Source of the DNA: Amycolatopsis sp. 2-15
GTDB lineage: Bacteria > Actinomycetota > Actinomycetes > Mycobacteriales > Pseudonocardiaceae
Direction of reading: 5' to 3'
Assembly: GCF_030285625.1 (NCBI RefSeq)
Contig: NZ_CP127294.1
Location: 506,001-570,000, forward strand
DNA: 64,000 nucleotides
In this document: positions 1-64,000 of the stretch, one piece after another
How the letters are laid out: every line of letters starts with the position of its first letter
How positions within the stretch are numbered: the stretch's first letter is position 1
Notes under the pieces: generated by a model
What the model saw: only the letters and a program-made list of their open reading frames with translations
Told to the model about the DNA's origin: nothing
The model's database searches: none
Made by a program: the position numbers and the translations under genes

Positions 1-1056
1 CAGGACGTCGGCCACCTGGCGGATCTCCGCCACGTGCACGTGTTCCTGCTGCGTGTGCGCGAGGCTCGGGTTGCCGGGGCCGAAGTTGACGGCCGGCATG
101 CCCAGCGCAGCAAAGCGCGCGACGTCGGTCCAGCCCAGCTTCGCGGCGGCGCGGCCACCGGCGGCGGCCACGAGCTCGGCGGCCGCCGGGGCCGAAAGAC
201 CAGGCAGCGCGCCCGGCGAGAGGTCCGTGAGCGTGACGTCGTAGCCGTCGAAGACCTCACGCACGTGGGCCTCGGCCTGCGCGGGGTTGCGGTCCGGCGC
301 GAAGCGGAAGTTGACCGTGAGCACGGCGGCGTCGGGCACGACGTTGCCGGCCACGCCGCCGGAGATCTTCGTGGCCTGCAGTCCTTCGCGGTAGGTGAGG
401 CCGTCGATGTCGACCACGCGCGGCGCGTACTCCGCGAGGCGGCGCAGGGGCTCGGCCAGCGCGTGGATCGCGTTCTCCCCCATCCACGCGCGGGCGGTGT
501 GCGCGCGGGTCCCGCTCGTGCGGATCTCGACGCGCAGCGTGCCCTGGCAACCGGCCTCGATCACGCCGTTGGACGGCTCGCCGACCACGGCCAGGTCGCC
601 CGCCAGCCACTCCGGCAGCTCGCGTTCGATGCGGCCGAGGCCGTTCTTGACCGCTTCGACCTCTTCGTTGTCGTAGAAGACGAAGGTGATGTCGTGCTTC
701 GGCTCGGGCAGCGTGGCGGCGAGGTGCAGGAACACCGCGTCGCCGCCCTTCATGTCGACGGAGCCGAGGCCGTGGAGCAGCTCTTCGTCGCCGGAACCGG
801 TGCGGTGCGACGGGAGGTTGGCGTTTTCCGGCACGGTGTCGAGGTGTCCGGCGAGGATCACACGCGAGCCGCGGCCGAGGTTCGTGCGCGCGAGCACCGC
901 GTCGCCGTTGCGAACCACCTCGAGGTGTGGTGCCTGCTCGGTGAGCGCGGCCTGCACGGCGTCGGCGAGCCGGGCCTCCTCGCCGGAGACGCTGAACGCG
1001 TCGACGAGGGCGGCGGTGAGGTCGGCGGGGTCGGCGCGCAGGTCCAGCGAGGTCAT
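1..1056 (-). CDS. dapE: Succinyl-diaminopimelate desuccinylase, 3' end cut by window edge
   Basis: Zinc-dependent M20-family deacylase that removes succinate from N-succinyl-LL-2,6-diaminopimelate in the cytoplasmic lysine/peptidoglycan DAP pathway. The 352 visible residues hold the expected metal ligands in order: GHLDTVP near residue 70, a VDMKGGD aspartate, the DNEE glutamates, VVGEPSNG, and a C-terminal LAHTQQEH histidine. The ATG at 1056 starts MTSLDLR. Only the last few residues should lie left of the window. It is divergent from the lipoprotein gene and dapD, and dapC lies 5 kb away, so three genes of the succinylase branch are clustered. Family assignment is secure. Confidence 0.95.
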
Positions 1057-1090
1057 ACCGGCACCGTACCGACCCGGCACGAGGGCTACC

Positions 1091-1546
1091 GTGAGGGACG
1101 TGCGCACGCGAAGCTCCCTGGTCGCTCTCGGCGGCGTCCTCCTGACCCTGGTCCTGACCGGCTGCGGCTCCGAGGCGGGCCCCACGCCCGGCCCGAACCC
1201 CGGCTCGCCGGGCCCGGACGCCCTGCCGATCAAGCTCGACGCGCTGTCCGCCGACGCCTGCTACACGAGCCCGCAGACGCAGCTGCCGAAGGGCTGCGAG
1301 AAGTTCGTCACGGAGGTCGGCGGCACGGCCGCGTCGGTGCACGAGCGCGCGGCGGCCGGCAAGACCGTCGACGTGGCGCTCGACCACGCGGCGGCCGCGC
1401 TCGACCAGGGCGTGAGCGCGTTCCGCGGGGCGGGCTGCACCACCGTGCCCACCTCCGGCGGACCCTGCACGCAGGCGCTGATCACCATCTCGGCCGCGCT
1501 CACGTCGGTCAAGAAGCTCGTGAACCAGCAGGCCACCACGGGTTGA
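1091..1546 (+). CDS. Small secreted lipoprotein of unknown function
   Basis: I do not recognise a family. The 151-residue product from the GTG at 1091 has a basic start, a hydrophobic stretch and a lipobox ending LTGC near residue 22, so it should be lipid-anchored on the outer face of the membrane. A Gly/Pro-rich linker follows, then an alanine-rich, probably helical domain with four further cysteines that could form disulfides. It lies between divergent dapE (34 bases away) and co-directional dapD (19 bases), and may share dapD's promoter. An upstream extension of this frame runs antisense to dapE and is not credible. Confidence 0.75.
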
Positions 1547-1565
1547 GGCGCGTCACTCGACTACC

Positions 1566-2555
1566 GTGACCGGCGTGAGCGAGCAGACCCCTGACCCCGA
1601 AACGACCGGCGCCGTCGGCGTCGGGCTGGCCACCGTCGCGTCCGACGGGACGGTGCTGGACACCTGGTACCCGCACCCGAAGCTGACCGGCACCGGCGCC
1701 AGTGGCACCGAGAGGCTGTCGGCCCCCGAGACCACCGAGCTGCTCGGTGACGCCGCGGCGGCGCTGCTCGGGCCCGACACCGACCGTGGTGTCGAGGTCG
1801 TCGCGGTGCGCGTGACGATCGGCAGCCTGGCCACCGCCCCCACCGACGCGCACGACGCCTACCTGCGGCTGCACCTGTTGTCGCACCGGCTGGTGCAGCC
1901 CCATGGGCAGAACCTCGACGGCATCTTCGGCAAGCTGGCCAACGTCGTGTGGACGAGCCACGGCCCGTGCCCAGTCGACGGCTTCGAGCAGACGCGCCTG
2001 CGGCTGCGCTCGCGTGGCGCGGTGGCCGTGTTCGGCGTGGACAAGTTCCCGCGGATGGTCGACTACGTGCTGCCCACGGGTGTGCGCATCGCCGACGCCG
2101 ACCGCGTGCGCCTGGGCGCGCACCTCGCCTCCGGCACGACCGTGATGCACGAGGGCTTCGTGAACTTCAACGCCGGCACGCTCGGCGCGTCCATGGTCGA
2201 GGGCCGGATCTCGGCGGGCGTGGTCGTGGGCGACGGCAGCGACGTCGGCGGCGGCGCCTCGATCATGGGCACCCTCTCGGGCGGCGGCAAGGAGGTCATC
2301 GCGATCGGCGAGCGCTGCCTGATCGGCGCGAACGGCGGCGTGGGCATCTCCCTCGGCGACGACTCCGTGGTCGAGGCCGGGCTCTACATCACGGCCGGCA
2401 CGAAGGTGATCGTGGACGGCAAGACCGTGAAGGCGCGGGAGATCTCGGGTATTTCGGGTGCGCTCTTCCGGCGGAACTCGGCGACGGGTGCGGTGGAGGT
2501 CGTGTCGCGCACCGGCGTCGGGATCGAGCTGAACGAAGCGCTGCACGCGAACTGA
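1566..2555 (+). CDS. dapD: 2,3,4,5-tetrahydropyridine-2,6-dicarboxylate N-succinyltransferase
   Basis: Transfers succinyl from succinyl-CoA to tetrahydrodipicolinate, committing the intermediate to the succinylase route to meso-DAP and lysine. The 329-residue protein has the actinobacterial DapD layout: an N-terminal alpha/beta domain (about 1-165), then a left-handed beta-helix of hexapeptide repeats ([17 protein letters not shown] onward, about 175-290) and a short C-terminal part. The glutamate in [10 protein letters not shown] matches the conserved active-site region. A GTG at 1575 is an equally possible start, three codons downstream. A strong terminator follows at 2586. Length is close to the mycobacterial enzyme. 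Confidence 0.93.
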
Positions 2556-2585
2556 TCCTTCTACGCTGATCCTTTTGCAAAGAAG

Positions 2586-2616
2586 GGGCGCGCTCCACCG
2601 GGGGCGCGCCCTTTTT
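2586..2616 (+). terminator. Intrinsic terminator after dapD
   Basis: A perfect 8-bp stem (GGGCGCGC at 2586-2593 with GCGCGCCC at 2604-2611) with a 10-base loop is followed directly by five T residues, about 30 bases after the dapD stop. This is a classic rho-independent terminator and separates dapD from the CHAD gene. Confidence 0.9.
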
Positions 2617-2676
2617 CGTGCTTTTTCGTCACGGGTCATATCCGCTCTGCCTGCGTGTTCACTTACCATTCATGTC

Positions 2677-3644
2677 GTGACCACCGAATCGTTGCCCTCC
2701 TCGACCCGCCGCCGCGCACCCGAGCCGACGACTCCGGCCGAGCTCGGCCTGCCCGACGAGCCCGCGAAAGCCGGCCCCGGGACCCGGCGGCCACCCACGT
2801 CCGCGCCACGCTGGACCAGCAGCTGCGCGAGCTGCTGGCGCGCGAGCCCGGCACCCGCAGCGGCGCGGACCCCGAAGACCTGCACCAGATGCGTGTCGCC
2901 TTGCGGCGGATGCGCAGTGTGCTGAAGACCTCCGGGACCCTCCTCGGCGCCTCCGCCGAGCCCGTGCGCGCCGAGCTGGGCTGGCTGGGCCAGTCCCTCG
3001 GCGAGGTCCGCGACTACGACGTGCTGATCGGCCACCTGCGCGAGGTGATCGCCACCTTCGAGGTCCGCGACCAGCCCGCGGGCCGCCGCCTGGTCTCGAA
3101 GTTCGTCACCGAACGCGGCGCCGCCCGCCGCCGCCTGACGCGCGCCCTGTCGAGCGCCCGCTACGCCACGCTGTTGCAGAGAATCGCCCAGCTCACGCGC
3201 ACGCCCGACCACGAGATCGACCCCACCCCGCCGGCGCCCGGCAGCTTGGCCGCTGACGTGCGCAAGCCGTACAAGCGCCTCGACAAGGCCGTGCGTGCCC
3301 TTCCCGCCGACCCGCCCGACGACGACCTGCACGCCCTCCGCATCCACGGCAAGAAGCTGCGCTACACCGTCGAGCTGGCCAGTTCGGCGGCAAAGAAGAA
3401 GCAGGCCGCGCAGCTCGCCGACCTCATCAAGGCCACCCGCAAACTCCAGACGGTCCTCGGCGACCACCAGGACGCCGTGATCGCGGCGGAGAAGGTGCGG
3501 TCGGTCTTGCCCGGCGCTGATAGCGAGATCGGCTTCATCGCGGGCCGTATCGCCGAGCACGAACTGCTGAAGCGCACTGAGGCCCGCGCGGCTTGGCCGG
3601 CGGTGTGGGCCCGCATCAACAAGGCGGCGGACACGGCTCTCTGA
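2677..3644 (+). CDS. CHAD domain protein with an apparent -1 frame break near the N-terminus
   Basis: CHAD domains are helical bundles rich in conserved histidines that bind inorganic polyphosphate. The domain is clear from HQMRVALRRMRS through ALRIHGKKLRYTVE and LQTVLGDHQDA to the stop at 3644. The open frame reaches back to 2655, but its first 40 residues look like noise. A different frame starting at the GTG at 2677 gives a sensible acidic/proline N-terminus (VTTESLP ... GLPDEPAKAGPG). It joins the domain frame exactly if one G is added to the GGG run at 2779-2781. No adenylate-cyclase-type CYTH domain is attached. Identity of the domain is firm, the N-terminus is not. Confidence 0.8.
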
Positions 3645-3753
3645 CCGAACACCCCGCCGACGGACAGCCCCCGCCCTCCCCAGGGGGCGTTCCCAGGTCC
3701 ATTCTGTCGGCCGCCTCCGACAAAACCGGTGGTCAAGCCGGTCGGGCGCCAGG

Positions 3754-5193
3754 TCACTCAGCCGTGATCGACCAGACGTAGCCATCCGGCCGGATCAGCA
3801 CCCGGCAGCCCGCCGCGGCCTCGTAAGCCGCATACGCATGACCGCCCACGTCCACCAGATCCGAGCCCGAAGCCACTGATCCGGCGGGCAAGATCCGGTA
3901 CCCCGGAACCTCCGAGGAACCCATCGCCCCCGAACCGAAAACCAGCTCCGTCGCATGCGGTCCCCGGAACAGTTCGAACAACCGCACCGGCTTCCCATTC
4001 GCATCCACCAACGGCGCATCCGGAGCCCGATCCCCCGCCCGAAGCAAGCCAGAACCCGAGCCAGGCAAAGAACCAGCCAACGGCCCACCCCGATACCCGA
4101 CATCCAACTGCTGCGTCTCCGACCCCCGCCGATGCGCGTCCTCGGCCCCTTCGGCGTACTTCTCCATCAAGGCCGTCGAAACCCCCAGCACCCGCGCCGC
4201 CACCTCGCGCCGCTCGGGTTCGTAGGTGTCCAGCAACTCGGCAGACCCGGAAGCCAGCTTCCAGCCCAGGTTGTACGCGTCCTGGACCCCGGTGTTCAGC
4301 CCCTGCCCGCCCGTCGGTGGGTGCACGTGCGCGGCGTCGCCCGCCAGGAACACGCGCCCGACGCGGAAGGACGCAGCCAGGCGGATGTTCGGCCGCCACA
4401 CCGTCGACCACGCCAGGTCGGACAGGCGAAACCCGCCGCCCGACACGGAGTCCAGCCGAGCCTGCAGCGCCGGGAGCGAAGTCTCCACCGCCAGGTCCCC
4501 GTCCCCCAGCGGCGCCCCGAACTGGAAGTGCGGCGTGCCGGCCAAAGGCGTGAACGCCACCCCGCTCATCGGCTCATGGGCCGGCGCGAACCAGTACGAC
4601 GAGTCGTGCGAGAGCCCCGAAGCCTGGACGTCCCCCAGCAACATCCGGATCGACTCGTCAGTCGTGCCCTCGAACGGAATCCCCAGCGCCTTGCGCACGA
4701 AGCTCTTCCCACCGTCGGCGCCGACCAGGTAGGAAGCCTCCACCGTCTCCCCCGTCGACAGCGAAGCCCTCACGCCCGAAGCAGACTGAGTGAAGCCCAC
4801 CAGCCCCACCCCGAGCTCCACCCGCACCCCGAACGACGACAGCCGCTCCCGCAGGATGCCCTCCGTCTGCGACTGCCCCAGGAACCAGATGTTCGGGTAC
4901 GGCACCGCGGGCGTCGGCTCGACGGTGTCGCTCATCCAGCGCTCCTGCACGAACTCGCCGTCCAGGTAGACCTTGATCGGATACTGCGGCGAGCCCGCGG
5001 CCAGCACCGCGTCGAGCACGCCGAGGTCCTCGAAAACCTCCAGCGTGCGGGGCTGCAGGCCGTCGCCTCTCGAGCCGTTGAAGAACGCCGAAGCCTTGTC
5101 GATGAGCCGGACCGCGACGTCGCGCCGGGCCAGTTCGATGGCCAGCGTCAGGCCGGTCGGGCCGGCTCCCGCGATCAGCACCGTGGTGTCCAT
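3754..5193 (-). CDS. FAD-dependent aromatic-ring monooxygenase
   Basis: A 479-residue class A flavoprotein hydroxylase of the PHBH/PgaE type, using NAD(P)H and O2 to hydroxylate an aromatic or polyketide-like substrate. It has the N-terminal dinucleotide motif GAGPTG (9-14), the VGADGGKS motif in the middle, and the FAD-ribityl motif VFLAGDAAHVHPP with GGQGLN. The C-terminal thioredoxin-like region is present (GDRAPDAPLVD). The start is the ATG at 5193, because upstream sequence is the operator and the divergent tetR. Control by that TetR is inferred from layout. The substrate cannot be named; rifampicin-inactivating monooxygenases are one family possibility. Confidence 0.88.
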   Translation of the reverse strand: MDTTVLIAGAGPTGLTLAIELARRDVAVRLIDKASAFFNGSRGDGLQPRTLEVFEDLGVLDAVLAAGSPQYPIKVYLDGEFVQERWMSDTVEPTPAVPYPNIWFLGQSQTEGILRERLSSFGVRVELGVGLVGFTQSASGVRASLSTGETVEASYLVGADGGKSFVRKALGIPFEGTTDESIRMLLGDVQASGLSHDSSYWFAPAHEPMSGVAFTPLAGTPHFQFGAPLGDGDLAVETSLPALQARLDSVSGGGFRLSDLAWSTVWRPNIRLAASFRVGRVFLAGDAAHVHPPTGGQGLNTGVQDAYNLGWKLASGSAELLDTYEPERREVAARVLGVSTALMEKYAEGAEDAHRRGSETQQLDVGYRGGPLAGSLPGSGSGLLRAGDRAPDAPLVDANGKPVRLFELFRGPHATELVFGSGAMGSSEVPGYRILPAGSVASGSDLVDVGGHAYAAYEAAAGCRVLIRPDGYVWSITAE

Positions 5194-5203
5194 GTCCCCT
5201 CCA

Positions 5204-5234
5204 GTGAACTGGAATTCAGTGAATCTGAATTCAC
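5204..5234. promoter_or_regulatory. Palindromic TetR operator between monooxygenase and tetR
   Basis: Two 15-base arms, GTGAACTGGAATTCA (5204-5218) and TGAATCTGAATTCAC (5220-5234), form an inverted repeat matching at 11 of 15 positions around base 5219. The motif is AT-rich against a very GC-rich background. It lies ten bases before the monooxygenase start and 40 before tetR, the expected position for one operator repressing both genes. Confidence 0.75.
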
Positions 5235-5274
5235 CATGCGCGCTGCTAGCGTTCCTGTCAAGGGAGGTGCCGAG

Positions 5275-5895
5275 ATGACGGCGACGAGCCGCAAGGAGAA
5301 GGCCGCCGAGACGGAGACCGCGTTGAAGGAGGCCGCCAAGCGCGTGTTCGCGCGCAAGGGCTACCTGAACACGAAGATCACCGACATCACGGCGGAAGCC
5401 GGCCGAGCGGCGGGCTCGTTCTACAACCACTTCGCCGGCAAGGAGGAGCTGCTCGAAGCGCTCCTGGGCGACCTGGCGGCGGCGGGCGACGAGGAGGCCG
5501 CCTCCGAGGACCACCTGTCGGACTTCAGCGAACCCGAGGCCGTGCGCTGGCACGTGCGCCAGTATTGGGATTTCTACAAGGAGAACGCGGCCACGATGCA
5601 GGCGCTGCGCCAGGCGTCGATGGTCCACGACGGGTTCGCGAGCACACTCGCGAGCTTCGGCGTCACGCAGGCGGCCGACATCGCGGGGCACCTCGAGCGC
5701 GTCACGGCCGCCGGTTACGAGCTGCCCGCGTCGACGCAGCTGAGCATCCTGCTGATGTACCAGCTGATCGACAACTTCGCGCAGATGTGGCTGACCGCCC
5801 CGGCGCCCACGGGCTGGACGGCGCCGAGCGACGACGAGGCCGTCGAGGCGCTCACGAGATTCGTCTACCGGGGCTTCACGGGACGCGATCTCTGA
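5275..5895 (+). CDS. TetR-family transcriptional regulator
   Basis: A 206-residue repressor with an N-terminal helix-turn-helix (about residues 15-60, including ITDITAEAGRAAGSFYNHFAGKEE) and an all-helical ligand domain. The ATG at 5275 follows a good AGGGAGGTG ribosome site; an upstream ATG at 5236 in the same frame lacks one. It is divergent from the flavin monooxygenase with an operator-like palindrome between them, so it most likely represses both genes until an aromatic ligand binds. The ligand is unknown. A strong hairpin follows its stop. Confidence 0.92.
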   Translation: MTATSRKEKAAETETALKEAAKRVFARKGYLNTKITDITAEAGRAAGSFYNHFAGKEELLEALLGDLAAAGDEEAASEDHLSDFSEPEAVRWHVRQYWDFYKENAATMQALRQASMVHDGFASTLASFGVTQAADIAGHLERVTAAGYELPASTQLSILLMYQLIDNFAQMWLTAPAPTGWTAPSDDEAVEALTRFVYRGFTGRDL

Positions 5896-5921
5896 GCGGG
5901 CGCACCGAAGTGCGCCCGCTC
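5894..5921. terminator. Bidirectional hairpin terminator, 12-bp perfect stem
   Basis: GAGCGGGCGCAC (5894-5905) and GTGCGCCCGCTC (5910-5921) pair perfectly around a four-base loop. On the minus strand the loop reads C(UUCG)G, an extra-stable tetraloop. It sits between the convergent tetR and dapC stops and has no T-tract, as is common for actinobacterial terminators. Confidence 0.8.
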
Positions 5922-5926
5922 GGCGA

Positions 5927-7018
5927 TCAGGAGTTCAACCGCTCCGCGGCGGCGTCGATGCGCTCGTCCGTGGCGGTCAGGGCCACGCGCACGTGGTTAC
6001 CGCCGGCCGGACCGTAGAACGTGCCCGGCGCCACGAGGATGCCGCGCTCGGCCAGCCACGCGACGGTGTCCAGCGCCGGTTCGCCGCGCGTGGACCAGAG
6101 ATACAGCCCGGCTTCGGAGTGGGAGATCTCGAAACCGTTGTCCTGCAACGCTTTCCGCAGCACGAGCCGGCGGCGCAGGTAACGCTCGCGCTGCGCGGCG
6201 ACGGCCTCGTCGTCGGTCAGGCCGGCCACCATGGCCTCCTGCACCGGACGCGGCACGATCATCCCGGCGTGCTTGCGGAGCTCCAGCAGCTGCTTGACCA
6301 GCTTCGGGTCACCGGCGATGAACCCGGCGCGGTAGCTCGCGAGGTTCGCCGACTTCGACAGCGAGTGCACGGCCAGCAGCCCGTCGAGCCGTCCACCGTG
6401 GACGGAGGGGTGCAGCACCGACACGGGCTCGGCGTCCCAGCCGAGCGAGAGGTAGCACTCGTCCGACGCCACGATCACGTCGCGCTCACGCGCCCACTCC
6501 ACGACCTTGCGCAGGTGCTCGACCCCGAGCACCTTGCCGGTCGGGTTCGACGGCGAGTTGAGCCAGATCATGGCCGGACGCTGCGGCCCGAGCTGAGTGA
6601 GCCCGTCCGCGCGGATGACGTCGGCGCCCGCCAGCAGCGCGCCCACCTCGTAGGTCGGGTACGCCAGCTCGGGGATCACCACGGTGTCGCCCTGGCCGAG
6701 GCCGAGCAGCCGCGGCAGCCAGGCCACGGCTTCCTTGGACCCGATCGTCGGCAGCACCGCGTCGGGCTCCAGACCCTCGACGCCGTAGCGCCGGCCCAGC
6801 GACCCCACCGCGGTGGTCCGCAGCGCGGGCGTGCCGTGGGTGGCCGGGTAGCCCGGGATCTCCGAGACCGACGCCAGCGCGTCGCGGATTCCAGCCGGAA
6901 CCGGGTCCACGGGCGTGCCGACGGAGAGGTCGACGATCCCACCGGGATGCGCCTGCGCGCGGGCCTTGACCTCGGCGAGCGAATCCCAGGGGAAGTCGGG
7001 CAGTGGCCGGGTCGTCAT
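5927..7018 (-). CDS. dapC: Succinyldiaminopimelate transaminase (class I/II aminotransferase)
   Basis: A 363-residue PLP-dependent fold-type I aminotransferase, predicted to convert N-succinyl-2-amino-6-ketopimelate to N-succinyl-LL-DAP with glutamate. Visible landmarks are the substrate-arm [15 protein letters not shown], the aspartate of [11 protein letters not shown] and the PLP lysine in [17 protein letters not shown]. The ATG at 7018 overlaps the ferredoxin stop by four bases, which is translational coupling. This ferredoxin-aminotransferase pair also occurs in mycobacteria (Rv1177-Rv1178), and dapD/dapE are nearby. The specific dapC role is inferred from that context and the family. Confidence 0.88.
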
Positions 7019-7335
7019 TCGCCCTGCGGGGGCAGCGCCTTGATGAAGGCGGGGTCGTGGCTGGTCTTGCCGACCTTGGAGGCACCGCCGGGCGAGCCCA
7101 GTGTGTCGAAGAAGTCGACGTTGGCCTTGGTGTAGTCGGACCAGCTGTCCGGGACGTCGTCCTCGTAGTAGATCGCCTCGACCGGGCAGACCGGTTCGCA
7201 GGCGCCGCAGTCGACGCACTCGTCGGGGTGGATGTACAGCATCCGCTCGCCCTCGTAGATGCAGTCCACGGGGCACTCGTCGATACACGCCTTGTCGAGC
7301 ACGTCGACGCAGGGCTCGGCGATCACGTAGGTCAC
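7015..7335 (-). CDS. fdxC: 7Fe ferredoxin ([3Fe-4S][4Fe-4S])
   Basis: A 106-residue cytoplasmic electron carrier of the actinobacterial FdxC/FdxA type. Cysteines fall at 9, 17, 21 and 25 and at 40, 43, 46 and 50. The first set (C-x7-C-x3-C with C50) fits the 3Fe cluster and the CxxCxxC set the 4Fe cluster. The GTG at 7335 (VTYVIAEPC) has a GCAGGAG ribosome site eight bases upstream. A longer reading from 7398 would add an unconserved tail. The C-terminal extension ([12 protein letters not shown]) is typical of the family. It is coupled to dapC by ATGA overlap. Confidence 0.93.
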
Positions 7336-7454
7336 TGCGTACTCCTGCTTTTCTCTGCTTAGCCAGTCCCTGCGGACATTACGCGCTTCCCGAGGCACCG
7401 GTGGTGCTTAGGCAACCCTTAGCCATACCTCTGGTATGGGGCCGAATGTCCCGC

Positions 7455-7631
7455 TCAGCGGTCCCGGCGGCGGGGCTTCGGGGTGTTGCGCGCGTCGCCG
7501 GTGATGGTGAAGCCCGGGCCGGTGGGCTTGGTGTCGCCCTCGCGCTTCTCGTTGAGGGTGCGTTCGAAACCGTCGGCGATCTCGTCGACCAGGTCGTCGT
7601 TGTGCTTGTCGTCCCTGCGCACGTAGCTCAT
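7455..7631 (-). CDS. Small conserved-looking basic/acidic protein, 58 residues
   Basis: A short minus-strand frame from the ATG at 7631, with GGAGAACCG just upstream as ribosome site, encodes 58 residues. It begins MSYVRRDDKHNDDLVDEIAD and ends in a basic KPRRRDR tail. It is strongly hydrophilic, has no signal or membrane segment, and shows the local codon bias. It sits alone between fdxC and the divergent GNAT gene 48 bases away. I cannot assign a function. The coding call rests on the ribosome site, codon use and clean stop. Confidence 0.65.
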   Translation of the reverse strand: MSYVRRDDKHNDDLVDEIADGFERTLNEKREGDTKPTGPGFTITGDARNTPKPRRRDR

Positions 7632-7679
7632 CGGTTCTCCCTGCGAAAATGGGCGTGCCGCCTCAAGGACAATCTAACC

Positions 7680-8429
7680 GTGAACGACTCGGAAATGCTC
7701 GAAATCGTATGTGCGCGGGCTTGGCCCCCGGTGGTCGACGAGGCACTCGGCGACTGGCGCCTGCGCTGGGCCGACGGCTTCACCGGGCGCGCCAACAGCG
7801 GACTCGCCGTGGGCGATCCCGGCCGGAGCGTCGCGGTCGCGTTGAAGGCCGTCTGTGACTTCGCCCACGATCGGGGGATCCCGCCGGTCGTCCAGGTGAT
7901 CCAGGACAGCGGCACCGAGCGTGAGGTGGCCGCCGCCGGCTGGCGCGAATGGACCGAACACGCCGCGGGCTACCAGGTGTCCGTGCTCTTCGGGCCGCTG
8001 CCGGCCGGGCCCGTGCAGGGTGCCGAGGTCCTCGACGAGCCGACCCCGGCGTGGTGGGAGCTGGCGGCCGACAACCCGTCGCCGGGCGCGGCCGAACGCC
8101 ACGTGCTGAGCACGGGCAAGGTGGGCTACGGCGTGGTTGACGTGCACGGCGTGACCGCCGGAGCCGTACGCGGTGCCATCGTGGACGGGTGGCTCCACGT
8201 GTCGCGCCTGGCGGTGCGGCCGGAGTTCCGCCGGCGTGGGCTCGCGTCGGCGCTCATGTTCGCGCTGGCCGGCTGGGGTCGCGCGCACGGTGCGGAGAGG
8301 TGGGTGTTGCAGGTGGCCGTGGAGAACGAAGGCGCGTTGAAGCTGTATTCCGCGCTCGGCTGTACGGAGCACCACAGGTACCGCTACTGGGGCCCAGGTG
8401 CGCCCGCGTGCGAGGATCCGCAGTCGTGA
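7680..8429 (+). CDS. GNAT-family N-acetyltransferase, first gene of the F420 operon
   Basis: A 249-residue protein whose C-terminal half (about 150-240) is a GNAT domain: the acetyl-CoA loop reads VRPEFRRRGLASALM, followed by the VAVENEGALKLYSALGC strand-helix. The N-terminal half (WPPVVDEALGDWRLRWADGFTGRANS) is the typical extension of this actinobacterial subgroup. The GTG at 7680 is chosen; upstream sequence in the frame is noncoding. Its stop overlaps the fbiA start (GTGA), so it is co-translated with F420 biosynthesis genes. The substrate is unknown and a direct role in F420 synthesis is not implied by the family. Confidence 0.85.
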   Translation: MNDSEMLEIVCARAWPPVVDEALGDWRLRWADGFTGRANSGLAVGDPGRSVAVALKAVCDFAHDRGIPPVVQVIQDSGTEREVAAAGWREWTEHAAGYQVSVLFGPLPAGPVQGAEVLDEPTPAWWELAADNPSPGAAERHVLSTGKVGYGVVDVHGVTAGAVRGAIVDGWLHVSRLAVRPEFRRRGLASALMFALAGWGRAHGAERWVLQVAVENEGALKLYSALGCTEHHRYRYWGPGAPACEDPQS

Positions 8430-9424
8430 AGATCGTCGTACTGGTCGGTGGAGTCGGTGGCGCGCGCTTCCTGCTCGGCGTGAAGACCGCACTCGGGATG
8501 CCCGCGATCGGCGAGCCGGAGAGCCCGTCTCCCCACGAGGTCACGGCGCTGGTGAACACCGGCGACGACGTGTGGATGCACGGCCTGCGCATCTGCCCCG
8601 ACCTCGACACCTGCATGTACACCCTCGGCGGTGGCATCGACACCGAACGCGGGTGGGGCCACGCGGGTGAGACGTGGGTCGTCAAGGAGGAGCTCGCCGC
8701 GTACGGCGCCGAGCCGACGTGGTTCGGGCTCGGCGACAAGGACATCGCGACGCACCTGATCCGCTCGCGGATGCTGCGCGCGGGCTACCCGCTCTCGGCC
8801 GTCACCGAGGCGCTGTGCGACCGCTGGCGTCCGGGCGTGCGGCTGCTGCCGATGTCGGACGACCGCGTGGAGACCCACGTGGTGATCGACGACCCCGAAC
8901 AGCCGGAGCAGCAGAAGGCGATCCACTTCCAGGAGTGGTGGGTGCGCTACCGGGCCGACCGGCCGGCGCACTCGATCGTTTCGGTCGGCGCCGACGAGGC
9001 CAAGCCCGGCCCGGGCGTGCTCGAGGCGCTGGGCGAGGCCGACCTGGTGCTGTTCGCGCCGTCGAACCCGGTGGTGAGCGTCGGGACGACACTCGGGGTG
9101 CCGGGTGTGCGCGAGGCGCTGCGCAAGTCGAAGGCCAAAGTCGTGGGGATCTCGCCGATCATCGGCGGCAAGGCGCTGCGCGGCATGGCCGACGCGTGCC
9201 TCACGGCGATCGGCGTGGAGACCTCCGCCGAGGCCGTCGGCCGGCACTACGGCGCTCGCTCCGACGGCGGGGTGCTCGACGGCTGGCTCGTCGCCGAGGA
9301 GGACCACGACGTGACGGTGCCGGGTGTCGACGTGCGCGCGGTGCCGCTGCTGATGTCCGATGTGGACGCGACCGCCGCGATGGTGCGGGCGGCCTTCGAC
9401 GTTGCGGGAGTGTCCGGTGTCTGA
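8426..9424 (+). CDS. fbiA: 2-phospho-L-lactate/phosphoenolpyruvyl transferase of F420 synthesis
   Basis: CofD/FbiA joins the GTP-activated three-carbon unit to the deazaflavin Fo to give dehydro-F420-0 (PEP route) or F420-0. The 332-residue protein begins [18 protein letters not shown], the diagnostic nucleotide-binding start, and carries [17 protein letters not shown] and [11 protein letters not shown]. The GTG at 8426 overlaps the preceding stop by four bases, and the end overlaps fbiB by eight. The pair corresponds to M. tuberculosis Rv3261-Rv3262. No fbiC or fbiD is in the window. Confidence 0.95.
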
Positions 9425-10778
9425 GTTCGGCAAGCCTGAGTTTGAGGACCACGCCTCGGCCAAGGTCGAGATCCTGCCCGTGGCCGGGCTGCCCGAGTTC
9501 CGTCCGGGCGACGACCTCACCGGCGCCATCGTTGCGGCCGCGCCGTGGCTGCGCTCCGGCGACGTCGTGGTGGTGACGAGCAAGGTGTTCTCGAAGGTCG
9601 AGGGTCGGCTCGTGCGCGTGCCGAGCGACCCCGAGGCCCGTGACGCGGCGCGGCGCGAGCTGATCGACCAGGAGACGGTGCGGGTCGTCGCGCGGGTGGC
9701 GCGCACGGTGATCACGGAGAACCCGCTGGGGATCGTGCAGGCGGCTTCGGGGATCGACGCGTCGAACGTGCAGGGCGACGAGGTCGCGCTGCTGCCCTCG
9801 GACCCGGACGCGTCGGCGCACGCGCTGCGCGGCGGGCTGCGCGAACGGCTGGGTGTCGAGGTCGCCGTGGTCGTCACGGACACGATGGGCCGCGCGTGGC
9901 GCGTCGGGCAGACCGACGCGGCGATCGGCTCTTCGGGGCTGCGCGTGCTGCACGCGTACGCGGGGCAGATCGACTCGCAGGGCAACGAGCTGGCCGTCAC
10001 GGAGATCGCGGTGGCCGACGAGCTCGCCGCCGCCGCGGACCTGGTGAAGGGCAAGCTCGGCGGGCTGCCGGTGGCGGTCGTGCGCGGCCTGCAGCTGACC
10101 GACGACGGCTCCACCGCGCGGAATCTGGTCCGGCCCGGCGACGAGGACCTGTTCCGCTTGGGCACCAACGAAGCGCTGGCGCAGGGCCGGCGGGAAGCCG
10201 TGCCGCACCGGCGTTCCGTGCGCACGTTCTCCGACGCACCGGTGGACCCGTCGGTGGTCCGGCGGGCGGTCGCGGCGGCGTTGACCGCGCCCGCGCCGCA
10301 CCACACGCACCCCGTGCGGTTCGTGTGGCTGCGCGACGCCGGGCTGCGCGCGAAGCTGCTGGACGCCATGCGCGAATCGTGGCGAGCGGACCTGTCGAAT
10401 GACGAGTTCACGCCTTCGCAGATCGAGAAACGCTTGTCGCGCGGGGACATTCTCTACCGCGCGCCCGAGGTCGTGATCCCGTTCCTGGTGCCCGAGGGCG
10501 CCCACACCTACCGCGACCAGCGGCGCAACGACTGCGAGCACACGATGTTCACGGTCGCCGCCGGTGCCGCGGTGCAGGGTCTGCTGGTCGCGTTGGCGGC
10601 GGAGGACCTGGGCTCGTGCTGGATCGGGTCGACGATCTTCGCGGCCGACCTCGTGCGCTCGACGCTGGGCCTGGATTCGCGCTGGGAGCCGCTGGGCGCC
10701 GTCGCGATCGGGCACCCGCTCGAAACGCCTGCGGCGCGCTCGCTGGGTGAGCCGGGCGAAGGGCTGGTCGAACTGTGA
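9417..10778 (+). CDS. fbiB: Bifunctional F420:glutamyl ligase / dehydro-F420 FMN reductase
   Basis: A 453-residue two-domain enzyme. Residues about 15-245 are the CofE-type gamma-glutamyl ligase that adds the polyglutamate tail ([50 protein letters not shown]). Residues about 255-453 are a nitroreductase-fold FMN domain ([22 protein letters not shown] ... DLGSCWIGS) that reduces dehydro-F420. The full fused length is typical of actinobacteria. The GTG at 9417 overlaps fbiA by eight bases, and the NUDIX start overlaps its stop by four. Confidence 0.95.
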
Positions 10779-11311
10779 ACCTGCATGCGGACGCCGTGAC
10801 TGTTCTTTCGGCGTGGGCCCCTTCTCTGGGCTCGCAGGAATCGCTGCGCCAGGCGTTCCTGGGTTTCCTGGCGACGCGCGACGACACCGTGCAGCGCTCG
10901 TGCGAGGCGGGGCACCTCACGGCGTCGGCTGTGGTCCTGGACTCGACGGGTACGCAAGTGCTGCTGACACTGCATCCGCGCGTGGGCCGCTGGCTGCAGC
11001 TGGGTGGGCATTGCGAGCCTTCGGACGCGTCGGTCGCCGACGCCGCTCTGCGCGAGGCGACGGAGGAGTCGGGCATGACGGGACTGGAGATCGGCGCGGC
11101 GCCGGTGCACCTCGACGTCCACCCGATCACGTGCTCCCTCGGCGTGCCGACGCGGCACTTCGACGTGCGCTACGCGGTCCGCGCGCCGGCGGGGGCGCTG
11201 CCCGTCCGCAGCGACGAGTCCGACGACCTGCGCTGGTTTCCGGTCGACGCCCTGCCCGCGGGGTCGGAGGATCTGGCCGAACTCGTGAACGCGGCCGTTT
11301 CGTCCCACTAG
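10775..11311 (+). CDS. NUDIX hydrolase
   Basis: A 178-residue NUDIX pyrophosphohydrolase. The catalytic box lies at about residues 77-100 (GGHCEPSD ... [10 protein letters not shown]) and keeps the REATEE core that binds magnesium, with aspartate where the first conserved glutamate usually stands. The N-terminal helix pair ([25 protein letters not shown]) is common in actinobacterial members. GTG 10775 overlaps the fbiB stop (GTGA), placing it in the F420 operon. Substrate is unknown; nucleotide-linked metabolites are usual for the family. Confidence 0.88.
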
Positions 11312-11321
11312 GGTGGCGTTC

Positions 11322-11468
11322 ATGCCCTTGGCGCCCGCGAACCCGCACATCCACACCGGCGACGGCGGTTTCGTGAGCGGCTGGGTCGTGGCCGTGGGGT
11401 TCGGGGTGGCGATCGTGCTGGTCGTGGTGGGTGTGATCGTCAGCCTGCGCAGGAAGCGCCGGCGTTAG
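11322..11468 (+). CDS. Single-pass small membrane protein, 48 residues
   Basis: The ATG at 11322 opens a 48-residue frame with a short His/Pro/Gly N-terminus (MPLAPANPHIHTGDGG), one hydrophobic helix (about residues 22-41, rich in Val/Ile) and a basic SLRRKRRR end. This predicts a single-pass protein with the C-terminus inside. It lies 10 bases after the NUDIX gene and 13 before the GntR gene in the same direction. I do not recognise a family. Composition and position suggest a real gene. Confidence 0.6.
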   Translation: MPLAPANPHIHTGDGGFVSGWVVAVGFGVAIVLVVVGVIVSLRRKRRR

Positions 11469-11481
11469 GGGGGTCTTGGCC

Positions 11482-11835
11482 GTGACCGTGAGCTACGACA
11501 GCGCCTCTTCGGTGCCGCCGTTCGAGCAGGTGCGCTCGTCGATCGCCGCACAGATCAACGACGGCACCTTCGCGGTCGGCACCAAGCTCCCCACCGTGCG
11601 CGCGCTGGCCTCGGACCTCGGCGTCGCCCCGAACACCGTGGCGCGCGCCTATCGGGAACTCGAAGAAGCCGGCCTCATCGAAACGCGCGGCCGAGCCGGG
11701 AGCTTCGTGGGGGCTTCGGGGGATGAGTCGCGTTCGCGGGCTCTGGCGGCGGCCGCGGATTATGCAGCGGTCACTCGGCAGCTGGGGCTGTCGACGGACG
11801 AGGCCCTGGCCATCGTCACGGCCGCGCTGCGCTGA
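11482..11835 (+). CDS. GntR-family (YtrA-like) short transcriptional regulator
   Basis: A 117-residue protein made of one winged helix-turn-helix: PPFEQVRSSIAAQI, LPTVRALASDLGVAPNTVARAYRELEEAGLIETRGRAGSFV, then a short helical tail for dimerisation. The lack of a large ligand domain is typical of the YtrA subgroup, which often controls neighbouring membrane proteins or transporters. The GTG at 11482 has a G-rich ribosome site about eight bases upstream; a TTG at 11476 is too close to it. The small membrane genes on both sides are candidate targets. Confidence 0.88.
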   Translation: MTVSYDSASSVPPFEQVRSSIAAQINDGTFAVGTKLPTVRALASDLGVAPNTVARAYRELEEAGLIETRGRAGSFVGASGDESRSRALAAAADYAAVTRQLGLSTDEALAIVTAALR

Positions 11836-11878
11836 CCGCCCCGGTTTCGTCCGGCCCCTGACGCCCGGTCCCCCTACG

Positions 11879-12280
11879 ATGGCGATGGCCCGTGGCCGGG
11901 GAGAGGGGACTTGTCGTGAACGCCATTCAGCCTTTACATCTCACATCTTGTTGCTGCTGGCGGGCATCGTCATGGCCATCGTGATGAGCGTGAAGGCTTC
12001 GAAGAAGCGGCGTCAGCCGCCGATTCCGCCGCCGTGGCAGGGAATGCAGCCGCCGGGTTACCCGGGACACCCGGGTTATCCGCCTGGGCAGGCGGGGTAT
12101 CCGGGTTATCCGCAGCAACCGGGCTTTCCGCCAGGACAGCCGGGGCAGCAATCCGGATATCCGCAACAACCCGGATATCCGCCGAGCCAGCCCGGCTTTC
12201 CGCAACAGCAACCTCCGGCGCCCGGCCAGTACCCGCCGCAACAGACAGGTCAGCAACCGCCGTCCGGATTCGGGAACTGA
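11879..12280 (+). CDS. Pro/Gln/Gly-rich small membrane protein, start uncertain
   Basis: The clear part is one hydrophobic helix (HILLLLAGIVMAIVMSV), a basic KASKKRRQ stop-transfer, then about 80 residues of PGYPGHPGYPPGQ-type repeats, so a tail-in-cytoplasm membrane protein. The continuous frame opens at ATG 11879, but no ribosome site precedes it. A strong GGAGAGGGG site precedes the GTG at 11916, which is in another frame (VNAIQP). One extra C in the CC at 11930 would join that start to the helix. I therefore suspect the true start is 11916 with a one-base loss. The next gene encodes a similar protein. Confidence 0.6.
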   Translation: MAMARGRGEGTCRERHSAFTSHILLLLAGIVMAIVMSVKASKKRRQPPIPPPWQGMQPPGYPGHPGYPPGQAGYPGYPQQPGFPPGQPGQQSGYPQQPGYPPSQPGFPQQQPPAPGQYPPQQTGQQPPSGFGN

Positions 12281-12298
12281 AAAGGAGACTCAGCCGCC

Positions 12299-12655
12299 GT
12301 GTTGCGTTTTGCACTCCCAGCGCTGCTGGTGATTTTGCTGGTGGTGATCCTCGTGCTGAAGTTCACCGTGGGGCGGAAGCCGAAGCAGCAGCCAGGTCCG
12401 CAGTACCCGCCTCAGCAACCGTATCCGCCGCAGCAGTATCCGCAGCCGGGCCAGTACGCGCAGCAGCCCGGGTACCCCGGGCAACAACCGGGCCGATATC
12501 CGCAGCAGGGTTATCCAGCGCAGCAGCCGAACCAACAGGCCGCGCCGGGCTGGCAGCCCTATCCCTCACCGCAGCAGCCAGGCCAGCCGAGTCAGCAGCA
12601 CCCGAACCAATACCCGAGCCAGCAGCCGGGCCAGGGTCAGCAGCCGCCGCAGTAG
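12299..12655 (+). CDS. Pro/Gln/Tyr-rich small membrane protein
   Basis: A 118-residue protein with an N-terminal hydrophobic helix (VLRFALPALLVILLVVILVLKF), a short basic stretch (GRKPKQQ), then a low-complexity tail of YPPQQ/GQYPQQ repeats to the end. The GTG at 12299 follows AAAGGAGACT, a strong ribosome site, 18 bases after the preceding gene's stop. It has the same architecture as its neighbour and is probably its tandem relative. Such tails often act as disordered protein-interaction segments in actinobacterial envelope proteins. No specific function can be given. Confidence 0.75.
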   Translation: MLRFALPALLVILLVVILVLKFTVGRKPKQQPGPQYPPQQPYPPQQYPQPGQYAQQPGYPGQQPGRYPQQGYPAQQPNQQAAPGWQPYPSPQQPGQPSQQHPNQYPSQQPGQGQQPPQ

Positions 12656-12656
12656 G

Positions 12657-13553
12657 TCACATCGCGCGGTAGTCGCGGAGTTCGATGCGGGGCCCGAAAC
12701 GCGGCGCGCGGGCCCCGCCGACTTCCAGGTACCGAACGGCACGTTGGCGTTGCGGAGCATAGGGCGCAAGCAACTCCGCCATGGCCTCGTCGTCGATGCG
12801 GCGGCCGAGGAGTGTGTGGCCGACCATCGAGGGGATGTTGTAGTCGCCGAAGCTGACGGCGTCCGGGTCGCCCCAGGCGCGTTGGGCGATTTCGGCGGCG
12901 GTCCACACGCCGATGCCCGAGACCTTGCGCAGCAGGGCCCGGCCGGAGGCACCCCGCAGCGCCACTGCTTCCTCCAGCCGCGGCGCAACGCGGGCAGCGT
13001 TGATCAGCGCCGTCCGGCGTTTGAGGTCCACGCCGATGCGGTGCCAGTTCCAGTCCACAATGGACCGGATTGCGACTGGTGACGGCGGCACACGCAGCGA
13101 AGCGGGCCCCGGGCCGGGCGCGGGCGTGCCGAACCAGCGGCACAGCTCGGCCCACGACCGGATCGCCTCCTTGCCCGTGACCTTCTGCTCCAGCACCGCG
13201 AGCACGAGCGAGTCCCACACGCGCCGCGTCGAGCCGAGGCGCAGGCCGGGGGCGTCGTGGCGAGCGCGGGCGACCACCGGGTGGTGCGCGACGAAGCCGG
13301 TGTCGTCGTCCTCGGCGCCCAGCAACGCCGGCACGCCGTCGAGCAGGAACTCCGCGCCAGGGCCCCACGCGTCGGCCTCGACGACGCCGTCGGGCCGGCG
13401 CAGCAGAGCCAGCGTGCCCTCGCCGGACGGCGTGTTGGCGGCCAGCCACCAGACGCCACGCTCGCTGCGGAAGTTCAGCGAACCGCGCCCACGGCTGAGC
13501 GGGCCCAGCACCGCGGCCAGGTCCAGCGGGAAGGGCGGTCGCCACTCGATCAT
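12657..13553 (-). CDS. DNA-3-methyladenine glycosylase II-like (HhH-GPD) protein
   Basis: A 298-residue base-excision glycosylase of the AlkA/HhH-GPD superfamily. The helix-hairpin-helix is at about residues 208-230 (LRKVSGIGVWTAAEIAQRAWGDPDAVSFGDYNI), containing the catalytic aspartate of the GDYN motif. LEQKVTGKEAIRSWAELCRWFG matches the family's central helices. No iron-sulfur cysteines are present. The ATG at 13553 overlaps the manB stop by four bases, so both are co-translated, an odd pairing of DNA repair and sugar-nucleotide synthesis. The exact lesion specificity is not predictable. Confidence 0.85.
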   Translation of the reverse strand: MIEWRPPFPLDLAAVLGPLSRGRGSLNFRSERGVWWLAANTPSGEGTLALLRRPDGVVEADAWGPGAEFLLDGVPALLGAEDDDTGFVAHHPVVARARHDAPGLRLGSTRRVWDSLVLAVLEQKVTGKEAIRSWAELCRWFGTPAPGPGPASLRVPPSPVAIRSIVDWNWHRIGVDLKRRTALINAARVAPRLEEAVALRGASGRALLRKVSGIGVWTAAEIAQRAWGDPDAVSFGDYNIPSMVGHTLLGRRIDDEAMAELLAPYAPQRQRAVRYLEVGGARAPRFGPRIELRDYRAM

Positions 13554-14629
13554 GCGTCGCTCGAGAACCGGATGCCGCCGTCGGGCAGGGTGACGCCGGG
13601 CCAGACGCGGGCGCCGTCGAGGAGCTCGCAGCCCGCTCCGACGGACGCGCCGTCGCCCACGACCACGCCACGCAGCACTGCGCCGGCCCCGACGAACGCG
13701 CCGCGGCCCAGCACCGAACGCTCCACAGTGGCCCCGGCCTCGACCACGGCTTCGTCGAACACGACCGAACCGTCCACCGTCACACCGTCGCCGATCACGG
13801 CCTTCGCGCCGACCGTCGTCCCGCCCGTCAGCCGAGCCGACGAAGCCACGGAAGCACCGTCGAGCACCAGCGACTCGCCGGTCGGGCCCGCCAAGGCGGA
13901 CGTCGGCGCGATGCCGCGCACGAGGTCCGCACTGCCGCGCACGAACGCCTGGGGCGTGCCGACGTCGAGCCAGTACGAAGAGTCGACAAAGCCATGCAGG
14001 TGCGCGCCGGCTTCGAGGAGCCCGGGGAACGTCTCGCGCTCCACAGACACGCGCCGGCCCGCCGGGATGGTCTCGACCACCGAGCGGCGAAAGACGTAGC
14101 AGCCGGCGTTGATCTGGTCCGTCGGCGGGTTGGGCGTCTTCTCGAGGAAGGCCTGCACACGCCCGTGCTCGTCCGTGGGGACGGAGCCGAAGCGGCTGGG
14201 GTCGGGCACGCGCTGGAGGTGGAGGGTGACGTCGGCGCCGGTGTCCACATGGGTCTGGAGCTGGTGGCGCAGGTCGGCGCCGGAGAGGATGTCGCCGTTG
14301 AAGATGATCGCGTGGTCCGCGCGCAACTTGTCGTACACATTGCGGATGGCGCCGCCGGTGTCGAGCGGCTCGTCCTCGACCACGTACTCGAGCTCGAGGC
14401 CGAGGGCCGCCCCGTCGCCGAAGTACTCCTCGAAGACTTCAGCGCGGTAGGACGTGCCGAGCACGACGTGGCGGATCCCGGCCGCGCGAATTCGCGAGAA
14501 CAGGTGACTCAAGTAGGGGGTGCCGGCCGTCGGCAACATCGGCTTCGGCGCGGACAGGGTGAGCGGCCGCAGCCGGGTGCCCTTGCCCCCGACCAGCACG
14601 ACGGCGTCGACCTCGAGCTCGGACGTCAC
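13550..14629 (-). CDS. manB: Mannose-1-phosphate guanylyltransferase
   Basis: Makes GDP-mannose from mannose-1-phosphate and GTP for lipomannan, mannosides and glycoproteins. The 359-residue protein has the nucleotidyltransferase signature GGKGTRLRPL (14-23), the KPMLP loop, FNGDILSG for metal binding and INAGCYVF. It then has a C-terminal left-handed beta-helix of hexapeptide repeats (about 250-359). The GTG at 14629 is preceded by AAGAGGAG, nine bases upstream, so it is preferred over an in-frame GTG at 14650. It matches Rv3264c, next to wbbL as here. A glucose-1-phosphate specificity is the alternative within this family. Confidence 0.88.
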   Translation of the reverse strand: MTSELEVDAVVLVGGKGTRLRPLTLSAPKPMLPTAGTPYLSHLFSRIRAAGIRHVVLGTSYRAEVFEEYFGDGAALGLELEYVVEDEPLDTGGAIRNVYDKLRADHAIIFNGDILSGADLRHQLQTHVDTGADVTLHLQRVPDPSRFGSVPTDEHGRVQAFLEKTPNPPTDQINAGCYVFRRSVVETIPAGRRVSVERETFPGLLEAGAHLHGFVDSSYWLDVGTPQAFVRGSADLVRGIAPTSALAGPTGESLVLDGASVASSARLTGGTTVGAKAVIGDGVTVDGSVVFDEAVVEAGATVERSVLGRGAFVGAGAVLRGVVVGDGASVGAGCELLDGARVWPGVTLPDGGIRFSSDA

Positions 14630-14769
14630 AGAAAACTCCTCTTGTATCACGCACCGCTGAGCGACAAGCCGTGGGAAACGCTGACGGCTGCGCCCCCGAG
14701 GGCCTACCCTAGACAGGAAACAGGTGGGCCTTTCCCCAGAGGCCCCGGGTCAGTCGGGAGGCCGAGGGG

Positions 14770-15177
14770 ATGGACCCCCGCGATCGCGCGGACGCTTTGC
14801 TCGCACGCGCACGTTCCCGCGGCGCCTTCGTGGTGACGCCGGACAACATGACGTCGCCGATGGACGCCTCCAACACGCAGCAGATCCCGAGATCCGTGGT
14901 CTCGGAGCTCGACCAGCAAGATCCCGACACGACGACGCAGCTGCCGGCGTCGTTGATCGAGGAGAACGACGAGCACCCGCTGGCGAAGCCGAGCACGACC
15001 ACGCCGCTGGAGGTGCCGGCCGCGCAGGTGACCACGCCGCTGGTGCCGCGTCCGCAAGCCGCGCCCGTGCCGAGCCCCCTTCGGGAGCCCGCCGAGGAAG
15101 AGCTGACCGGGCTGGTGCCGACGATCAAGCAGAGCAGCGGCCGGTCGAACCTCTCGCGGCGGCTCGACGGGCTGTGA
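14770..15177 (+). CDS. Conserved-type hypothetical protein, largely disordered
   Basis: A 135-residue hydrophilic protein starting MDPRDRADALLARARSRGAF. The opening is helical and basic. A long Thr/Pro/Gln-rich stretch (about 40-115) follows, then a basic end (SGRSNLSRRLDGL). There is no signal peptide or membrane helix. It lies divergent from manB and convergent with wbbL, with the two stop codons touching (TGATCA at 15175-15180). Small proteins of this look accompany wbbL/manB in related genomes, but I cannot give a function. Confidence 0.75.
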   Translation: MDPRDRADALLARARSRGAFVVTPDNMTSPMDASNTQQIPRSVVSELDQQDPDTTTQLPASLIEENDEHPLAKPSTTTPLEVPAAQVTTPLVPRPQAAPVPSPLREPAEEELTGLVPTIKQSSGRSNLSRRLDGL

Positions 15178-16047
15178 TCACGCGCCTTCGAGCTTGACGC
15201 GCACGGCCAGCCCGAGCTTCACCGCCGCCAGCACGGGCTTCCACAACACGCCCTGGTGCCGGTCTGCGAGGTAGCGGTAGGCGCTGGCGTGGTGCGCGCG
15301 CAGCATCTTCTTCGACACGCGCGCCGTCGACACACCACCGATGTGCATCACGCTCGACGAGGGCGCGTAGACGTTCAGCCAGCCGGCCTTCGCCAGCCGG
15401 TCGCCGAGGTCGACGTCTTCGAAGTACATGAAGTAGCGCGTGTCGAAGCCGCCCACCGAGTCGAACGCCTCGCGCCGGAACAGCTGGCACGAGCCACTGA
15501 GCCACTCCGACGTGCGCTCCTGTGGCGTGGCGTTCTCCTGCCGGTACTGGCGCGTCCACGGGTTGCCCGGCCAGACCTTCGAGAACACGGCGTGCCCGAT
15601 CCCCCGCCCGAACGACGGCAGCAGACGCGCGGACGGGTAGACGGTCCCGTCGAGGTCGTGGATCAACGGCCCGAACGCACCCCCACGCGGCCACCGCTTC
15701 GCGACTTCCAGCAGCGCGTCCAGCGACCCCGGCTCCCACTCCAGGTCGGGGTTGACCACGACGACCCACCCGTAGCTGTCGTCGAGCGCCGCCACGCCGC
15801 GGTTGGCGGCCGTGCCGTACCCGACGTTCTCGCCGATGCTGACCAGCTGGACGTTCTCGCGCTCCGCCGCCTTCTCGGGCCCGCCATCCGTGGACGCGTT
15901 GTCCGCGACCACCACGCGGACCTCCCGGTCAGTCGCCTTTTCCAGCGTGTCGAGGAACTTCTCGAGCAGGTCGCCGGGAAAGTAGGTCACGGTCACGACG
16001 GCCAGGCTGTCGCCGTAGGTGCGCTGCTGCTCGGTCACGCGCGCCAT
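15178..16047 (-). CDS. wbbL: Rhamnosyltransferase of the arabinogalactan linker (GT2)
   Basis: Predicted to transfer L-rhamnose from dTDP-rhamnose to decaprenyl-diphospho-GlcNAc, the step that builds the peptidoglycan-arabinogalactan linker. The 289-residue GT-A fold has SLAVVTVTYFPGD at the start, DNASTDGG, GYGTAANRG, the metal-binding NPDLEWEP, and the acceptor motif YFMYFEDVDLGDRLAKAGW. The ATG at 16047 has a G-rich site just upstream; one at 16077 is possible. Its place beside manB mirrors Rv3264c-Rv3265c. The donor pathway genes rmlD and rmlB are 8-10 kb away. Confidence 0.88.
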   Translation of the reverse strand: MARVTEQQRTYGDSLAVVTVTYFPGDLLEKFLDTLEKATDREVRVVVADNASTDGGPEKAAERENVQLVSIGENVGYGTAANRGVAALDDSYGWVVVVNPDLEWEPGSLDALLEVAKRWPRGGAFGPLIHDLDGTVYPSARLLPSFGRGIGHAVFSKVWPGNPWTRQYRQENATPQERTSEWLSGSCQLFRREAFDSVGGFDTRYFMYFEDVDLGDRLAKAGWLNVYAPSSSVMHIGGVSTARVSKKMLRAHHASAYRYLADRHQGVLWKPVLAAVKLGLAVRVKLEGA

Positions 16048-16126
16048 TGTCCCCCGCTCACGCACGGCTACGGCCACGCATCGACCCCGTCACCCAGGGT
16101 GATGGAGGGCGGGTGAGAATGTCCGG

Positions 16127-16660
16127 ATGTCCGTTCACGCGTTCGTCGACGAATCGGCTCGAAACCGCCAGTTCCTGCTGTGTATGACGCTTGTCGAGCC
16201 GAAACACCTCAACCAGACTCGGCGCGCCCTGTCCGGGTTGCTTCTGCGCGGCGCAAGAGAGCTGCATTTCAAGAAGGAGAAGGATCCGCGACGTCGACAG
16301 CTCATCGACCAGATGGCCAAGCTGTCGATCTCAGCTCGGATCTACACGGCATCGTGCGCGCCCAAAACAGAAGAAGCAGCGCGGCAACGCTGTCTGATCC
16401 AGGCCGTCGAGGACTTGCTCGAGATGGGTGCGCACCGCCTCGTCCTCGACAGCCGCAGCCACCGGGACACCCACGACCGGGGAACGCTCCAGCACGCGCT
16501 GGGCGAACGACCGTCGAAAACAGCGCTGACCTACGAGCACCTCGACTCGAACCTGGAACCTCTGCTGTGGGTGTCCGACGCCGTCGCATGGTGCTTTGGA
16601 GCGGGCGGTACTTGGGCACAGCGCGCTTCGGGGCTGATCGCAGAGCACATCAAGGTCTGA
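16127..16660 (+). CDS. DUF3800-like putative RNase H-fold protein
   Basis: A 177-residue cytoplasmic protein that opens MSVHAFVDESARNRQFLLC. The VDES start, a central LVLDSRSHRD strand and a C-terminal LLWVSDAVAWCFG helix resemble the acidic residues of DUF3800, a family with an RNase H-like fold often seen in accessory islands. The match is by pattern only. It is transcribed away from wbbL, lies alone, and is followed by an imperfect hairpin. Its base composition is somewhat less GC-rich than the neighbours, which could mean later acquisition. Confidence 0.6.
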   Translation: MSVHAFVDESARNRQFLLCMTLVEPKHLNQTRRALSGLLLRGARELHFKKEKDPRRRQLIDQMAKLSISARIYTASCAPKTEEAARQRCLIQAVEDLLEMGAHRLVLDSRSHRDTHDRGTLQHALGERPSKTALTYEHLDSNLEPLLWVSDAVAWCFGAGGTWAQRASGLIAEHIKV

Positions 16661-16669
16661 AAAGGCGAA

Positions 16670-16707
16670 GAGCCTGCGAGACGACCGTCCGGACGCGTCA
16701 CAGGCTC
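16670..16707. terminator. Imperfect hairpin after the DUF3800-like gene
   Basis: GAGCCTGCGAGACG at 16670-16683 can pair with CGCGTCACAGGCTC at 16694-16707, 11 of 14 positions, with a 10-base loop. It starts ten bases after the stop at 16660 and lies between convergent genes. There is no T-tract, so a terminator role is likely but not certain. Confidence 0.45.
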
Positions 16708-16775
16708 TCATACTCGGCCCCACGGGGACCTCGCACGATAATGGTAGCAGAACATGGCAGAACATGGCCGCTCGG

Positions 16776-17924
16776 TCAGTGCATGCGGCGGTGCCGGTCC
16801 CACGCTTTCGCATACGCCTCGCGGTGACGTTTCGCCGTCGTGGCCCAGGAGAAGTCCTTGGCGCGTTGCTGGGCGGCCGCGGAGAGGAAGGCGCGGCGGG
16901 ACGGGTCGGCGAGGAGTTCGGTGATCGCGGCGGCCACGTCGCCCGCGCCGACGCCGCAGTAGGCGACCGCGTCGCCGCCGACTTCCGGGAGGGAGAGGCG
17001 GCGGGTGGTCAGGACGGCGGCGCCGCAGGCCATGGCCTCGAGCACGGGCAGGCCGAAGCCCTCGCCGAGGGACGGGTAGGCCACCAGTTCGGCCCCGCCG
17101 AGAAAGCCCGCGAGAGTCCCGAAGGGCAGGTAGCCGGCGCGAATCACGCGCAGGCGGTGCGGCACGCCGTCCAGCGCGCGTTCGACCTGCGTGTCCCAGC
17201 CGGGCTGGCCGGCGAGGACCAGCGCGGGCGCGTCCGGCCGGCCCGCGACGGCCCGGGCGTAGCCGCGGATCAGGGCCGGCACGTTCTTGCGCGGCTCGAG
17301 CGCCCCGAGGAACGCGATGTACGGCGTCCGCCCGATCCCGACGGCGGCGCGCGCCGCTGCGATCTCCTCGGGGGACGGCGGGTGAAAGCGTTCCGTGTCC
17401 ACGCCGTGGTGGATGATTTCCAGTTCCGCGTGCCGCACGGGGGTCACGCGGCCCAGCTCCAGCGCCGTCGCCTGGCTCGGGACGACGCACAGCGTCGCGC
17501 GGCGCAGCGCGGCCACGGTCCACGCGCGGAAGAACCGCGCCTTCACCGACGAGTGCAGCACAGGGTCGGTGAAGAACGTCGCGTCGTGCAGCGTCACGAC
17601 CGAAGCCGCGCCGCTCGCAAGGGGCATCGTGTAGTGCGGCGAGTGGACGACGTCGGCCACCAGGCGTCGCACGAGCCGTGGCAACGTCGCTTGTTCCCAG
17701 GTCAGGCGGGCCGTACGGGTGGACGTCGCGGGAGACGCAGGCACCACGCGCGCGCCGGGGGCGAGCCGGTCGTACAGCGACAGGTCACGGGGCTGGCACA
17801 CGACCGTCAGCCGCGCACCATCCTGGTCCAGCGCCGCGACGAGCGAGTCCACGTACCGGCCGACGCCACCCCGATCCGCGGGCACCGCGGTCGCGTCGAT
17901 CAGCACACGGGGATCACCGGTCAC
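16776..17924 (-). CDS. GT4-family glycosyltransferase
   Basis: A 382-residue retaining glycosyltransferase with the GT-B fold. The N-terminal domain begins VLIDATAVPADRGGVGRYVDSL with the glycine-rich acceptor loop. The C-terminal domain has YIAFLGALEPRKNV (donor-phosphate loop) and the EX7E motif in GEGFGLPVLEAMACG. No membrane segment, so it acts at the cytoplasmic face. It is one of four GT4-type enzymes in 7 kb and most resembles mannosyl- or glucosyltransferases of wall-polysaccharide clusters. Donor and acceptor are unknown. The long structured intergenic region lies upstream. Confidence 0.88.
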   Translation of the reverse strand: MTGDPRVLIDATAVPADRGGVGRYVDSLVAALDQDGARLTVVCQPRDLSLYDRLAPGARVVPASPATSTRTARLTWEQATLPRLVRRLVADVVHSPHYTMPLASGAASVVTLHDATFFTDPVLHSSVKARFFRAWTVAALRRATLCVVPSQATALELGRVTPVRHAELEIIHHGVDTERFHPPSPEEIAAARAAVGIGRTPYIAFLGALEPRKNVPALIRGYARAVAGRPDAPALVLAGQPGWDTQVERALDGVPHRLRVIRAGYLPFGTLAGFLGGAELVAYPSLGEGFGLPVLEAMACGAAVLTTRRLSLPEVGGDAVAYCGVGAGDVAAAITELLADPSRRAFLSAAAQQRAKDFSWATTAKRHREAYAKAWDRHRRMH

Positions 17925-18306
17925 GTGAGCAGAGTACGGCGATCACCCTGCGCGCAGGTGAGGAACCGACGAACTGCATGATCTGCCTCGGCGCGGTGTT
18001 GTCTGCCTCGGCTCCGCCGAGGCGGCGAGATCGCCGCAAGCCGGCTTCTTCCCTCCCGATTTCGCGCGGCCCAGGGGCCGCGCGAAATCGCTCAGTCCAG
18101 AAGCCGGCGCGATCTCGCGTGCAGCTCAGGTTCGCTGCCCAAGCTCAGGCGGTGCCGATGGGGAGGTCGCGCACCCGGCCGGCCGTCTGCACCCACGCGG
18201 ACTAGCGGCAAACCTGCGCTCGGGTCGGCTGCGGCTCACTCAACGGCGCTCACTCAGAGCGACAGTCCGCGCCGGCACCAGACGACTCCAGCGACCCGAC
18301 CCGTGA
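17925..18306. other. 382-base intergenic region rich in inverted repeats
   Basis: No convincing gene is seen between the two minus-strand glycosyltransferase genes. The left half (17925-18004) should hold the promoter of the gene ending at 16776. The middle holds hairpins and a nested inverted repeat (18005-18118, listed separately). The right part (18119-18306) shows nothing recognisable beyond GC-rich sequence downstream of the gene ending at 18307. Confidence 0.6.
18005..18118. repeat. Nested inverted-repeat element with one separate hairpin
   Basis: A perfect hairpin GCCTCGGC-TCC-GCCGAGGC spans 18005-18023. A nested structure follows. Outer arms are 18025-18034 with 18109-18118 (10/10), middle arms 18040-18049 with 18099-18108 (10/10), and inner arms 18057-18072 with 18075-18090 (16/16). 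A five-base bulge separates outer and middle arms on the left only. Together they can fold into one long hairpin of 36 bp. A smaller alternative stem at 18022-18037 competes with the outer arm. Function is unknown; terminator, mRNA stabiliser or a repeated genomic element are possible. Confidence 0.8.
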
Positions 18307-19374
18307 TCACGTCCGCTTCCGGTGCGCCGCCCACACCGCCTCCGCCGCGGCCCGCCACGTGAACTCCCGTGCGCGGTCCCGGCCCAACCGCACCAGTTCC
18401 GCCGCGCGCGCGGGCGACCCGAGCACCTCCCGCAGCCCCGCGGCCAACGCCACCGCGTCGCCGCGCGGCACGACCACCCCGGCGCCGCCGGCAACCTCCA
18501 CCAGGGCCGGGACGTCGGTGTGCACCACGGGCACCCCGGAAGCCATCGCCTCCAGCACCGGCAGGCCGAAGCCCTCCGCCAGGCTGGGCACGGCCAGCAC
18601 GCTCGCCCCGCGCAGAGCCGTGGCCAGTTCCGCGTCCGTCACCTTGCCCAGCACGTGCACGTCGGTCAGGCCGCGTGAAGCGGCGAGCGCGACCGGGTCG
18701 ATGCCGCCCCAGCCGGGCTGGCCGGCGAGTACCAAGGCCACATCTCCAACAGCGGCGACGGCGTCCACCAGCACGTCGATGCCCTTGCGCGGCTCGATGG
18801 TCCCCACGGCGAGCACGTACTTCGAAGGCAGGTCCAGCACCGCCGAACCCTGGGGCACCGTCACGCCGTGGGGCACCACGCGCACCGGCACGGTCACGTC
18901 CACCAGCACGGCCAGCTCGTCGGCCACCGCCCGCGTCGGCACGATCAAGGTCGACGCCCGGCGCGCGGCCCGCGCGATCATCGACCGGTGCCAGCTCACG
19001 CCGCGGGCGGTCAGGGTCTCGGGGTGGGTCCACGGCACGGTGTCGTGGACGGTCACGGTCAGCGTCTTGCCCGCGGGCGGGCGCGGCGGCGCGAAGGGCG
19101 TCGGCGCGTGGACCGCGTCGCCGCCCGGCCACCAGGGCACGCCGAGCTGCCACAGGCCGACCAGGGCGCGCGGCGGCACTGGGAGCACGCGCGGCCCCTC
19201 GACGCCATCGACCACAGCGGAAGAAACCTCAGCGTGGCGCGCGACCACACTAGACACCGTCCAGCCCGGCGGCGCGGTGCGCGCCAGCGCGGGCAGCAGT
19301 TCGGCGGTGTACCGGCCCGTACCACCCGGGACGGGGGCGAGCAGCTGCTCGGCGAGCACTACCAGTTCGGGCAC
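18307..19374 (-). CDS. GT4-family glycosyltransferase
   Basis: A 355-residue GT-B enzyme. It opens VPELVVLAEQLLAPVPGGTGRYTAELLPAL with the acceptor glycine loop, has YVLAVGTIEPRKGIDVLV in the donor domain, and AEGFGLPVLEAMASG as the EX7E motif. The GTG at 19374 is chosen because the divergent GT2 gene starts only 18 bases away, so both promoters must overlap and the two are likely expressed together. The rest of the longer open frame is antisense to that GT2 gene. Sugar specificity is unknown. Confidence 0.87.
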   Translation of the reverse strand: MPELVVLAEQLLAPVPGGTGRYTAELLPALARTAPPGWTVSSVVARHAEVSSAVVDGVEGPRVLPVPPRALVGLWQLGVPWWPGGDAVHAPTPFAPPRPPAGKTLTVTVHDTVPWTHPETLTARGVSWHRSMIARAARRASTLIVPTRAVADELAVLVDVTVPVRVVPHGVTVPQGSAVLDLPSKYVLAVGTIEPRKGIDVLVDAVAAVGDVALVLAGQPGWGGIDPVALAASRGLTDVHVLGKVTDAELATALRGASVLAVPSLAEGFGLPVLEAMASGVPVVHTDVPALVEVAGGAGVVVPRGDAVALAAGLREVLGSPARAAELVRLGRDRAREFTWRAAAEAVWAAHRKRT

Positions 19375-19392
19375 GCCGCTATTCTCACCCAG

Positions 19393-20322
19393 GTGACCAG
19401 CGCGGAAACCGGCAGCACCGTAGTCGTGGTCACCTGGCGTGGCGCGGCTCACGTCGAGGCCTGCCTCGAAGCCCTCGCCGCGCAGACGCGTCCACATCGG
19501 ACGCTCGTGATCGACAACGCCTCCGACGACGGCACCGCCGCCCTCCTCAAGGCCCACCCGTCGAAACCGCAGATCATCCGCCTCAAGCGCAACACCGGCT
19601 ACGCGGGCGCGATGGCCGTGGCCCTTGAACACACGACAACGCCGGCGATCGCCTGGCTCAACGACGACGCCGCCCCCGAGCCCACCTGGCTCGCCGAGCT
19701 CGAAGACACCCTCGACGAACAGCCGCTCGCCGCCGCCGTCACGAGCCGCCTGGAGCTGGCCGACGGCACCACCCAGTCGACCGGCGTGCGCCTCACCGCC
19801 GACGGCCACGGCGCCGACCTCACCGAACCCGTCGACGAGGTCTTCGGCTTCTGCGGCGGCGCCGCGCTCCTGCGAACCGACGCCGTGCGCGCCGTCGGCG
19901 GCGTCCCCGCGAGCTTCTTCTGCTACTACGAGGACACCGACACCGCGTGGCGCCTGCGCCTCGCCGGCTGGCACGTCGTCTCGGCCCCGAAGGCCCGCGT
20001 CCGCCACCTCCACGGCGCCAGCACCAGACCCGGCTCGCCCCTGTTCCACCGCTGGAACGAACGCAACCGCCTGCTGATGCTTCTCAGATGCGCCCCGGCC
20101 GCGGTCGCCGTGCGCGAACTCGTCCGGTTCGCCGTGATCACCGCCCTGCTCCCCCTCCGCCGGAACAAGCCCGGCGCCGCCAACTTCCACGTCGGCCTCC
20201 GCGCGCGGGTGCTGGCCGAAGTGGTCATGAGACTCCCCGCCACGCTGCGCGCCCGCAGACGCACAGGCGAGATCACCACCCTCGGCCGAGGGGCGATCTG
20301 GGACGCCTGGGCGGGCCTTTAA
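19393..20322 (+). CDS. GT2-family glycosyltransferase
   Basis: A 309-residue inverting transferase with a GT-A fold: VVVVTWRGAAHVEACLEALAAQ, DNASDDGTAALL, GYAGAMAVALEH, the DXD-like WLNDDAAPEP and the acceptor motif CYYEDTDTAWRLRLAGWHV. This is the rhamnosyltransferase-like subgroup, sharing motifs with wbbL and with the N-terminal half of the next gene. The GTG at 19393 is the first start after the divergent gene. A C-terminal hydrophobic stretch (FAVITALLPLRR) may bind the membrane. It is followed 37 bases later by the GT2-GT4 fusion gene. Confidence 0.87.
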   Translation: MTSAETGSTVVVVTWRGAAHVEACLEALAAQTRPHRTLVIDNASDDGTAALLKAHPSKPQIIRLKRNTGYAGAMAVALEHTTTPAIAWLNDDAAPEPTWLAELEDTLDEQPLAAAVTSRLELADGTTQSTGVRLTADGHGADLTEPVDEVFGFCGGAALLRTDAVRAVGGVPASFFCYYEDTDTAWRLRLAGWHVVSAPKARVRHLHGASTRPGSPLFHRWNERNRLLMLLRCAPAAVAVRELVRFAVITALLPLRRNKPGAANFHVGLRARVLAEVVMRLPATLRARRRTGEITTLGRGAIWDAWAGL

Positions 20323-20359
20323 GCTGGGCCAGGCCCGACATCACGGACAGGAGCTCGTT

Positions 20360-22873
20360 TTGCCGCTGGGGGAACCGCAACCGCTCGTCTCGGTGATCGT
20401 GGTGAACTACCGCGGCGCCGAAGACACGATCACCTGCCTTCGCGCACTGTCGGCCGACCTGGACTACGAGCACGGCGAGCTGATCTGCGTCGAGAACGCC
20501 TCCGGGGGCGACGACGCCGAGCGCATCCGCTCCGCCGTGCCGGCCGTGAAGCTGATCGAGTCGCCCGTGAACAGCGGCTTCGCCGGGGGCTGCAACCTCG
20601 GCGCGAAGCACGCCGAAGGCACCGTCCTCGCTTTCCTCAACAACGACGCCCGCCCGGCGCCCGCGTGGGTCTCCGCGGCCGTCGCGGAGCTGCAGGCGCA
20701 GCCGACCGTCGCGGCGGTGGCCAGCAAGGTCGTCGACTGGGACGGCACGGGCACCGACTTCGTCGACGCGGGCCTGACCTGGTTCGGCATGGGCTACAAG
20801 CGCCACGCGGGCAGCCCGCTGGCCGACGTGCCCGAGGCCGAGCGCGACGTCGCCAAGGACGTGCTCTTCGGCACCGGCTCGGCGATGTTCGTGCGCGCCT
20901 CGGTGTTCGCCGAGCTCGGCGGCTTCGACGAACGATTCTTCATGTTCTACGAGGACGTCGACCTCGGCTGGCGGCTGAACCTGCGCGGCTGGCGGGTGCG
21001 TTACGTGCCCGAATCGCTGGCCTACCACCGCCACCACGGCACGATGTCGGCCGTCGACGCGCCCGAGACCGGCCGCGAGACCTTCCTGCTGGAACGCAAC
21101 GCGCTCGCCGCCCTTTACAAGAACCTCTCCGACGAGTCGCTGGCCAAGGCCCTGCCCGCGGCGCTGGCCCTGGCCGTCCGGCGCGCCACCGCCCGCGGCG
21201 GCCTGGACCCCGAGCAGCTGAACCTCGAAAAGGGCGTCGGCCCGGTCGAGACGGGTGACCTCGCGGTGCCGCGGACGACAGTCGCGGGCGTGCTGGCCAT
21301 CGACCGGTTCGTGGAGATGATGCCCTCGCTCGCCGAGTCGCGCGCCGAGGAGCAGGCCGCTCGCGTCCGCACCGACGCCGACCTGCTTCCCTTGCTGCGC
21401 AAGGCTTTGGAGCCCGCGTACCCGCTCCCGGACTACCTGCGGGCCCACGACATCCTCGTCGAGGCCTTCGGCATCGAGGCCGTGTTCGGCCGGCGCCGCA
21501 AGATCCTCGTCCTCACCGGCGACTCGATCACCGAGCGCATGGCCGGCCCGGCGATCCGCGCGTGGAACATCGCCTCGACGCTCGCCGCCGAGCACGAAGT
21601 GCACCTGATGACCACCAACCCGCTGCTCTCGCCGCCGCCCGCGGCGTTCCGGATCAGCTCGGGCAAGTTCCGCGACCTCGACGCCCCCATCGAGTGGGCC
21701 GACGTGATCATCCTGCAGGGCCACGTGCTGGAGCTCGCGCCGACGCTGAAGAAGCAGCACGCGAACAAGATCGTGGTCGCCGACGTCTACGACCCCATGC
21801 ACCTGGAGCTGCTGGAGCAGGGCAAGGGCGTGGCCGACGACCAGCGCGCGCTCGACCTCGCGGGCGTCACGAAGGTCCTCGACGCACAACTGGAGCGCGC
21901 CGACTTCTTCCTCTGCGCCTCCGAGCGGCAGCGCCACTTCTGGCTGGGCCACCTCGCCGCGCTGGGCCGGCTGTCGCCGCGGCTCTACGACGCCGACCCG
22001 ACCACGCAGTCGCTGCTGGCCGTGGTGCCGTTCGGCCTTTCGCCGCACGAACCCGTGCGCACCGGCCCCGGCCTGCGCGCGTCGCTGGGCCTCGGCGAGT
22101 CCGACCGCGTGGTGCTGTGGGCCGGCGGCGTGTACAGCTGGTTCGACCCGCTCACGCTCATCAGCGCGATGGATCTGCTCCGCCAGAACCGGGACGACGC
22201 GCGGCTCGTGTTCCTCGGCATGAAGCACCCGAACCCCGAGGTCGCCGAGATGGACATCGGCGCGCGCACCATCCGCCTGGCCGATTCGCTGGGCCTCACC
22301 GACAAGCACGTGTTCTTCAACGAGCAGTGGGTGCCCTACGGCGAGCGCCAAAACTGGCTGCTCGACGCCAACTGCGGCGTGACCACGCACTACGAGCACG
22401 TCGAGACCACGTTCGCCTTCCGCACGCGCGTGCTCGACTACCTGTGGGCGGGCCTGCCGATCGTCACCACCGACGGCGACGCGTTCGCCGACCTCGTCCG
22501 CACCGAGCGGCTCGGGGTCGTCGTGCCGGCCGAAGACGCGGAGGCGCTGGCGGCCGCGCTGGAGAAGTCCCTGTACGACGAGGACTTCGCGGCGGGCTGC
22601 GTCGAGCGGATCGCCGAGGTCGCGCGCCGTTACGCGTGGCCGGAGGCGCTGAAGCCGCTGGTGGAGTTCTGCCGCAACCCGCGTCCGGCCGCCGACCGGC
22701 TCCCGGGCACCGCGGACCTCACGACCACCGCCCCCGTCCGCGGCACGGCGCTGGTCCGCCGCGACGTCGACCTCGTCCGCGAGTACCTCTCGCAGGGCGG
22801 CCCGAGCGAGCTGGCCCGCCGCGTCGGCGGCCGCGTCGTGAAGGTCGCCCGGCAACGGTTGCGCCGTGGCTGA
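20360..22873 (+). CDS. GT2-GT4 fusion glycosyltransferase, 837 residues
   Basis: Two complete transferases in one chain. Residues about 8-280 are a GT2 domain (VSVIVVNYRGAEDTI, FLNNDARPAP, MFYEDVDLGWRLNLRGW). A helical linker of about 100 residues follows. Residues about 370-780 form a GT-B domain (KILVLTGDSITERMAGPAIRAWNIA; VVLWAGGVYSWFDPLTLISAM; FAFRTRVLDYLWAGLPIVTTDGD). The TTG at 20360 has ACAGGAG eight bases upstream. The C-terminus overlaps the next GT4 gene by eight bases. Such fusions usually add two consecutive sugars to a lipid- or wall-linked polymer. The chemical product is unknown. Confidence 0.87.
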   Translation: MPLGEPQPLVSVIVVNYRGAEDTITCLRALSADLDYEHGELICVENASGGDDAERIRSAVPAVKLIESPVNSGFAGGCNLGAKHAEGTVLAFLNNDARPAPAWVSAAVAELQAQPTVAAVASKVVDWDGTGTDFVDAGLTWFGMGYKRHAGSPLADVPEAERDVAKDVLFGTGSAMFVRASVFAELGGFDERFFMFYEDVDLGWRLNLRGWRVRYVPESLAYHRHHGTMSAVDAPETGRETFLLERNALAALYKNLSDESLAKALPAALALAVRRATARGGLDPEQLNLEKGVGPVETGDLAVPRTTVAGVLAIDRFVEMMPSLAESRAEEQAARVRTDADLLPLLRKALEPAYPLPDYLRAHDILVEAFGIEAVFGRRRKILVLTGDSITERMAGPAIRAWNIASTLAAEHEVHLMTTNPLLSPPPAAFRISSGKFRDLDAPIEWADVIILQGHVLELAPTLKKQHANKIVVADVYDPMHLELLEQGKGVADDQRALDLAGVTKVLDAQLERADFFLCASERQRHFWLGHLAALGRLSPRLYDADPTTQSLLAVVPFGLSPHEPVRTGPGLRASLGLGESDRVVLWAGGVYSWFDPLTLISAMDLLRQNRDDARLVFLGMKHPNPEVAEMDIGARTIRLADSLGLTDKHVFFNEQWVPYGERQNWLLDANCGVTTHYEHVETTFAFRTRVLDYLWAGLPIVTTDGDAFADLVRTERLGVVVPAEDAEALAAALEKSLYDEDFAAGCVERIAEVARRYAWPEALKPLVEFCRNPRPAADRLPGTADLTTTAPVRGTALVRRDVDLVREYLSQGGPSELARRVGGRVVKVARQRLRRG

Positions 22874-23951
22874 CCGGCCGTTGCGCGTGCTGCTCGACGG
22901 CACCCCGCTGCTCGGGTCCCGCACGGGCATCGGCCGCTACACGGCGGCGTTGAGCGAGGAGCTCGCGTCGATGTCCGAAGTGGACCCTCGCGCGGTGGCG
23001 TTCACATTGCGGGGCTGGCGAAAGCTGCGCGGCGTCCTGCCTCACGGCGCGCGGGCTCGCGGGATGCCGGTGCCCGCGCGACTGTTGCGCCGCGCGTGGC
23101 TGCGGTCCGAGCTGCCGCCGGTCGAGCTGTTCGCCGGCCCCACCGACGTCGTCCACGGCACCAACTTCGTCCTCCCCGGCCGGCTGCGCGCCGCCGGTGT
23201 GCTGACCATCCACGACCTGGCTTTCCTCGACGAACCCGGCGAGCTCGCGCCGTCCGACCGGACGCTGCCGGAGCTGGTGCGCCGCGGCGCCCGTCGTGCC
23301 GACGTGATCTGCACGCCCACCTCGGCCGTCGCCGACTCGGTCGCCGAACGCCTGGACGTTTCCCGCGACAAGATCGTCGTCACCCCGCTCGGCGTGAACC
23401 CGGCGTGGTTCACCGCCCGCCCGCCGGACGACGGCCAGCGCGCGAAGCTCCGCCTGCCCGAGAAGTACCTGCTGTTCGCCGGCGCCGCCGGGCCGCGCAA
23501 GGGCCTCGACTGGCTGGCCCGCACACACGCGTCCGCGCCGGATCTGCCGCCGCTGGTCTTCGCCGGGCCGGGTCCGTTCCCGCGCCTGCCGCGCTCCGGA
23601 CAGACGGGTTATCTGTCCGATGTGGACCTCAGGACCGTCGTCGCGGGGGCTGCCGCGTTGGTGCTGCCGTCGCGCGACGAGGGCTTCGGGCTGCCAGTGC
23701 TGGAGGCCATGGCGTCCGACGTTCCCGTGGTCTGCACCGACATCGCGGCGCTGCGGGAAGTCGCCGGTCCGTGTGCGACGCTCGTGCCCTACGACGATGT
23801 CGACGGCCTGGCGACGGCCCTGCGGCAAGCCGTCCTGGATCCCCACGCGACGGCCACGTCGACGGCGCGGCGCACGCACGCCGCCGGCTTCACTTGGCGC
23901 AACTGCGCGACGCTGACCGTCGAGGCGTACCGCCGGGCGGCCAACCGCTGA
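22866..23951 (+). CDS. GT4-family glycosyltransferase
   Basis: A 361-residue GT-B enzyme, starting at a GTG that overlaps the previous gene by eight bases. Motifs are VLLDGTPLLGSRTGIGRYTAAL near the N-terminus, VLTIHDLAFLDEP, the donor loop LLFAGAAGPRKGLDWL and DEGFGLPVLEAMASD for EX7E. With the two preceding genes it forms a three-gene glycosyltransferase operon. Close relatives in wall-polysaccharide clusters are mannosyltransferases or rhamnosyltransferases. The sequence alone does not decide this. Confidence 0.87.
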   Translation: MADRPLRVLLDGTPLLGSRTGIGRYTAALSEELASMSEVDPRAVAFTLRGWRKLRGVLPHGARARGMPVPARLLRRAWLRSELPPVELFAGPTDVVHGTNFVLPGRLRAAGVLTIHDLAFLDEPGELAPSDRTLPELVRRGARRADVICTPTSAVADSVAERLDVSRDKIVVTPLGVNPAWFTARPPDDGQRAKLRLPEKYLLFAGAAGPRKGLDWLARTHASAPDLPPLVFAGPGPFPRLPRSGQTGYLSDVDLRTVVAGAAALVLPSRDEGFGLPVLEAMASDVPVVCTDIAALREVAGPCATLVPYDDVDGLATALRQAVLDPHATATSTARRTHAAGFTWRNCATLTVEAYRRAANR

Positions 23952-23962
23952 ATCGCTCGTGA

Positions 23963-24003
23963 GGGCGCACGCGGCGCGTACAAGGACACGGAGGTGTGCG
24001 CCC
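23963..24003. terminator. Weak hairpin between convergent GT4 and rmlD
   Basis: GGGCGCAC at 23963-23970 pairs with GTGCGCCC at 23996-24003, with a 25-base loop. It lies between the convergent stops at 23951 and 24012 and has no T-tract. Possible bidirectional terminator. Confidence 0.35.
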
Positions 24004-24011
24004 CTCCCGAG

Positions 24012-24896
24012 TCAGCTCCGGAAGTACGCGGCCAGCGCCTCACGCCACGGCCGCAACGGCGTCAACCCCGCCTCGCGCCACGATGCGTTGGACAGCACCG
24101 AATACGCGGGCCGCGGCGCCGGCCGAGGGAACTCTTCGGTCGTGCACGGCCGCACCCGCTCGGGATCCGCGCCGATCTCCTCGAAGATCGCCCGAGCGAA
24201 GCCGTTCCACGTCACCTCGCCCTCGCCGGTGCAGTGCAGCACCCGCGACGACGGACCCTCGCCGGCCGCGATCCGCCCGGCCAGCTCCACCAGCCCAGCG
24301 GCCAGGTCCGCGGACCACGTCGGCGACCCGACCTGGTCGTCCACCACGGTCAGCTGGTCCTTCTCGCCCTCGAGCCGCTGGATCGTCTTGACGAAGTTGG
24401 CCCCGCTCTTGCCGTAGACCCAGCTCGTGCGCACCACCCAGGCCGAAGCGCCGGACCCGAGCACCGCGTCCTCGCCGGCGGCCTTGGTCCGCCCGTACGC
24501 GCTCTTCGGCCCCAGCTCGTCCGTGACCTCGTACGGCCGCGAAGCGTCGCCTGGGAACACGTAGTCCGTGGACACGTGCACCAGCGGCACCCGCCGCGAC
24601 GAGCACACGGCGGCGAGCACCCGCGGCCCGTCGGCGTTCACCCCGAACGCGCGGACCTCGTCCTGCTCGGCCGCGTCGACCGCCGTGTAGGCCGCCGCGT
24701 TCACGACCACCGGCGCCGCACCCGCGGCGGCGGCGCGGGAAACCAGCGCGTCGAGCGCCGCGACCACCTCGCCCGCCGAGCGAAGATCCAGCTCCGCCGA
24801 AGCCGGCGCGACCACCTCCACCTCGGGACCCGCGAGCGCTGCCAGGTCGCGGCCGAGCTGGCCGGAACCGCCGGGGACGAGCAGAGCGAGCCGCAC
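24012..24896 (-). CDS. rmlD: dTDP-4-dehydrorhamnose reductase
   Basis: Final NADPH-dependent step of dTDP-L-rhamnose synthesis, supplying the donor for WbbL. The 294-residue extended SDR has a Rossmann start PGGSGQLGRDLAAL, NAAAYTAVDAAE, VSTDYVFPGD, and the catalytic YGRTK (YxxxK). The glycine motif begins GGSGQLG, as usual for RmlD. GTG 24896 is used. It follows rmlB by 42 bases on the same strand, so rmlB-rmlD form an operon. rmlA and rmlC are not in the window. It corresponds to Rv3266c. Confidence 0.93.
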   Translation of the reverse strand: MRLALLVPGGSGQLGRDLAALAGPEVEVVAPASAELDLRSAGEVVAALDALVSRAAAAGAAPVVVNAAAYTAVDAAEQDEVRAFGVNADGPRVLAAVCSSRRVPLVHVSTDYVFPGDASRPYEVTDELGPKSAYGRTKAAGEDAVLGSGASAWVVRTSWVYGKSGANFVKTIQRLEGEKDQLTVVDDQVGSPTWSADLAAGLVELAGRIAAGEGPSSRVLHCTGEGEVTWNGFARAIFEEIGADPERVRPCTTEEFPRPAPRPAYSVLSNASWREAGLTPLRPWREALAAYFRS

Positions 24897-24938
24897 CGTC
24901 TTACCTCCACACGAAAAGCTTCACCAGCACGAAAATGT

Positions 24939-25931
24939 TCAGGACGTGCCGAGCGCGGCGCGGCCCTTCAGCGGCTCCCACCACGCGCGGTTGTCGGCGT
25001 ACCAGCGCACCGTACCCGCAAGACCGTCCTCGAAGGACACCCGCGGAGCGTAACCGAGCTCGGAGCTGATCTTGGTGATGTCGACGCTGTAGCGCCGGTC
25101 GTGGCCCTTGCGGTCCGCCACGGGCTCCACCCGCTCCCAGCCGACGCCCACCGCGTCGAGCAGCCGCCCGGTCAGCTCGCGGTTGGTGAGCTCCGTGCCG
25201 CCGCCGATGTTGTAGATCTCGCCGGCGCGCCCGCCGTCGGCGACGAGCTGGATGCCGTGGCAGTGGTCGTCCACGTGGAGCCAGTCGCGCACGTTCAGGC
25301 CGTCGCCGTAGAGGGGCACTTTCAGCCCGTCGAGGAGGTTGGTGGTGAAGAGCGGGATGACCTTTTCAGGGAACTGGTACGGGCCGTAGTTGTTCGAGCA
25401 CCGTGTGACGCACACGGGCAGCCCGTGGGTACGGAAGAAGGAGCGCGCGATCAGGTCCGAGGACGCCTTCGACGCGGAGTACGGCGAATTCGGCTCCAGC
25501 ACGTGGTCTTCCGACCACGAACCGTCCGCGATGGACCCGTAGACCTCGTCGGTGGACACGTGCACGAACTTGCCGACGCCCGCCTCCAGCGCGGCCTGCA
25601 GCAGTGTCTGGGTGCCCAGCACGTTCGTGAGCACGAAGTCGGCCGAGCCCAGGATCGAACGGTCCACATGCGACTCCGCCGCGAAGTGCACCACCAGGTC
25701 GACGCCGCGCATCAGGTCCGAGACCAGGGGGGCGTCGCAGATGTCGCCGCGGACGAACCGCAGGCGGGGGCTGTCGGCGACCGGGTCGAGGTTCGCCTCG
25801 TTGCCGGCGTAGGTGAGCTTGTCCAGCACCACGACCTCGGCGTCACGCAGCGTCGGGTAGGCACCCGAAACCACCTGCCGGACGTAGTGCGATCCGATGA
25901 ACCCCGCACCGCCCGTGACCAGGACTCGCAT
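24939..25931 (-). CDS. rmlB: dTDP-glucose 4,6-dehydratase
   Basis: Converts dTDP-glucose to dTDP-4-keto-6-deoxyglucose, the second step to dTDP-rhamnose. The 330-residue SDR shows VTGGAGFIGSHYVR at the N-terminus, HFAAESHVDRSI, VSTDEVYGSI, the catalytic YSASKASSD and the substrate motif NNYGPYQFPEKVIP. The ATG at 25931 gives the conserved MRVLVTGGAGF start with AGGGTGGAGAAG upstream. The family also serves secondary-metabolite deoxysugars, but the adjacent rmlD and wbbL support a wall role. It is divergent from the LCP genes, with 138 bases between for promoters. Confidence 0.94.
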   Translation of the reverse strand: MRVLVTGGAGFIGSHYVRQVVSGAYPTLRDAEVVVLDKLTYAGNEANLDPVADSPRLRFVRGDICDAPLVSDLMRGVDLVVHFAAESHVDRSILGSADFVLTNVLGTQTLLQAALEAGVGKFVHVSTDEVYGSIADGSWSEDHVLEPNSPYSASKASSDLIARSFFRTHGLPVCVTRCSNNYGPYQFPEKVIPLFTTNLLDGLKVPLYGDGLNVRDWLHVDDHCHGIQLVADGGRAGEIYNIGGGTELTNRELTGRLLDAVGVGWERVEPVADRKGHDRRYSVDITKISSELGYAPRVSFEDGLAGTVRWYADNRAWWEPLKGRAALGTS

Positions 25932-26069
25932 CTTCTCCACCCTTCGTGCCCGCTTCTCGTGCCCGACCGGGCAATCCGACCACCAGACTACGGATGACTC
26001 ACACGAGACTCGGTAGAGTCTGCCGAAGGCACTCCGGTGCCCACGGGGGCATGGGCGGGGGAGGAACGC

Positions 26070-27599
26070 GTGACCGAGTGGCCTGGGTCGACGCTGCCGT
26101 CGCAGCGGATACCGGCAGCGCGCGGCCGCGGCGTGCTCGTGGGGCTGCGCCGCGGTGGCAAGGTCGTGCTCTCGATCCTCTCGATCGTGATCCTGGCCCT
26201 GACCTGGTACGGCTGGCAGTTCATCGGCGACCCGCAGACCGGGTTCACGACCACGCAGATCTTCGACCAGCCCGAGGCGCACGCCAAACCGCTCGACGGC
26301 GCCATCGACATCCTCCTCGTGGGCCAGGACAGCCGCACCGACGCGCAGGGCAACCCGCTGCCGCGCGAGGTGCTCGACATGCTCCACGCCGGCATCGCAG
26401 ACGGTGAAAAGCAGACCGACACGATGATCCTGGTGCACATCCCCCAGAACGGTGAGCACGCGGTCGCCATCTCGTTCCCGCGCGACTCTTGGGTGGAGAT
26501 CACCGGCGGCTTCGGCAAGCACAAGCTCAACAGCGCGTATGTGTACGCCTACAACGACACGTTCAAGACGCTGCAGAACCAGGGTGACACCGACCTCAAG
26601 GACGTCGACCAGAAGTCCAAGGTGGCCGGTCGCAAGAACCTCGTGGCCACGCTGGAGAAGTTCATCGGCAAGCCGGGCATGATCGACCGCTACGCCGAGG
26701 TGAACCTCGCGAGCTTCTACGAGATCACGAAGGCCATCGACGGCGTCGACGTCTGCCTGAAGGCGCCGGTGAAGGAGAAGAAGTCCGGCGTGGACCTGCC
26801 GGCGGGCCGCCAGAGCATCTCGGGCGTGCAGGCGCTCGCGTTCGTGCGCCAGCGTTACGGCCTGCCCAACGGCGACCTCGACCGCATCGCGCGCCAGCAG
26901 GCGTTCCTCTCGGGGCTGGCCAACAAGGTCCTCTCCGGAGACGTGCTGACCAACCCCGGCAAGATCGCCCAGCTCGTGGCGGCGGTGAAGAAGTCCGTGG
27001 TGCTTTCCGAGGGCTGGGACCTCACCGAGTTCGCGGAGCAGATGCGCGGCCTGACGGGCGGCAACGTCGAGTTCCACACCATCCCCACGCAGGGCAACGC
27101 GGTGATCGGCGGCGCCGACGTGCTGCGCGTCGACCCGGCCCAGGTGCAGGCGGAGGTCGACCGGCTCACCTCCGACGGCAAGCCCGACACCCCCACCTCG
27201 ACGCCCGCCACGCTGCCCGGCGCCGGCGCCGTGACGGTCGAGCTGTTCGACGGCAGCGGCGCCGACGTCGCCACGCAGACCCGCACCCTGTTGCAGGGCA
27301 AGGGCTTCCAGCTCACCGGCGACACGAAGCTGTCCACCCGGGCGAGCACGGTGATCCGCTACAACCCGGCCGACGACGCCGCGCTCGCGCTGGTCCGCCA
27401 GGCCCTCGGCGCCGACCTCGAGGCCGAGCCCGACTCCGACGTCACCGCCGGGCACGTCCGCGTGCTGCTGGGCAAAGACCGTCGCGGTGCGGGCGCCGGG
27501 TCGGGTTCGACGGTCACGACCACCCCGACGAAGCCGAGCGCGCCGGCCGTGCCACCCGCTCCGCCGATTACGGCCGGCGGAGTGCCCTGCGTCAACTAG
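26070..27599 (+). CDS. LytR-CpsA-Psr (LCP) wall-polymer ligase with LytR_C domain
   Basis: LCP enzymes attach polyprenyl-linked glycopolymers to peptidoglycan; in mycolate actinobacteria the polymer is arabinogalactan. The 509-residue product from GTG 26070 (GGGGAGGAACGC site) has a cytoplasmic tail, one membrane helix (about 33-53), and an extracellular LCP domain. It has VGQDSRTDAQG, the arginine pair region FPRDSWVEI and FVRQRYGLPNGDLDRIARQQ. A C-terminal LytR_C domain (about 390-470) precedes a Thr/Pro tail. It corresponds in position to Rv3267. A GTG at 26037 is less likely. It is followed directly by a second LCP gene. Confidence 0.92.
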   Translation: MTEWPGSTLPSQRIPAARGRGVLVGLRRGGKVVLSILSIVILALTWYGWQFIGDPQTGFTTTQIFDQPEAHAKPLDGAIDILLVGQDSRTDAQGNPLPREVLDMLHAGIADGEKQTDTMILVHIPQNGEHAVAISFPRDSWVEITGGFGKHKLNSAYVYAYNDTFKTLQNQGDTDLKDVDQKSKVAGRKNLVATLEKFIGKPGMIDRYAEVNLASFYEITKAIDGVDVCLKAPVKEKKSGVDLPAGRQSISGVQALAFVRQRYGLPNGDLDRIARQQAFLSGLANKVLSGDVLTNPGKIAQLVAAVKKSVVLSEGWDLTEFAEQMRGLTGGNVEFHTIPTQGNAVIGGADVLRVDPAQVQAEVDRLTSDGKPDTPTSTPATLPGAGAVTVELFDGSGADVATQTRTLLQGKGFQLTGDTKLSTRASTVIRYNPADDAALALVRQALGADLEAEPDSDVTAGHVRVLLGKDRRGAGAGSGSTVTTTPTKPSAPAVPPAPPITAGGVPCVN

Positions 27600-27663
27600 A
27601 GTCGGGCACTCAGCGTGGCGGCCGGGGGCGGCCTCTAGGCTGGGCGATGGGGAGGTACGTGGG

Positions 27664-29007
27664 GTGGACGAGAACGAGGACAAGCCGGACCGGGCCGAGG
27701 GCGCGGAGCCGGCAGTGCCGTCGTCGGACGAGGCTGTCGAGGCGGCCGCGGATGATGAGACGCCGGATTCGGACACGGATAGTGACGAATCCGCGGAGTC
27801 CTCCGAGTGGAAGCCGTCGCCTTACCCCCGGTTGGACCTGCCGCAGCCGACGGTGCGGACCCCGCGTGTCCGTCCGGGCCGCGCCGGCCGGATCACCCGG
27901 CGGATCGCGCTCGGGCTCGTCTCGGTGCTGGCGCTGGGCGCCACTGGCTACGCGTACGTGACGAAAGACCAGCTGCAGAGCAACGTCCCCACCACCGACG
28001 TCCTCACCCCCCGCGTGGGTGAACCGCCGGCCCCGCCCGCCGACGACGGCGCCACCGACATCCTGCTCGTCGGCAGCGACGCGCGCACCGACGCGCAGGG
28101 CAACCCGCTGCCGCCGAGCATGCTGAAGAACCTGCGTACCGAGGAGAAGGCGGGCATCAACACCGACACGATCATCCTGCTGCGCTTCCCGAAGGACGGC
28201 AGCAAGCCGTCGGGCGTCTCGATCCCGCGCGACAGCTGGGTCGACATCCCGGGCCGCGGCCAGGCGAAGATCAACTCGGCGTACGGGGTGGCGAAGGCCA
28301 AGTTCGCCGACGCCGAGCGGGCCGAAGGCGAGCGCGACCAGGCGAAGATCGAGCGCGACTCCGACGGGGAGGGCCGGCGCGTACTGGTCCAGACCGTGCA
28401 GGATCTCACGCAGATCCGCGTGGACCACTACGCCGAGGTCAACCTGCTTGGCTTCTACCTGCTCACCGAGGCCCTCGGCGGTGTGAAGGTCTGCCTGAAC
28501 CACTCGACGTCGGACAAGGACTCGGGCGCGGACTTCCGCCGCGGCGTGCAGACGGTGTCGGGCGGCCAGGCGCTGTCGTTCGTGCGCCAGCGCAAGAACC
28601 TGCCCCACGGCGACCTCGACCGGATCGTGCGGCAGCAGGCGTTCCTGTCCTCGGCGCTGCACCAGGTGCTGTCGGCGGGCACACTGACCAGCCCGTCGAC
28701 GATGAGCAGCCTCATGGACGCCGTGCACCGCTCGATCACGCTCGACGACGGCCTCGACGTGCTCGACTTCGCGCAGCAGGTGAAGGGCGTGGCGTCGGGC
28801 GACCTGAACTTCACGACCGTGCCGGTGATCACGGCCAACGGCCGCAGCGCCGACGGGCAGAGCATCGTCGAGATCGACCCGGCGGCGGTGCGCAAGTTCG
28901 TGGCCGGCCTGGTCGGGCGCGCGCCGATGGGCGGCGGCGGGGCCGCGGCGGGCGCGCCCGCGCCGCAGCTGCAGTCGGGCCTCCCCGGCGTGCCCTGCGT
29001 CGACTGA
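27664..29007 (+). CDS. LytR-CpsA-Psr (LCP) wall-polymer ligase without LytR_C
   Basis: A 447-residue paralogue of the preceding protein. It has a long acidic Glu/Asp/Ser-rich cytoplasmic N-terminus (about 1-70), a membrane helix (about 85-105), and an extracellular LCP domain with VGSDARTDAQGNPLP, IPRDSWVDI and FVRQRKNLPHGDLDRIVRQQ. The second C-terminal domain is missing and the protein ends GLPGVPCVD, very like the VPCVN end of its neighbour. GTG 27664 has GGGGAGG eight bases upstream. The pair may share substrates or act on different polymers. Confidence 0.92.
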   Translation: MDENEDKPDRAEGAEPAVPSSDEAVEAAADDETPDSDTDSDESAESSEWKPSPYPRLDLPQPTVRTPRVRPGRAGRITRRIALGLVSVLALGATGYAYVTKDQLQSNVPTTDVLTPRVGEPPAPPADDGATDILLVGSDARTDAQGNPLPPSMLKNLRTEEKAGINTDTIILLRFPKDGSKPSGVSIPRDSWVDIPGRGQAKINSAYGVAKAKFADAERAEGERDQAKIERDSDGEGRRVLVQTVQDLTQIRVDHYAEVNLLGFYLLTEALGGVKVCLNHSTSDKDSGADFRRGVQTVSGGQALSFVRQRKNLPHGDLDRIVRQQAFLSSALHQVLSAGTLTSPSTMSSLMDAVHRSITLDDGLDVLDFAQQVKGVASGDLNFTTVPVITANGRSADGQSIVEIDPAAVRKFVAGLVGRAPMGGGGAAAGAPAPQLQSGLPGVPCVD

Positions 29008-29029
29008 GGTCCCGGCTAGCCTGGACGGC

Positions 29030-29731
29030 ATGAGTCTCACCGAACAGCTGCTGCGCCCCCTGCTGGCATCGCCCGCGAAACCGCTGATCACGCACTACGA
29101 CGACCAGCTCGGCAGCCGAGTCGAGCTGTCGGTGGCGACCACGCTGAACTGGGCCGCGAAGACGGCCAACTGGCTCGTCGACGAGTTCGACGTCGAGCCG
29201 GGCGACGAGGTCGCCGTGCAGCTACCCGCCCACTGGCAGACAGCCGGCATCCTGCTCGGCGCCTGGTGGTGCGGCGCCCGCGTCGTCCCCGCCTCCGCCG
29301 GCGCGCGCGTGGTGTTCATCGGCCCGGACGCTTCCGTCGACGCCCCGGCCGTCGCCGTGGTCTCCCTCGACCCGATGGGCCGCGGCCTGTCCACTCCCCC
29401 GCCGGGCGGCGCCCTCGACTACCTCACCGAGGCGCGGATGTCGGGCGACCAGTTCACGCCACTGTCCCCCATCCCTGGCGACACTCCGGCACTCGAATCG
29501 TCCACTGTGGACGAAATTCTCACGGAAGCCCGTGCGCGCGCCGAAAAGCTCGGCCTGAGCGCCGCCGACCGCGCCCTGTCGACCCTGGACTGGACCATCC
29601 CCGACGGCGTCCTGGACGGCTTCCTCGTGCCCCTGGCCGCGAGCGCCCACCTCGTCCAGATCACCCACGCGGACCCGGCGAAGCTCGACCGCAAACGCGA
29701 GGCCGAACGCACCACCACCGACCTCGGCTGA
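29030..29731 (+). CDS. TIGR03089-family protein (adenylate-forming-like fragment)
   Basis: A 233-residue actinobacterial protein related to the N-terminal part of acyl-CoA synthetases (WAAKTANWLVDEFDVEPGDEVAVQLPAHWQTAGILLGAWWCGARVVP) but lacking the AMP-binding P-loop and C-terminal domain. It is therefore unlikely to be an active ligase. It starts at ATG 29030, 22 bases after the LCP gene. The same neighbour order is seen in mycobacteria (Rv3267-Rv3268), which supports a conserved but unknown link to wall polymer attachment. Confidence 0.85.
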   Translation: MSLTEQLLRPLLASPAKPLITHYDDQLGSRVELSVATTLNWAAKTANWLVDEFDVEPGDEVAVQLPAHWQTAGILLGAWWCGARVVPASAGARVVFIGPDASVDAPAVAVVSLDPMGRGLSTPPPGGALDYLTEARMSGDQFTPLSPIPGDTPALESSTVDEILTEARARAEKLGLSAADRALSTLDWTIPDGVLDGFLVPLAASAHLVQITHADPAKLDRKREAERTTTDLG

Positions 29732-29734
29732 CGT

Positions 29735-29779
29735 CCGTGCCGGGCACCTTCGGAAGATCCCCGCAGGTGCCCGGCACGG
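29735..29779. terminator. 15-bp perfect hairpin terminator after TIGR03089 gene
   Basis: CCGTGCCGGGCACCT at 29735-29749 pairs perfectly with AGGTGCCCGGCACGG at 29765-29779, with a 15-base loop. It begins four bases after the stop and lies between convergent genes. There is no T-tract, but stem strength supports bidirectional termination. Confidence 0.8.
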
Positions 29780-29790
29780 AAACGCTGGGC

Positions 29791-30231
29791 TCAGACGGTT
29801 TCCAGCTCGCCCACCTGCGCCGCGCGGGCGGCGCGCTTGCGCCAGAACAGGACGTGGTCCAGTGACAGCCGCCCGCCGTTGAAGCCGAGGGCGAGGGCGG
29901 CCAGGCCGAGCACCAGGACGAGCTCGTAGCCGCCCGTGCCGGTGAGACCGTTGAGGGCGTGGACGGAGAGCAGCGCGCCCGCCATGTCGACGACGTAGCC
30001 GACCGCGATCAGCGGCAGCAGGAAGCCGGCGACGAACGCGATCGAGCCGAGCACCTCCAGGATGATCACGAAGACCGCCGCGATCGTGGGCAGCGGCACG
30101 CCCACCTGGCCGAAGAAGTCCGCGGTGGCGCCGACCCCGCTGCCCCACTTGTGCAGGCCGTGGGCGAAGAACACCACGGCCACGCCGATGCGGCCGAGCA
30201 GCAGTGCGACGTCCTTGACTCGAGCGAACAT
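29791..30231 (-). CDS. DoxX-family membrane protein
   Basis: A 146-residue protein with four predicted helices, from VALLLGRIGVAVVFFAHGLHKW through AAVFVIILEVLGSIAFVAGFLLP and IAVGYVVDMAGALLSVH to GGYELVLVLGLAALALGFNGGRLSLD. The GLHKW and family spacing identify DoxX/DoxD-like proteins, some of which sit in quinone or redox-linked membrane complexes. ATG 30231 is used; the longer frame runs into promoter sequence. It is divergent from the ribosomal protection gene, about 185 bases from its leader ORF. Function in this host is not known. Confidence 0.87.
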   Translation of the reverse strand: MFARVKDVALLLGRIGVAVVFFAHGLHKWGSGVGATADFFGQVGVPLPTIAAVFVIILEVLGSIAFVAGFLLPLIAVGYVVDMAGALLSVHALNGLTGTGGYELVLVLGLAALALGFNGGRLSLDHVLFWRKRAARAAQVGELETV

Positions 30232-30339
30232 TGAATACTCCCGATCGGTGATCTTCCCACTGTCCCGGCCCACAGTAGGTCGGGCCGCACCACCGAACCC
30301 CGCTTCGGCGAGTGATCGACAGGAAACCGACAGGCACCG

Positions 30340-30380
30340 AAAAATACTCGCTGTACGCGCCCGTCACCGAGCGGTATCCT
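30340..30380 (+). promoter_or_regulatory. Candidate promoter with A-rich box before the ribosomal protection gene
   Basis: A TATCCT hexamer at 30375-30380 fits a -10 box. Seventeen bases upstream is TGTACG (30352-30357), a weak -35. Six to twelve bases before that lies GAAAAATA, an A-rich run that stands out here. AT-rich DNA just upstream of the -35 is the signature of WhiB7-activated resistance genes. The match is suggestive, not conclusive. Confidence 0.35.
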
Positions 30381-30416
30381 GCCGACCGCCCTGTTCGAGA
30401 CGGTGAGGAGACCCCG

Positions 30417-30542
30417 ATGCGCCGACAGTCCGACCGACCCCAGTTCGGCCTGTCCATCGCATCGATGAGGACCTCACCCGCCCATGACCCCGCAACTCAA
30501 GACACTCACGCTTGGCATCCTCGCGCACGTCGACGCCGGTAA
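30417..30542 (+). CDS. Putative regulatory leader peptide, 41 residues
   Basis: ATG 30417 is preceded by GGTGAGGAG six to eight bases upstream, a far better ribosome site than that of the downstream resistance gene. The 41-residue frame (MRRQSDRPQFGLSIASMRTS then an Arg-rich end) runs through and beyond the start of the ribosomal protection gene at 30484, in another frame. Leader peptides are known upstream of ribosome-targeting resistance genes, where drug-stalled ribosomes alter expression. Whether this one is translated cannot be told from sequence alone. Confidence 0.4.
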   Translation: MRRQSDRPQFGLSIASMRTSPAHDPATQDTHAWHPRARRRR

Positions 30543-32340
30543 AACCAGCCTGACCGAGCGCCTGCTCTTCGAGACCGGCGTGATCGGCCACCTCGGCAGC
30601 GTCGACTCCGGCGACACCCAGACCGACTCCCTGGAGCTCGAACGCCGCCGCGGCATCACGATCAAGTCGGCGGTGGTCGCCATGACCACGGGCGAACACC
30701 GGCTCACGCTCGTGGACACCCCCGGCCACTCCGACTTCATCGCGGAGGTCGAACGCGCCCTCGGTGTGCTCGACGGCGCCGTGCTCGTGGTGTCCGCAGT
30801 GGAGGGTGTGCAGGCGCAGACCCGCGTGCTCATGCGGACCCTCACGCACCTCGGCATCCCCGTGCTCGTGTTCGTGAACAAGATCGACCGGATGGGCGCG
30901 CAGGAAACGGCCTTGCTCGACGCGCTGCGCACCAGGCTTTCCCCGCGTTGCATCGCGCTCGACACGGTGACCGGGCTCGGGACGCCGCAGGCGAAACCCG
31001 TGCCGCTGCCACCCGGCGAACAACTGGCCGAAGCTGTGGCGGACGACGACGAGTTCCTCGCGTCCTATGTGGAGGGACGCGAACCGGACTACCACGCGGC
31101 CCTGGCCCGCCAGGTCGCGCGCGGAGCCGTGCACCCGGTGGTTTTCGGCTCGGCGATCACGGGTTCGGGCGTGGCCGCGCTCGTCTCGCGCGTCCGGGAG
31201 CTGTTCCCGGCCAGGCAACGCACCGAGACCGGGGAGCTGGCCGCCACCGTGTTCAAGATCGAACGCGGCCGCGCCGGGGAGAAGATCGCGTACGTCCGCG
31301 TGCGGTCGGGCTCACTCAGCCCGCGCAAGCCGTTTCCCTTCCACCGCCGCGAAACCGACGGTACGGTCACCGAGCTGACCGGCCGAGCGTCCGCCGTGCG
31401 CGTCTACGAACACGGCGCCACCCCGGTCGACGGCCCGGCGTGCGCCGGCGACGTCGCCCGCGTGTGGGGCCTCAAGGACGTGCGGATCGGCGACCACCTG
31501 GGCATTCCGGACGGCACGGCCGCACCTGGGTTCTTCGCCCCGCCCAGCCTGGAGACGGTGGTGCGGCCCGTCGACCCGGACGACGCCGTGGCCCTGTACT
31601 CGGCACTGGAACGACTGTCCGAACAGGACCCGTTCATCAGCGTCCGCCGCCACGAGCACGAGGTCTCCGTGCGGCTCTACGGCGAGGTCCAGAAGGAGGT
31701 GATCCGTTCGACGCTGGCTGAGGACTTCGGGCTGGCCGCGAAGTTCGAGGAGTCGCGCATCCTGCTCGTCGAGCGCCCGTGCGGTACCGGCCGCGCGATC
31801 CGCCACCGCACGCCCGAGGAACGTGTGTACTTCTGGGCCGTGGTCGGCCTGCGGGTCGAGCCCGGCCCGCCCGCGTCCGGCGTTGTGTACCGGCTGGAAG
31901 TGGAGCTGGGCGCGCTGCCGCTGGCGTTCCACAAAGCAATCGAGGACACGGTGCACGAGCAGCTGCGCCAGCGTCCGGTCATCGACTGCGTGGTGACCCT
32001 GACCGAAGCCGCGTTCTTCCCGCCGCTCACCACGGCCGGCGACTTCCGCGGCATGACCTCCCTCGCGCTCACCGAAGCCCTGCGGCGAGCCGGCACCCGC
32101 GTGCACGAACCCGTGCACAGCTTCGAAGTCGAGGCCCCGGCCGGCGCGGTGAGCGGCGTGCTCCGCAAGCTCGTGGAGCTGCGCGCGGTGCCCGGCGAGC
32201 CGACGGTCACCGCCGCCGGCTGCACCGTCACCGGCACGATCCCGGCCGCGTCCGTGCAGGAGTTCGGGCAGGCGTTGCCCGCGCTTTCGCAGGGTGAGGG
32301 GGTGTTCTTCAGTGAGTTCGCCGAATACCGGCCCCGCTGA
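30484..32340 (+). CDS. Tet(M)/OtrA-like ribosomal protection GTPase
   Basis: A 618-residue translational GTPase of the EF-G-like ribosomal protection class, which removes tetracycline-type drugs from the ribosome. G motifs are AHVDAGKT (14-21), RGIT (55-58), DTPGH (77-81) and NKID (131-134), with GSA at the G5 position. Domains II-V follow, with the C-terminal region LRRAGTRVHEPVHSFEVEAPAGAVSGVLRKL. This set and length exclude EF-G and LepA. It is preceded by a leader ORF and a candidate WhiB7-like promoter. It may protect against a self-made or environmental antibiotic; resistance itself is an inference from family. It ends three bases from the convergent DUF1206 stop. Confidence 0.88.
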   Translation: MTPQLKTLTLGILAHVDAGKTSLTERLLFETGVIGHLGSVDSGDTQTDSLELERRRGITIKSAVVAMTTGEHRLTLVDTPGHSDFIAEVERALGVLDGAVLVVSAVEGVQAQTRVLMRTLTHLGIPVLVFVNKIDRMGAQETALLDALRTRLSPRCIALDTVTGLGTPQAKPVPLPPGEQLAEAVADDDEFLASYVEGREPDYHAALARQVARGAVHPVVFGSAITGSGVAALVSRVRELFPARQRTETGELAATVFKIERGRAGEKIAYVRVRSGSLSPRKPFPFHRRETDGTVTELTGRASAVRVYEHGATPVDGPACAGDVARVWGLKDVRIGDHLGIPDGTAAPGFFAPPSLETVVRPVDPDDAVALYSALERLSEQDPFISVRRHEHEVSVRLYGEVQKEVIRSTLAEDFGLAAKFEESRILLVERPCGTGRAIRHRTPEERVYFWAVVGLRVEPGPPASGVVYRLEVELGALPLAFHKAIEDTVHEQLRQRPVIDCVVTLTEAAFFPPLTTAGDFRGMTSLALTEALRRAGTRVHEPVHSFEVEAPAGAVSGVLRKLVELRAVPGEPTVTAAGCTVTGTIPAASVQEFGQALPALSQGEGVFFSEFAEYRPR

Positions 32341-32343
32341 GCG

Positions 32344-33183
32344 TCACCGCTTGTGCGCCCACGCGGCCCCGAAGCAGTACGCACCGAAGGCCGCGAGTCC
32401 CAATGCGACGATCGTGAGCAGCACCGTGCCGAACGGCTGCCCGGCCAACGTCCGCAGCGCCGCGTCGAGACCACCGGCCTCACGCGCGTCGGAACGCAGG
32501 CCGGCGTACCCGAGGAGCGCGGCCACCAGGGCGAACACCACGCCTTTCGCCAGGTAACCGCCCGTGCCGAGGCGGGCCACCCAGCGCCGGGTGGCCCGCG
32601 GCAGCTGGATGGTGTCGAGGTCTTCGAGGAACGAGCGCCGCACGCCCTTCACTCCGGACGCGACGGCCACCGCGACCACGCAGCACGCCGCGACCACGAC
32701 GAGCGCGGGCCCGGCGGGCAGCGCGAGGAGCTTCGCCGTGGCCTCCTGCTGGTTCTGGTTGCCCGCAGACGAACCGGCGCCGGCGGCGATCCGGATCGCG
32801 CTGTATCCCAGCGCGAACACCACGATCGCGCGCCCACCCGAACCGAGGCGCTTGCGCACCCGTTTGCCGCCGGACACCCACTCGTACCCGGTCGCGGCCA
32901 TGAGCACCTGCCACAACCCGAACGCGATCAGCCCGATCGAGAGCACCCACAGCACTGCCGTGCCGAACGCGTTCGAGCCGATCTCCTGCAGCGCGCCGGT
33001 CTGGTCCGCGGGTTCACCACTGCCACCGCCGAAGGCGATGCGCAGCGCGAGATACGCGACGATCAAGTGCACCAAGCCGTAACAAGCCATTCCGGCGCGG
33101 CCGAGCGTTTGCGTGGCCTTGCTGCGGCGCGGGTTTTCGACGTGGGATCTCGCCGCGGGCGCGGCGGACTGGGGAGCGGTCAT
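32344..33183 (-). CDS. DUF1206 six-helix membrane protein
   Basis: A 279-residue protein with six predicted transmembrane helices in three similar pairs, the layout of DUF1206. It begins MTAPQSAAPAARSHVENPRRS and the repeated starts are LGRAGMACYGLVHLIVAYLALRIAF, LGSGGRAIVVFALGYSAIRI and LGTGGYLAKGVVFALVAAL. The repeats imply internal triplication. Start is ATG 33183. The family is common in actinobacteria and has no established biochemical role. It is convergent with the ribosomal protection gene. Confidence 0.88.
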   Translation of the reverse strand: MTAPQSAAPAARSHVENPRRSKATQTLGRAGMACYGLVHLIVAYLALRIAFGGGSGEPADQTGALQEIGSNAFGTAVLWVLSIGLIAFGLWQVLMAATGYEWVSGGKRVRKRLGSGGRAIVVFALGYSAIRIAAGAGSSAGNQNQQEATAKLLALPAGPALVVVAACCVVAVAVASGVKGVRRSFLEDLDTIQLPRATRRWVARLGTGGYLAKGVVFALVAALLGYAGLRSDAREAGGLDAALRTLAGQPFGTVLLTIVALGLAAFGAYCFGAAWAHKR

Positions 33184-33298
33184 CGGGCACCTCCGTTGCC
33201 GGAGGCTTACCCGCCCGCGCCGATGGTTATCCGCCTGGACGGGCACGGGCCCGGCGATTGGGCCGTTCGGCGCAACCGCGGGACTGTCGCGTGTGGAC

Positions 33299-33724
33299 TC
33301 AGGCCGGGCCGCGGCGCGCGGAATCAAGCGCGGCCCAGCCACCGTGGGTGGCCAGGAGCGTCAGCACTTGTTCGGCGTGCGCGGCGAAGCGCTGCAAGTC
33401 TTCGTGGAGCTTGGGCGCGCGGTCGGAGTCCAGTGGCGCGAAGTCGTCCCACCACAGGCCGATCACGGCGCTCGCGCACAACGCCAGAGCCTGGATGACG
33501 TGCACGAACTCCTCCGACGGGTCGGCGGAGGTCTCGCGGTACACGGTCTCGATGTCGTCGCACGCGTCGAGCAGTTCGCGCAGCTGTTTGACCGCGTCGG
33601 CGGGTGTGCCATCCCACTCGGCCGTGGGCCAGGCGCGGTCGCTCAGCTCGAGCCACAAGCGCCAGCCGGCGACCAGCTCGGCGTCGTCGCTCGGCTTCCA
33701 GGTGTCAGGGACCGGCCAGAACAT
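33299..33724 (-). CDS. Hypothetical protein, 141 residues
   Basis: I do not recognise this family. The 141-residue product from ATG 33724 (MFWPVPDTWKPSDDAELVAGW) is acidic, helical-looking and rich in Trp and Asp, with one alanine-rich helix (VIQALALCASAVIGLWWDD). No signal or membrane segment is convincing. It is divergent from the GNAT gene at 33825, with 100 bases between. A start upstream at 33733 is also possible. Confidence 0.6.
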   Translation of the reverse strand: MFWPVPDTWKPSDDAELVAGWRLWLELSDRAWPTAEWDGTPADAVKQLRELLDACDDIETVYRETSADPSEEFVHVIQALALCASAVIGLWWDDFAPLDSDRAPKLHEDLQRFAAHAEQVLTLLATHGGWAALDSARRGPA

Positions 33725-33824
33725 GTCGACGACTGTGACACTCTGCCGCGGGCCTGCACAACCGGAATGGCACAACGGGACGAAAAGAGTTCGCGTTTGT
33801 ACCTACTTCTGGAATCCTCGTTAC

Positions 33825-34316
33825 GTGCTGATCCGCGACGCGATGGGCGACGACTGGCCCGCCATCTGGCCGTTCCTGCACGACATCGTCGCCGCCGGCG
33901 AGACCTACGCTCTGCCTCGTGACCTGGGCGAACAGGCCGCGCGCGACCACTGGCTGCCGGCCCCACCCTGGCATACGACAGTAATTGTTAACAATTTTGG
34001 TGACATTCTCGGCTCGGCGAAGATGGGTCCGAACCGCGAAGGGCCGGGCTCGCACATCGCGACCGCGAGCTTCATGGTGGCGCCCGCTTCCGCCGGGCAA
34101 GGCGCCGGCCGCGCGCTCGGCACGGACATGCTGGAGTGGGCGCGCGCCGAGGGCTACCGCGGGGTGCAGTTCAACGCCGTGGTCGAGACCAACACCCGCG
34201 CGGTCGCCCTGTGGAAGTCACTCGGCTTCACCGTGATCGGCACGGTGCCCGAAGCCTTCCACCACCCGGCGCGGGGGTACGTCGGGCTGCACGTGATGTA
34301 CCAGTCGCTCAGCTGA
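33825..34316 (+). CDS. GNAT-family N-acetyltransferase
   Basis: A 163-residue acetyltransferase with the full GNAT fold: VLIRDAMGDDWPAIWPFLHDIV, a central ATASFMVAPASAGQGAGRALGTDML (acetyl-CoA loop GQGAGRAL), then VQFNAVVETNTRAVALWKSLGFTVIG. The tail AFHHPARGYVGLHVMYQSL is typical of phosphinothricin/amino-acid acetyltransferase relatives. GTG 33825 is the likely start. The AATTGTTAACAATTT stretch at about 33982-33997 inside it is unusually AT-rich. Substrate unknown. The stop overlaps the convergent lipase end by eight bases. Confidence 0.87.
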   Translation: MLIRDAMGDDWPAIWPFLHDIVAAGETYALPRDLGEQAARDHWLPAPPWHTTVIVNNFGDILGSAKMGPNREGPGSHIATASFMVAPASAGQGAGRALGTDMLEWARAEGYRGVQFNAVVETNTRAVALWKSLGFTVIGTVPEAFHHPARGYVGLHVMYQSLS

Positions 34317-35241
34317 TCACCGGGGGCACGAACACGCACTTCGGGGTCTGTGCGTGCGCCGGGTCGAGCGCGTTGAGCACCTCGCGCTCGGCGATCGGGT
34401 CGTACGGGATCCCCAGGTGATCGGTGAAGTCCGCCGGGCAGACGTCCTGCAGCACGATGTTCTTCACGTTCGGCGCCGCCTCGAGGAACGCGTTGGTGTA
34501 GGGCGTGACCACGTCGTCGTACTTGGTCTGGATCACGGTGTAGTCGATGTCGGGCACGGTGTCGCCGCCGGCGTTGAGGTCGGTCAGGAAGGCCGAGCCG
34601 GCGGACTGCTCGTTGCACGACGCGCACGCGAGGCCCACGAGGTCACGCACCGGCGGGATGGCCTGCAGCGTGGTGAGCAGCCCGAACAGGCTCGTGCCGT
34701 AGTTCGACGGCGAGAGGCCGATGAGCTTGCCGATCTTCGAGGCGCCGCCGAGGTACTTGATCCAGTAGCGCGGGTTCATCCCGCCCTGCGAGTGCCCGAC
34801 GATGTCCAGCTTCGCCGCGCCCGTGGCCGCGAGGACCTTGTCACCGAACGCCGCGAGCTGTGCGGCCGTGCCCGCGACCGGGCCGACGGTCTGCAGGAAA
34901 CTGCCCGGCGAGCCGCCGAAGTTGCCCGCGAACACGCAGTAGCCGTGGTCGGCGAGCACCTTCGAGAGGTTGGCCCAGTTCTCGTAGGCGTTGGCCGTGG
35001 TGCCGTTCGACAGCAGCACCGGGTTGGGGTGTTCGGCCGACGGTTCGCAGTTCCAGTCGTTGGCGCCGGGTGGCGCGATGGTCGGCTGCACCACGGAGTA
35101 CAGCGCGGCCGAGATGATGTTCGGCTGGACCGGACCGGTCGGCTCCTTCACCGCCGCGTCCGCGGTGCCGGTACTCAGGGCCACTGCTCCCAGTGCCGCC
35201 ACGAGAACCATTGCCCGACGCCCGAACGCGCGCACACCCAT
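34309..35241 (-). CDS. Secreted alpha/beta-hydrolase lipase
   Basis: A 310-residue protein with a Sec signal peptide (MGVRAFGRRAMVLVAALGAVALSTGTADA), cleaved near residue 29, then a lipase-like alpha/beta hydrolase. GHSQGGMNPRYWIKYLGG is the nucleophile elbow. The oxyanion region is GNFGGSPGSFLQ, and the acid and histidine lie in VTPYTNAFL and FTDHLGIPYDP. Cysteines pair in NWNCEP/HGYCVF and CASC. It resembles secreted triacylglycerol lipases of Streptomyces and mycobacteria. Lipid substrate not fixed. Confidence 0.88.
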   Translation of the reverse strand: MGVRAFGRRAMVLVAALGAVALSTGTADAAVKEPTGPVQPNIISAALYSVVQPTIAPPGANDWNCEPSAEHPNPVLLSNGTTANAYENWANLSKVLADHGYCVFAGNFGGSPGSFLQTVGPVAGTAAQLAAFGDKVLAATGAAKLDIVGHSQGGMNPRYWIKYLGGASKIGKLIGLSPSNYGTSLFGLLTTLQAIPPVRDLVGLACASCNEQSAGSAFLTDLNAGGDTVPDIDYTVIQTKYDDVVTPYTNAFLEAAPNVKNIVLQDVCPADFTDHLGIPYDPIAEREVLNALDPAHAQTPKCVFVPPVIS

Positions 35242-35329
35242 CCGCTCCGCCTCTCCGTGAACCGATGGTGACCCCAGTCACCTGATCAGTTAACGGGTTG
35301 AGAGAGGAACGGAAACTCCTCCAAGTGGG

Positions 35330-36118
35330 TTACTTACCCGCAGCGTGGGCTTCGAGGAACTTCTTCAGGTGCGGCTGCACGTCCGACGCGTGGGTGAGGC
35401 TGAGGAAATGCGCACCGCTCACGACCGTGACCAGCGGTTCGGCGTTGGGCAGCGCGGCCACGAGCGACTCGGCGCGGGCCATCGGGTACTCGTTGTCTCC
35501 ACTGCCGTGCAGCACGAGCGCCGGCACCTGGATCTCGCCCGCACGTTCGAGCACGCTGTCGCGGCTGACGAGCGTCTCCATGATCCGCTGGAACTTCTCC
35601 CCCGGGAGCTTGAGCCACTTCGTCTTCCACGCCGACGCTTCGTAGTCGCCCAGGCAGAAGGTGGCGATGCCGTCGACCAGCGGCTCCGGCCCGGCTTCCA
35701 GCCAGGCGGCGATCAGGTGCCGGTAGACGGTGGCGGTGCCTTCGGCTTCCCGTTCGGCGGACGTGCCGAGCACGGCCAGCGCGGTCACGCGCTCGGGGGC
35801 GAGCAACGCCATGCGCAGGGCGATGAACCCGCCTTGGCTGGTGCCGATCACGGCGGCGCGCTCGATGCCGAGGTGGTCCAGCACGCCGAACGCGTCGCGG
35901 GCGACGTCCCAGTAGTCGAAGTCGTCGTCGGCCGGGGTGCCGCCGTGGCCGCGTTCGTCGATCGCGATGAGCCGGTAGTCCGCGCCGAAGGACTCGACCT
36001 GTGGCTCCCACATGTCGATGTCCATCATGAAGCTGTGCAGCAGCAGGACAGCGGGGCCGTCGCCGCCGTAGTCGACGAAGTGGACCTGCTGCCCACCGTT
36101 GACGGTCACCGTAGCCAT
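35330..36118 (-). CDS. Alpha/beta hydrolase, copy 1 of a tandem pair
   Basis: A 262-residue cytoplasmic hydrolase with HG-type oxyanion context LLLHSFMMDIDMW, the DERGHG loop, nucleophile elbow GTSQGGFIALRMAL (Ser), ALVLHGSGDNEYP for the acid and SGAHFLSLTHASD for the histidine. It is about two-thirds identical to the next gene by eye, starting with the same ATVTVNGGQQVH and ending the same way, so the two come from duplication. ATG 36118 follows CGGAGGTGTCGG. A palindrome lies 30 bases upstream. Substrate unknown; esters, lactones or haloperoxidase-like chemistry are family options. Confidence 0.88.
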   Translation of the reverse strand: MATVTVNGGQQVHFVDYGGDGPAVLLLHSFMMDIDMWEPQVESFGADYRLIAIDERGHGGTPADDDFDYWDVARDAFGVLDHLGIERAAVIGTSQGGFIALRMALLAPERVTALAVLGTSAEREAEGTATVYRHLIAAWLEAGPEPLVDGIATFCLGDYEASAWKTKWLKLPGEKFQRIMETLVSRDSVLERAGEIQVPALVLHGSGDNEYPMARAESLVAALPNAEPLVTVVSGAHFLSLTHASDVQPHLKKFLEAHAAGK

Positions 36119-36146
36119 CCGACACCTCCGCGTTGGGGATCAGCAT

Positions 36147-36167
36147 GGCACATGTCTCACATGTGCC
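36147..36167. promoter_or_regulatory. 9-bp perfect palindrome upstream of hydrolase copy 1
   Basis: GGCACATGT (36147-36155), CTC, ACATGTGCC (36159-36167) is a perfect 9-bp inverted repeat with a 3-base spacer, about 30 bases before the hydrolase start. It contains TGTCTCA, also present in the site upstream of copy 2. It is likely an operator, perhaps for the TetR at 37110. Confidence 0.7.
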
Positions 36168-36243
36168 CGGATCGGGCAAGAGGCGGGGAAATCCTCACCC
36201 GAATGCCCGGTCTCTGCCGCGGTTTTCGCCGGTTCGGCGCGGG

Positions 36244-37026
36244 TCAGTGCGCGGCGAGGAAACCCTTGAGGTGCGGGTTGACGTCGGCGGCGTGGGTGAG
36301 GCTGAGGAAGTGCGCGCCGTCCGCGATCGTGACCAGCGGTTTCGCGTTCGGGAGACCGGCGACGAGTTCTTCGGCCTTCTCGACGGGGTAGGCGCGGTCG
36401 GCCGTGCCGTGCAGCACGAGCACCGGGGTCTGGATCTCGCCGAGGCGGTCGACGAGGCTGTCGCGGCCGGCGAGGACGCCGATGAGCAGGCGGGCGTGCT
36501 CACCCTGGTAGTGCTCACGCCACTTCGCCTTCCACGCCGTGGCGTCGAAGGTGTCGCCGAAGCAGATGGCGGCGACGCCGTCGATCACGCCGTCGGGGCC
36601 GTCCTGCGCCCACACGTCGCCGAGCTGCCGGTAGACGGCCGCGACCTCGTCGGGCTCGGCGGCGGCCGACGTGCCGAGCACGGCCAGCGCGGTCACGCGC
36701 TCGGGGGCAAGCAACGCCATGCGCAGGCCGACGAACCCGCCCTGGCTGGTGCCGATCACGGCGGCGCGGTCGAAGCCGAGGTGGTCGAGCACCGCGAGCG
36801 CGTCGCGGGCGACGTCCCAGTAGTCGAAGGGCCCGTCCGCCGGGGTCTCGCCGTGGCCGCGCTCGTCGATCGCGATCAGGCGGTGGTCGCCGCGGAAGGC
36901 CTCGACCTGCGGGAGCCACATGTCGACGTCCATCAGGAAGCTGTGCAGCAGGACGACGGCCGGGCCGTCGCCACCGTGGTCGACGTAGTGGACTTGTTGC
37001 CCACCGTTCACGGTCACCGTGGCCAC
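36244..37026 (-). CDS. Alpha/beta hydrolase, copy 2 of a tandem pair
   Basis: A 260-residue paralogue of the preceding entry with the same motifs: LLHSFLMDVDMW, DERGHGETPADGPFDYWDVARDAL, the GTSQGGFVGLRMALL elbow, VLVLHGTADRAYP and DGAHFLSLTHAAD. The GTG at 37026 is chosen: CGGAGG lies six bases upstream, exactly as in copy 1, although an ATG at 37041 is in frame. It is divergent from a TetR gene with an inverted repeat in between. Both copies probably belong to one regulon. Substrate unknown. Confidence 0.88.
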   Translation of the reverse strand: MATVTVNGGQQVHYVDHGGDGPAVVLLHSFLMDVDMWLPQVEAFRGDHRLIAIDERGHGETPADGPFDYWDVARDALAVLDHLGFDRAAVIGTSQGGFVGLRMALLAPERVTALAVLGTSAAAEPDEVAAVYRQLGDVWAQDGPDGVIDGVAAICFGDTFDATAWKAKWREHYQGEHARLLIGVLAGRDSLVDRLGEIQTPVLVLHGTADRAYPVEKAEELVAGLPNAKPLVTIADGAHFLSLTHAADVNPHLKGFLAAH

Positions 37027-37041
37027 ACCGCACCTCCGCAT

Positions 37042-37066
37042 TGAGACAGACAGACGTTTTGTCTCA
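37042..37066. promoter_or_regulatory. Inverted repeat between hydrolase copy 2 and tetR
   Basis: TGAGACA at 37042-37048 and TGTCTCA at 37060-37066 form a 7-bp inverted repeat with an 11-base spacer that also carries two further GACAGAC-like words. It lies between the divergent starts and shares TGTCTCA with the palindrome upstream of hydrolase copy 1. Probable TetR operator. Confidence 0.65.
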
Positions 37067-37109
37067 CGTTCAGGGTGTTTTGGCAAGCGGACTCGGCCAT
37101 ACTGCGCGG

Positions 37110-37655
37110 ATGGCCGGCCCACCCTCCACCGACGACGTCGTCCGCGCGGCGACCGATGCGTACCTGCGCGGCCGGACGATCGACATGTCGGCACTCGCGA
37201 CCGAGCTCGGCTTGAGCCGCGCGACGCTGTACCGCCGAGTCGGCAACCACGAACAGCTGCTCGGGCGCGTGCTCGCCGACAGCACCGAACGGACCTACCT
37301 CGCGATCGAGGCCGCCGTGACCGGTCCCCCGGGCCTCGCCCGGACGCTGGCGGTGGTCGAGCGGTTCATGCGCACCGTCGTCACGCTCGCGCCGCTGAAG
37401 GACCTCGCCCGGCGTGACCCCGCGCTGTTCGCGAAGGTGATCATGTCGCCCGGCGAGGTCGAGTCCCGGGCGGCGCGGCTGTTCACCGAACTGCTCGACC
37501 GCAACGGCCTGCACTTCGACGCCCCGACGGCGGCCGTCGCGCAGGCCGTGATCCGCATCGGCGACTCGTTCATGTACTCCCAGCTCCTCGGCGGCGAACC
37601 ACGGCTCGACGACGCCGTGCAGGTCATCGGGCTGCTCCTCGCCACCGCGAAGTGA
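37110..37655 (+). CDS. TetR-family transcriptional regulator
   Basis: A 181-residue regulator with an N-terminal helix-turn-helix (VVRAATDAYLRGRTIDMSALATELGLSRATLYRRVGNHEQLLGRVL) and a helical ligand domain (ERFMRTVVTLAPLKDLARRDPALFAKV). ATG 37110 is used; an upstream frame from 37041 runs through the operator. Divergent from the duplicated hydrolases, it likely controls both through sites containing TGTCTCA. Its 3' end begins a 50-base tandem repeat shared with the end of the aldo/keto reductase. Confidence 0.88.
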   Translation: MAGPPSTDDVVRAATDAYLRGRTIDMSALATELGLSRATLYRRVGNHEQLLGRVLADSTERTYLAIEAAVTGPPGLARTLAVVERFMRTVVTLAPLKDLARRDPALFAKVIMSPGEVESRAARLFTELLDRNGLHFDAPTAAVAQAVIRIGDSFMYSQLLGGEPRLDDAVQVIGLLLATAK

Positions 37656-37745
37656 CCCAACGCGGCTCGGTGGTTCAACGCCGGCGCAGGCACTTCGCGA
37701 AGTGACTCGCCACGCCCCGGTGGTTCACCGCCGCCGCAGGCGCTT
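37646..37745. repeat. Two tandem 50-base direct repeats
   Basis: Bases 37646-37695 and 37696-37745 match at 41 of 50 positions with a period of exactly 50. Copy 1 contains the tetR stop and copy 2 contains the stop and last codons of the convergent aldo/keto reductase. On the minus strand both read as a CLRRR or RLRRR end with a stop, so copy 1 looks like a duplicated relic of the reductase 3' end. Confidence 0.85.
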
Positions 37746-38741
37746 GTCGAGGATCGCCGGCGTGGGGTTGATGTAGAAGTCGCCCGAGTGCACGTCGACC
37801 CCCGGCGGCCCGATCTCGTCGATGCGGTCGAGCACGTCTCCGCTCAGCTCCAGGTCGGCGCCGGCCAGCAGGTCGGTGAGGTGCTCGGGCCGGCGCGGGC
37901 CGATCAGCACGGACGTGACCGCCGGGTGCGCGCGCACGAACGCGATCGCCAGGTGCGGCACGGAGATCCCCGTGTCGGCGGCGAGCTCGGTCAGCTCCGC
38001 GACGGCGTCGGCCTTCGCCTGCACGCCCGGCCGCGAGAGGTCGAACATCTGCGCGCCGCGGCCGGCGTTGCGATGCCCGGCGGTCGGGTCGGCGCGGCCG
38101 GAGAGCCAGCCGGAGTTGAGCGGACCGAAGGTGAGCACACCCATGCCGTAGCGCTGCGCGGTCGGCAGCACGCGCTGCTCGATGCCACGCGTGAGGATCG
38201 AGTACGGCGGCTGCTCGGTGCGGAACCGGTGGTGGCCGCGGCGTTCGGCCGTCCACTGCGCTTCCACGGTCTCCTCCGGCGAGAAGAACGAGCTGCCGAT
38301 CGCCCGCACCTTGCCCTCGCGCACGAGGTCCGACAGCGCGCCGAGCGTCTCGTCGATGTCAGTGTCCGGGTCGGGGCGGTGCATTTGGTACAGGTCCAGG
38401 TAGTCGGTGCCGAGGCGGCGCAGGCTGTTCTCCAGCGCCCGTTTGACCCAGCGCGGTGAGCCGCCGCGCTGGTTCGGGTCCTCGCCCATGGGGAGGCCGA
38501 ACTTGGTCGCCAGCACCACACTGTCGCGCCGCCCCGCGAGCGCCTTGCCGACGATCTCCTCCGACTCCCCGGTCGAGTAGACGTCGGCCGTGTCCAGGAA
38601 GTTGATGCCGGCGTCGATCGCCGCGTGGATCATGCGGACCGACTCGCCGTGGTCGGTGTTGCCCATGGCGCCGAACATCATCGTGCCGAGCGCGTATTCG
38701 CTCACGGAGATGCCGGTGCCGCCGAGAATGCGTCGTTTCAT
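37725..38741 (-). CDS. Aldo/keto reductase
   Basis: A 338-residue NADPH-dependent TIM-barrel oxidoreductase. The catalytic tetrad is recognisable: FLDTADVYSTGESEEIVG (Asp and Tyr), VVLATKFG (Lys) and LYQMHRPDPDTD (His). Cofactor binding is in the C-terminal HPAVTSVLIGPRRPEHLTDLL. Start ATG 38741 is preferred over GTG 38750. It is divergent from an XRE regulator, with a palindrome in between, and probably detoxifies carbonyl compounds or serves secondary metabolism. The C-terminal end overlaps the tandem repeat. Confidence 0.9.
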   Translation of the reverse strand: MKRRILGGTGISVSEYALGTMMFGAMGNTDHGESVRMIHAAIDAGINFLDTADVYSTGESEEIVGKALAGRRDSVVLATKFGLPMGEDPNQRGGSPRWVKRALENSLRRLGTDYLDLYQMHRPDPDTDIDETLGALSDLVREGKVRAIGSSFFSPEETVEAQWTAERRGHHRFRTEQPPYSILTRGIEQRVLPTAQRYGMGVLTFGPLNSGWLSGRADPTAGHRNAGRGAQMFDLSRPGVQAKADAVAELTELAADTGISVPHLAIAFVRAHPAVTSVLIGPRRPEHLTDLLAGADLELSGDVLDRIDEIGPPGVDVHSGDFYINPTPAILDKRLRRR

Positions 38742-38792
38742 GGTTCCCACGCAACCACCGTTCGCCCCCGAGCGGAGAGGACTCCCTCCACC

Positions 38793-38811
38793 GGGGGTCC
38801 AGCAGACCCCC
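38793..38811. promoter_or_regulatory. Palindrome between aldo/keto reductase and XRE regulator
   Basis: GGGGGTC (38793-38799), CAGCA, GACCCCC (38805-38811) is a perfect 7-bp inverted repeat. A second, outer pair, CCCCGAG at 38766-38772 and CTCGGGG at 38813-38819, flanks it asymmetrically. It sits in the 104-base divergent region and is a good candidate operator for the XRE regulator. Confidence 0.6.
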
Positions 38812-38845
38812 TCTCGGGGCGGCGATCGGCCCTACGCTGGACTGC

Positions 38846-39688
38846 ATGAGCGAGCAACTCCGGGACTTCCTGCGCTCGCGGCGAGCGAAGATCACCCCGG
38901 CCGACGCGGGCCTCACCCCGCACCCCGGCCCCCGGCGCGTGCCCGGCCTCCGCCGCGAGGAGGTCGCGCAGCTCGCGGGCGTGAGCGTGGACTATTACGT
39001 CCGCCTCGAACGCGGCCGCAACCTCAACGTCTCCGAGTCCGTCCTCGACGCCATCTCCCGAGCCCTGCAGCTCAACGACCTCGAGCGCACCCACCTCTTC
39101 ACCCTCGCCAAGCCCACGCGCTCACGGCCGCGGCCCCTGCCGCCCCAACGCGTGCGCCCGGGCCTGCAGCTCGTGCTCGACAGCCTCCACCACGTGCCGG
39201 CCATCGTCCTCGGCCGCCGCATGGACGTGCTCGCCGCCAACCGCCTCGCCTGCGCCCTCTACGCCGACTTCGACGCCCTCCCTCCTCGCTCCCGCAACAT
39301 GGCCCGGCTCATCTTCCTCGACGACACCGTCCGCGGCCTCTACACCGACTGGGAAGGCGCCGCCCGCGGCGTCGTCGCCACCCTCCACCTGTACGCGGGC
39401 CGCTACCCCCACGACCCCGCCCTCGCGGAGCTCATCGGCGAACTCTCCCTGCGCGACCAGGACTTCCGCCGCTGGTGGGCCGACCACGACGTCTTCGAAC
39501 GCACCCACGGCGTCAAGCAGTATCACCACCCGCTCGTCGGCGAGCTGACCCTCGGCTACGAAGCCATGACCCCCGTCGACGACCCCGAGCAGACCCTCGG
39601 CATCACGACCGTCGAGCCGGGCTCCCCTTCCGAGGAACGCCTGCACCTCCTGGCAAGCTGGACGTCACCGGCCACAGTGGATGGTTAG
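38846..39688 (+). CDS. XRE-family regulator with MmyB-like ligand domain
   Basis: A 280-residue regulator. Residues about 1-85 hold the helix-turn-helix (PGPRRVPGLRREEVAQLAGVSVDYYVRLERGR). About 105-275 form the MmyB-type PAS-like ligand domain (LDSLHHVPAIVLGRRMDVLAANRLACALY ... FRRWWADHDV). This architecture usually sits divergent from a short-chain or aldo/keto reductase, as here, and controls it. ATG 38846. The ligand is unknown, possibly a fatty acid or small aromatic. Its stop overlaps the TPR-like gene end by three bases. Confidence 0.92.
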   Translation: MSEQLRDFLRSRRAKITPADAGLTPHPGPRRVPGLRREEVAQLAGVSVDYYVRLERGRNLNVSESVLDAISRALQLNDLERTHLFTLAKPTRSRPRPLPPQRVRPGLQLVLDSLHHVPAIVLGRRMDVLAANRLACALYADFDALPPRSRNMARLIFLDDTVRGLYTDWEGAARGVVATLHLYAGRYPHDPALAELIGELSLRDQDFRRWWADHDVFERTHGVKQYHHPLVGELTLGYEAMTPVDDPEQTLGITTVEPGSPSEERLHLLASWTSPATVDG

Positions 39689-40374
39689 CCCTCCCTCGCG
39701 AACTCGGCCTCGAACCCCTCCTCTCCCAGCGTGGCGACCAGACGCGCTCGCAACGCCTCCCGCACCTCGGCGTCATCGGGATCGAGCACCTGACCCCGCT
39801 CCCGCAACGCCCTGTCCGCCTCCGCCAGCAACCGGACGGCCCCCGCGGTGTCTCCGTCCCTCTCCGCCAGCACAGCGCTCGCGAGCACGCCGTACGGCAC
39901 GAGGTCACCAACGCTGTGGTCCCTCGCGTACCGCCGAACTCCCTCGAACAACTCCCGGGCCCGCCCGACGTCGCCGGACTCCAGCTCGACGTACCCGAGA
40001 TTCAGCTGCTCCCAGACCACGAGATCGACCGGCCCCGCCTCCTGCCGCAACTCGATGCTCCGGCCGAACAACGCCCTCGCTTCCGTCAGGTCGCCCCTCA
40101 TCCGCGCCACCGCCGCCAGCACATGCACCGGCCCCCGCTCCAGCGCCGAGTCACCGCCACGGCGCGCAACCTCGAGCGCCGTTACGGCCAGCTCCCGGCA
40201 CCCGGCCAAGTCCCCACCGCGCACGGCGACCCTGGCCAGCATGCACAGCGCATCGACCTCGCCGGCGGCGTCACCCGCGGCCTTCGCCCGCCCGAGCTCC
40301 GCGCGACTCAGCCACTCGACAGCGTCGGTCTCACCTCGCCGAAACGCAGCGAACGCCTCTTCCGCGAACGCCAT
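39685..40374 (-). CDS. Tetratricopeptide-like helical repeat protein
   Basis: A 229-residue all-helical protein from ATG 40374, with GGAAAGGAG as ribosome site. Repeated helix pairs such as ELGRAKAAGDAAGEVDALCMLARVAVRGGD, CRELAVTALEVARRGGD and ARALFGRSIELRQEAGPVDLVVWEQLNLGYVEL follow the TPR pattern. It ends with a mostly helical charged tail. It has no DNA-binding domain. Single-domain TPR proteins of this kind often scaffold regulators. No partner can be named from the neighbourhood. Confidence 0.75.
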   Translation of the reverse strand: MAFAEEAFAAFRRGETDAVEWLSRAELGRAKAAGDAAGEVDALCMLARVAVRGGDLAGCRELAVTALEVARRGGDSALERGPVHVLAAVARMRGDLTEARALFGRSIELRQEAGPVDLVVWEQLNLGYVELESGDVGRARELFEGVRRYARDHSVGDLVPYGVLASAVLAERDGDTAGAVRLLAEADRALRERGQVLDPDDAEVREALRARLVATLGEEGFEAEFAREG

Positions 40375-40505
40375 CCCACTCCTTTCCGGCCCAGCGCCGA
40401 ACCCACCGGAGACCACCCGGCGGTCACAGCTCGGCCCTTACCTCGGCATCCCTCACCTCGATTCTTCTGCCTCCACCGGGAACCTCCACTCGAAGGAGCG
40501 CACAG

Positions 40506-40817
40506 TCACGCCGCTCCCCGCAACGGCACCTCGATCAACTCCGCCGCAGCAACCAGCTGCGCGGCAAGCTCGCGCGCCCCGGCCCCGTCGACCTCGACAT
40601 CGGCCCAGCAGTCTCGGTTTTCCACGTGCACCAGCACCGTCTGCCGCTCGGTGGCCTCGGTCCGCCAGGCCGTCGCCGAGATGATCGGCGGCTCGGCTCC
40701 GTCGGACACCACCCCGTACACATCCGGCGCACCCGCGTCGCACGCATGCCGCTCCTCGTCCTGGTACCGGCACCACTCCGCATGCCGATAAGGCCCCGAT
40801 ACGACCGAGCCGCCCAT
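40506..40817 (-). CDS. Small hypothetical protein (DUF6907-like)
   Basis: A 103-residue protein from ATG 40817 with three cysteines (WCRYQD, HACDAG, NRDCWAD) and a C-terminal helix GARELAAQLVAAAELIEV. The pattern resembles small actinobacterial DUF6907-type proteins that often sit beside an XRE regulator. I offer the name only by resemblance. It is divergent from the XRE gene at 40950 with repeats in between, so the two form a likely regulatory pair. Confidence 0.55.
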   Translation of the reverse strand: MGGSVVSGPYRHAEWCRYQDEERHACDAGAPDVYGVVSDGAEPPIISATAWRTEATERQTVLVHVENRDCWADVEVDGAGARELAAQLVAAAELIEVPLRGAA

Positions 40818-40855
40818 CCCCCACCGACCACGTCTTCGGCATCACCACTCCTCAT

Positions 40856-40955
40856 CCAGTGCTCCTCGTGCAGCACAGTGCTCCATCAGCACCACTGTCA
40901 CCCAGAGTGCCTCAAGCGGCGCTGCGCGTCAAGCACTACACTGCTCCTCGTGCAG
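40856..40955. repeat. Repeated CAGTGCTCC/TGCTCCTCGTGCAG words upstream of the XRE gene
   Basis: CAGTGCTCC occurs at about 40857 and 40876, and the 14-base TGCTCCTCGTGCAG occurs at 40860-40873 and again at 40942-40955, where it contains the GTG start of the XRE gene. Repeated words between a divergent regulator and partner suggest operator sites, one of which would cover the XRE start. Confidence 0.5.
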
Positions 40956-41624
40956 GATCACCCGGAACCACCGCGCGAAGCGCCCGGCGACGCCATCGGC
41001 GCCCAAGCCGAGCGCACCTTCGCGCTCAACATGCGCGCGCTGCGAGAAGAACTGGGCGTGTCCCAGGCCGGGCTCGCGAAAAAGCTGGAACGAGTAGGAA
41101 TCCAACTCGACAGCACAGCCATCACCCGCATCGAAAAACACGCCGACGGCACCACCGGCCGGACAATTCGCCTCGGTGAAGCCGTCGCCATCGCGAAGGT
41201 CCTCGACACTTCGCTCGCGAACATGGTCCTACCCGCGCGGTCGAGCCTGTTCGAACAATTGGGCCACGCAGCGGAAGAACTGGAATCCGCGACCGACGCC
41301 GCAGACACCGCCAACCGCCACCGCGACGACGCCGAGGAAAAAGTCCGCACCCTGCAAAGCCGCTTCGTCGAACGCGAAGTCCCCAGCCTGCAAGAGATCC
41401 TGCGCTACACCGCGCGTGACCTGCACCGCCTGGCCGACACCTGGAGCGAGCAGCGGGAATCGTTCAAACAACAGCGGATCAACCTGGCGAAGAACGCCGA
41501 CGCGACCGACCCCGAAACCGAGTCAAGACTGCTGCAACTGGAAGAAAAAGAACTGATCTGCCTCGACGTCCTCTACCGCATCGAAGACGCCGCCAAGATC
41601 CGCGCCGGCTGGCGACGACAATGA
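40950..41624 (+). CDS. XRE-family regulator with coiled-coil C-terminus
   Basis: A 224-residue protein starting at GTG 40950. An N-terminal XRE helix-turn-helix lies at about residues 20-90 (FALNMRALREELGVSQAGLAKKLERVGIQLDSTAITRIEKHADG ... IRLGEAVAIAKVLDTSL). The rest is charged, long-helical sequence likely to be a coiled coil (AEELESATDAADTANRHRDDAEEKVRTLQSRF). Codon use is somewhat less GC-rich than neighbours. Relatives lie beside conjugative or stress-related small genes in actinomycetes. Upstream repeats suggest autoregulation. Confidence 0.82.
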   Translation: MQDHPEPPREAPGDAIGAQAERTFALNMRALREELGVSQAGLAKKLERVGIQLDSTAITRIEKHADGTTGRTIRLGEAVAIAKVLDTSLANMVLPARSSLFEQLGHAAEELESATDAADTANRHRDDAEEKVRTLQSRFVEREVPSLQEILRYTARDLHRLADTWSEQRESFKQQRINLAKNADATDPETESRLLQLEEKELICLDVLYRIEDAAKIRAGWRRQ

Positions 41625-41656
41625 AAAAGCCCGCGCACCCGGAAAGGTGCGCGGGC
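41624..41656 (-). terminator. Intrinsic terminator for the acyl-CoA dehydrogenase gene
   Basis: On the minus strand an 11-bp perfect stem (41646-41656 with 41629-41639) with a six-base loop is followed by five T residues (41624-41628). It lies 16 bases past the dehydrogenase stop. On the plus strand the same hairpin lies just after the XRE stop and may act there too. Confidence 0.9.
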
Positions 41657-41671
41657 CGAAAACCGAGAACC

Positions 41672-42838
41672 TCAGCCCTTGAGCAGAGCCCGCGCCATCA
41701 CCATGCGCTGGATCTGGTTCGTGCCTTCGTAGATCTGCGTGATCTTCGCGTCGCGCATCATGCGCTCGACCGGGAAGTCACGGGTGTAGCCGGCGCCGCC
41801 GAAGAGTTGCACAGCGTCGGTGGTCACGGACATGGCGATGTCGGACGCGTAGGTCTTCGCGGCGGACGCCATGAAACCCGCGCGCTTGTCGCCGCGCTCG
41901 GAGGCGGCGGCGGAGGCGTAGACGAGGTGGCGGGCGGCCTCGATCTTCGTACCCATGTCGGCGAGCATGAACTGCACGCCCTGGAACTCGGAGATCGACT
42001 TGCCGAACTGCTTGCGGTCCTTGACGTACGCGATCGCGGCGTCCAGCGCACCCTGCGCGATGCCCAGCGCCTGCGCGCCGATGGTCGGGCGGGTGTGGTC
42101 GAGCGTCTTCAGCGCGGTCTTCAGCCCCGTGCCCGGCTCGCCGATGATGCGCTCGGCCGGGATCGTGCAGTTCTCGAAGTAGATCTCGCGCGTCGGCGAG
42201 CCCTTGATACCGAGCTTCTTCTCCTTCGGCCCCACAGAGAAGCCCGGGTCGTCCTTGTGCACGACGAACGCGGAAATGCCGTTGGACTTCTTCTCCGCGT
42301 CCGGATCACTCACAGCCATCACCGTGTACCACGAAGATTCACCCGCGTTGGTGATCCACGCCTTGGTGCCGTTGAGCACCCAGTGATCACCGTCGAGCTT
42401 CGCCCGCGCACGCATCGACGCGGTGTCCGAGCCGGCTTCGCGCTCCGACAGCGCGTACGAGGCCATCGCCTCGCCCCGCGCGATCGACGGCAGCACGATC
42501 TTCTTCAGCTCTTCCGAGGCCGACAGGATGATCGGCTGCGTGCCCAGCTTGTTCACCGCCGGGATCAGCGACGCCGACGCGTCGACCCGCGCGACCTCCT
42601 CGATCACGATGCACGCGCCGATGGCGTCGGCACCCTGGCCGTCGTACTCCTCGCCGATGTGCACGGCGTTGAAGCCCGACTTGGTCAGCGCCTCCAGTGC
42701 CTCGGTCGGGAACCGCTCGTTCTCGTCGACCTCCGCCGCGTACGGCGCGATCTCCTTCTCGGCCAGAGCCCGGACCGCGGCCCGCAGCTCCTCGTGCTCC
42801 TCGGCAAGCTGGTACAGGCCCTCGGCCACTTCCGTCAC
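41672..42838 (-). CDS. fadE25: Acyl-CoA dehydrogenase (FadE25-like)
   Basis: A 388-residue FAD enzyme for alpha,beta-dehydrogenation of acyl-CoA, with the usual three-domain fold. Motifs are YALSEREAGSDTASM (FAD binding), WITNAG, and the C-terminal QLFGGAGYTRDFPVERMMRDAKITQIYEGTNQIQ, in which the glutamate of YEGT is the catalytic base. Length matches short/medium-chain members. GTG 42838 is used. It lies next to purE-purK with an inserted CoA ligase gene, matching mycobacterial Rv3274c-Rv3276c. That synteny suggests the fadE25 name; chain length is not predicted. Confidence 0.9.
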   Translation of the reverse strand: MTEVAEGLYQLAEEHEELRAAVRALAEKEIAPYAAEVDENERFPTEALEALTKSGFNAVHIGEEYDGQGADAIGACIVIEEVARVDASASLIPAVNKLGTQPIILSASEELKKIVLPSIARGEAMASYALSEREAGSDTASMRARAKLDGDHWVLNGTKAWITNAGESSWYTVMAVSDPDAEKKSNGISAFVVHKDDPGFSVGPKEKKLGIKGSPTREIYFENCTIPAERIIGEPGTGLKTALKTLDHTRPTIGAQALGIAQGALDAAIAYVKDRKQFGKSISEFQGVQFMLADMGTKIEAARHLVYASAAASERGDKRAGFMASAAKTYASDIAMSVTTDAVQLFGGAGYTRDFPVERMMRDAKITQIYEGTNQIQRMVMARALLKG

Positions 42839-42944
42839 CTTCTCTGCAGCATTGGGGAGAGTTTTGTCGATGTTAGCGCTCGTTCACGCCGGGCGTCGCC
42901 GTTCGTTCTTGTGTCCTTGACCGCACTCTTCGTAAGGTCGGGTG

Positions 42945-44609
42945 ATGGCCATCACCGCGTCGACGCCGCCGCCCGGATTGCCCGCTTCCCTCACCTACCC
43001 CGAAGTTCCGGTGGGTTCGATACTCGCCGGCGCCGCCGCCCGCTTCGGTGATCGCACCGCGTTCGCCATGGGCGACGACAGCCTCACCTTCACCGAAACG
43101 TACGCAGGCGCGTGCAAGTTCGCCAACGCCCTGCTCGCCCGCGGCATCGGCCACGGCGACGTCGTCGCGATCCACCTGCCCAACTGCCTCGCCTACCCCG
43201 TCGCCTACTACGGCACCCTGCTCGCCGGCGCGACCTTCAGCCCGACGAACCCGCTGCTCCCGCCCGACGACCTGGCCTTCCAGCTCACCGACTGCGAGGC
43301 CGCCGCCGTGGTCACGTTCGGGCCGGTGGCGGGCACCGTCGCGGCCGTCGCGGACCGGATCCCGGCCCGGCTGACGATCGTCGTCGCGCCGAGCGCGCCG
43401 GCCTGGTCCGACGACGTCGTGGAGTTCAAGCAGTTCTTCGCCGAAGCCCCGGCCACCCGGCCCGACGTGGCCATCGACGTCCACCACGACCTCGCCCACC
43501 TCGCCTACACCGGCGGCACGACCGGCCGGTCGAAGGGCGTGGAGCTCACGCACCGCAACATCGTGGCCAACACGCTCCAAAGCGCGTGCTGGAGCAGCGG
43601 CTCCGTGCCGAAGCTGGACACGCACGGTGACGTGATCCTCGACCAGATCGGCAGCGAGGACGAGTGGGTCGGGCGCCTCGGCACCGGCGTCGCGATCAAC
43701 CTGACGCCGTGGTTCCACGCGATGGGCGTGATCGCCGGCCTCAACGCCGCGCTGCTCAGCGGCTCCCAGACCGTGCTGCACGCGCGCTTCGACCCGGCCG
43801 CGTACGTCGCCGACGCCGAACGCCTGCGTGTCACCTCTCTCGGCGGCGCGCCCGCGCTGTTCGCCGCGCTGCTGGCGACGCCCGCGTTCCACACGGCCGA
43901 CCTGTCGTCCGTGCGCAGCATCGGCTCCGGCGCGGCGCCGATGAACCACGAGATGATCCGCGCGCTCCACGAGCGCTTCCCCGGCGTTGTGATCGCCGAG
44001 GGCTACGGCCTGACCGAGATGACGATGGGCGCGGTGATCTCGCCGTCGTACCGCTCCGGCGTGCGCAAGGTGGGCTCCGTCGGCGGGCCGATCTTCGACA
44101 CGGAGGTGAAGATCGTCGGTCTCGACGAGGATCCCTTGCCCGCCGGCGCCGAGGGCGAAGTGTGCCTGCGGGGGCCGCAGATGATGCGCGGCTACCGCAA
44201 CCGGCCGGACGAAACGGCCGCGGCGCTCGTCGACGGCTGGCTGCACACGGGCGACATCGGCGTGCTCGACGCGGACGGTTATCTGTCCATTGTGGATCGC
44301 AAGAAGGACATGCTGCTGTACAAGGGGTACAACGTCTTCCCGCGTGAGCTGGAAGAGCTGCTCATCGCGATGCCGGGCGTCGCGACGGCCGCCGTGGTCG
44401 GCCGCCCGCAGGCCGACGTCGGCGAACTGCCCGTCGCGTTCGTGGTGGGGCAGCCGGATGCCGACCTCGATGCCGAGGGGCTGATCGCCGCGGTGAACGA
44501 GAAGGTGGTGCCCTACAAGCGGATCCGGGAGCTGTACTTCGTCGACGAGATCCCGGTGTCGGCGGCGGGGAAGGTGCTGAAGCGGGAGCTGCGCAAGCAG
44601 CTGCCCTGA
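42945..44609 (+). CDS. Long-chain acyl-CoA synthetase (ANL superfamily)
   Basis: A 554-residue AMP-forming ligase. The P-loop YTGGTTGRSKGVELTHRNI (about 185-203), the YGLTEM A5 motif, DGWLHTGDIG (A7) and the A10 lysine in VPVSAAGKVLKRELR-type end (here IPVSAAGKVLKREL) are all present, so it should be active. ATG 42945 is preferred over the GTG three bases before. It is divergent from the acyl-CoA dehydrogenase, 106 bases apart, which suggests shared regulation and a fatty-acid oxidation link. A specific carboxylate substrate cannot be fixed. Confidence 0.9.
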   Translation: MAITASTPPPGLPASLTYPEVPVGSILAGAAARFGDRTAFAMGDDSLTFTETYAGACKFANALLARGIGHGDVVAIHLPNCLAYPVAYYGTLLAGATFSPTNPLLPPDDLAFQLTDCEAAAVVTFGPVAGTVAAVADRIPARLTIVVAPSAPAWSDDVVEFKQFFAEAPATRPDVAIDVHHDLAHLAYTGGTTGRSKGVELTHRNIVANTLQSACWSSGSVPKLDTHGDVILDQIGSEDEWVGRLGTGVAINLTPWFHAMGVIAGLNAALLSGSQTVLHARFDPAAYVADAERLRVTSLGGAPALFAALLATPAFHTADLSSVRSIGSGAAPMNHEMIRALHERFPGVVIAEGYGLTEMTMGAVISPSYRSGVRKVGSVGGPIFDTEVKIVGLDEDPLPAGAEGEVCLRGPQMMRGYRNRPDETAAALVDGWLHTGDIGVLDADGYLSIVDRKKDMLLYKGYNVFPRELEELLIAMPGVATAAVVGRPQADVGELPVAFVVGQPDADLDAEGLIAAVNEKVVPYKRIRELYFVDEIPVSAAGKVLKRELRKQLP

Positions 44610-44610
44610 C

Positions 44611-45108
44611 CTACTGGCCGGCCTTCTCACGCAGTGCCGCGTCCTTCTCCAGCACCAGCGTCTCCAGGCTCGACCGGAACTCCGCCAGCTTCGACTGCAG
44701 CTGCAGGTCCGAAGCCGCCAGGATGCGCACGGCGAGGAGGCCGGCGTTGCGCGCGCCGCCGACGGAGACCGTGGCGACGGGGATGCCGGCGGGCATCTGG
44801 ACGATCGACAGCAGCGAGTCGAGGCCGTCGAGGTACTTCAGCGGCACCGGGACGCCGATGACAGGCAGCACGGTGGCGGAGGCGACCATGCCGGGTAGGT
44901 GGGCGGCACCGCCGGCGCCGGCGATGATGGCGCGCAGGCCGCGGGAGGCGGCGGACGTGGCGTAGTCCAGCATGCGCTGCGGCGTGCGGTGGGCGGAGTA
45001 GACGCCGACCTCGTACTCGACGCCGAACTCCGCCAGGGCCTGCCCGGCGGCCTCCATGACGGGCCAGTCGGAGTCGCTGCCCATGATCACGCCCACCTGC
45101 GGCGCCAT
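44611..45108 (-). CDS. purE: N5-carboxyaminoimidazole ribonucleotide mutase
   Basis: Class I PurE moves the carboxyl group of N5-CAIR to C4, giving CAIR in purine synthesis. The 165-residue protein has the signature [15 protein letters not shown] near the start, SAHRTPQRM, and [14 protein letters not shown]; the histidine and glycines of these loops form the active site. Start ATG 45108. It follows purK by 20 bases on the same strand, forming the purK-purE operon that supplies both bacterial steps. Confidence 0.97.
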
Positions 45109-45128
45109 ATGTGTTCCCTTCAGTGATC

Positions 45129-46313
45129 TCAGTGGATCTCGTAGCCGTCGAGCCACACGGCGTGGGACAGCCAGTGGGCCGAGAGCAGCGCGCGGTTGCG
45201 CAGGTCGTCCATGCTGTCGCCGACGAAGTTGACGTGGCCGAGCTTGCGGCCGGGGCGTTCCTGCTTGCCGTAGAGGTGGATCTTCACCTCGGGGTAGCGC
45301 GCGAACAGGTGGTGGACGCGCTCGTCCGGGCTCATCTGCGGCGGGACGTCCGCGCCGAGCACGTTGGCCATCACACACGCGGGCGCGACGAGGTCGGTGC
45401 GGCCCAGCGGGTAGTCGAGCACGCCGCGCAGGTGCTGCTCGAACTGCGACGTGCGCGCGCCGTCCATCGTCCAGTGGCCGGAGTTGTGGGGGCGCATGGC
45501 CAACTCGTTCACGAGCAGGCCCTGCTCCGTCTCGAACAGCTCCACGGCCAGCAGCCCCGTGACGTCCAGCATCGACGCGATGCGCAACGCGAGGTCCTGC
45601 GCCTCGTGCACGCGCTCCTCGGACAGGCCGGGCGCGGGAGCGAGCACCTCGGTGTTGATGCCGCCGGCCTGCACCGTCTCGACCACCGGGTACGCGGCCC
45701 CCTGGCCGAACGGCGAGCGGGCGACCAGCGCCGCCAGCTCACGCTTCATCTCGACCTTCTCCTCGACCAGCAGCGCCGTGCTCGCGTCGAGCAGCCGCGG
45801 CACCACCTCGCGCGCGTGGCGCGCCGTGTCGAGCATCCAGACACCGCGGCCGTCGTACCCGCCGCGGGCGGCCTTCAGGACGACCGGCCACCGGTGCGCC
45901 GCGCCGAAGGCGATCACGTCGTCCACAGTGGACACCTCGGCGAAGTCCGGCCCCGGCACGTCCATGCCGGCCATCATCTCGCGCATCACGAGCTTGTTCT
46001 GCGCGAACCCGAGCGCCGACGGCGCCGGCCGCACCACGACACCCTCCATCACGAGCGTCAGCAGGTGCTCACCCGGCACGTGCTCGTGGTCGAACGTGAG
46101 CACGTCGACACCCTGGGCGAACTTCCGCAGCGCCTCGAGGTCCGTGTGGTGCCCGATGACCACGTCGGACGCGACGAGTGCGGCCGAATCGTCCGCACTC
46201 GCCGACAAGACCTTCAGCGACTGACCGAGGGAGATCGCCGCCTGGTGCGTCATGCGGGCCAGCTGCCCACCGCCCACCATGCCCACCACGGGAAGACCGG
46301 TTCGTTTGTCCAT
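45129..46313 (-). CDS. purK: N5-carboxyaminoimidazole ribonucleotide synthase
   Basis: ATP-grasp enzyme that carboxylates AIR with bicarbonate. The 394-residue protein begins [21 protein letters not shown], the expected glycine-rich loop, and has [15 protein letters not shown] (ATP-binding loop), [19 protein letters not shown], and a metal-binding [14 protein letters not shown]. Start ATG 46313. The same pair is Rv3275c-Rv3276c. A longer open frame upstream is antisense to the monooxygenase region and not coding. Confidence 0.97.
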
Positions 46314-46363
46314 AGCGCCGATCAGATTACTTGGCGAGACCTGGCCGAGCTGCGGGTACCGGC

Positions 46364-47506
46364 TCAGTGAGCTGCGCCACCGGCGCCCGCGCCCAGCCGC
46401 ACGCGTCCGATCCGCTGCCGGACCGCCTCGGCGCGCGCGGTCAAGTGCTTCACGACGTACCCGGCATCGCGGCCGGCGCCACCGACGAGCATCGACGAGA
46501 ACGCCCGCTGGAACGACAGCCCCACGAAGTACAGGCCCGGTGCCGTGGTCGCCACACCGCGCTCCTCGCGCGGCCAGCCGGACTCGTCCGTGACGGGCGG
46601 GTCGATCCAGGAGAAGTCCTGGCGGAACCCGGTGCACCACACGACGTTGGCGACGTCGAGCGCCCGGCCGTCGGCGAGGACGGGCGCACCGGCGCGGACG
46701 CCGGTCGTGCGGTCGGCGACGTGCTCGACGCCCTCGCGGGTCAGGTCGGCGCGCTTGATCCGGATGAGCGGCCCGCCGTGCACCCGGATCTCGGCCCGCA
46801 TCATCCGGCCCCACGGCATCCGCATGGTCAGGATGTGTTTGGCCACGAAGAACAGCACCGGGAAGAGGACGCGCGCCGGGCGCCGGTTGATGTCGAACGG
46901 GAGCTCGCCGCGGATCGGCCCGCTGAGCACCACTGGATGACCCGCCCGAGCGGCCTCGAAGGCGATGTCGCCGCCCGAGTGCGACGCGCCGACGACCAGC
47001 ACCGGCCCCGGCTTCAGCTGCTCCGGGTTGCGGTACTCGCTGGAGTGCAACTGCCGGATCCCGGCGTCGAGCCGGCCGGCGAACTCGGGGACGCGCGGCG
47101 CGCGGCCGAAGGTGCCCGTCGCGACCACCACGTTGTCGCAGGTGAAGGTCGTGGTCCCCGTGGTCACCTCGAAACCGGCCCCGTCGCGCGACACCCGCGC
47201 CACGCGCTGCCCACCCCGCACGGGCAGCGCGAACCTGCGCGCGTAGGTCTCGAGGTAGTCGGCCATCTCGTCCTTGGTCGCGTAGTGCATCGGCGGGCCC
47301 GGGTACGCCATCCCGGGCAGCCCGGCCGCCAGGGCCGGGGTGAACAACCGCAGCGTGTCCCAGTGGCAGCGCCAGTTGTCCCCGATCCGGCCGTTGCCGT
47401 CGAGGATCACGAAGTCGCGGCCGCGCCGCGCGAGGTGGTATCCCGCCGACAGCCCCGCCTGTCCGGCCCCGATGACCACGGTCTCGGTGTGCTCGTGCTC
47501 GTTCAT
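46364..47506 (-). CDS. Flavin-containing monooxygenase / FAD-NAD(P) oxidoreductase
   Basis: A 380-residue protein with two Rossmann folds: the FAD site VVIGAGQAGLSAGYHLARRG (GxGxxG at 13-18) and the NADPH site VLVVGASHSGGDIAFEAARAG. VVWCTGFRQDFSWID and LYFVGLSFQ close the FAD fold. This matches group B flavin monooxygenases of the CzcO/FMO type, and is too short for a Baeyer-Villiger enzyme with its FxGxxxHxxxW motif. ATG 47506. It follows the LuxR regulator on the same strand, 102 bases apart, and may be its target. Substrate unknown. Confidence 0.87.
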   Translation of the reverse strand: MNEHEHTETVVIGAGQAGLSAGYHLARRGRDFVILDGNGRIGDNWRCHWDTLRLFTPALAAGLPGMAYPGPPMHYATKDEMADYLETYARRFALPVRGGQRVARVSRDGAGFEVTTGTTTFTCDNVVVATGTFGRAPRVPEFAGRLDAGIRQLHSSEYRNPEQLKPGPVLVVGASHSGGDIAFEAARAGHPVVLSGPIRGELPFDINRRPARVLFPVLFFVAKHILTMRMPWGRMMRAEIRVHGGPLIRIKRADLTREGVEHVADRTTGVRAGAPVLADGRALDVANVVWCTGFRQDFSWIDPPVTDESGWPREERGVATTAPGLYFVGLSFQRAFSSMLVGGAGRDAGYVVKHLTARAEAVRQRIGRVRLGAGAGGAAH

Positions 47507-47608
47507 CAGCCGTACCTCCTGACCAGCACGTTAGGAGCCGGTGGCGCGAGCGGCATCGAACAGCCGTACCACTTCGCCCGAGGTGGGATGGTCCGTCCGT
47601 ACCACGGG

Positions 47609-49228
47609 TCAGATGAGGTGCTGCTGCACCGCGTGGGTGGCCGCGGCGGCGCGCGAGGGCACGCCGAGCTTCGCGAACACGTTCTGCAGGTGCCTGCGCA
47701 CGGTGTGTTCGCTGATCACCAGCCGCGCCGCGATCTGCCGGTTCGACAGCCCCTCGGCCACCAGCGCCAGCACCTGCAGTTCCCGCTCGGTCAGCGAAGT
47801 CTGCGACGGCCGTGTGCTCGGCGGGGTCGGCGGAGTGCTGACGTCCGCGCCGAGTCGCTGCAGGACCTCGCGCGCGGTGGCGAAGTCGACCTCGGCCGCG
47901 TCGTCGTCGCCTGTCAGCTGCCGGGCCCGGGCGATGAGCAGGCGCGTGCGGGCTCCGTCGTACGGCGCGTCCAGCTCGGCCCACCTCTCGCACGCGGCGC
48001 GCAGCTCGACGAGCGCGGCCGAGGGATCGCCCTCCGCCAGCAGGACCGAGCCCCGCGCGTGCGCGGCCGTCGCTCGCAGCAGCGGCATCGCGATCTCGGC
48101 GGCGATCGCCGACAGCTCGTCGGCCGCGCCGCGGGCGACACCCGGTTCCCCGGCGGCCAGCACGATCTCCACCTGCGCCGCGAGCATCCGGGCGCGCACG
48201 AGGTGGTCGTCCGCCGCCTCGACCACGGCGTGGCCGATCGCCGAGACAGCCGCCGCCGTCCGGCCCTGGGCCAGGCGCAGCAACGCGCAGCCGGGCTGGG
48301 TGGGATGGCCGTACTCGCCGGCTCGCCGGTAACCGTCGTCGGCCGCGGCGAGCTCGCCGCGCAGCCGGCGCAGCTCGGCTTCCTGGTACAGCGCCATGCC
48401 GAGCGCCGGCTGACGGCGTGGGCCGGAGAGCCGCTCACCGGCGCGGCGAGCCTCCGCCAGGGCTTCCGGCCACGCGCCGAGCGCCTGCAGCACCTGCGAA
48501 CGGTGCACCAGGCACTGGCCGCGGAACAGCACCAGGTCCGGCTGCGCCGCGCACCACGCGCTCAGTGACGCCGTCCACTCCTGCGCCCGGATGACGTCGA
48601 AAACCTCGTGGCAGCCTTCGATCGCGCTGCAGTAGACCACTCCGGCGGGGATTGGCGACACCTCGCCCGAGGTCACCGAGACCATCGCCTCGTCGAGCAG
48701 AGCCAGTCCTTCGGCGGTGCGGTGCAGCTTGATCAGTGCCCGGCCCTGCGCGTGCCGTCCCAGCGCCAGCAGGTCCGCGTCGCCGAAGCGGGCAGCGATC
48801 TCCACCGCGGAGGTGAACGCGTCGTGCGCGCCCCGGGTGTCACCGCCGTGGATGCGCTGCAGGCCGACCGGGACCAGGAGGTAACCCCGTTCGACGCAGT
48901 CCAGCCCGTGCTCGTCGAGCAGCCGCCGCGCCCGCGCCAGCCAGCCGTTCGCCCGCGCCGGCTCACCCCGCAACAGCAAGGGCAGGGCCAGGAAGAACGC
49001 GCACCGGGCAGCATCGGCCGGGCAGGCGCCCCGCACGTACTCGAGATACGCGCGCTCCCGCGATTCGAAACTCTCGTCGTCGTGCCCGAGCAGGTAAGCC
49101 GCCGTCGAAAGGCGTACGAGATCGTCCGCGGTCAGTGCCGCGCGACCTCTGGTGAGCCGCGCGTACACCTCTCGCCACGCCTGTCCGGCGAAGGCCCGCT
49201 CGGCCGCCTCGCCGTTCACCACCGCCAT
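47609..49228 (-). CDS. LuxR-family regulator with TPR-like sensor region
   Basis: A 539-residue protein. Residues about 1-460 are helical repeats of the TPR/MalT kind (ALIKLHRTAEGLALLDEA, GARTRLLIARARQL). Residues about 475-539 form the LuxR DNA-binding domain (LTERELQVLALVAEGLSNRQIAARLVISEHTVRRHLQNVFAKLGV). There is no N-terminal ATPase, so it is a truncated LAL-type protein. Start ATG 49228; longer frame is antisense to a glycosyltransferase. It likely controls the monooxygenase downstream. Ligand unknown. Confidence 0.88.
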   Translation of the reverse strand: MAVVNGEAAERAFAGQAWREVYARLTRGRAALTADDLVRLSTAAYLLGHDDESFESRERAYLEYVRGACPADAARCAFFLALPLLLRGEPARANGWLARARRLLDEHGLDCVERGYLLVPVGLQRIHGGDTRGAHDAFTSAVEIAARFGDADLLALGRHAQGRALIKLHRTAEGLALLDEAMVSVTSGEVSPIPAGVVYCSAIEGCHEVFDVIRAQEWTASLSAWCAAQPDLVLFRGQCLVHRSQVLQALGAWPEALAEARRAGERLSGPRRQPALGMALYQEAELRRLRGELAAADDGYRRAGEYGHPTQPGCALLRLAQGRTAAAVSAIGHAVVEAADDHLVRARMLAAQVEIVLAAGEPGVARGAADELSAIAAEIAMPLLRATAAHARGSVLLAEGDPSAALVELRAACERWAELDAPYDGARTRLLIARARQLTGDDDAAEVDFATAREVLQRLGADVSTPPTPPSTRPSQTSLTERELQVLALVAEGLSNRQIAARLVISEHTVRRHLQNVFAKLGVPSRAAAATHAVQQHLI

Positions 49229-49287
49229 GCACCTCCCGGCAGTCGTTCCACTGTACGACGCGGATTCGACGATGGGGAGGCGCGAAG

Positions 49288-50451
49288 CTACTTCGCCAGC
49301 CTCGCCGCCGGAGAGCTCAGCCGCAGCTCGCGGACCGTCAGGCCGAGGATCGTGCAAGCCGCCGCCACGACGTAGGCGTTGCCGAGGATGGACCAGCCCA
49401 GGCCCCACCGGAGCTCGACGTCGGCGCCGTTCGGGACGAGCATGACGATGTGCGAGGCGAACAGCGCGGTGGCCGCGAGGGCCCACCAGCGGCGGCCCGT
49501 GGTGACGAGCAGGGCGATGAGCGGCACGGCCCACACCCAGTGGTGCGACCAGGAAACGGGTGACAGCAGCAGTCCGTAGAACGCCGTCACGAGCAGGGCG
49601 GCCACCGGTTCGCCGCGGCGGTGCAGGCGGATCACGAGCCACACGGCGGGCACGGCGAGGACCGCGCCGACGGCGACGGCCACGGCGAGCGACCACGGGG
49701 CCAGGGCGGAGGCGCGGTTGACGAGCCCGTTGAGCGACTGGTTGAAGATCCACGTGACCGAGCCGACGCGGCTGGGGTCGGTGGCGGACTTCGTCCAGAA
49801 GAACCACGCGTCGTGCGGGATGACGGCGAACATGATCGCCTCGAGGCCGACGAAGGTGGCCAGGGCGCGCAGGCCGTCTTTCCAGCGGCCGGTGAAGAAC
49901 AGGTGCGGCACGAAGATCAGGGGCGTCAGCTTGATGGCCGCGGCGGCGCCGATCAGCAGACCGGCCCAGCGTGAGCCGCGCAGCGAGAGCACCAGGACGT
50001 CGACGACGACGAAAGCCATCAGGATCAGGTTGATCTGGCCCAGGAACAGCGTTTTCCACACCGGTTCCAAGCCCAGCGCCACCACGGTGCCGCCGAAGAG
50101 CCACCACTGCGAGGGGCGCGCGACGACTGCGATCACCACGGTCAGTGACACCACCGACAGCACCGCGACCACGCCCCACACCAGCCCGGCCGGCACGAGG
50201 GCGAGCGGCAGGAACAGCACGGCCGCAGCGGGCGTGTAGGTGAACGGCAGCCGGACCCAGTCGGGCAGGGTCGTGAGGTCGCCGGTGGTGTAGAGCGGCT
50301 CGCCCTTGAGCAGGGTCAGCGCGCCGGCGCGGTAGACGGCGCTGTCGGCGCCGAGGTGCCGCTGGGTGAGCCAGACGACGACTCCGACGACGAGTGTGAG
50401 GAACGGCAGCGCCAGCAGACGCGGGTCAGTGAGCCGGCGTGGCGTCGGCAC
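49288..50451 (-). CDS. GT87-family polytopic membrane glycosyltransferase
   Basis: A 387-residue protein with about ten transmembrane helices and the DUF2029/GT87 features: an early extracytoplasmic loop LGADSAVYRAGALTLLKGEPLY, with the acidic residue that serves catalysis in this class, and SPVSWSHHWVWAVPL near the C-terminus. GT87 enzymes (such as PimE) transfer mannose from polyprenyl-phosphate-mannose on the periplasmic side. It overlaps the upstream paralogue by 26 bases, so the two form one operon. Acceptor unknown. Confidence 0.87.
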   Translation of the reverse strand: MPTPRRLTDPRLLALPFLTLVVGVVVWLTQRHLGADSAVYRAGALTLLKGEPLYTTGDLTTLPDWVRLPFTYTPAAAVLFLPLALVPAGLVWGVVAVLSVVSLTVVIAVVARPSQWWLFGGTVVALGLEPVWKTLFLGQINLILMAFVVVDVLVLSLRGSRWAGLLIGAAAAIKLTPLIFVPHLFFTGRWKDGLRALATFVGLEAIMFAVIPHDAWFFWTKSATDPSRVGSVTWIFNQSLNGLVNRASALAPWSLAVAVAVGAVLAVPAVWLVIRLHRRGEPVAALLVTAFYGLLLSPVSWSHHWVWAVPLIALLVTTGRRWWALAATALFASHIVMLVPNGADVELRWGLGWSILGNAYVVAAACTILGLTVRELRLSSPAARLAK

Positions 50452-51829
50452 GGTCCGCGGCCTCCCCTGAACCCGAACCAGAGCCCGAACCCGGCTCCGA
50501 ATCCGGCCCTGAACCGCGATTTCGTGCCCGCCGCTGCAGCCCCCACCGCAGGATCAACGCGATCCCCAGCACCACCGGCGTCAGGATGTACGCGTCACCC
50601 AGGACGTTCTGCCACACCTTCCAGTGCAGCTCCACATTGCGCCCGTTCGGCAGGATCAGCAGCACACAGCTGACGAACACGAACGCCACCAGCCCCGTGC
50701 CGAGCCAGCGTTTCCACGCCGTGGCGGGCGTCGTCTTCGGCAGGCGCGACACGAGCAGCACGATCAGCGGCGCGACCCACACCCAGTGGTGCGACCACGA
50801 GATCGGCGAGATCAGGAGCGTCCAGAACGCCGTGACCAGCACCGCGGCCAGCGCCTGGCCCTTGCGGTGGAAGCGCATCAGCAGCCACAGCGCCGGGATC
50901 GCGAGCAGCAGTCCGATGCCCATGGCGGCCTTCGACGCCCACGGCGCGAGGTCGGTGGCCCGGTTCATCAGCCCGTTGAGCGACTGGTTGCCCGCCCAGT
51001 GCACCGGCCCGATCCGGCCGGTGTCGGGCAGCGTCGAGGTCCAGTACTTGAACGCGTCGTGCGAGTTGATCACGAACATCAGGCCCTGCAGGACCACGAA
51101 CGTCGCGAGCCCCCGCAACGCGTCCTTGCGGCGGCCGGTGACGAACAGGTGCCCCAGGAACACCAGCGGCGTCAGCTTGATCGCCGCCGCGACGCCCACC
51201 AGCACCCCGCCCCACCGGCTGCCGCGCGCGCCGAGCACGAGCATGTCGAGCAGGATCAGCGCCATCAGGATCAGGTTGATCTGACCGAGGAAAATCGTGC
51301 GCCACACCGGTTCCAAGCCGAGGAACACGAGGAAGAACACGATCGTGGACCGCGCGGGCGAGGCCCACCACCGCGGTCCGCCCGCCTCCGGCCGCGGCAG
51401 CGCGCCGATCGAGATCCGCACCGACAGCGCGAGCGCGCCCAGCGATACAGCCGTCAGGAACCCCCACGCCACCTGCGTCGGCACGAGCGCCAGCGGCACG
51501 AAGAACAACGCGGCCGTCGGCGGGTACGTGAACGGCAACAGCGCCCAGAACGGTTCGGTGGACAGCGTGTTGGTGTCGTACAGCGAGTCCCCGTGCAGCA
51601 GGGTGAGCGCGCCACCGCGGTAGACCGCGCTGTCGACCCCCAGCCCCCACTCGTGCGTCCAGCCCCAGATCCCCATACCGATCGCGACCAGCGGGATCAC
51701 CGAGAGAATCAGGATCGACCGCGGCCGCATCGACAGCCTGGCGAGTGACTTGCGCAGGGCCAGGCGAGGCGGGGCAGCGCTCACCGGAACTTCGCCGTCG
51801 ACGGCGGAGGGAACGGTCCTGGTCACCAC
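50426..51829 (-). CDS. GT87-family polytopic membrane glycosyltransferase, extended
   Basis: A 467-residue paralogue of the preceding protein with the same loop LGVDSAVYRGGALTLLHGDSLY and SPISWSHHWVWVAPL, about ten transmembrane helices, and a Gly/Ser/Glu-rich cytoplasmic C-terminal tail (GSGSGSGEAADRAD). The N-terminus also carries a longer cytoplasmic segment. Start at GTG 51829 or 51826. Likely a polyprenyl-phosphate-sugar dependent mannosyl- or glucosyltransferase acting on envelope polymers. The two genes are a local duplication. Confidence 0.87.
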   Translation of the reverse strand: MVTRTVPSAVDGEVPVSAAPPRLALRKSLARLSMRPRSILILSVIPLVAIGMGIWGWTHEWGLGVDSAVYRGGALTLLHGDSLYDTNTLSTEPFWALLPFTYPPTAALFFVPLALVPTQVAWGFLTAVSLGALALSVRISIGALPRPEAGGPRWWASPARSTIVFFLVFLGLEPVWRTIFLGQINLILMALILLDMLVLGARGSRWGGVLVGVAAAIKLTPLVFLGHLFVTGRRKDALRGLATFVVLQGLMFVINSHDAFKYWTSTLPDTGRIGPVHWAGNQSLNGLMNRATDLAPWASKAAMGIGLLLAIPALWLLMRFHRKGQALAAVLVTAFWTLLISPISWSHHWVWVAPLIVLLVSRLPKTTPATAWKRWLGTGLVAFVFVSCVLLILPNGRNVELHWKVWQNVLGDAYILTPVVLGIALILRWGLQRRARNRGSGPDSEPGSGSGSGSGEAADRADATPAH

Positions 51830-51930
51830 ACCAGGAAATCATGAACGCGCCGGAGCAGGCCCGATGGGTGGGGCCGCGAGCCTTCACCGCGTCAAGATCA
51901 GAACCACATCCGGCTCACCTCCGGACAACG

Positions 51931-52773
51931 TCAGCCCCGCGCGAGGTCGGACAGCAAATCGCACGCACTGTCGTGCGAAGCGGGCAGGCGGACCGCCGAG
52001 ACGCGCGGCCGGTTGACCTCGCGAAGCTGCGCGTCGATCGACAGCCGGTCGTTCAGGGCCCGGCGCAAGGCCACGCCTCGCGAAGCCAGCCGGCCGTCCC
52101 GGCGGCACAGCACCGCGACCACCGACGGCCCCAACGACGCGTGGCTCTCGCCGGTGTCGAAGACCGCGCGCAACGCGTCGGCCACCAAGATCATCCCCGT
52201 GAGCCGGGGCCAGCCGGACACCGTGGTCAGGTCCATCGCCACCACCAGCAGCACGTGCTCTTCCGCGGCGCTCGCCCGGTAGACCTCGGCCAGCCGCGTC
52301 CGCAGGTAAGCCGCGGAAGGCAATCCGGTCAACGGATCCGTCACCTCGGTGTGCACCAGCTGATCCGTCGCCACGTCCGCCCAAGCCAGCGCCGTCACGC
52401 GCAGTAACCGCGCAGGTGTCGCGTCGACGTCCGGTGAGACGAAACCGTCGACCGCGTCCGGGTCGGCGAGCACGGCGTGCAGCGCCGCCAGGTCGGACAG
52501 CGTCTCCGCGAGGTTCGCGCCGGCGGCGGCCCGGGCGCGGCCGAGGCCGGCCAGCGCCGTCTCGGCGCCCGTCGCGCCGTGGCGGACCACGGCGGCGCAC
52601 ACGGCGTCCACTTCGGGCAGTGCCCAGTCGCTGGGGAAGCGCCACCCCGCGGTGAGACTGGCGGTGCGCCATCTGGCCCGCAGGGCGCGCAGGTTCCGAT
52701 CCCGGTCGAACCGGGTGCGGGACTCCGGCTCGCCGGCGGGACCGGACAGTGCCCCAGTCGCCGGTACGTCCAC
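51931..52773 (-). CDS. Degenerate GGDEF-domain protein
   Basis: A 280-residue cytoplasmic protein. A helical region (about 20-140) is followed by DPLTGLPSAAYLRTRLAEV, the canonical start of a GGDEF fold, and AMDLTTVSGWPRLTGMILVADALRAVF. The GGDEF signature itself is replaced by SVVAVLCRR, so cyclic-di-GMP synthesis is not expected. It could bind nucleotide or act in signalling. GTG 52773 (VDVPATG) follows GGAAGGAG, nine bases upstream. It is divergent from the sigma factor gene, about 266 bases away, with no clear gene between. Confidence 0.65.
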   Translation of the reverse strand: MDVPATGALSGPAGEPESRTRFDRDRNLRALRARWRTASLTAGWRFPSDWALPEVDAVCAAVVRHGATGAETALAGLGRARAAAGANLAETLSDLAALHAVLADPDAVDGFVSPDVDATPARLLRVTALAWADVATDQLVHTEVTDPLTGLPSAAYLRTRLAEVYRASAAEEHVLLVVAMDLTTVSGWPRLTGMILVADALRAVFDTGESHASLGPSVVAVLCRRDGRLASRGVALRRALNDRLSIDAQLREVNRPRVSAVRLPASHDSACDLLSDLARG

Positions 52774-53039
52774 TGGCCGCCGCTCCTTCCCGGTCGATGT
52801 CGATCTTGTCCTGCTCCACTCAGGGGACGTGACACCGCCGTCCGCGTGACGGCGTTCCGGGGTCTTTTTCGCAGGACCGCCGCAGCGACACACCCGAGGC
52901 CCGGGTGAACTTGTTGCGCCGACGGAGTCAACACGCCGACCACGAGGTGACGCGTATCGCCGCGTCCGTCACACTTGTGCTCGCGTTAGAGAGGTAGATC
53001 GTGGCTGGCCAGGCCGCGTGTGCCAGATGAAGGAGCCCT

Positions 53040-55298
53040 GTGTCCACCGTTCCCGCCGATCTGTCCGGTAAGAGCGACGCCGAGCTGATCGCCGAGGTCC
53101 GCTCAGGGAACATCGCCAGCTACGGGCCCCTTTACGAACGGCACAGCGGCGCCGCCCACAACCTCGCTCGCCAGCTCGCGCGGTCGAGCTCCGAGGCCGA
53201 CGACCTCGTGTCCGAAGCGTTCTCGAAGGTCCTCGAGACGCTGCGCGGCGGCAAAGGTCCGGACACCGCGTTCCGCGCGTACCTCCTCACCGCACTGCGC
53301 CACACCGCGTACGACAAGACCCGCCGCGACCGCCGCGTCGACCTCAACGAGGACATGAGCGACGCCGGCGGCGCCATCGGCGAGGCACTCACCGTGCCGT
53401 TCTCCGACACCGCCGTGGCCGGGCTCGAGCGCACGCTGGCCGCGAAGGCGTTCGCGCGGCTGCCGGAACGCTGGCAGGCCGTGCTGTGGCACACCGAGAT
53501 CGAGCAGCAGAGCCCGGCCGAGGTCGCGCCGCTGCTGGGCCTGACCGCCAACGGCGTGTCCGCCCTCGCCTACCGCGCCCGCGAGGGCCTGCGCCAGGCG
53601 TACCTGCAGGTCCACCTGCAGGAAACCGCCGCCGAACGCTGTCACGCCACGGCCGAGCGGCTCGGCGCGTGGACGCGCGACGGACTGTCCAAACGCGAGC
53701 GGGCCCAGGTGGAGAGCCACCTCGACGAGTGCGAGGACTGCCGCGGCCTGGCCGCCGAGCTCGCCGACGTCAACGGTGGCCTGCGCGCGATCATCGCCCC
53801 GATCGTGCTGGGCGGCGCCGCGCTGGGTTACCTCGCGACGATCGGCGCCGCGAAGGCGGGAGCGGCCACGGCGGGTGCCGCCGTCGGTGCCGGCGCTGCC
53901 GCGGCGGGCGGCGCCAAGGCCGGCGCCGCGGCCGCCGCTTCCGCGCCCCGGCAGTTCGTGGGCGTCGCGGCTTCGGGCGCCGCCATCGTGGCGGCGGTGG
54001 CGGTCGCACTGGCCGCGGCCGGCTCACCGCAGGAGATCCCCGTGGCCGCGCAGGTCCCGCCGCCGGCCGCCGCGCCCGCGGTGCCGCCGCCGGCCAAGCC
54101 CGCGCCGCCCGCACCGCCGGCCCCACCCGCACCTCCGCAGGCGCCGCCGCCCGCGGTCCCCGCGCCCCCACCCGTCCAGCCGCCGCCCGCCGCGCCACCT
54201 GCGGCTCCGCCTCCGCCGGCGACACCCGCGGCGGCGAAGATGTCGGCGACCACTCCTTCGGGTGACCTCGAACTCCAGCCCGGCGCCGGGCCCGTAAACC
54301 TGCCGATCACGGTCCGCAACGACGGCGGCAGCCCGTCCGATCCCGTCCAGGTCGCGTTGAACCTGCCGCCCGGTGTGTCCGCCGTGCCCGCGGGTGGCGG
54401 CGGCGGTGCCGTGAGCGGGTTTTCGCGCCAGGCCGACACGCCGGCGACGACCCAGCTCAGCGTCGACTGCCCCGGCGGCACCGGCACCGTGACGTGCAAA
54501 ACGGGCTCCGGCCTGCAGCCTGGCCAGACGGCCGTGCTCACCTTCCGCCTGCAAGCCGACGACTCCGCGCAGGGCGGCACCGTCACGGGTTCGGTCACGG
54601 CGGGCGCGACGATCAAGGTCGCCGTGAGCGTGAAGGTCACGGTGAAGTCGCCGCCCGACCTGCTCGCGCTGCAGGCCGACACCGACGGGCTCTCGGCGTT
54701 CCCGTGGACGCGCAACCCGCTCGTCTACGTCCGCGTCCGCAACACCGGCGACACCACGAAGCCGGTCACGGTCACGTTCGACCACTCGCTGTACCAGTCG
54801 TGGAGCCTCAGCAGTTTCCCGTGCGACTCCACCGACACGGGCGCCACGTGCACCACGCGCGGCGCGCTCGCGCCGGGCCAGCACGTGAACCTGTGGGTGC
54901 GGCTCAAGGGCCGCCCGGCGCACAACGCGGCCGTGACCGTGACCGCGACGCTCGGCAAGGCGGCGCAGCAAGCCAAGGTGTCGTTCGGCTGCTGGCTCGG
55001 GATCTGCGACGTGCCGTACCCGACGACCGGAGTCCCGCCGACGCCGTCTTCTTCCTCGACGACGACCTCGGAAACCCCCGAATCGTCCAGCTTGTCGAAG
55101 AAGCCGCCGCACCGGAAGCCGACGCCGTCGAGCACCCCGCCGGCGAAGCCGACGGACCCGGTCACCACCACCTCGCCGAGCAGTCCGGCGACCACCACGA
55201 GCGCGCCCCCGACACCGGGAAGCGGCAACTCCGGCAAACCCGGCGAGACCCCGCCGTCGATCGAGCCCCGCGGCTTTTTCGACTGGTTGAGGGGGTAG
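53040..55298 (+). CDS. ECF-type sigma factor fused to zinc finger, membrane helices and extracellular domain
   Basis: A 752-residue chain. Residues about 12-95 are sigma region 2 (YGPLYERHSGAAHNLARQLARSSSEADDLVSEAF) and 132-190 sigma region 4 (LPERWQAVLWHTEIEQQSPAEVAPLLGLTANGVSALAYRAREGLRQ). A zinc-finger motif H227-C231-C234 follows, as in anti-sigma factors. Hydrophobic segments at 252-270 and 305-328, an Ala/Pro-rich stalk (330-400), two beta-rich repeats with cysteine pairs (402-660) and a Ser/Thr/Pro tail complete it. The design is a membrane-bound sigma sensing the envelope. The sigma, zinc-finger and membrane parts are clear; the mechanism is inferred. GTG 53040 follows GAAGGAG. Confidence 0.9.
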   Translation: MSTVPADLSGKSDAELIAEVRSGNIASYGPLYERHSGAAHNLARQLARSSSEADDLVSEAFSKVLETLRGGKGPDTAFRAYLLTALRHTAYDKTRRDRRVDLNEDMSDAGGAIGEALTVPFSDTAVAGLERTLAAKAFARLPERWQAVLWHTEIEQQSPAEVAPLLGLTANGVSALAYRAREGLRQAYLQVHLQETAAERCHATAERLGAWTRDGLSKRERAQVESHLDECEDCRGLAAELADVNGGLRAIIAPIVLGGAALGYLATIGAAKAGAATAGAAVGAGAAAAGGAKAGAAAAASAPRQFVGVAASGAAIVAAVAVALAAAGSPQEIPVAAQVPPPAAAPAVPPPAKPAPPAPPAPPAPPQAPPPAVPAPPPVQPPPAAPPAAPPPPATPAAAKMSATTPSGDLELQPGAGPVNLPITVRNDGGSPSDPVQVALNLPPGVSAVPAGGGGGAVSGFSRQADTPATTQLSVDCPGGTGTVTCKTGSGLQPGQTAVLTFRLQADDSAQGGTVTGSVTAGATIKVAVSVKVTVKSPPDLLALQADTDGLSAFPWTRNPLVYVRVRNTGDTTKPVTVTFDHSLYQSWSLSSFPCDSTDTGATCTTRGALAPGQHVNLWVRLKGRPAHNAAVTVTATLGKAAQQAKVSFGCWLGICDVPYPTTGVPPTPSSSSTTTSETPESSSLSKKPPHRKPTPSSTPPAKPTDPVTTTSPSSPATTTSAPPTPGSGNSGKPGETPPSIEPRGFFDWLRG

Positions 55299-55308
55299 CG
55301 TCGCCCAG

Positions 55309-55812
55309 GTGCGAGGGTTCCTGGCGAAGCACCGCGAGCTGCTGCGGTTCGCCGTGGTCGGCGGGATCAGCTTCCTGATCACCACGGCGATCACGTATGT
55401 CCTGAAGTTCACCGTGCTGCGGGCCAACCCCGTCACGGCGCTCATCATCGGCGTGCTGATCGCCACGATCTTCTCCTACGTCGCCAACCGCGAGTGGTCC
55501 TTCCGCACCCGCGGTGGCCGCGAGCGCACCCACGAGGCCGCGCTGTTCTTCCTCATCAGCGGCGTCGCGCTGGGGCTCAACGCGTTGCCGCAGTGGATCT
55601 CGCGCTACGTGCTCGACCTGCAGCAGCCGCACCTCACGCTGCTCGGGCAGGAAGTCGCCGACTTCGTGAGCGGCATGATCCTCGGGACGCTGCTCGGCAC
55701 GCTGTTCCGCTGGTGGGCGTTCAAGAAGTGGGTGTTCCCCACGGAGGGTGCCCGCCTGCGTGCGGTCCGGTCATCGGACGATGCGGACATTTCCGACCGG
55801 AAGGCCGCCTGA
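55309..55812 (+). CDS. GtrA-family membrane protein
   Basis: A 167-residue protein with four transmembrane helices of the GtrA/DPMS type (LLRFAVVGGISFLITTAITYVLKF; NREWSFRTRGGRERTHEAALFFLISG; WWAFKKWVFP). GtrA proteins help flip or position polyprenyl-phosphate sugars for envelope glycosylation. GTG 55309 lies 10 bases after the sigma factor gene, so it is probably co-transcribed with it. It is a close paralogue of the next gene. The position corresponds to mycobacterial Rv3277. Confidence 0.9.
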   Translation: MRGFLAKHRELLRFAVVGGISFLITTAITYVLKFTVLRANPVTALIIGVLIATIFSYVANREWSFRTRGGRERTHEAALFFLISGVALGLNALPQWISRYVLDLQQPHLTLLGQEVADFVSGMILGTLLGTLFRWWAFKKWVFPTEGARLRAVRSSDDADISDRKAA

Positions 55813-55849
55813 GACCCGCGGTGACCTCGGGTTCTCTAAACTGGCGGGC

Positions 55850-56374
55850 GTGACCGTTGTCGAGACCGTGCTGGCCCGCACGCCGGAGCCACTGCGCTCG
55901 GTGCTCATCAAGCACCGGGAGATGCTGAAGTTCGCGATCGTCGGCGGCACGACCTTCGTGGTCGACAACGGCATCTGGTACCTGCTCAAGCTCAGCGTCC
56001 TCGAGTCGAAGCCGACGACCGCGAAGGCCATCGCCATCATCGTGGCCACGATCGTGTCGTACGTGCTCAACCGCGAGTGGTCCTTCCGCACCCGGGGCGG
56101 GCGCGGAACGACCCACGAGGCCGCGTTGTTCTTCGCGATCAGCGGTGTGGCCGTGGTGGTGAACCTGATCCCGCTCTACGTCTCGCGATACGTGCTGCAC
56201 CTCGAAGAGCCCTTCGTCTCGAGGTTCGTGCAGGAGATCGCCGACTTCGCGACCGGCTCGATCATCGGCATGCTGCTGGCGATGGTGTTCCGGTACTGGG
56301 GTTTCAAGAAGTGGGTCTTCCCGGCCGAGCTGGGCGAACGTCGACGTGAGCAGGTCACGCGCTTGCCGCGGTAA
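55850..56374 (+). CDS. GtrA-family membrane protein, second copy
   Basis: A 174-residue paralogue with four helices and the shared signatures REMLKFAIVGGTTFVVDNGIWYLLKL, NREWSFRTRGGRGTTHEAALFF and YWGFKKWVFP. GTG 55850 is 37 bases after the first copy. The two copies differ mainly at their termini. Tandem duplication next to the sigma factor fusion suggests the pair is part of one envelope-related operon. Which polyprenyl sugar it handles is unknown. Confidence 0.9.
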   Translation: MTVVETVLARTPEPLRSVLIKHREMLKFAIVGGTTFVVDNGIWYLLKLSVLESKPTTAKAIAIIVATIVSYVLNREWSFRTRGGRGTTHEAALFFAISGVAVVVNLIPLYVSRYVLHLEEPFVSRFVQEIADFATGSIIGMLLAMVFRYWGFKKWVFPAELGERRREQVTRLPR

Positions 56375-56379
56375 CTTGG

Positions 56380-56408
56380 TTGCTCGCGGACATGTACTTG
56401 TCTAGAGT
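56380..56408 (+). promoter_or_regulatory. Candidate sigma-70 promoter for the NmrA-like gene
   Basis: TTGCTC at 56380-56385 and TAGAGT at 56403-56408 are spaced by 17 bases, a good -35/-10 pair. It lies about 187 bases before the NmrA-like start, leaving a long leader with several hairpins. Confidence 0.55.
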
Positions 56409-56500
56409 CATGCTTGTTGTTGTTCCTTCTTGAGACGCCGCCCGGGGTCGACCGGGCCGGTGGGACGAATCCGAGGTGGTCGCCGAGCGCGAAGAGGACC

Positions 56501-56569
56501 GCACCCGTTCACGGGTGCCGGTTGGCACCTTTTCCCGTCTCGCGCCCTCGCACGCCCTCGTGCGTTTTT
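56501..56569 (+). promoter_or_regulatory. Leader with competing hairpins and two terminator-like stems
   Basis: GCACCCGT (56501-56508) pairs with ACGGGTGC (56511-56518). The overlapping GGTGCC (56514-56519) pairs with GGCACC (56524-56529) and is followed by four T residues. A third stem CGCACG-CCCT-CGTGCG (56549-56564) is followed by five T residues. The ribosome site AAGGAG starts at 56581. The first two stems exclude each other, as in attenuators. Confidence 0.45.
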
Positions 56570-56594
56570 CGTTCTGTCTCAAGGAGTTCTTTTC

Positions 56595-57428
56595 GTGATC
56601 CTCGTTCTCGGCGCCACCGGCAAGGTCGGCCGCGCCCTCGTTCCCGCACTGCTGGACGCCGGTGCCCCCGTCCGCGCCCTCACGCGCGACCCGGCCCGCG
56701 CCCGCATCGATCCCCGCGCCGAAGTCGTGCGTGGCGATCTCGACGACGTCGGTTCCGTGCCGCTGGCCGGCGTTTCGCGCGTGTTCGTGCTGACCTCCGG
56801 CCACGGCGGTGACTCGGCCGCGCGGGAAACCGCGCTGGCCGCCGCGGCCGCCCGGGCCGGCGTCGCCCACCTCGTGAAGCTGTCCACCACGGGCGTCCAC
56901 TTCGGACAGACAGACCCGATCACCCTCGCCCACGCCCACGCGGAGCAGGCGATCCGCGGAGCCGGCCCCGCGTGGACGATCCTGCGCCCCGGCGCGTTCA
57001 TGGACAACCGCCGCTTCTGGCTCCACTCCGCCCGAACGGACGGCGCCGTGTACGTGCCCGAGGGCGACCCCGCGTCGGCCCTGGTGCACGTGCGCGACAT
57101 CGCCGCCGTCGCCACGCTCGCGCTCACCACCCCCGGCCACGAGGGCGCCACCTACGAGCTCACCGGCGGCGAAGCCCTCACACCCGCTCAGCAGGTCGCC
57201 ATCCTCGGCGACGCGCTGGGCCGGGCGGTGCGCTACGTCGAAGAGCCCGAACCCGCCGCCCGCGCCCGTATGCTCGCCCTGGGCTGGCCGGCTCAGGCGA
57301 TCGACGGCACGTTCGAGCTGAAGCGCCAGTCGGCCGGCCGGGAGGACGTCGTGTTCGACACGGTGGAACGGTTGCTGGGCCGCAAACCGCTGACGTTCGC
57401 CGAGTGGGCCAGGGAAGCCGCCGGGTGA
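56595..57428 (+). CDS. NmrA/SDR-like NAD(P)H-binding protein
   Basis: A 277-residue atypical SDR. VILVLGATGKVGRALVPALLDAG holds GATGKVG for the dinucleotide, followed by RALTRDPARARI and VKLSTTGVHFGQ. The active-site tyrosine of classical SDRs is absent, so a sensor or quinone-reductase-like role is more likely (NmrA/QOR2 relatives). C-terminal YELTGGEALTPAQQVAILGDALGR is typical. GTG 56595 follows AAGGAG. The long structured leader suggests regulated expression. Confidence 0.88.
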   Translation: MILVLGATGKVGRALVPALLDAGAPVRALTRDPARARIDPRAEVVRGDLDDVGSVPLAGVSRVFVLTSGHGGDSAARETALAAAAARAGVAHLVKLSTTGVHFGQTDPITLAHAHAEQAIRGAGPAWTILRPGAFMDNRRFWLHSARTDGAVYVPEGDPASALVHVRDIAAVATLALTTPGHEGATYELTGGEALTPAQQVAILGDALGRAVRYVEEPEPAARARMLALGWPAQAIDGTFELKRQSAGREDVVFDTVERLLGRKPLTFAEWAREAAG

Positions 57429-57489
57429 CCAAGGCGAGAACCGGTCCCCGGCTGCGGTCCCAGCCTCGGCCTCCGGAAGGGGGCGCGAG

Positions 57490-57722
57490 GTGGACGCGGA
57501 ACCGGCGGTGCGCTGGTTCCGGTCCACCGCACGGCGGGCCGGCACTGGCGGCGCCGGACCCAGGTCGCGCTGTGGGCCACGGTGGCCGGCTTCGCCGGGC
57601 TCGCAGCCGTGCTCTGGTTCGACTTCACGGCGCTCGCCGCTCGGCTTAGCGCGGCACCGGCTCCGCCGGCCAGCGGACCTCGCCGACGTCGTCCGGGCGG
57701 GGCACCTTCAGGAACAGGCTGA
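57490..57722 (+). pseudogene. Small membrane protein with apparent one-base frame break
   Basis: GTG 57490, with GGAAGGGGG upstream, begins VDAEPAVRWFRSTARR. A different frame then reads HWRRRTQVALWATVAGFAGLAAVLWFDFTALAARLS, a basic stretch followed by a convincing transmembrane helix. Neither frame has both a start and the helix. One added base at about 57535-57550 would join them. The combined frame runs past the end of the opposed kinase gene, so the true end is uncertain. No family is recognised. Confidence 0.35.
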
Positions 57723-58935
57723 AGATCGCCGGGCGCTTGTTGGACAGTTCGAGGCGGCCGCCGTCGGCTTCGACGAGGGCGCGGGCCAGGGCGAGGCCGA
57801 CGCCGGTGGAGCCGCCGCCGGAGAAGCCGCGTTCGAAGATGTGCGGGGCGAGCTCGTCGGGCACGCCGGAGCCGGTGTCGCCGACCTCGATGACGACGGT
57901 GGCATCGGACTCGCCGCGGCGGGCGGCGAGGGTGACGGTGCCGGCGCCGTGGCGCAGCGCGTTGTCCAGGAGGACGCCGATGACCTCGCGCAGGCGGCCG
58001 GGGGTCGCGCGGGCCATGAGGCCGTCGGCGATCTTCAGGCGCAGGTTGCGGCCCTCGACGCGCAGCAGCTGGCGCCACTCCTCCGCGACCTGGGGCAGCG
58101 TCGCGTGCAGGTCGACGGGCTCGGCGTCCACCTCGCGGGCCGCGCGGGCGGCGGCGAGCAGTTCGTCGAGGGCTTCGGCCAGCCGGTCGGCTTGCTCCTG
58201 CGCGGCGCGCGACTCCTCGACGACGTCGGGATCGCCGTGCATCGTCAGCGGTTCCAGCCTCAGCTGCAACGCGGTGAGCCGGCTGCGCAGCTGGTGCGAG
58301 ACGTCGCCGACGAGCTGCCGCTCCCGCTGCACGAGCTGCGCCAGCGCCGAGGCCGACGTGTCCAGCGCCTCCGCGACCATGTCCAGCTCGGCCACGCGGT
58401 ACCGGCCGGGGTCGGGCCGGAAGTCGCCGCCGCCGAGGCGCGACGCGCGGTCCGCGACGTGCCGCAACGGTTTCGCCAGGCGGCGCGCCGTCACCGTCGC
58501 CACCACCGCGCCGGTACCGACGGACAGCACCACCAGCAGCACCACCAGCAGCGTCACCTGCGTCTGCTTCGTGCGCACGGGACCTCGCGGGATCGACAAG
58601 ATCACCTCGCCGTGGCGTGCCGTCGGCACGATCTCCACGACCGGGTCGGGCCCGGGGTTGACGCCGAGGTGCTTCTCGATCAGCCCGTCGCCGCGGACCT
58701 CCAGGAACCCGCCGTGCGGCACGCCGACCCGGAACTGCTGGATGTCGATGTCGTCGCCGTTGGCGACCTGTGTGTCGACGGTCGCGGCGATCACGCGCGC
58801 GCGTTCGGCCAGGCTCTCCCGGTTGAGGTTCTCCACCAGCCGCCAGGCCGTGACGCCGAGCGGGATGCCGAGCACGGCCGCGGTCACGAGCACGGCCAGC
58901 AGGATCGCCATCAGGATGCGGCGGCGCATGCTCAT
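57646..58935 (-). CDS. Sensor histidine kinase
   Basis: A 429-residue membrane kinase: two transmembrane helices (about 8-30 and 127-150) flank a roughly 95-residue extracellular sensor. It then has a HAMP region, a dimerisation domain with phospho-acceptor H214 in DVSHQLRSRLTAL, and an HATPase domain (VIGVLLDNALRHGAG, GDTGSGVPDEL, GGSTGVGLALARALVEADGG). Start ATG 58935 is nine bases after the response-regulator stop. Signal unknown. Confidence 0.93.
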   Translation of the reverse strand: MSMRRRILMAILLAVLVTAAVLGIPLGVTAWRLVENLNRESLAERARVIAATVDTQVANGDDIDIQQFRVGVPHGGFLEVRGDGLIEKHLGVNPGPDPVVEIVPTARHGEVILSIPRGPVRTKQTQVTLLVVLLVVLSVGTGAVVATVTARRLAKPLRHVADRASRLGGGDFRPDPGRYRVAELDMVAEALDTSASALAQLVQRERQLVGDVSHQLRSRLTALQLRLEPLTMHGDPDVVEESRAAQEQADRLAEALDELLAAARAAREVDAEPVDLHATLPQVAEEWRQLLRVEGRNLRLKIADGLMARATPGRLREVIGVLLDNALRHGAGTVTLAARRGESDATVVIEVGDTGSGVPDELAPHIFERGFSGGGSTGVGLALARALVEADGGRLELSNKRPAIFSLFLKVPRPDDVGEVRWPAEPVPR

Positions 58936-58944
58936 CGCGCGGCG

Positions 58945-59646
58945 CTATTCGACGTTGAAGCGGAAGCCGACACCTCGGACGGTCGCAATGCGCCGTTCGC
59001 CGTCGGAGTGGGTGGACTTGGCGGGGCGACCGGCCGCCTCGTCGGCCGCGACGGCGAGCTTGCGCCGCAGCCAGGACATGTGCATGTCGAGCGTTTTCGA
59101 CGTCTTGGACTCCAGGTCGTTCCACACCTCGGCGAGGATCTCGTCGCGGCTCACGACCTGGCCCGCGCGGCTCATCAGCACGCGCAGCAGCTCGAACTCC
59201 TTGTTCGCCAGCTGCACCTCGTGCAGGTCGACGGTGACGAGCCGCGCGCCGAGGTCCATGCGGACGCCCCCGGACTCGAGCACCTCCGGCACCCGGCGGC
59301 GCAAGAGCGCGCGGATGCGGGCCAGCAGCTCCGCCAGGCGGAACGGTTTGGCCACGTAGTCGTCGGCCCCCGCGTCGAGCCCGACGACGAAGTCGACCTC
59401 GTCGGTGCGAGCGGTGAGCATCAGCACCGGCAGTTCGGTGCCGCCGGCGCGCAGTCTGCGGCACACCTCCAGCCCGTCCATGCCGGGCAGCCCCAGGTCG
59501 AGCACGAGCAGGTCGACGCGGTTGGCGGAGGTGGCGCCGAGCACCGCCGGTCCGTCGGTGACGACCTCGACCTCGTACCCCTCTCGCTGCAGCGCCCGGG
59601 ACAGCGGCTCGGCGATGGTGGGGTCGTCTTCGGCAAGTAGGACCAT
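58945..59646 (-). CDS. OmpR/PhoB-family response regulator
   Basis: A 233-residue regulator. The receiver domain (about 1-115) has acidic D7/D8, phospho-acceptor D50 (VLDLGLPG) and K100 in VAKPF. The winged-helix output (about 130-230) reads LANKEFELLRVLMSRAGQVVSRDEILAEVW ... VRGVGFRFNVE. Paired with the kinase downstream. The start at ATG 59646 is preferred over GTG 59652. Divergent from hisN. Confidence 0.94.
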   Translation of the reverse strand: MVLLAEDDPTIAEPLSRALQREGYEVEVVTDGPAVLGATSANRVDLLVLDLGLPGMDGLEVCRRLRAGGTELPVLMLTARTDEVDFVVGLDAGADDYVAKPFRLAELLARIRALLRRRVPEVLESGGVRMDLGARLVTVDLHEVQLANKEFELLRVLMSRAGQVVSRDEILAEVWNDLESKTSKTLDMHMSWLRRKLAVAADEAAGRPAKSTHSDGERRIATVRGVGFRFNVE

Positions 59647-59688
59647 GCTCACCTCGCCAACCTTACGGCGAACACCCGTGAAACCATC

Positions 59689-60477
59689 GTGACCGTGCCT
59701 GGCTACGAGGATGATCTGCCCCTTGCCACCCGGCTGGCTGACGCCGCCGACGCGATCACCACAGCGCGTTTCCGCGCGCTCGACCTCTCGGTGTCCCGCA
59801 AACCCGACCGCACCCCGGTGACCGACGCCGACACCGCCGTCGAGGACGCCATCCGTGCGATCCTCGCCACAGAGCGCCCCGGCGACGCCGTCGCGGGCGA
59901 AGAACGCGGGGGTACGGCCGGCTCGACCGGCCGCGCGTGGGTGCTCGACCCGATCGACGGGACCAAGAACTTCCTGCGCGGCGTGCCGGTCTGGGCGACG
60001 CTGATCGCGCTGGTCGAGGACGGCTCGCCCGTCGTCGGCATGATCACCGCGCCGCTGCTGGGCCGCCGCTGGTGGGCTTCGCGTGGCGATGGCGCGTACA
60101 GCAGCGACACGGCCGGCGTGCGGCGGCTCGCGGTGTCGGCCGTGGCTTCGCTGGAAGACGCGTACCTCTCCACGACGGACCTCAACACGTGGACCGAGTA
60201 CCACTCCCGCGAGAAGTACCTCGCCCTGACGGAGGCGTGCTGGGAGAGCCGCGCGTTCGGCGACTTCTGGCAGCACTGCCTCGTGGCGGAAGGCGCGCTG
60301 GACCTGGCGGCCGAGTGCATCGTGAACCCGTGGGACGTCGCGGCCGCACAGGTCCTCGTGACGGAAGCCGGCGGGCGGTTCAGCGACCTGACGGGCGCGG
60401 CGACCTACGAGGGCGGCTCGGCGTTGTCGAGCAACGGCGCGCTGCACGACGCCGCGCTGGCCGTGCTCAAGCGCTGA
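59689..60477 (+). CDS. hisN: Histidinol-phosphatase / inositol-monophosphatase family
   Basis: A 262-residue metal-dependent phosphatase. The metal-binding sites EERGG (E of GEE), DPIDGTKNFLRG (DPIDGT signature) and NPWDVAA are all present. In actinobacteria the HisN-type member performs the histidinol-phosphate step, and the FLRGVP and WTEYHSREKY features fit it better than plain IMPase. GTG 59689, with an in-frame GTG at 59695. Divergent from the two-component genes. Confidence 0.87.
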   Translation: MTVPGYEDDLPLATRLADAADAITTARFRALDLSVSRKPDRTPVTDADTAVEDAIRAILATERPGDAVAGEERGGTAGSTGRAWVLDPIDGTKNFLRGVPVWATLIALVEDGSPVVGMITAPLLGRRWWASRGDGAYSSDTAGVRRLAVSAVASLEDAYLSTTDLNTWTEYHSREKYLALTEACWESRAFGDFWQHCLVAEGALDLAAECIVNPWDVAAAQVLVTEAGGRFSDLTGAATYEGGSALSSNGALHDAALAVLKR

Positions 60478-60546
60478 GCCGGCCTGCTCCTATATCTGCT
60501 CCGACCGGCTCGTGGGTGGCGGTTCGCCCCGCCACCTGCGGACGGT

Positions 60547-60807
60547 TCAGTGACCGGGCAGCACGCCGACGGCGCCGCGCGCGACCTGCGACCACGCGAG
60601 GCGGCCGAAGAGGTAGTGACAGGCGACCTGCTCGGACGTGAAGCGCGCCCAGTCGTAGCGGTTGCCCTGCTCGCGCCAGAAGACTTCCCAGCCCTCGTCA
60701 TCGGCGGGCATGAGGCACCACGCGTTGTCGGCCTCGGTGCCGACGGAGACGACCTCCGCGGGCACGCCCAGCCGGTCGAGCCAGCGCCGGATCGACTGCG
60801 TGTTCAT
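60547..60807 (-). CDS. Putative immunity protein for the TNT-domain toxin
   Basis: An 86-residue acidic protein, ATG 60807, coupled to the toxin gene by ATGA overlap. It reads MNTQSIRRWLDRLGVPAEVV, then DNAWCLMPADDEGWEVFWRE and ACHYLFGRLAWSQVA, with no signal or membrane segment. The size, position and overlap are what a cognate immunity gene for a TNT NAD-glycohydrolase would show. Sequence similarity to a known immunity family is not claimed. It is the natural candidate to bind and block the toxin. Confidence 0.7.
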   Translation of the reverse strand: MNTQSIRRWLDRLGVPAEVVSVGTEADNAWCLMPADDEGWEVFWREQGNRYDWARFTSEQVACHYLFGRLAWSQVARGAVGVLPGH

Positions 60808-61631
60808 CGCGCCTCCCGCGTGACGTCGGCCAGGAACCCCAGGGTGACCAGCTCGTCGGCGGCCAGCACGGCACGGTAGCGGATCCCGCCGCCCGGCTGT
60901 CCGAACCACTCCGGCGCGATCGAGCTCCACATCGGCACCGGCTTCACCACGCGGTAGCGCCGGTAGCCGGCGTGGCGCGCGGAGTCGGGCAGCGAGCGCT
61001 GCGCGAACGGCGTGCCGTCGGCGGCGAAGAGGCGGCCGTGTTCGTCGCCGAACCGGTCGAGCAGCGTGTTTTCCGTGAGTACCACGGCGTTTTCTTCCTG
61101 AACCGGTGGCCACGCGGGGTCCCCGGCGCTCGGCTCGTAGCCCTCGAAGAGCACGGCGGGCGGCTGCGGGTCGGCTGGTGGAGCGGGGGTGCGACGGAGC
61201 CCGCGCGAGACGTACTCGAGCGTCGCGGTGTCGTCGAGCAGCGCCGATTTCGGGTGGTCGAACGGCCCGGAACCGTTGTCCGGCAACGGCAGTTGCAGCG
61301 CGGGCCGGTCGGCGGCCACGGGCAGATGCCCGATGGGGAACATGTGGACCAGGAACAACGCCAGCACGCTCTCGCGCTCGGTGCGCAGCGCGCCCATCGG
61401 CGGCGGTGGGGGCGGCGGCGCCGGGTACGGCACGGGCCCGCGGAAGACCTGGTTGTGCGGCCGGCCGGCGAACGGCAGCCGCGGTGCCGGCTGCGCCGGC
61501 GGGAGACGGGTGCCGGTCGGGGGCGTCGGGACGTCGTCGAACCCGCCGTCGAGCAAGCCGCCGTACTGCGCGGGCAGCCGGATGGGGCCGGTGGCCAAGT
61601 CGGTGTCGACCGGTTCGGCGTGTTCGGACAC
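60804..61631 (-). CDS. TNT-domain NAD+ glycohydrolase toxin
   Basis: A 275-residue protein. The N-terminal 80 residues are Pro/Gly-rich with no clear signal (APPPPPPP near 71-78). A middle segment (about 85-185) is unassigned. The C-terminal TNT domain (about 190-262) is clear: LDRFGDEHGRLFAADGTPFAQRSLP, YRRYRVVKPVP and FGQPGGGIRYR, with the glutamine Q245 in the position of the family's catalytic glutamine. TNT of M. tuberculosis degrades NAD+ in host cells. Here it may be an interbacterial toxin, since an overlapping partner gene follows. The GTG at 61631 is a guess between two close starts. Confidence 0.85.
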   Translation of the reverse strand: MSEHAEPVDTDLATGPIRLPAQYGGLLDGGFDDVPTPPTGTRLPPAQPAPRLPFAGRPHNQVFRGPVPYPAPPPPPPPMGALRTERESVLALFLVHMFPIGHLPVAADRPALQLPLPDNGSGPFDHPKSALLDDTATLEYVSRGLRRTPAPPADPQPPAVLFEGYEPSAGDPAWPPVQEENAVVLTENTLLDRFGDEHGRLFAADGTPFAQRSLPDSARHAGYRRYRVVKPVPMWSSIAPEWFGQPGGGIRYRAVLAADELVTLGFLADVTREAR

Positions 61632-61698
61632 GGACACCCTCTTCTCGGTTGCTCCGGCTTCAGGAAAGACCTCCGCCGCGCCAGCCGGTTCCACACAA

Positions 61699-61715
61699 TT
61701 CCCCGATAGGGGGAA
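61699..61715. promoter_or_regulatory. Palindrome upstream of the TNT gene
   Basis: TTCCCC (61699-61704), GATAG, GGGGAA (61710-61715) is a perfect 6-bp inverted repeat about 70 bases before the toxin start. It is a candidate operator. A second hairpin at 61729-61759 lies just upstream. Confidence 0.5.
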
Positions 61716-61728
61716 CTTCCGCGCGGCA

Positions 61729-61759
61729 CCGGACAAGGTGGTGATTCCACCTTATCCGG
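61729..61759. repeat. 13-bp near-perfect hairpin at the GNAT end
   Basis: CCGGACAAGGTGG (61729-61741) and CCACCTTATCCGG (61747-61759) pair at 12 of 13 positions around TGATT. It contains the GNAT stop and lies upstream of the toxin gene on the minus strand, so it could terminate the GNAT transcript or act as an operator. Confidence 0.6.
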
Positions 61760-62313
61760 CGCGGGCGATCTTCCGCCTCACCAACGCCCGCGCCGCTCCG
61801 CGTCGTTCGACGACCTCGAAATCCGCGCGCGTGAACAGACCCACGGTGCCGTGGTAAAGATCCATGGGCGGCCGGTCGCCGATGGCCACGGGGTAGCCCT
61901 CGACCGCGTCGGCGCCGTGCTCCGGCGCGTACGCGATGGCCGCGTGCAGGAGCTCCGCCGCCAGTCCTTGCCGACGGCCGCGGCGGTCGACGTAGAAATA
62001 CGTCACCGCCCACGTTCCCGGGTTCGGCCGAAGCCGCCACGGGAGAGCGCGCCAGCCGCGGGTTGTCCGGTTTCGGCGACACGGCGACCCAGCCGAGCGG
62101 CTCGCCGTCGACCACGGCCAGCAGACCCAGCGGCACGCCGGACCCGGCCTCGCCGCGCACGTGCGCCTTGCGCCCGTCGCGTCCCGCGGCCTTGAACTCC
62201 GGACCGGTGAGGCGGAAGAACGCGCACCAGCAGCCGCCCTGCACACCGCCCGGCCCGAAGAGCCGCTCGAACAGCGGCCACGACGTCGCGTCGAGCGGGA
62301 CGAACTCGCGCAC
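61752..62313 (-). pseudogene. GNAT acetyltransferase with apparent +1 frame break
   Basis: The first part from GTG 62313 (VREFVPLDATSWPLFERLFGPGG ... VAVSPKPDNPRLARSPVAASAEPG) and the last part (TWAVTYFYVDRRGRRQGLAAELL ... YHGTVGLFTRADFEVVERRG) are in different frames. Together they make a normal GNAT of about 187 residues with the acetyl-CoA loop RRGRRQGLA. Removing one base in the GGGAACG at about 62020 would restore it. The gene is therefore either decayed or carries one sequencing insertion. It starts just after the HMG-CoA lyase stop. Substrate unknown. Confidence 0.75.
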
Positions 62314-62314
62314 C

Positions 62315-63256
62315 TCAGCCGGCGAGCGCGTTCACGACCCGCGACGGAGACGGCCGGCCGAGCTGCCCGGCCATCCACACGCTCGTCTCCACGAGCTTGC
62401 CGAGGTCCACGCCGTGCTCCACGCCGAGGCCCTCCAGCAGCCACACCAGGTCCTCGGTGGCGAGATTGCCCGTGGCCGACTCCGCGTACGGGCAACCGCC
62501 GAGGCCGCCGGCCGAGGAGTCCACAGTGGACACGCCAGCGCGCAGGGCGGCTTCGGTGTTGGCCAGGGCCTGGCCGTAGGTGTCGTGGAAGTGCACGGCC
62601 AGCGCGGAAACGTCCACTCCGGACTTCTCGAACTCCTGCACCAGCCGCGTGACCTGGCCCGTGGTCGCGACGCCGATGGTGTCGCCCAGCGAAAGCTGCG
62701 AACAGCCGAAGTCGAGCAGCCGCTTGCCCGCGCGCACGACCTGCTCGGCGGGCACCACGCCTTCCCACGGGTCGCCGAAGCACATCGACAGGTAGCCGCG
62801 CACGTCCAGGCCCTCGGCGCGGGCCCGCGTGACGACCGGCTCGAACATGGCGAACTGCTCGTCGAGCGCGGAGTTCAGGTTCTTCTGCGCGAACGTCTCG
62901 GTGGCGCTGGCGAAGATCGCGATCTCGGAGACGCCGGCGTCGAGCGCGCGGTTGAGGCCGCGCTCGTTGGGCACGAGGACCGGGTAGCGCACGCCTTCTC
63001 GGCGGTCGAGGCCGGCGAGCAGCTGTTCGGCGTCGGCGAGCTGCGGCACCCACTTCGGGTGCACGAAGCTGGTCGCCTCGAGCGTGGTGAGGCCGGCGGC
63101 GGCGAGGCGGTCGAGGAACTCCAGCTTCACCTCGACGGGGACGATGGCGGACTCGTTCTGCAGGCCGTCGCGCGGACCGACCTCCCAGATCGTCACGCGC
63201 CGGGGCAGTCCTTCGGCGGGGACCCGTTCGGGCAGGCCGACTTCGCGGGCGCCCAC
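62315..63256 (-). CDS. mvaB: Hydroxymethylglutaryl-CoA lyase
   Basis: Cleaves HMG-CoA to acetoacetate and acetyl-CoA at the end of leucine degradation. The 313-residue TIM-barrel begins with a short lead then VTIWEVGPRDGLQNES (the metal-binding aspartate and arginine), and has TSFVHPKWVPQLADA, HFHDTYGQALANTEAAL (metal histidines) and GLGGCPYAESATGN with the catalytic cysteine. GTG 63256 is one base after the PH-protein stop. Related lyases such as homocitrate synthase lack this combination. Confidence 0.93.
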   Translation of the reverse strand: MGAREVGLPERVPAEGLPRRVTIWEVGPRDGLQNESAIVPVEVKLEFLDRLAAAGLTTLEATSFVHPKWVPQLADAEQLLAGLDRREGVRYPVLVPNERGLNRALDAGVSEIAIFASATETFAQKNLNSALDEQFAMFEPVVTRARAEGLDVRGYLSMCFGDPWEGVVPAEQVVRAGKRLLDFGCSQLSLGDTIGVATTGQVTRLVQEFEKSGVDVSALAVHFHDTYGQALANTEAALRAGVSTVDSSAGGLGGCPYAESATGNLATEDLVWLLEGLGVEHGVDLGKLVETSVWMAGQLGRPSPSRVVNALAG

Positions 63257-63257
63257 G

Positions 63258-63851
63258 TCAGCGCCGCCGTCCACGTGGCGGGTGGTTCGTGGGCGGCAGC
63301 GGCTCGGTGTACTGAGCGCCACCCGGACCAGCCTGCCCGGGTGCGCCCCGGTAGTCGTCGTACGGGTTGTCGTTGACCTCGCGGTAGATCACCGTGTGCA
63401 CGCGCTCGACGTGGGGGATGTCGTCGAACTTCAGCGGCTCGTCCGAGGCCGACTCGATGATCAGCGTGCCGCAGCCGAACACCCGGTCCAGCAGGCCGTG
63501 CTCGAACTGGACGCTGTTGATGCGCGACATCGGAATGTCGATGCCGGTGCGCTTCACCACGCCCTCGCGCGCGATCAGCCGGTCCGTGGTCACGATGAAG
63601 TGCGTGGTCCGCCAGCGCACCAGCGGCGCGAGGAACAGCCACACCACGAGCACGAGCGCCACCACGCCGATGGCGATCATCCCGACATTGTTCCACGGTG
63701 CCGTCGTGTCCTGCACGAGCAGGATGAGCCAGACGGCGGCCGCGATCGTGATCACGAAGGCCACGAACGGGAAGATCAGCATCTTGAAATGCGGGTGGCT
63801 GTGCACCACCACTTCCTCGTTCTGGCTGAGCAAATCGTCCGGATAGGCCAC
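63258..63851 (-). CDS. PH-domain (bPH2) membrane protein
   Basis: A 197-residue protein with two adjacent transmembrane helices (about 23-45 and 55-78) and a bacterial PH domain of the YdbT/bPH2 type (WRTTHFIVTTDRLIAREGVVKRTGIDIPMSRINSVQ ... GCGTLIIESAS). The Arg/Pro-rich tail (YTEPLPPTNHPPRGRRR) is cytoplasmic. GTG 63851 follows GGGGAGCG. It is next to birA, as in M. tuberculosis Rv3278c-Rv3279c. The role is not established. Confidence 0.9.
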   Translation of the reverse strand: MAYPDDLLSQNEEVVVHSHPHFKMLIFPFVAFVITIAAAVWLILLVQDTTAPWNNVGMIAIGVVALVLVVWLFLAPLVRWRTTHFIVTTDRLIAREGVVKRTGIDIPMSRINSVQFEHGLLDRVFGCGTLIIESASDEPLKFDDIPHVERVHTVIYREVNDNPYDDYRGAPGQAGPGGAQYTEPLPPTNHPPRGRRR

Positions 63852-63940
63852 GGCGGACGCTCCCCTGGTGTGTGTCTGCGCTGGTCGATTCACCGTACCG
63901 GCGCGAGGGCGCTCGCGGCGCCCGCACACCGCGTTTTAGA

Positions 63941-64000
63941 TCACGCTGGGCGAACGTGCACCACGTCGCCGGCGGACACGGTCACGCGGCGGCCGTCGGT
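63941..64000 (-). CDS. birA: C-terminus of biotin--[acetyl-CoA-carboxylase] ligase, cut by right edge
   Basis: Only the last 19 codons are in the window (TDGRRVTVSAGDVVHVRPA). The VSAGDVVHVRP end is characteristic of the BirA C-terminal SH3-like domain in actinobacteria, and the position next to the PH-domain gene fits. The enzyme attaches biotin to acyl-CoA carboxylase subunits. The identification rests on a short fragment plus gene order. Confidence 0.7.
   Translation of the reverse strand, partial: TDGRRVTVSAGDVVHVRPA

Follow-up and report, generated by a model that had tools for sequence, protein, structure and literature searches.

The window analysed here, a stretch of 64,000 nucleotides from Amycolatopsis sp. 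2-15, encodes a sigma factor whose single chain combines a zinc motif resembling that of class-I anti-sigma factors with one good membrane anchor and a predicted folded, Cys-paired ectodomain, and whose gene is genetically fixed beside GtrA genes and, divergently, GT87 genes; both statements are supported by the comparisons described below. We consider it rather probable that the protein acts as a single-chain envelope sensor, in which the sigma factor is self-tethered by its zinc domain and freed by proteolysis. The class of architecture is known, as a rarity among actinobacteria, and it is the Ig-like ectodomain and the GtrA/GT87 locus that look new as far as our searches reached: a partial search of the literature, giving weak evidence of absence, returned no report of an Ig-like/DUF11 ectodomain on a sigma factor and none of this GtrA-linked branch.

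The protein is encoded by a single frame of 752 amino acids with a GTG start (53040-55298, +), and an earlier note on this DNA was correct in frame, coordinates and length. That note had also named an assembly error, joining a separate C-terminal gene, as a finding that would speak against it. Our scan of genome contigs for close relatives gave 70 loci, all from Pseudonocardiaceae and 52 of them from Amycolatopsis, which also supplied the closest loci (identity of up to 93% within the segment matched). Since 52 of the 70 loci hold a single frame of 684-798 amino acids, an assembly fusion is ruled out. Among the 18 other loci, nine are N-terminal pieces at a contig end (L013, L016, L023, L029, L032, L039, L041, L053 and L062) and four are C-terminal pieces (L073-L076), with all 13 contig cuts falling between approximately residues 262 and 400, in Ala/Gly and Pro/Ala stretches; L047 carries a different ectodomain, L048 has a stop after 263 codons with the C-terminal stretch lying further on, L070 ends after the finger and L078 is a degraded copy. 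The 52 full-length loci and the window protein together form the 53 rows used for conservation, with L077, a relative of 774 amino acids, standing outside these counts; in L028, L057, L066 and L067 the first residues may be misplaced owing to an uncertain start codon. As many of the 70 loci come from close Amycolatopsis species, these counts do not represent independent events.

The N-terminal part begins with sigma region 2 (residues 31-99; 53130..53336, +), which scores 48.2 bits with Pfam Sigma70_r2 against a 24-bit cut-off. Sigma region 4 (residues 136-187; 53445..53600, +) is assigned from the NCBIfam sigma70-ECF model, which spans residues 31-187 and lies above its cut-off, together with a sub-threshold match to Pfam Sigma70_r4_2 at residues 136-182 (21.8 bits against 25.7). 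The two sigma regions claimed previously are thus both present, and with Pfam and NCBIfam they occur without regions 1 and 3, as in an ECF sigma factor. Both are highly conserved, with a mean majority-residue fraction over the 53 rows of 0.91 for region 2 and 0.97 for region 4, and residues 1-248 have a relative (E ≤1e-30) in at least 107 of the 120 genomes sampled from the family (42 of 46 genera; up to 22 candidates were scored per genome), so that this is not a chance arrangement; in a sample of the phylum, 4 of 119 genomes, the window genome included, hold a relative at E 1e-25. The sigma regions are followed by the anti-sigma-like zinc finger (residues 201-235; 53640..53744, +; Pfam zf-HC2, 34.9 bits against 22.2). 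The H-x3-C-x2-C motif that had been read here is H227-x3-C231-x2-C234, the Hx3Cx2C signature of a class-I anti-sigma domain, to which C201 can be added as the fourth ligand: C201, H227, C231 and C234 are invariant in 53/53 full-length rows. The finger (0.89) and the helix after it (0.90) are conserved to nearly the same level as sigma region 2. Class-I anti-sigma factors share the zinc motif and are separate proteins, approximately 65% of the full-length ones being predicted as membrane-bound (PMC7406223), whereas in the window protein the domain is fused.

Two hydrophobic segments come next, the first at residues 248-266 (53781..53837, +; Kyte-Doolittle 1.75) and the second, predicted to span the membrane, at residues 306-327 (53955..54020, +; Kyte-Doolittle 2.36 at 306-324). 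The presence of two segments had been recognised in the earlier note and stands, whilst a crossing of the membrane by both was not confirmed, the charges favouring one span. If both were to span, the Cys domains would be cytoplasmic and the protein would read an internal signal with its Pro-rich and Ig-like parts, a reading that fits the 51 of 53 rows in which two segments exceed a Kyte-Doolittle value of 1.6. We regard this as very improbable: an average of 2.34 K/R and 0.09 D/E falls in the loop joining the two segments, against 0.17 K/R in the 18 residues after the second segment (53 rows), one segment only exceeds the threshold in L018, L068 and several more distant relatives, and an Ig fold with two invariant Cys pairs suits the oxidising outside. 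The K/R-rich loop and the K/R-poor residues after the second segment thus favour the latter as the sole span, in which case the ectodomain would lie outside. The first segment probably does not cross the membrane completely. Its conservation exceeds that of the second (0.89, equal to the zinc finger, against 0.78), which may point to an interface, or to the last helix of the finger running on, more than to a plain anchor. R249 within it is invariant, and K/R residues are found in the loop that follows.

Beyond the membrane segment lies a Pro/Ala-rich stalk (residues 335-400 by composition; 54042..54239, +), which bears out the Pro-rich stalk of some 70 residues described earlier: residues 330-400 consist of 49% Pro and 31% Ala, and the length between fixed alignment columns varies from 58 to 105 residues (53 rows). 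The AlphaFold model of residues 402-662, a structure prediction that the earlier note had proposed for the ectodomain, exhibits tandem Ig-like sandwiches with a mean pLDDT of 90.1. Ig-like domain 1 (residues 402-537, C477/C486; 54243..54650, +) is delimited from this model and Ig-like domain 2 (residues 538-650, C595/C604; 54651..54989, +) from the model and hhalign, and both Cys pairs are invariant in 53/53 rows. What had been taken for two Cys-containing beta-rich repeats proved to be homologous in profile comparison: alignment of one half of the ectodomain against the other using hhalign gave 98.3% probability (E 2.6e-14) with the Cys pairs aligned, and by this comparison domain 2 is a duplicate of domain 1. 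C651 and C656 make up an additional Cys pair and are retained in 47/53 and 49/53 rows, respectively. The ectodomains match profiles of the Ig-like domains DUF11 (42/53), NPCBM_assoc (NEW3; 42/53) and CARDB (16/53) at E 0.05 and share the fold with these families, the matches being weak. In nine rows for which bit scores were compared (the window protein, L018 and seven others) a single match lies above its cut-off, DUF11 in L011 (24.9 against 24.6), and the best E-values suggest that some further ectodomains also pass the DUF11, NEW3 or CARDB cut-offs; these weak DUF11 and NEW3 matches hold no evidence of a ligand. Integrin-type matches of the ectodomain reflect fold likeness only, and the one match to a solved structure by sequence, Anti-Parallel Protein 10 (E 0.069), was set aside. 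The chain ends in a Ser/Thr/Pro-rich tail (residues 663-752 by composition; 55026..55295, +), in which residues 661-740 contain 45% Ser+Thr and 26% Pro, and whose conservation of 0.46 is the lowest of the parts measured.

The fusion of a sigma/anti-sigma pair in one chain, on which the earlier note had placed weight, is thus upheld, whereas the layout as such has been described before: PMC8999054 lists it for ECF48, ECF52, ECF53 and IutY from Pseudomonas. The same paper describes ECF53 and ECF48 proteins of Actinobacteria as fused at the C-terminus to a zinc domain with one or two membrane helices, and the window protein has in common with them the fusion of zinc domain and membrane helix, a likeness by description only. 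IutY from Pseudomonas putida (ECF243) is given there as a one-chain sigma factor and membrane anti-sigma factor activated through proteolysis by Prc and RseP; it resembles the window protein in this fusion and differs in acting in siderophore surface signalling, in a Gram-negative host and with another sensor. A search for ECF groups of the same architecture, also proposed in the note, led to ECF52, where the note had suggested an ECF53-like placement: among the groups compared, in a comparison without ECF53 reference proteins, the nearest is ECF52 (46-48% over residues 1-248). PMC5826349 describes the ECF52 protein SCO4117 of Streptomyces coelicolor, in which a sigma factor is followed by a zinc finger, a membrane region, a Pro-rich region and a carbohydrate-binding module, its gene adjoining atrA, a TetR gene. 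The window protein is like SCO4117 in exhibiting sigma regions 2 and 4, zinc finger, membrane region, Pro-rich stalk and a predicted extracytoplasmic C-terminal domain in an actinobacterium; with respect to the features of ECF52, a transmembrane region is present as judged by hydropathy and charge only, and the long Pro-rich C-terminal extension is found at residues 330-400. ECF52 is restricted to Actinobacteria; the scan here, which covered close relatives, gave loci from Pseudonocardiaceae.

In two Streptomyces-like genomes of the phylum sample, the best relatives (L087 and L088) have 46-48% identity over residues 1-248. They share the layout of the window protein and end in an NPCBM domain (95.7 and 95.6 bits), and a TetR gene adjoins L087 (by Pfam) and L088 (by eye); by these features both appear to match SCO4117, the ECF52 protein beside atrA. 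The window protein could accordingly be a member of the already catalogued ECF52 (or ECF53) whose ectodomain differs as these groups allow, which is a serious possibility that we nonetheless doubt on balance. The order of parts is the same, the identity to L087/L088, recognised as ECF52-type by their NPCBM and TetR neighbour, is that given above, and glycosyl hydrolase or carbohydrate-binding domains are reported for some ECF52/ECF53 proteins (PMC10766802). However, the SCO4117 ectodomain is an NPCBM, whereas the window protein carries two Ig-like Cys-paired domains, with no NPCBM or other CBM detected by Pfam up to E 1 apart from sub-threshold NPCBM_assoc; the neighbour there is a TetR gene, and at the window locus GtrA and GT87 genes. 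In addition, a rapidly built tree with 62 rows, from which L112 was omitted, sets 30 Pseudonocardiaceae rows on one side (SH-aLRT 91), separate from 23 ECF52-type rows (SH-aLRT 77), neither value reaching the tool's starred level. Long branches make the deeper joins of this tree unsure. Within that Streptomyces-like genus, 24 of 26 genomes hold a relative at 43-50% identity, the NPCBM having been checked by Pfam in two; second-tier relatives at 29-36% identity also occur there and may, as a guess, be of the ECF53/ECF48 kind.

The ectodomain is the part in which relatives differ. Two Ig-like domains are found in 53/53 orthologs and none in 24/24 ECF52-type proteins, one of which (L106) ends after the finger. 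We examined 20 further relatives from the family, picked for lower identity or odd length and hence not a random sample, using our own profiles: three exhibit no Ig-like domain, eight have one, five have two, one has three pieces, and three have five or six pieces, which correspond to approximately four domains by their Cys pairs. Nine of the 20 (L156-L163 and L168), four-domain forms included, are the best match of their own genome, and in seven of these nine a GtrA relative lies close by, so that the number of ectodomains seems, from sequence comparison, to change even within the GtrA-linked branch. L150-L155 are second copies with one Ig domain, and L047, a second copy in A. vastitatis, combines the same chassis with an SH3-like end (SH3_3, 15.3 bits, below the cut-off of 27). 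The ectodomain is absent from L070, L164 and L085, the last from the window genome; thus, the sigma-plus-finger unit can occur without one.

At the locus itself, the first GtrA frame (55309..55812, +; Pfam PF04138, 77.2 bits against 26.1) starts 10 nt after the stop codon of the sigma gene, as had been noted earlier, and is followed by a second (55748..56374, +; PF04138, 86.8 bits), for which the coordinates are those of the longest frame and the true start is probably further in. All 52 other full-length loci have a GtrA relative on the same strand no more than 3 kb downstream, and in 21 of the 52 a start codon follows the stop at a distance of exactly 10 nt. Over all loci the figure is 58/70, or 58/61 where downstream DNA is available; nine of the 12 loci without GtrA end inside the sigma gene, the others being L047, L070 and L078. 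On the divergent side lies a gene with a degenerate GGDEF-like domain (51931..52893, -; weak Pfam GGDEF, E 0.17), followed by two GT87 glycosyltransferases (a, 50426..51829, -, Pfam PF09594 156.2 bits; b, 49288..50451, -, PF09594 148.4 bits), which gives the order GT87, GT87 and GGDEF-like gene divergent from ecf-GtrA-GtrA. A relative of the GGDEF-like gene is found in 62/70 loci, four of the eight exceptions having no upstream gene in the sequence at all; a DPLTGLP-like start is kept in this gene, and the readable copies among 18 chosen (L014, L068 and L011 left out) showed no GGDEF signature. GT87 transferases are present on the divergent side in 60/70 loci. The GT87 family includes PimE. 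PimE is reported to act in mycobacterial mannoside synthesis, and GtrA proteins are described as predicted flippases or helpers for polyprenyl-linked sugars. By analogy with these roles, a lipomannan-type output would be reasonable.

The 146-bp intergenic region between the divergent genes contains a two-box element, GTGAC-N13-TC-N-GTCACACT (52947..52975, +). Of 66 upstream regions compared (65 loci and the window, with L073-L076 and L078 left out), 58 contain GTGAC-N16-GTCAC no more than 300 bp ahead of the gene and eight lack the exact pattern; although 15-17 was allowed, the spacing is 16 in 58/58. The inner TC is kept as T in 58 and C in 57, ACT follows in 58/58, and the extra invariant bases are on the right box only. 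From this pattern the element reads best as a promoter with unusual boxes. It could be an ECF promoter, implying self-regulation, or a promoter of housekeeping-like type (GTGACG, 17 bp, CACACT), or it could serve as a dyad operator. Across the genome, the full pattern with up to two mismatches gave 15 matches against 9 for a backwards control, the one exact match being the window site, and the shorter pattern GTGAC-N15-17-GTCACAC gave 6 exact matches against 1 for the control; no regulon signal stands out in this two-box search. The five other exact sites of the shorter pattern would suit a sensor that answers general envelope or redox stress with its regulon elsewhere and for which GtrA/GT87 are not the main target, as would the one-Ig second copies L150-L155, around which no GtrA or GT87 relative was found at E 1e-5 within 5.7 kb. 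We nevertheless judge this unlikely, given the GtrA linkage in every full-length locus, down to the exact 10-nt distance in 21 of them, and in seven of the nine distant relatives that are their genome's best match.

For a sensor acting on the adjoining genes, we infer the following course of inhibition, topology, ligand and signal perception, proteolysis and regulon. The zinc-containing, anti-sigma-like domain of the protein would keep the sigma module at the membrane in an inactive state, with the second hydrophobic segment as the anchor and the Pro/Ala stalk holding the two disulfide-closed Ig-like domains outside, towards the cell wall. The Ig pair may sense an altered envelope, the component most likely to change being a glycan built from polyprenol-phosphate-sugars (lipomannan-like); a cut outside and then intramembrane proteolysis would free the sigma module. 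From the shared two-box region, this module would then transcribe the operon that its gene forms with the GtrA genes, and perhaps also the divergent GGDEF-like/GT87/GT87 genes. For ECF52, PMC5826349 credits Pinto and Mascher with an earlier proposal of fusion, brake and release by proteolysis. M50 proteases were present in all 14 control genomes, and their presence therefore says little about release. An alternative is that the protein is permanently tethered, the sigma factor initiating transcription at the membrane without release and the zinc domain serving as a structural spacer. Zinc motifs in membrane anti-sigma factors may indeed be structural, as stated in PMC7406223, and no docking of the finger onto the sigma regions is seen in the AlphaFold model of residues 1-335, which is itself too poor to use for this question (pLDDT 51). 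However, a truncated SCO4117 without finger, membrane region and binding module raised the expression of its own gene (PMC5826349), and the finger and adjoining helix are conserved nearly as well as sigma region 2; permanent tethering appears improbable.

Considering the locus and its variants together, we tentatively propose, at a little short of an even chance, that Pseudonocardiaceae hold modular, self-inhibited one-chain sensors with one sigma/zinc-finger/anchor chassis whose ectodomains are exchanged or vary in copy number (none, one, two or about four Ig-like domains, or an SH3-like end), and that the GtrA-linked branch to which the window protein belongs may control lipomannan-type glycan synthesis throughout the family, acting on GT87 and GtrA genes and having its own fixed promoter element. 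If the GT87/GtrA link holds true, this would name a regulator of envelope glycans in Pseudonocardiaceae, a family known for antibiotic producers. The locus offers a clean test case, with a conserved output gene adjoining and a conserved upstream element as readout, and the natural variants, differing mainly in the ectodomain, add to its value. The window genome (10.05 Mb in a single contig) yields 76 matches to sigma region 2. Two further sigma-plus-finger fusions were observed in it: L084, with 565 amino acids and a long low-complexity tail, and L085, with 261 amino acids and by eye without a membrane segment.

Presentation of a different ectodomain on the same sigma, zinc-finger and membrane-anchor chassis was found in a second copy from Amycolatopsis vastitatis (L047:5001-6293): these three parts are shared with the window protein, the chain has an SH3-like end, and this combination is an ectodomain swap. 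The copy stands without any of the usual neighbours (the GtrA genes downstream, the divergent GGDEF-like gene and the GT87 genes). A degraded second copy was also observed in Amycolatopsis rubida (L078), its readable end appearing similar by eye to that of the A. vastitatis copy.

The number of Ig-like domains also varies among the relatives: three proteins of 1103-1145 residues (L159, L160 and L163) carry approximately four such domains on a chassis of the window type, with two GtrA matches downstream of L159 and L163. Two others (L157 and L158) lack Ig-like domains altogether and contain three hydrophobic segments; in the alignment made here, a histidine occupies the position of the first zinc-ligand cysteine (C201 in the window protein). 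In a second-tier relative from a Streptomyces-like genome (L115), the end resembles a ricin-type sugar-binding domain, as judged by eye only.

Upstream of the sigma gene lies a two-box element, GTGAC-N13-TC-N-GTCACACT (window 52947-52975), whose spacing is 16 in all 58 occurrences found upstream of the sigma gene. The divergent gene (window 51931-52893, minus strand) encodes a GGDEF-like domain in which DPLTGLP is kept and the GGDEF signature is absent; since a relative of this gene also adjoins the sigma gene in 62 of the 70 close-relative loci, its product is possibly a non-enzymatic partner.

The source genome encodes two further sigma-plus-zinc-finger fusions, one tailed (L084:2335-4032, minus strand) and one apparently soluble (L085:2438-3223, minus strand).
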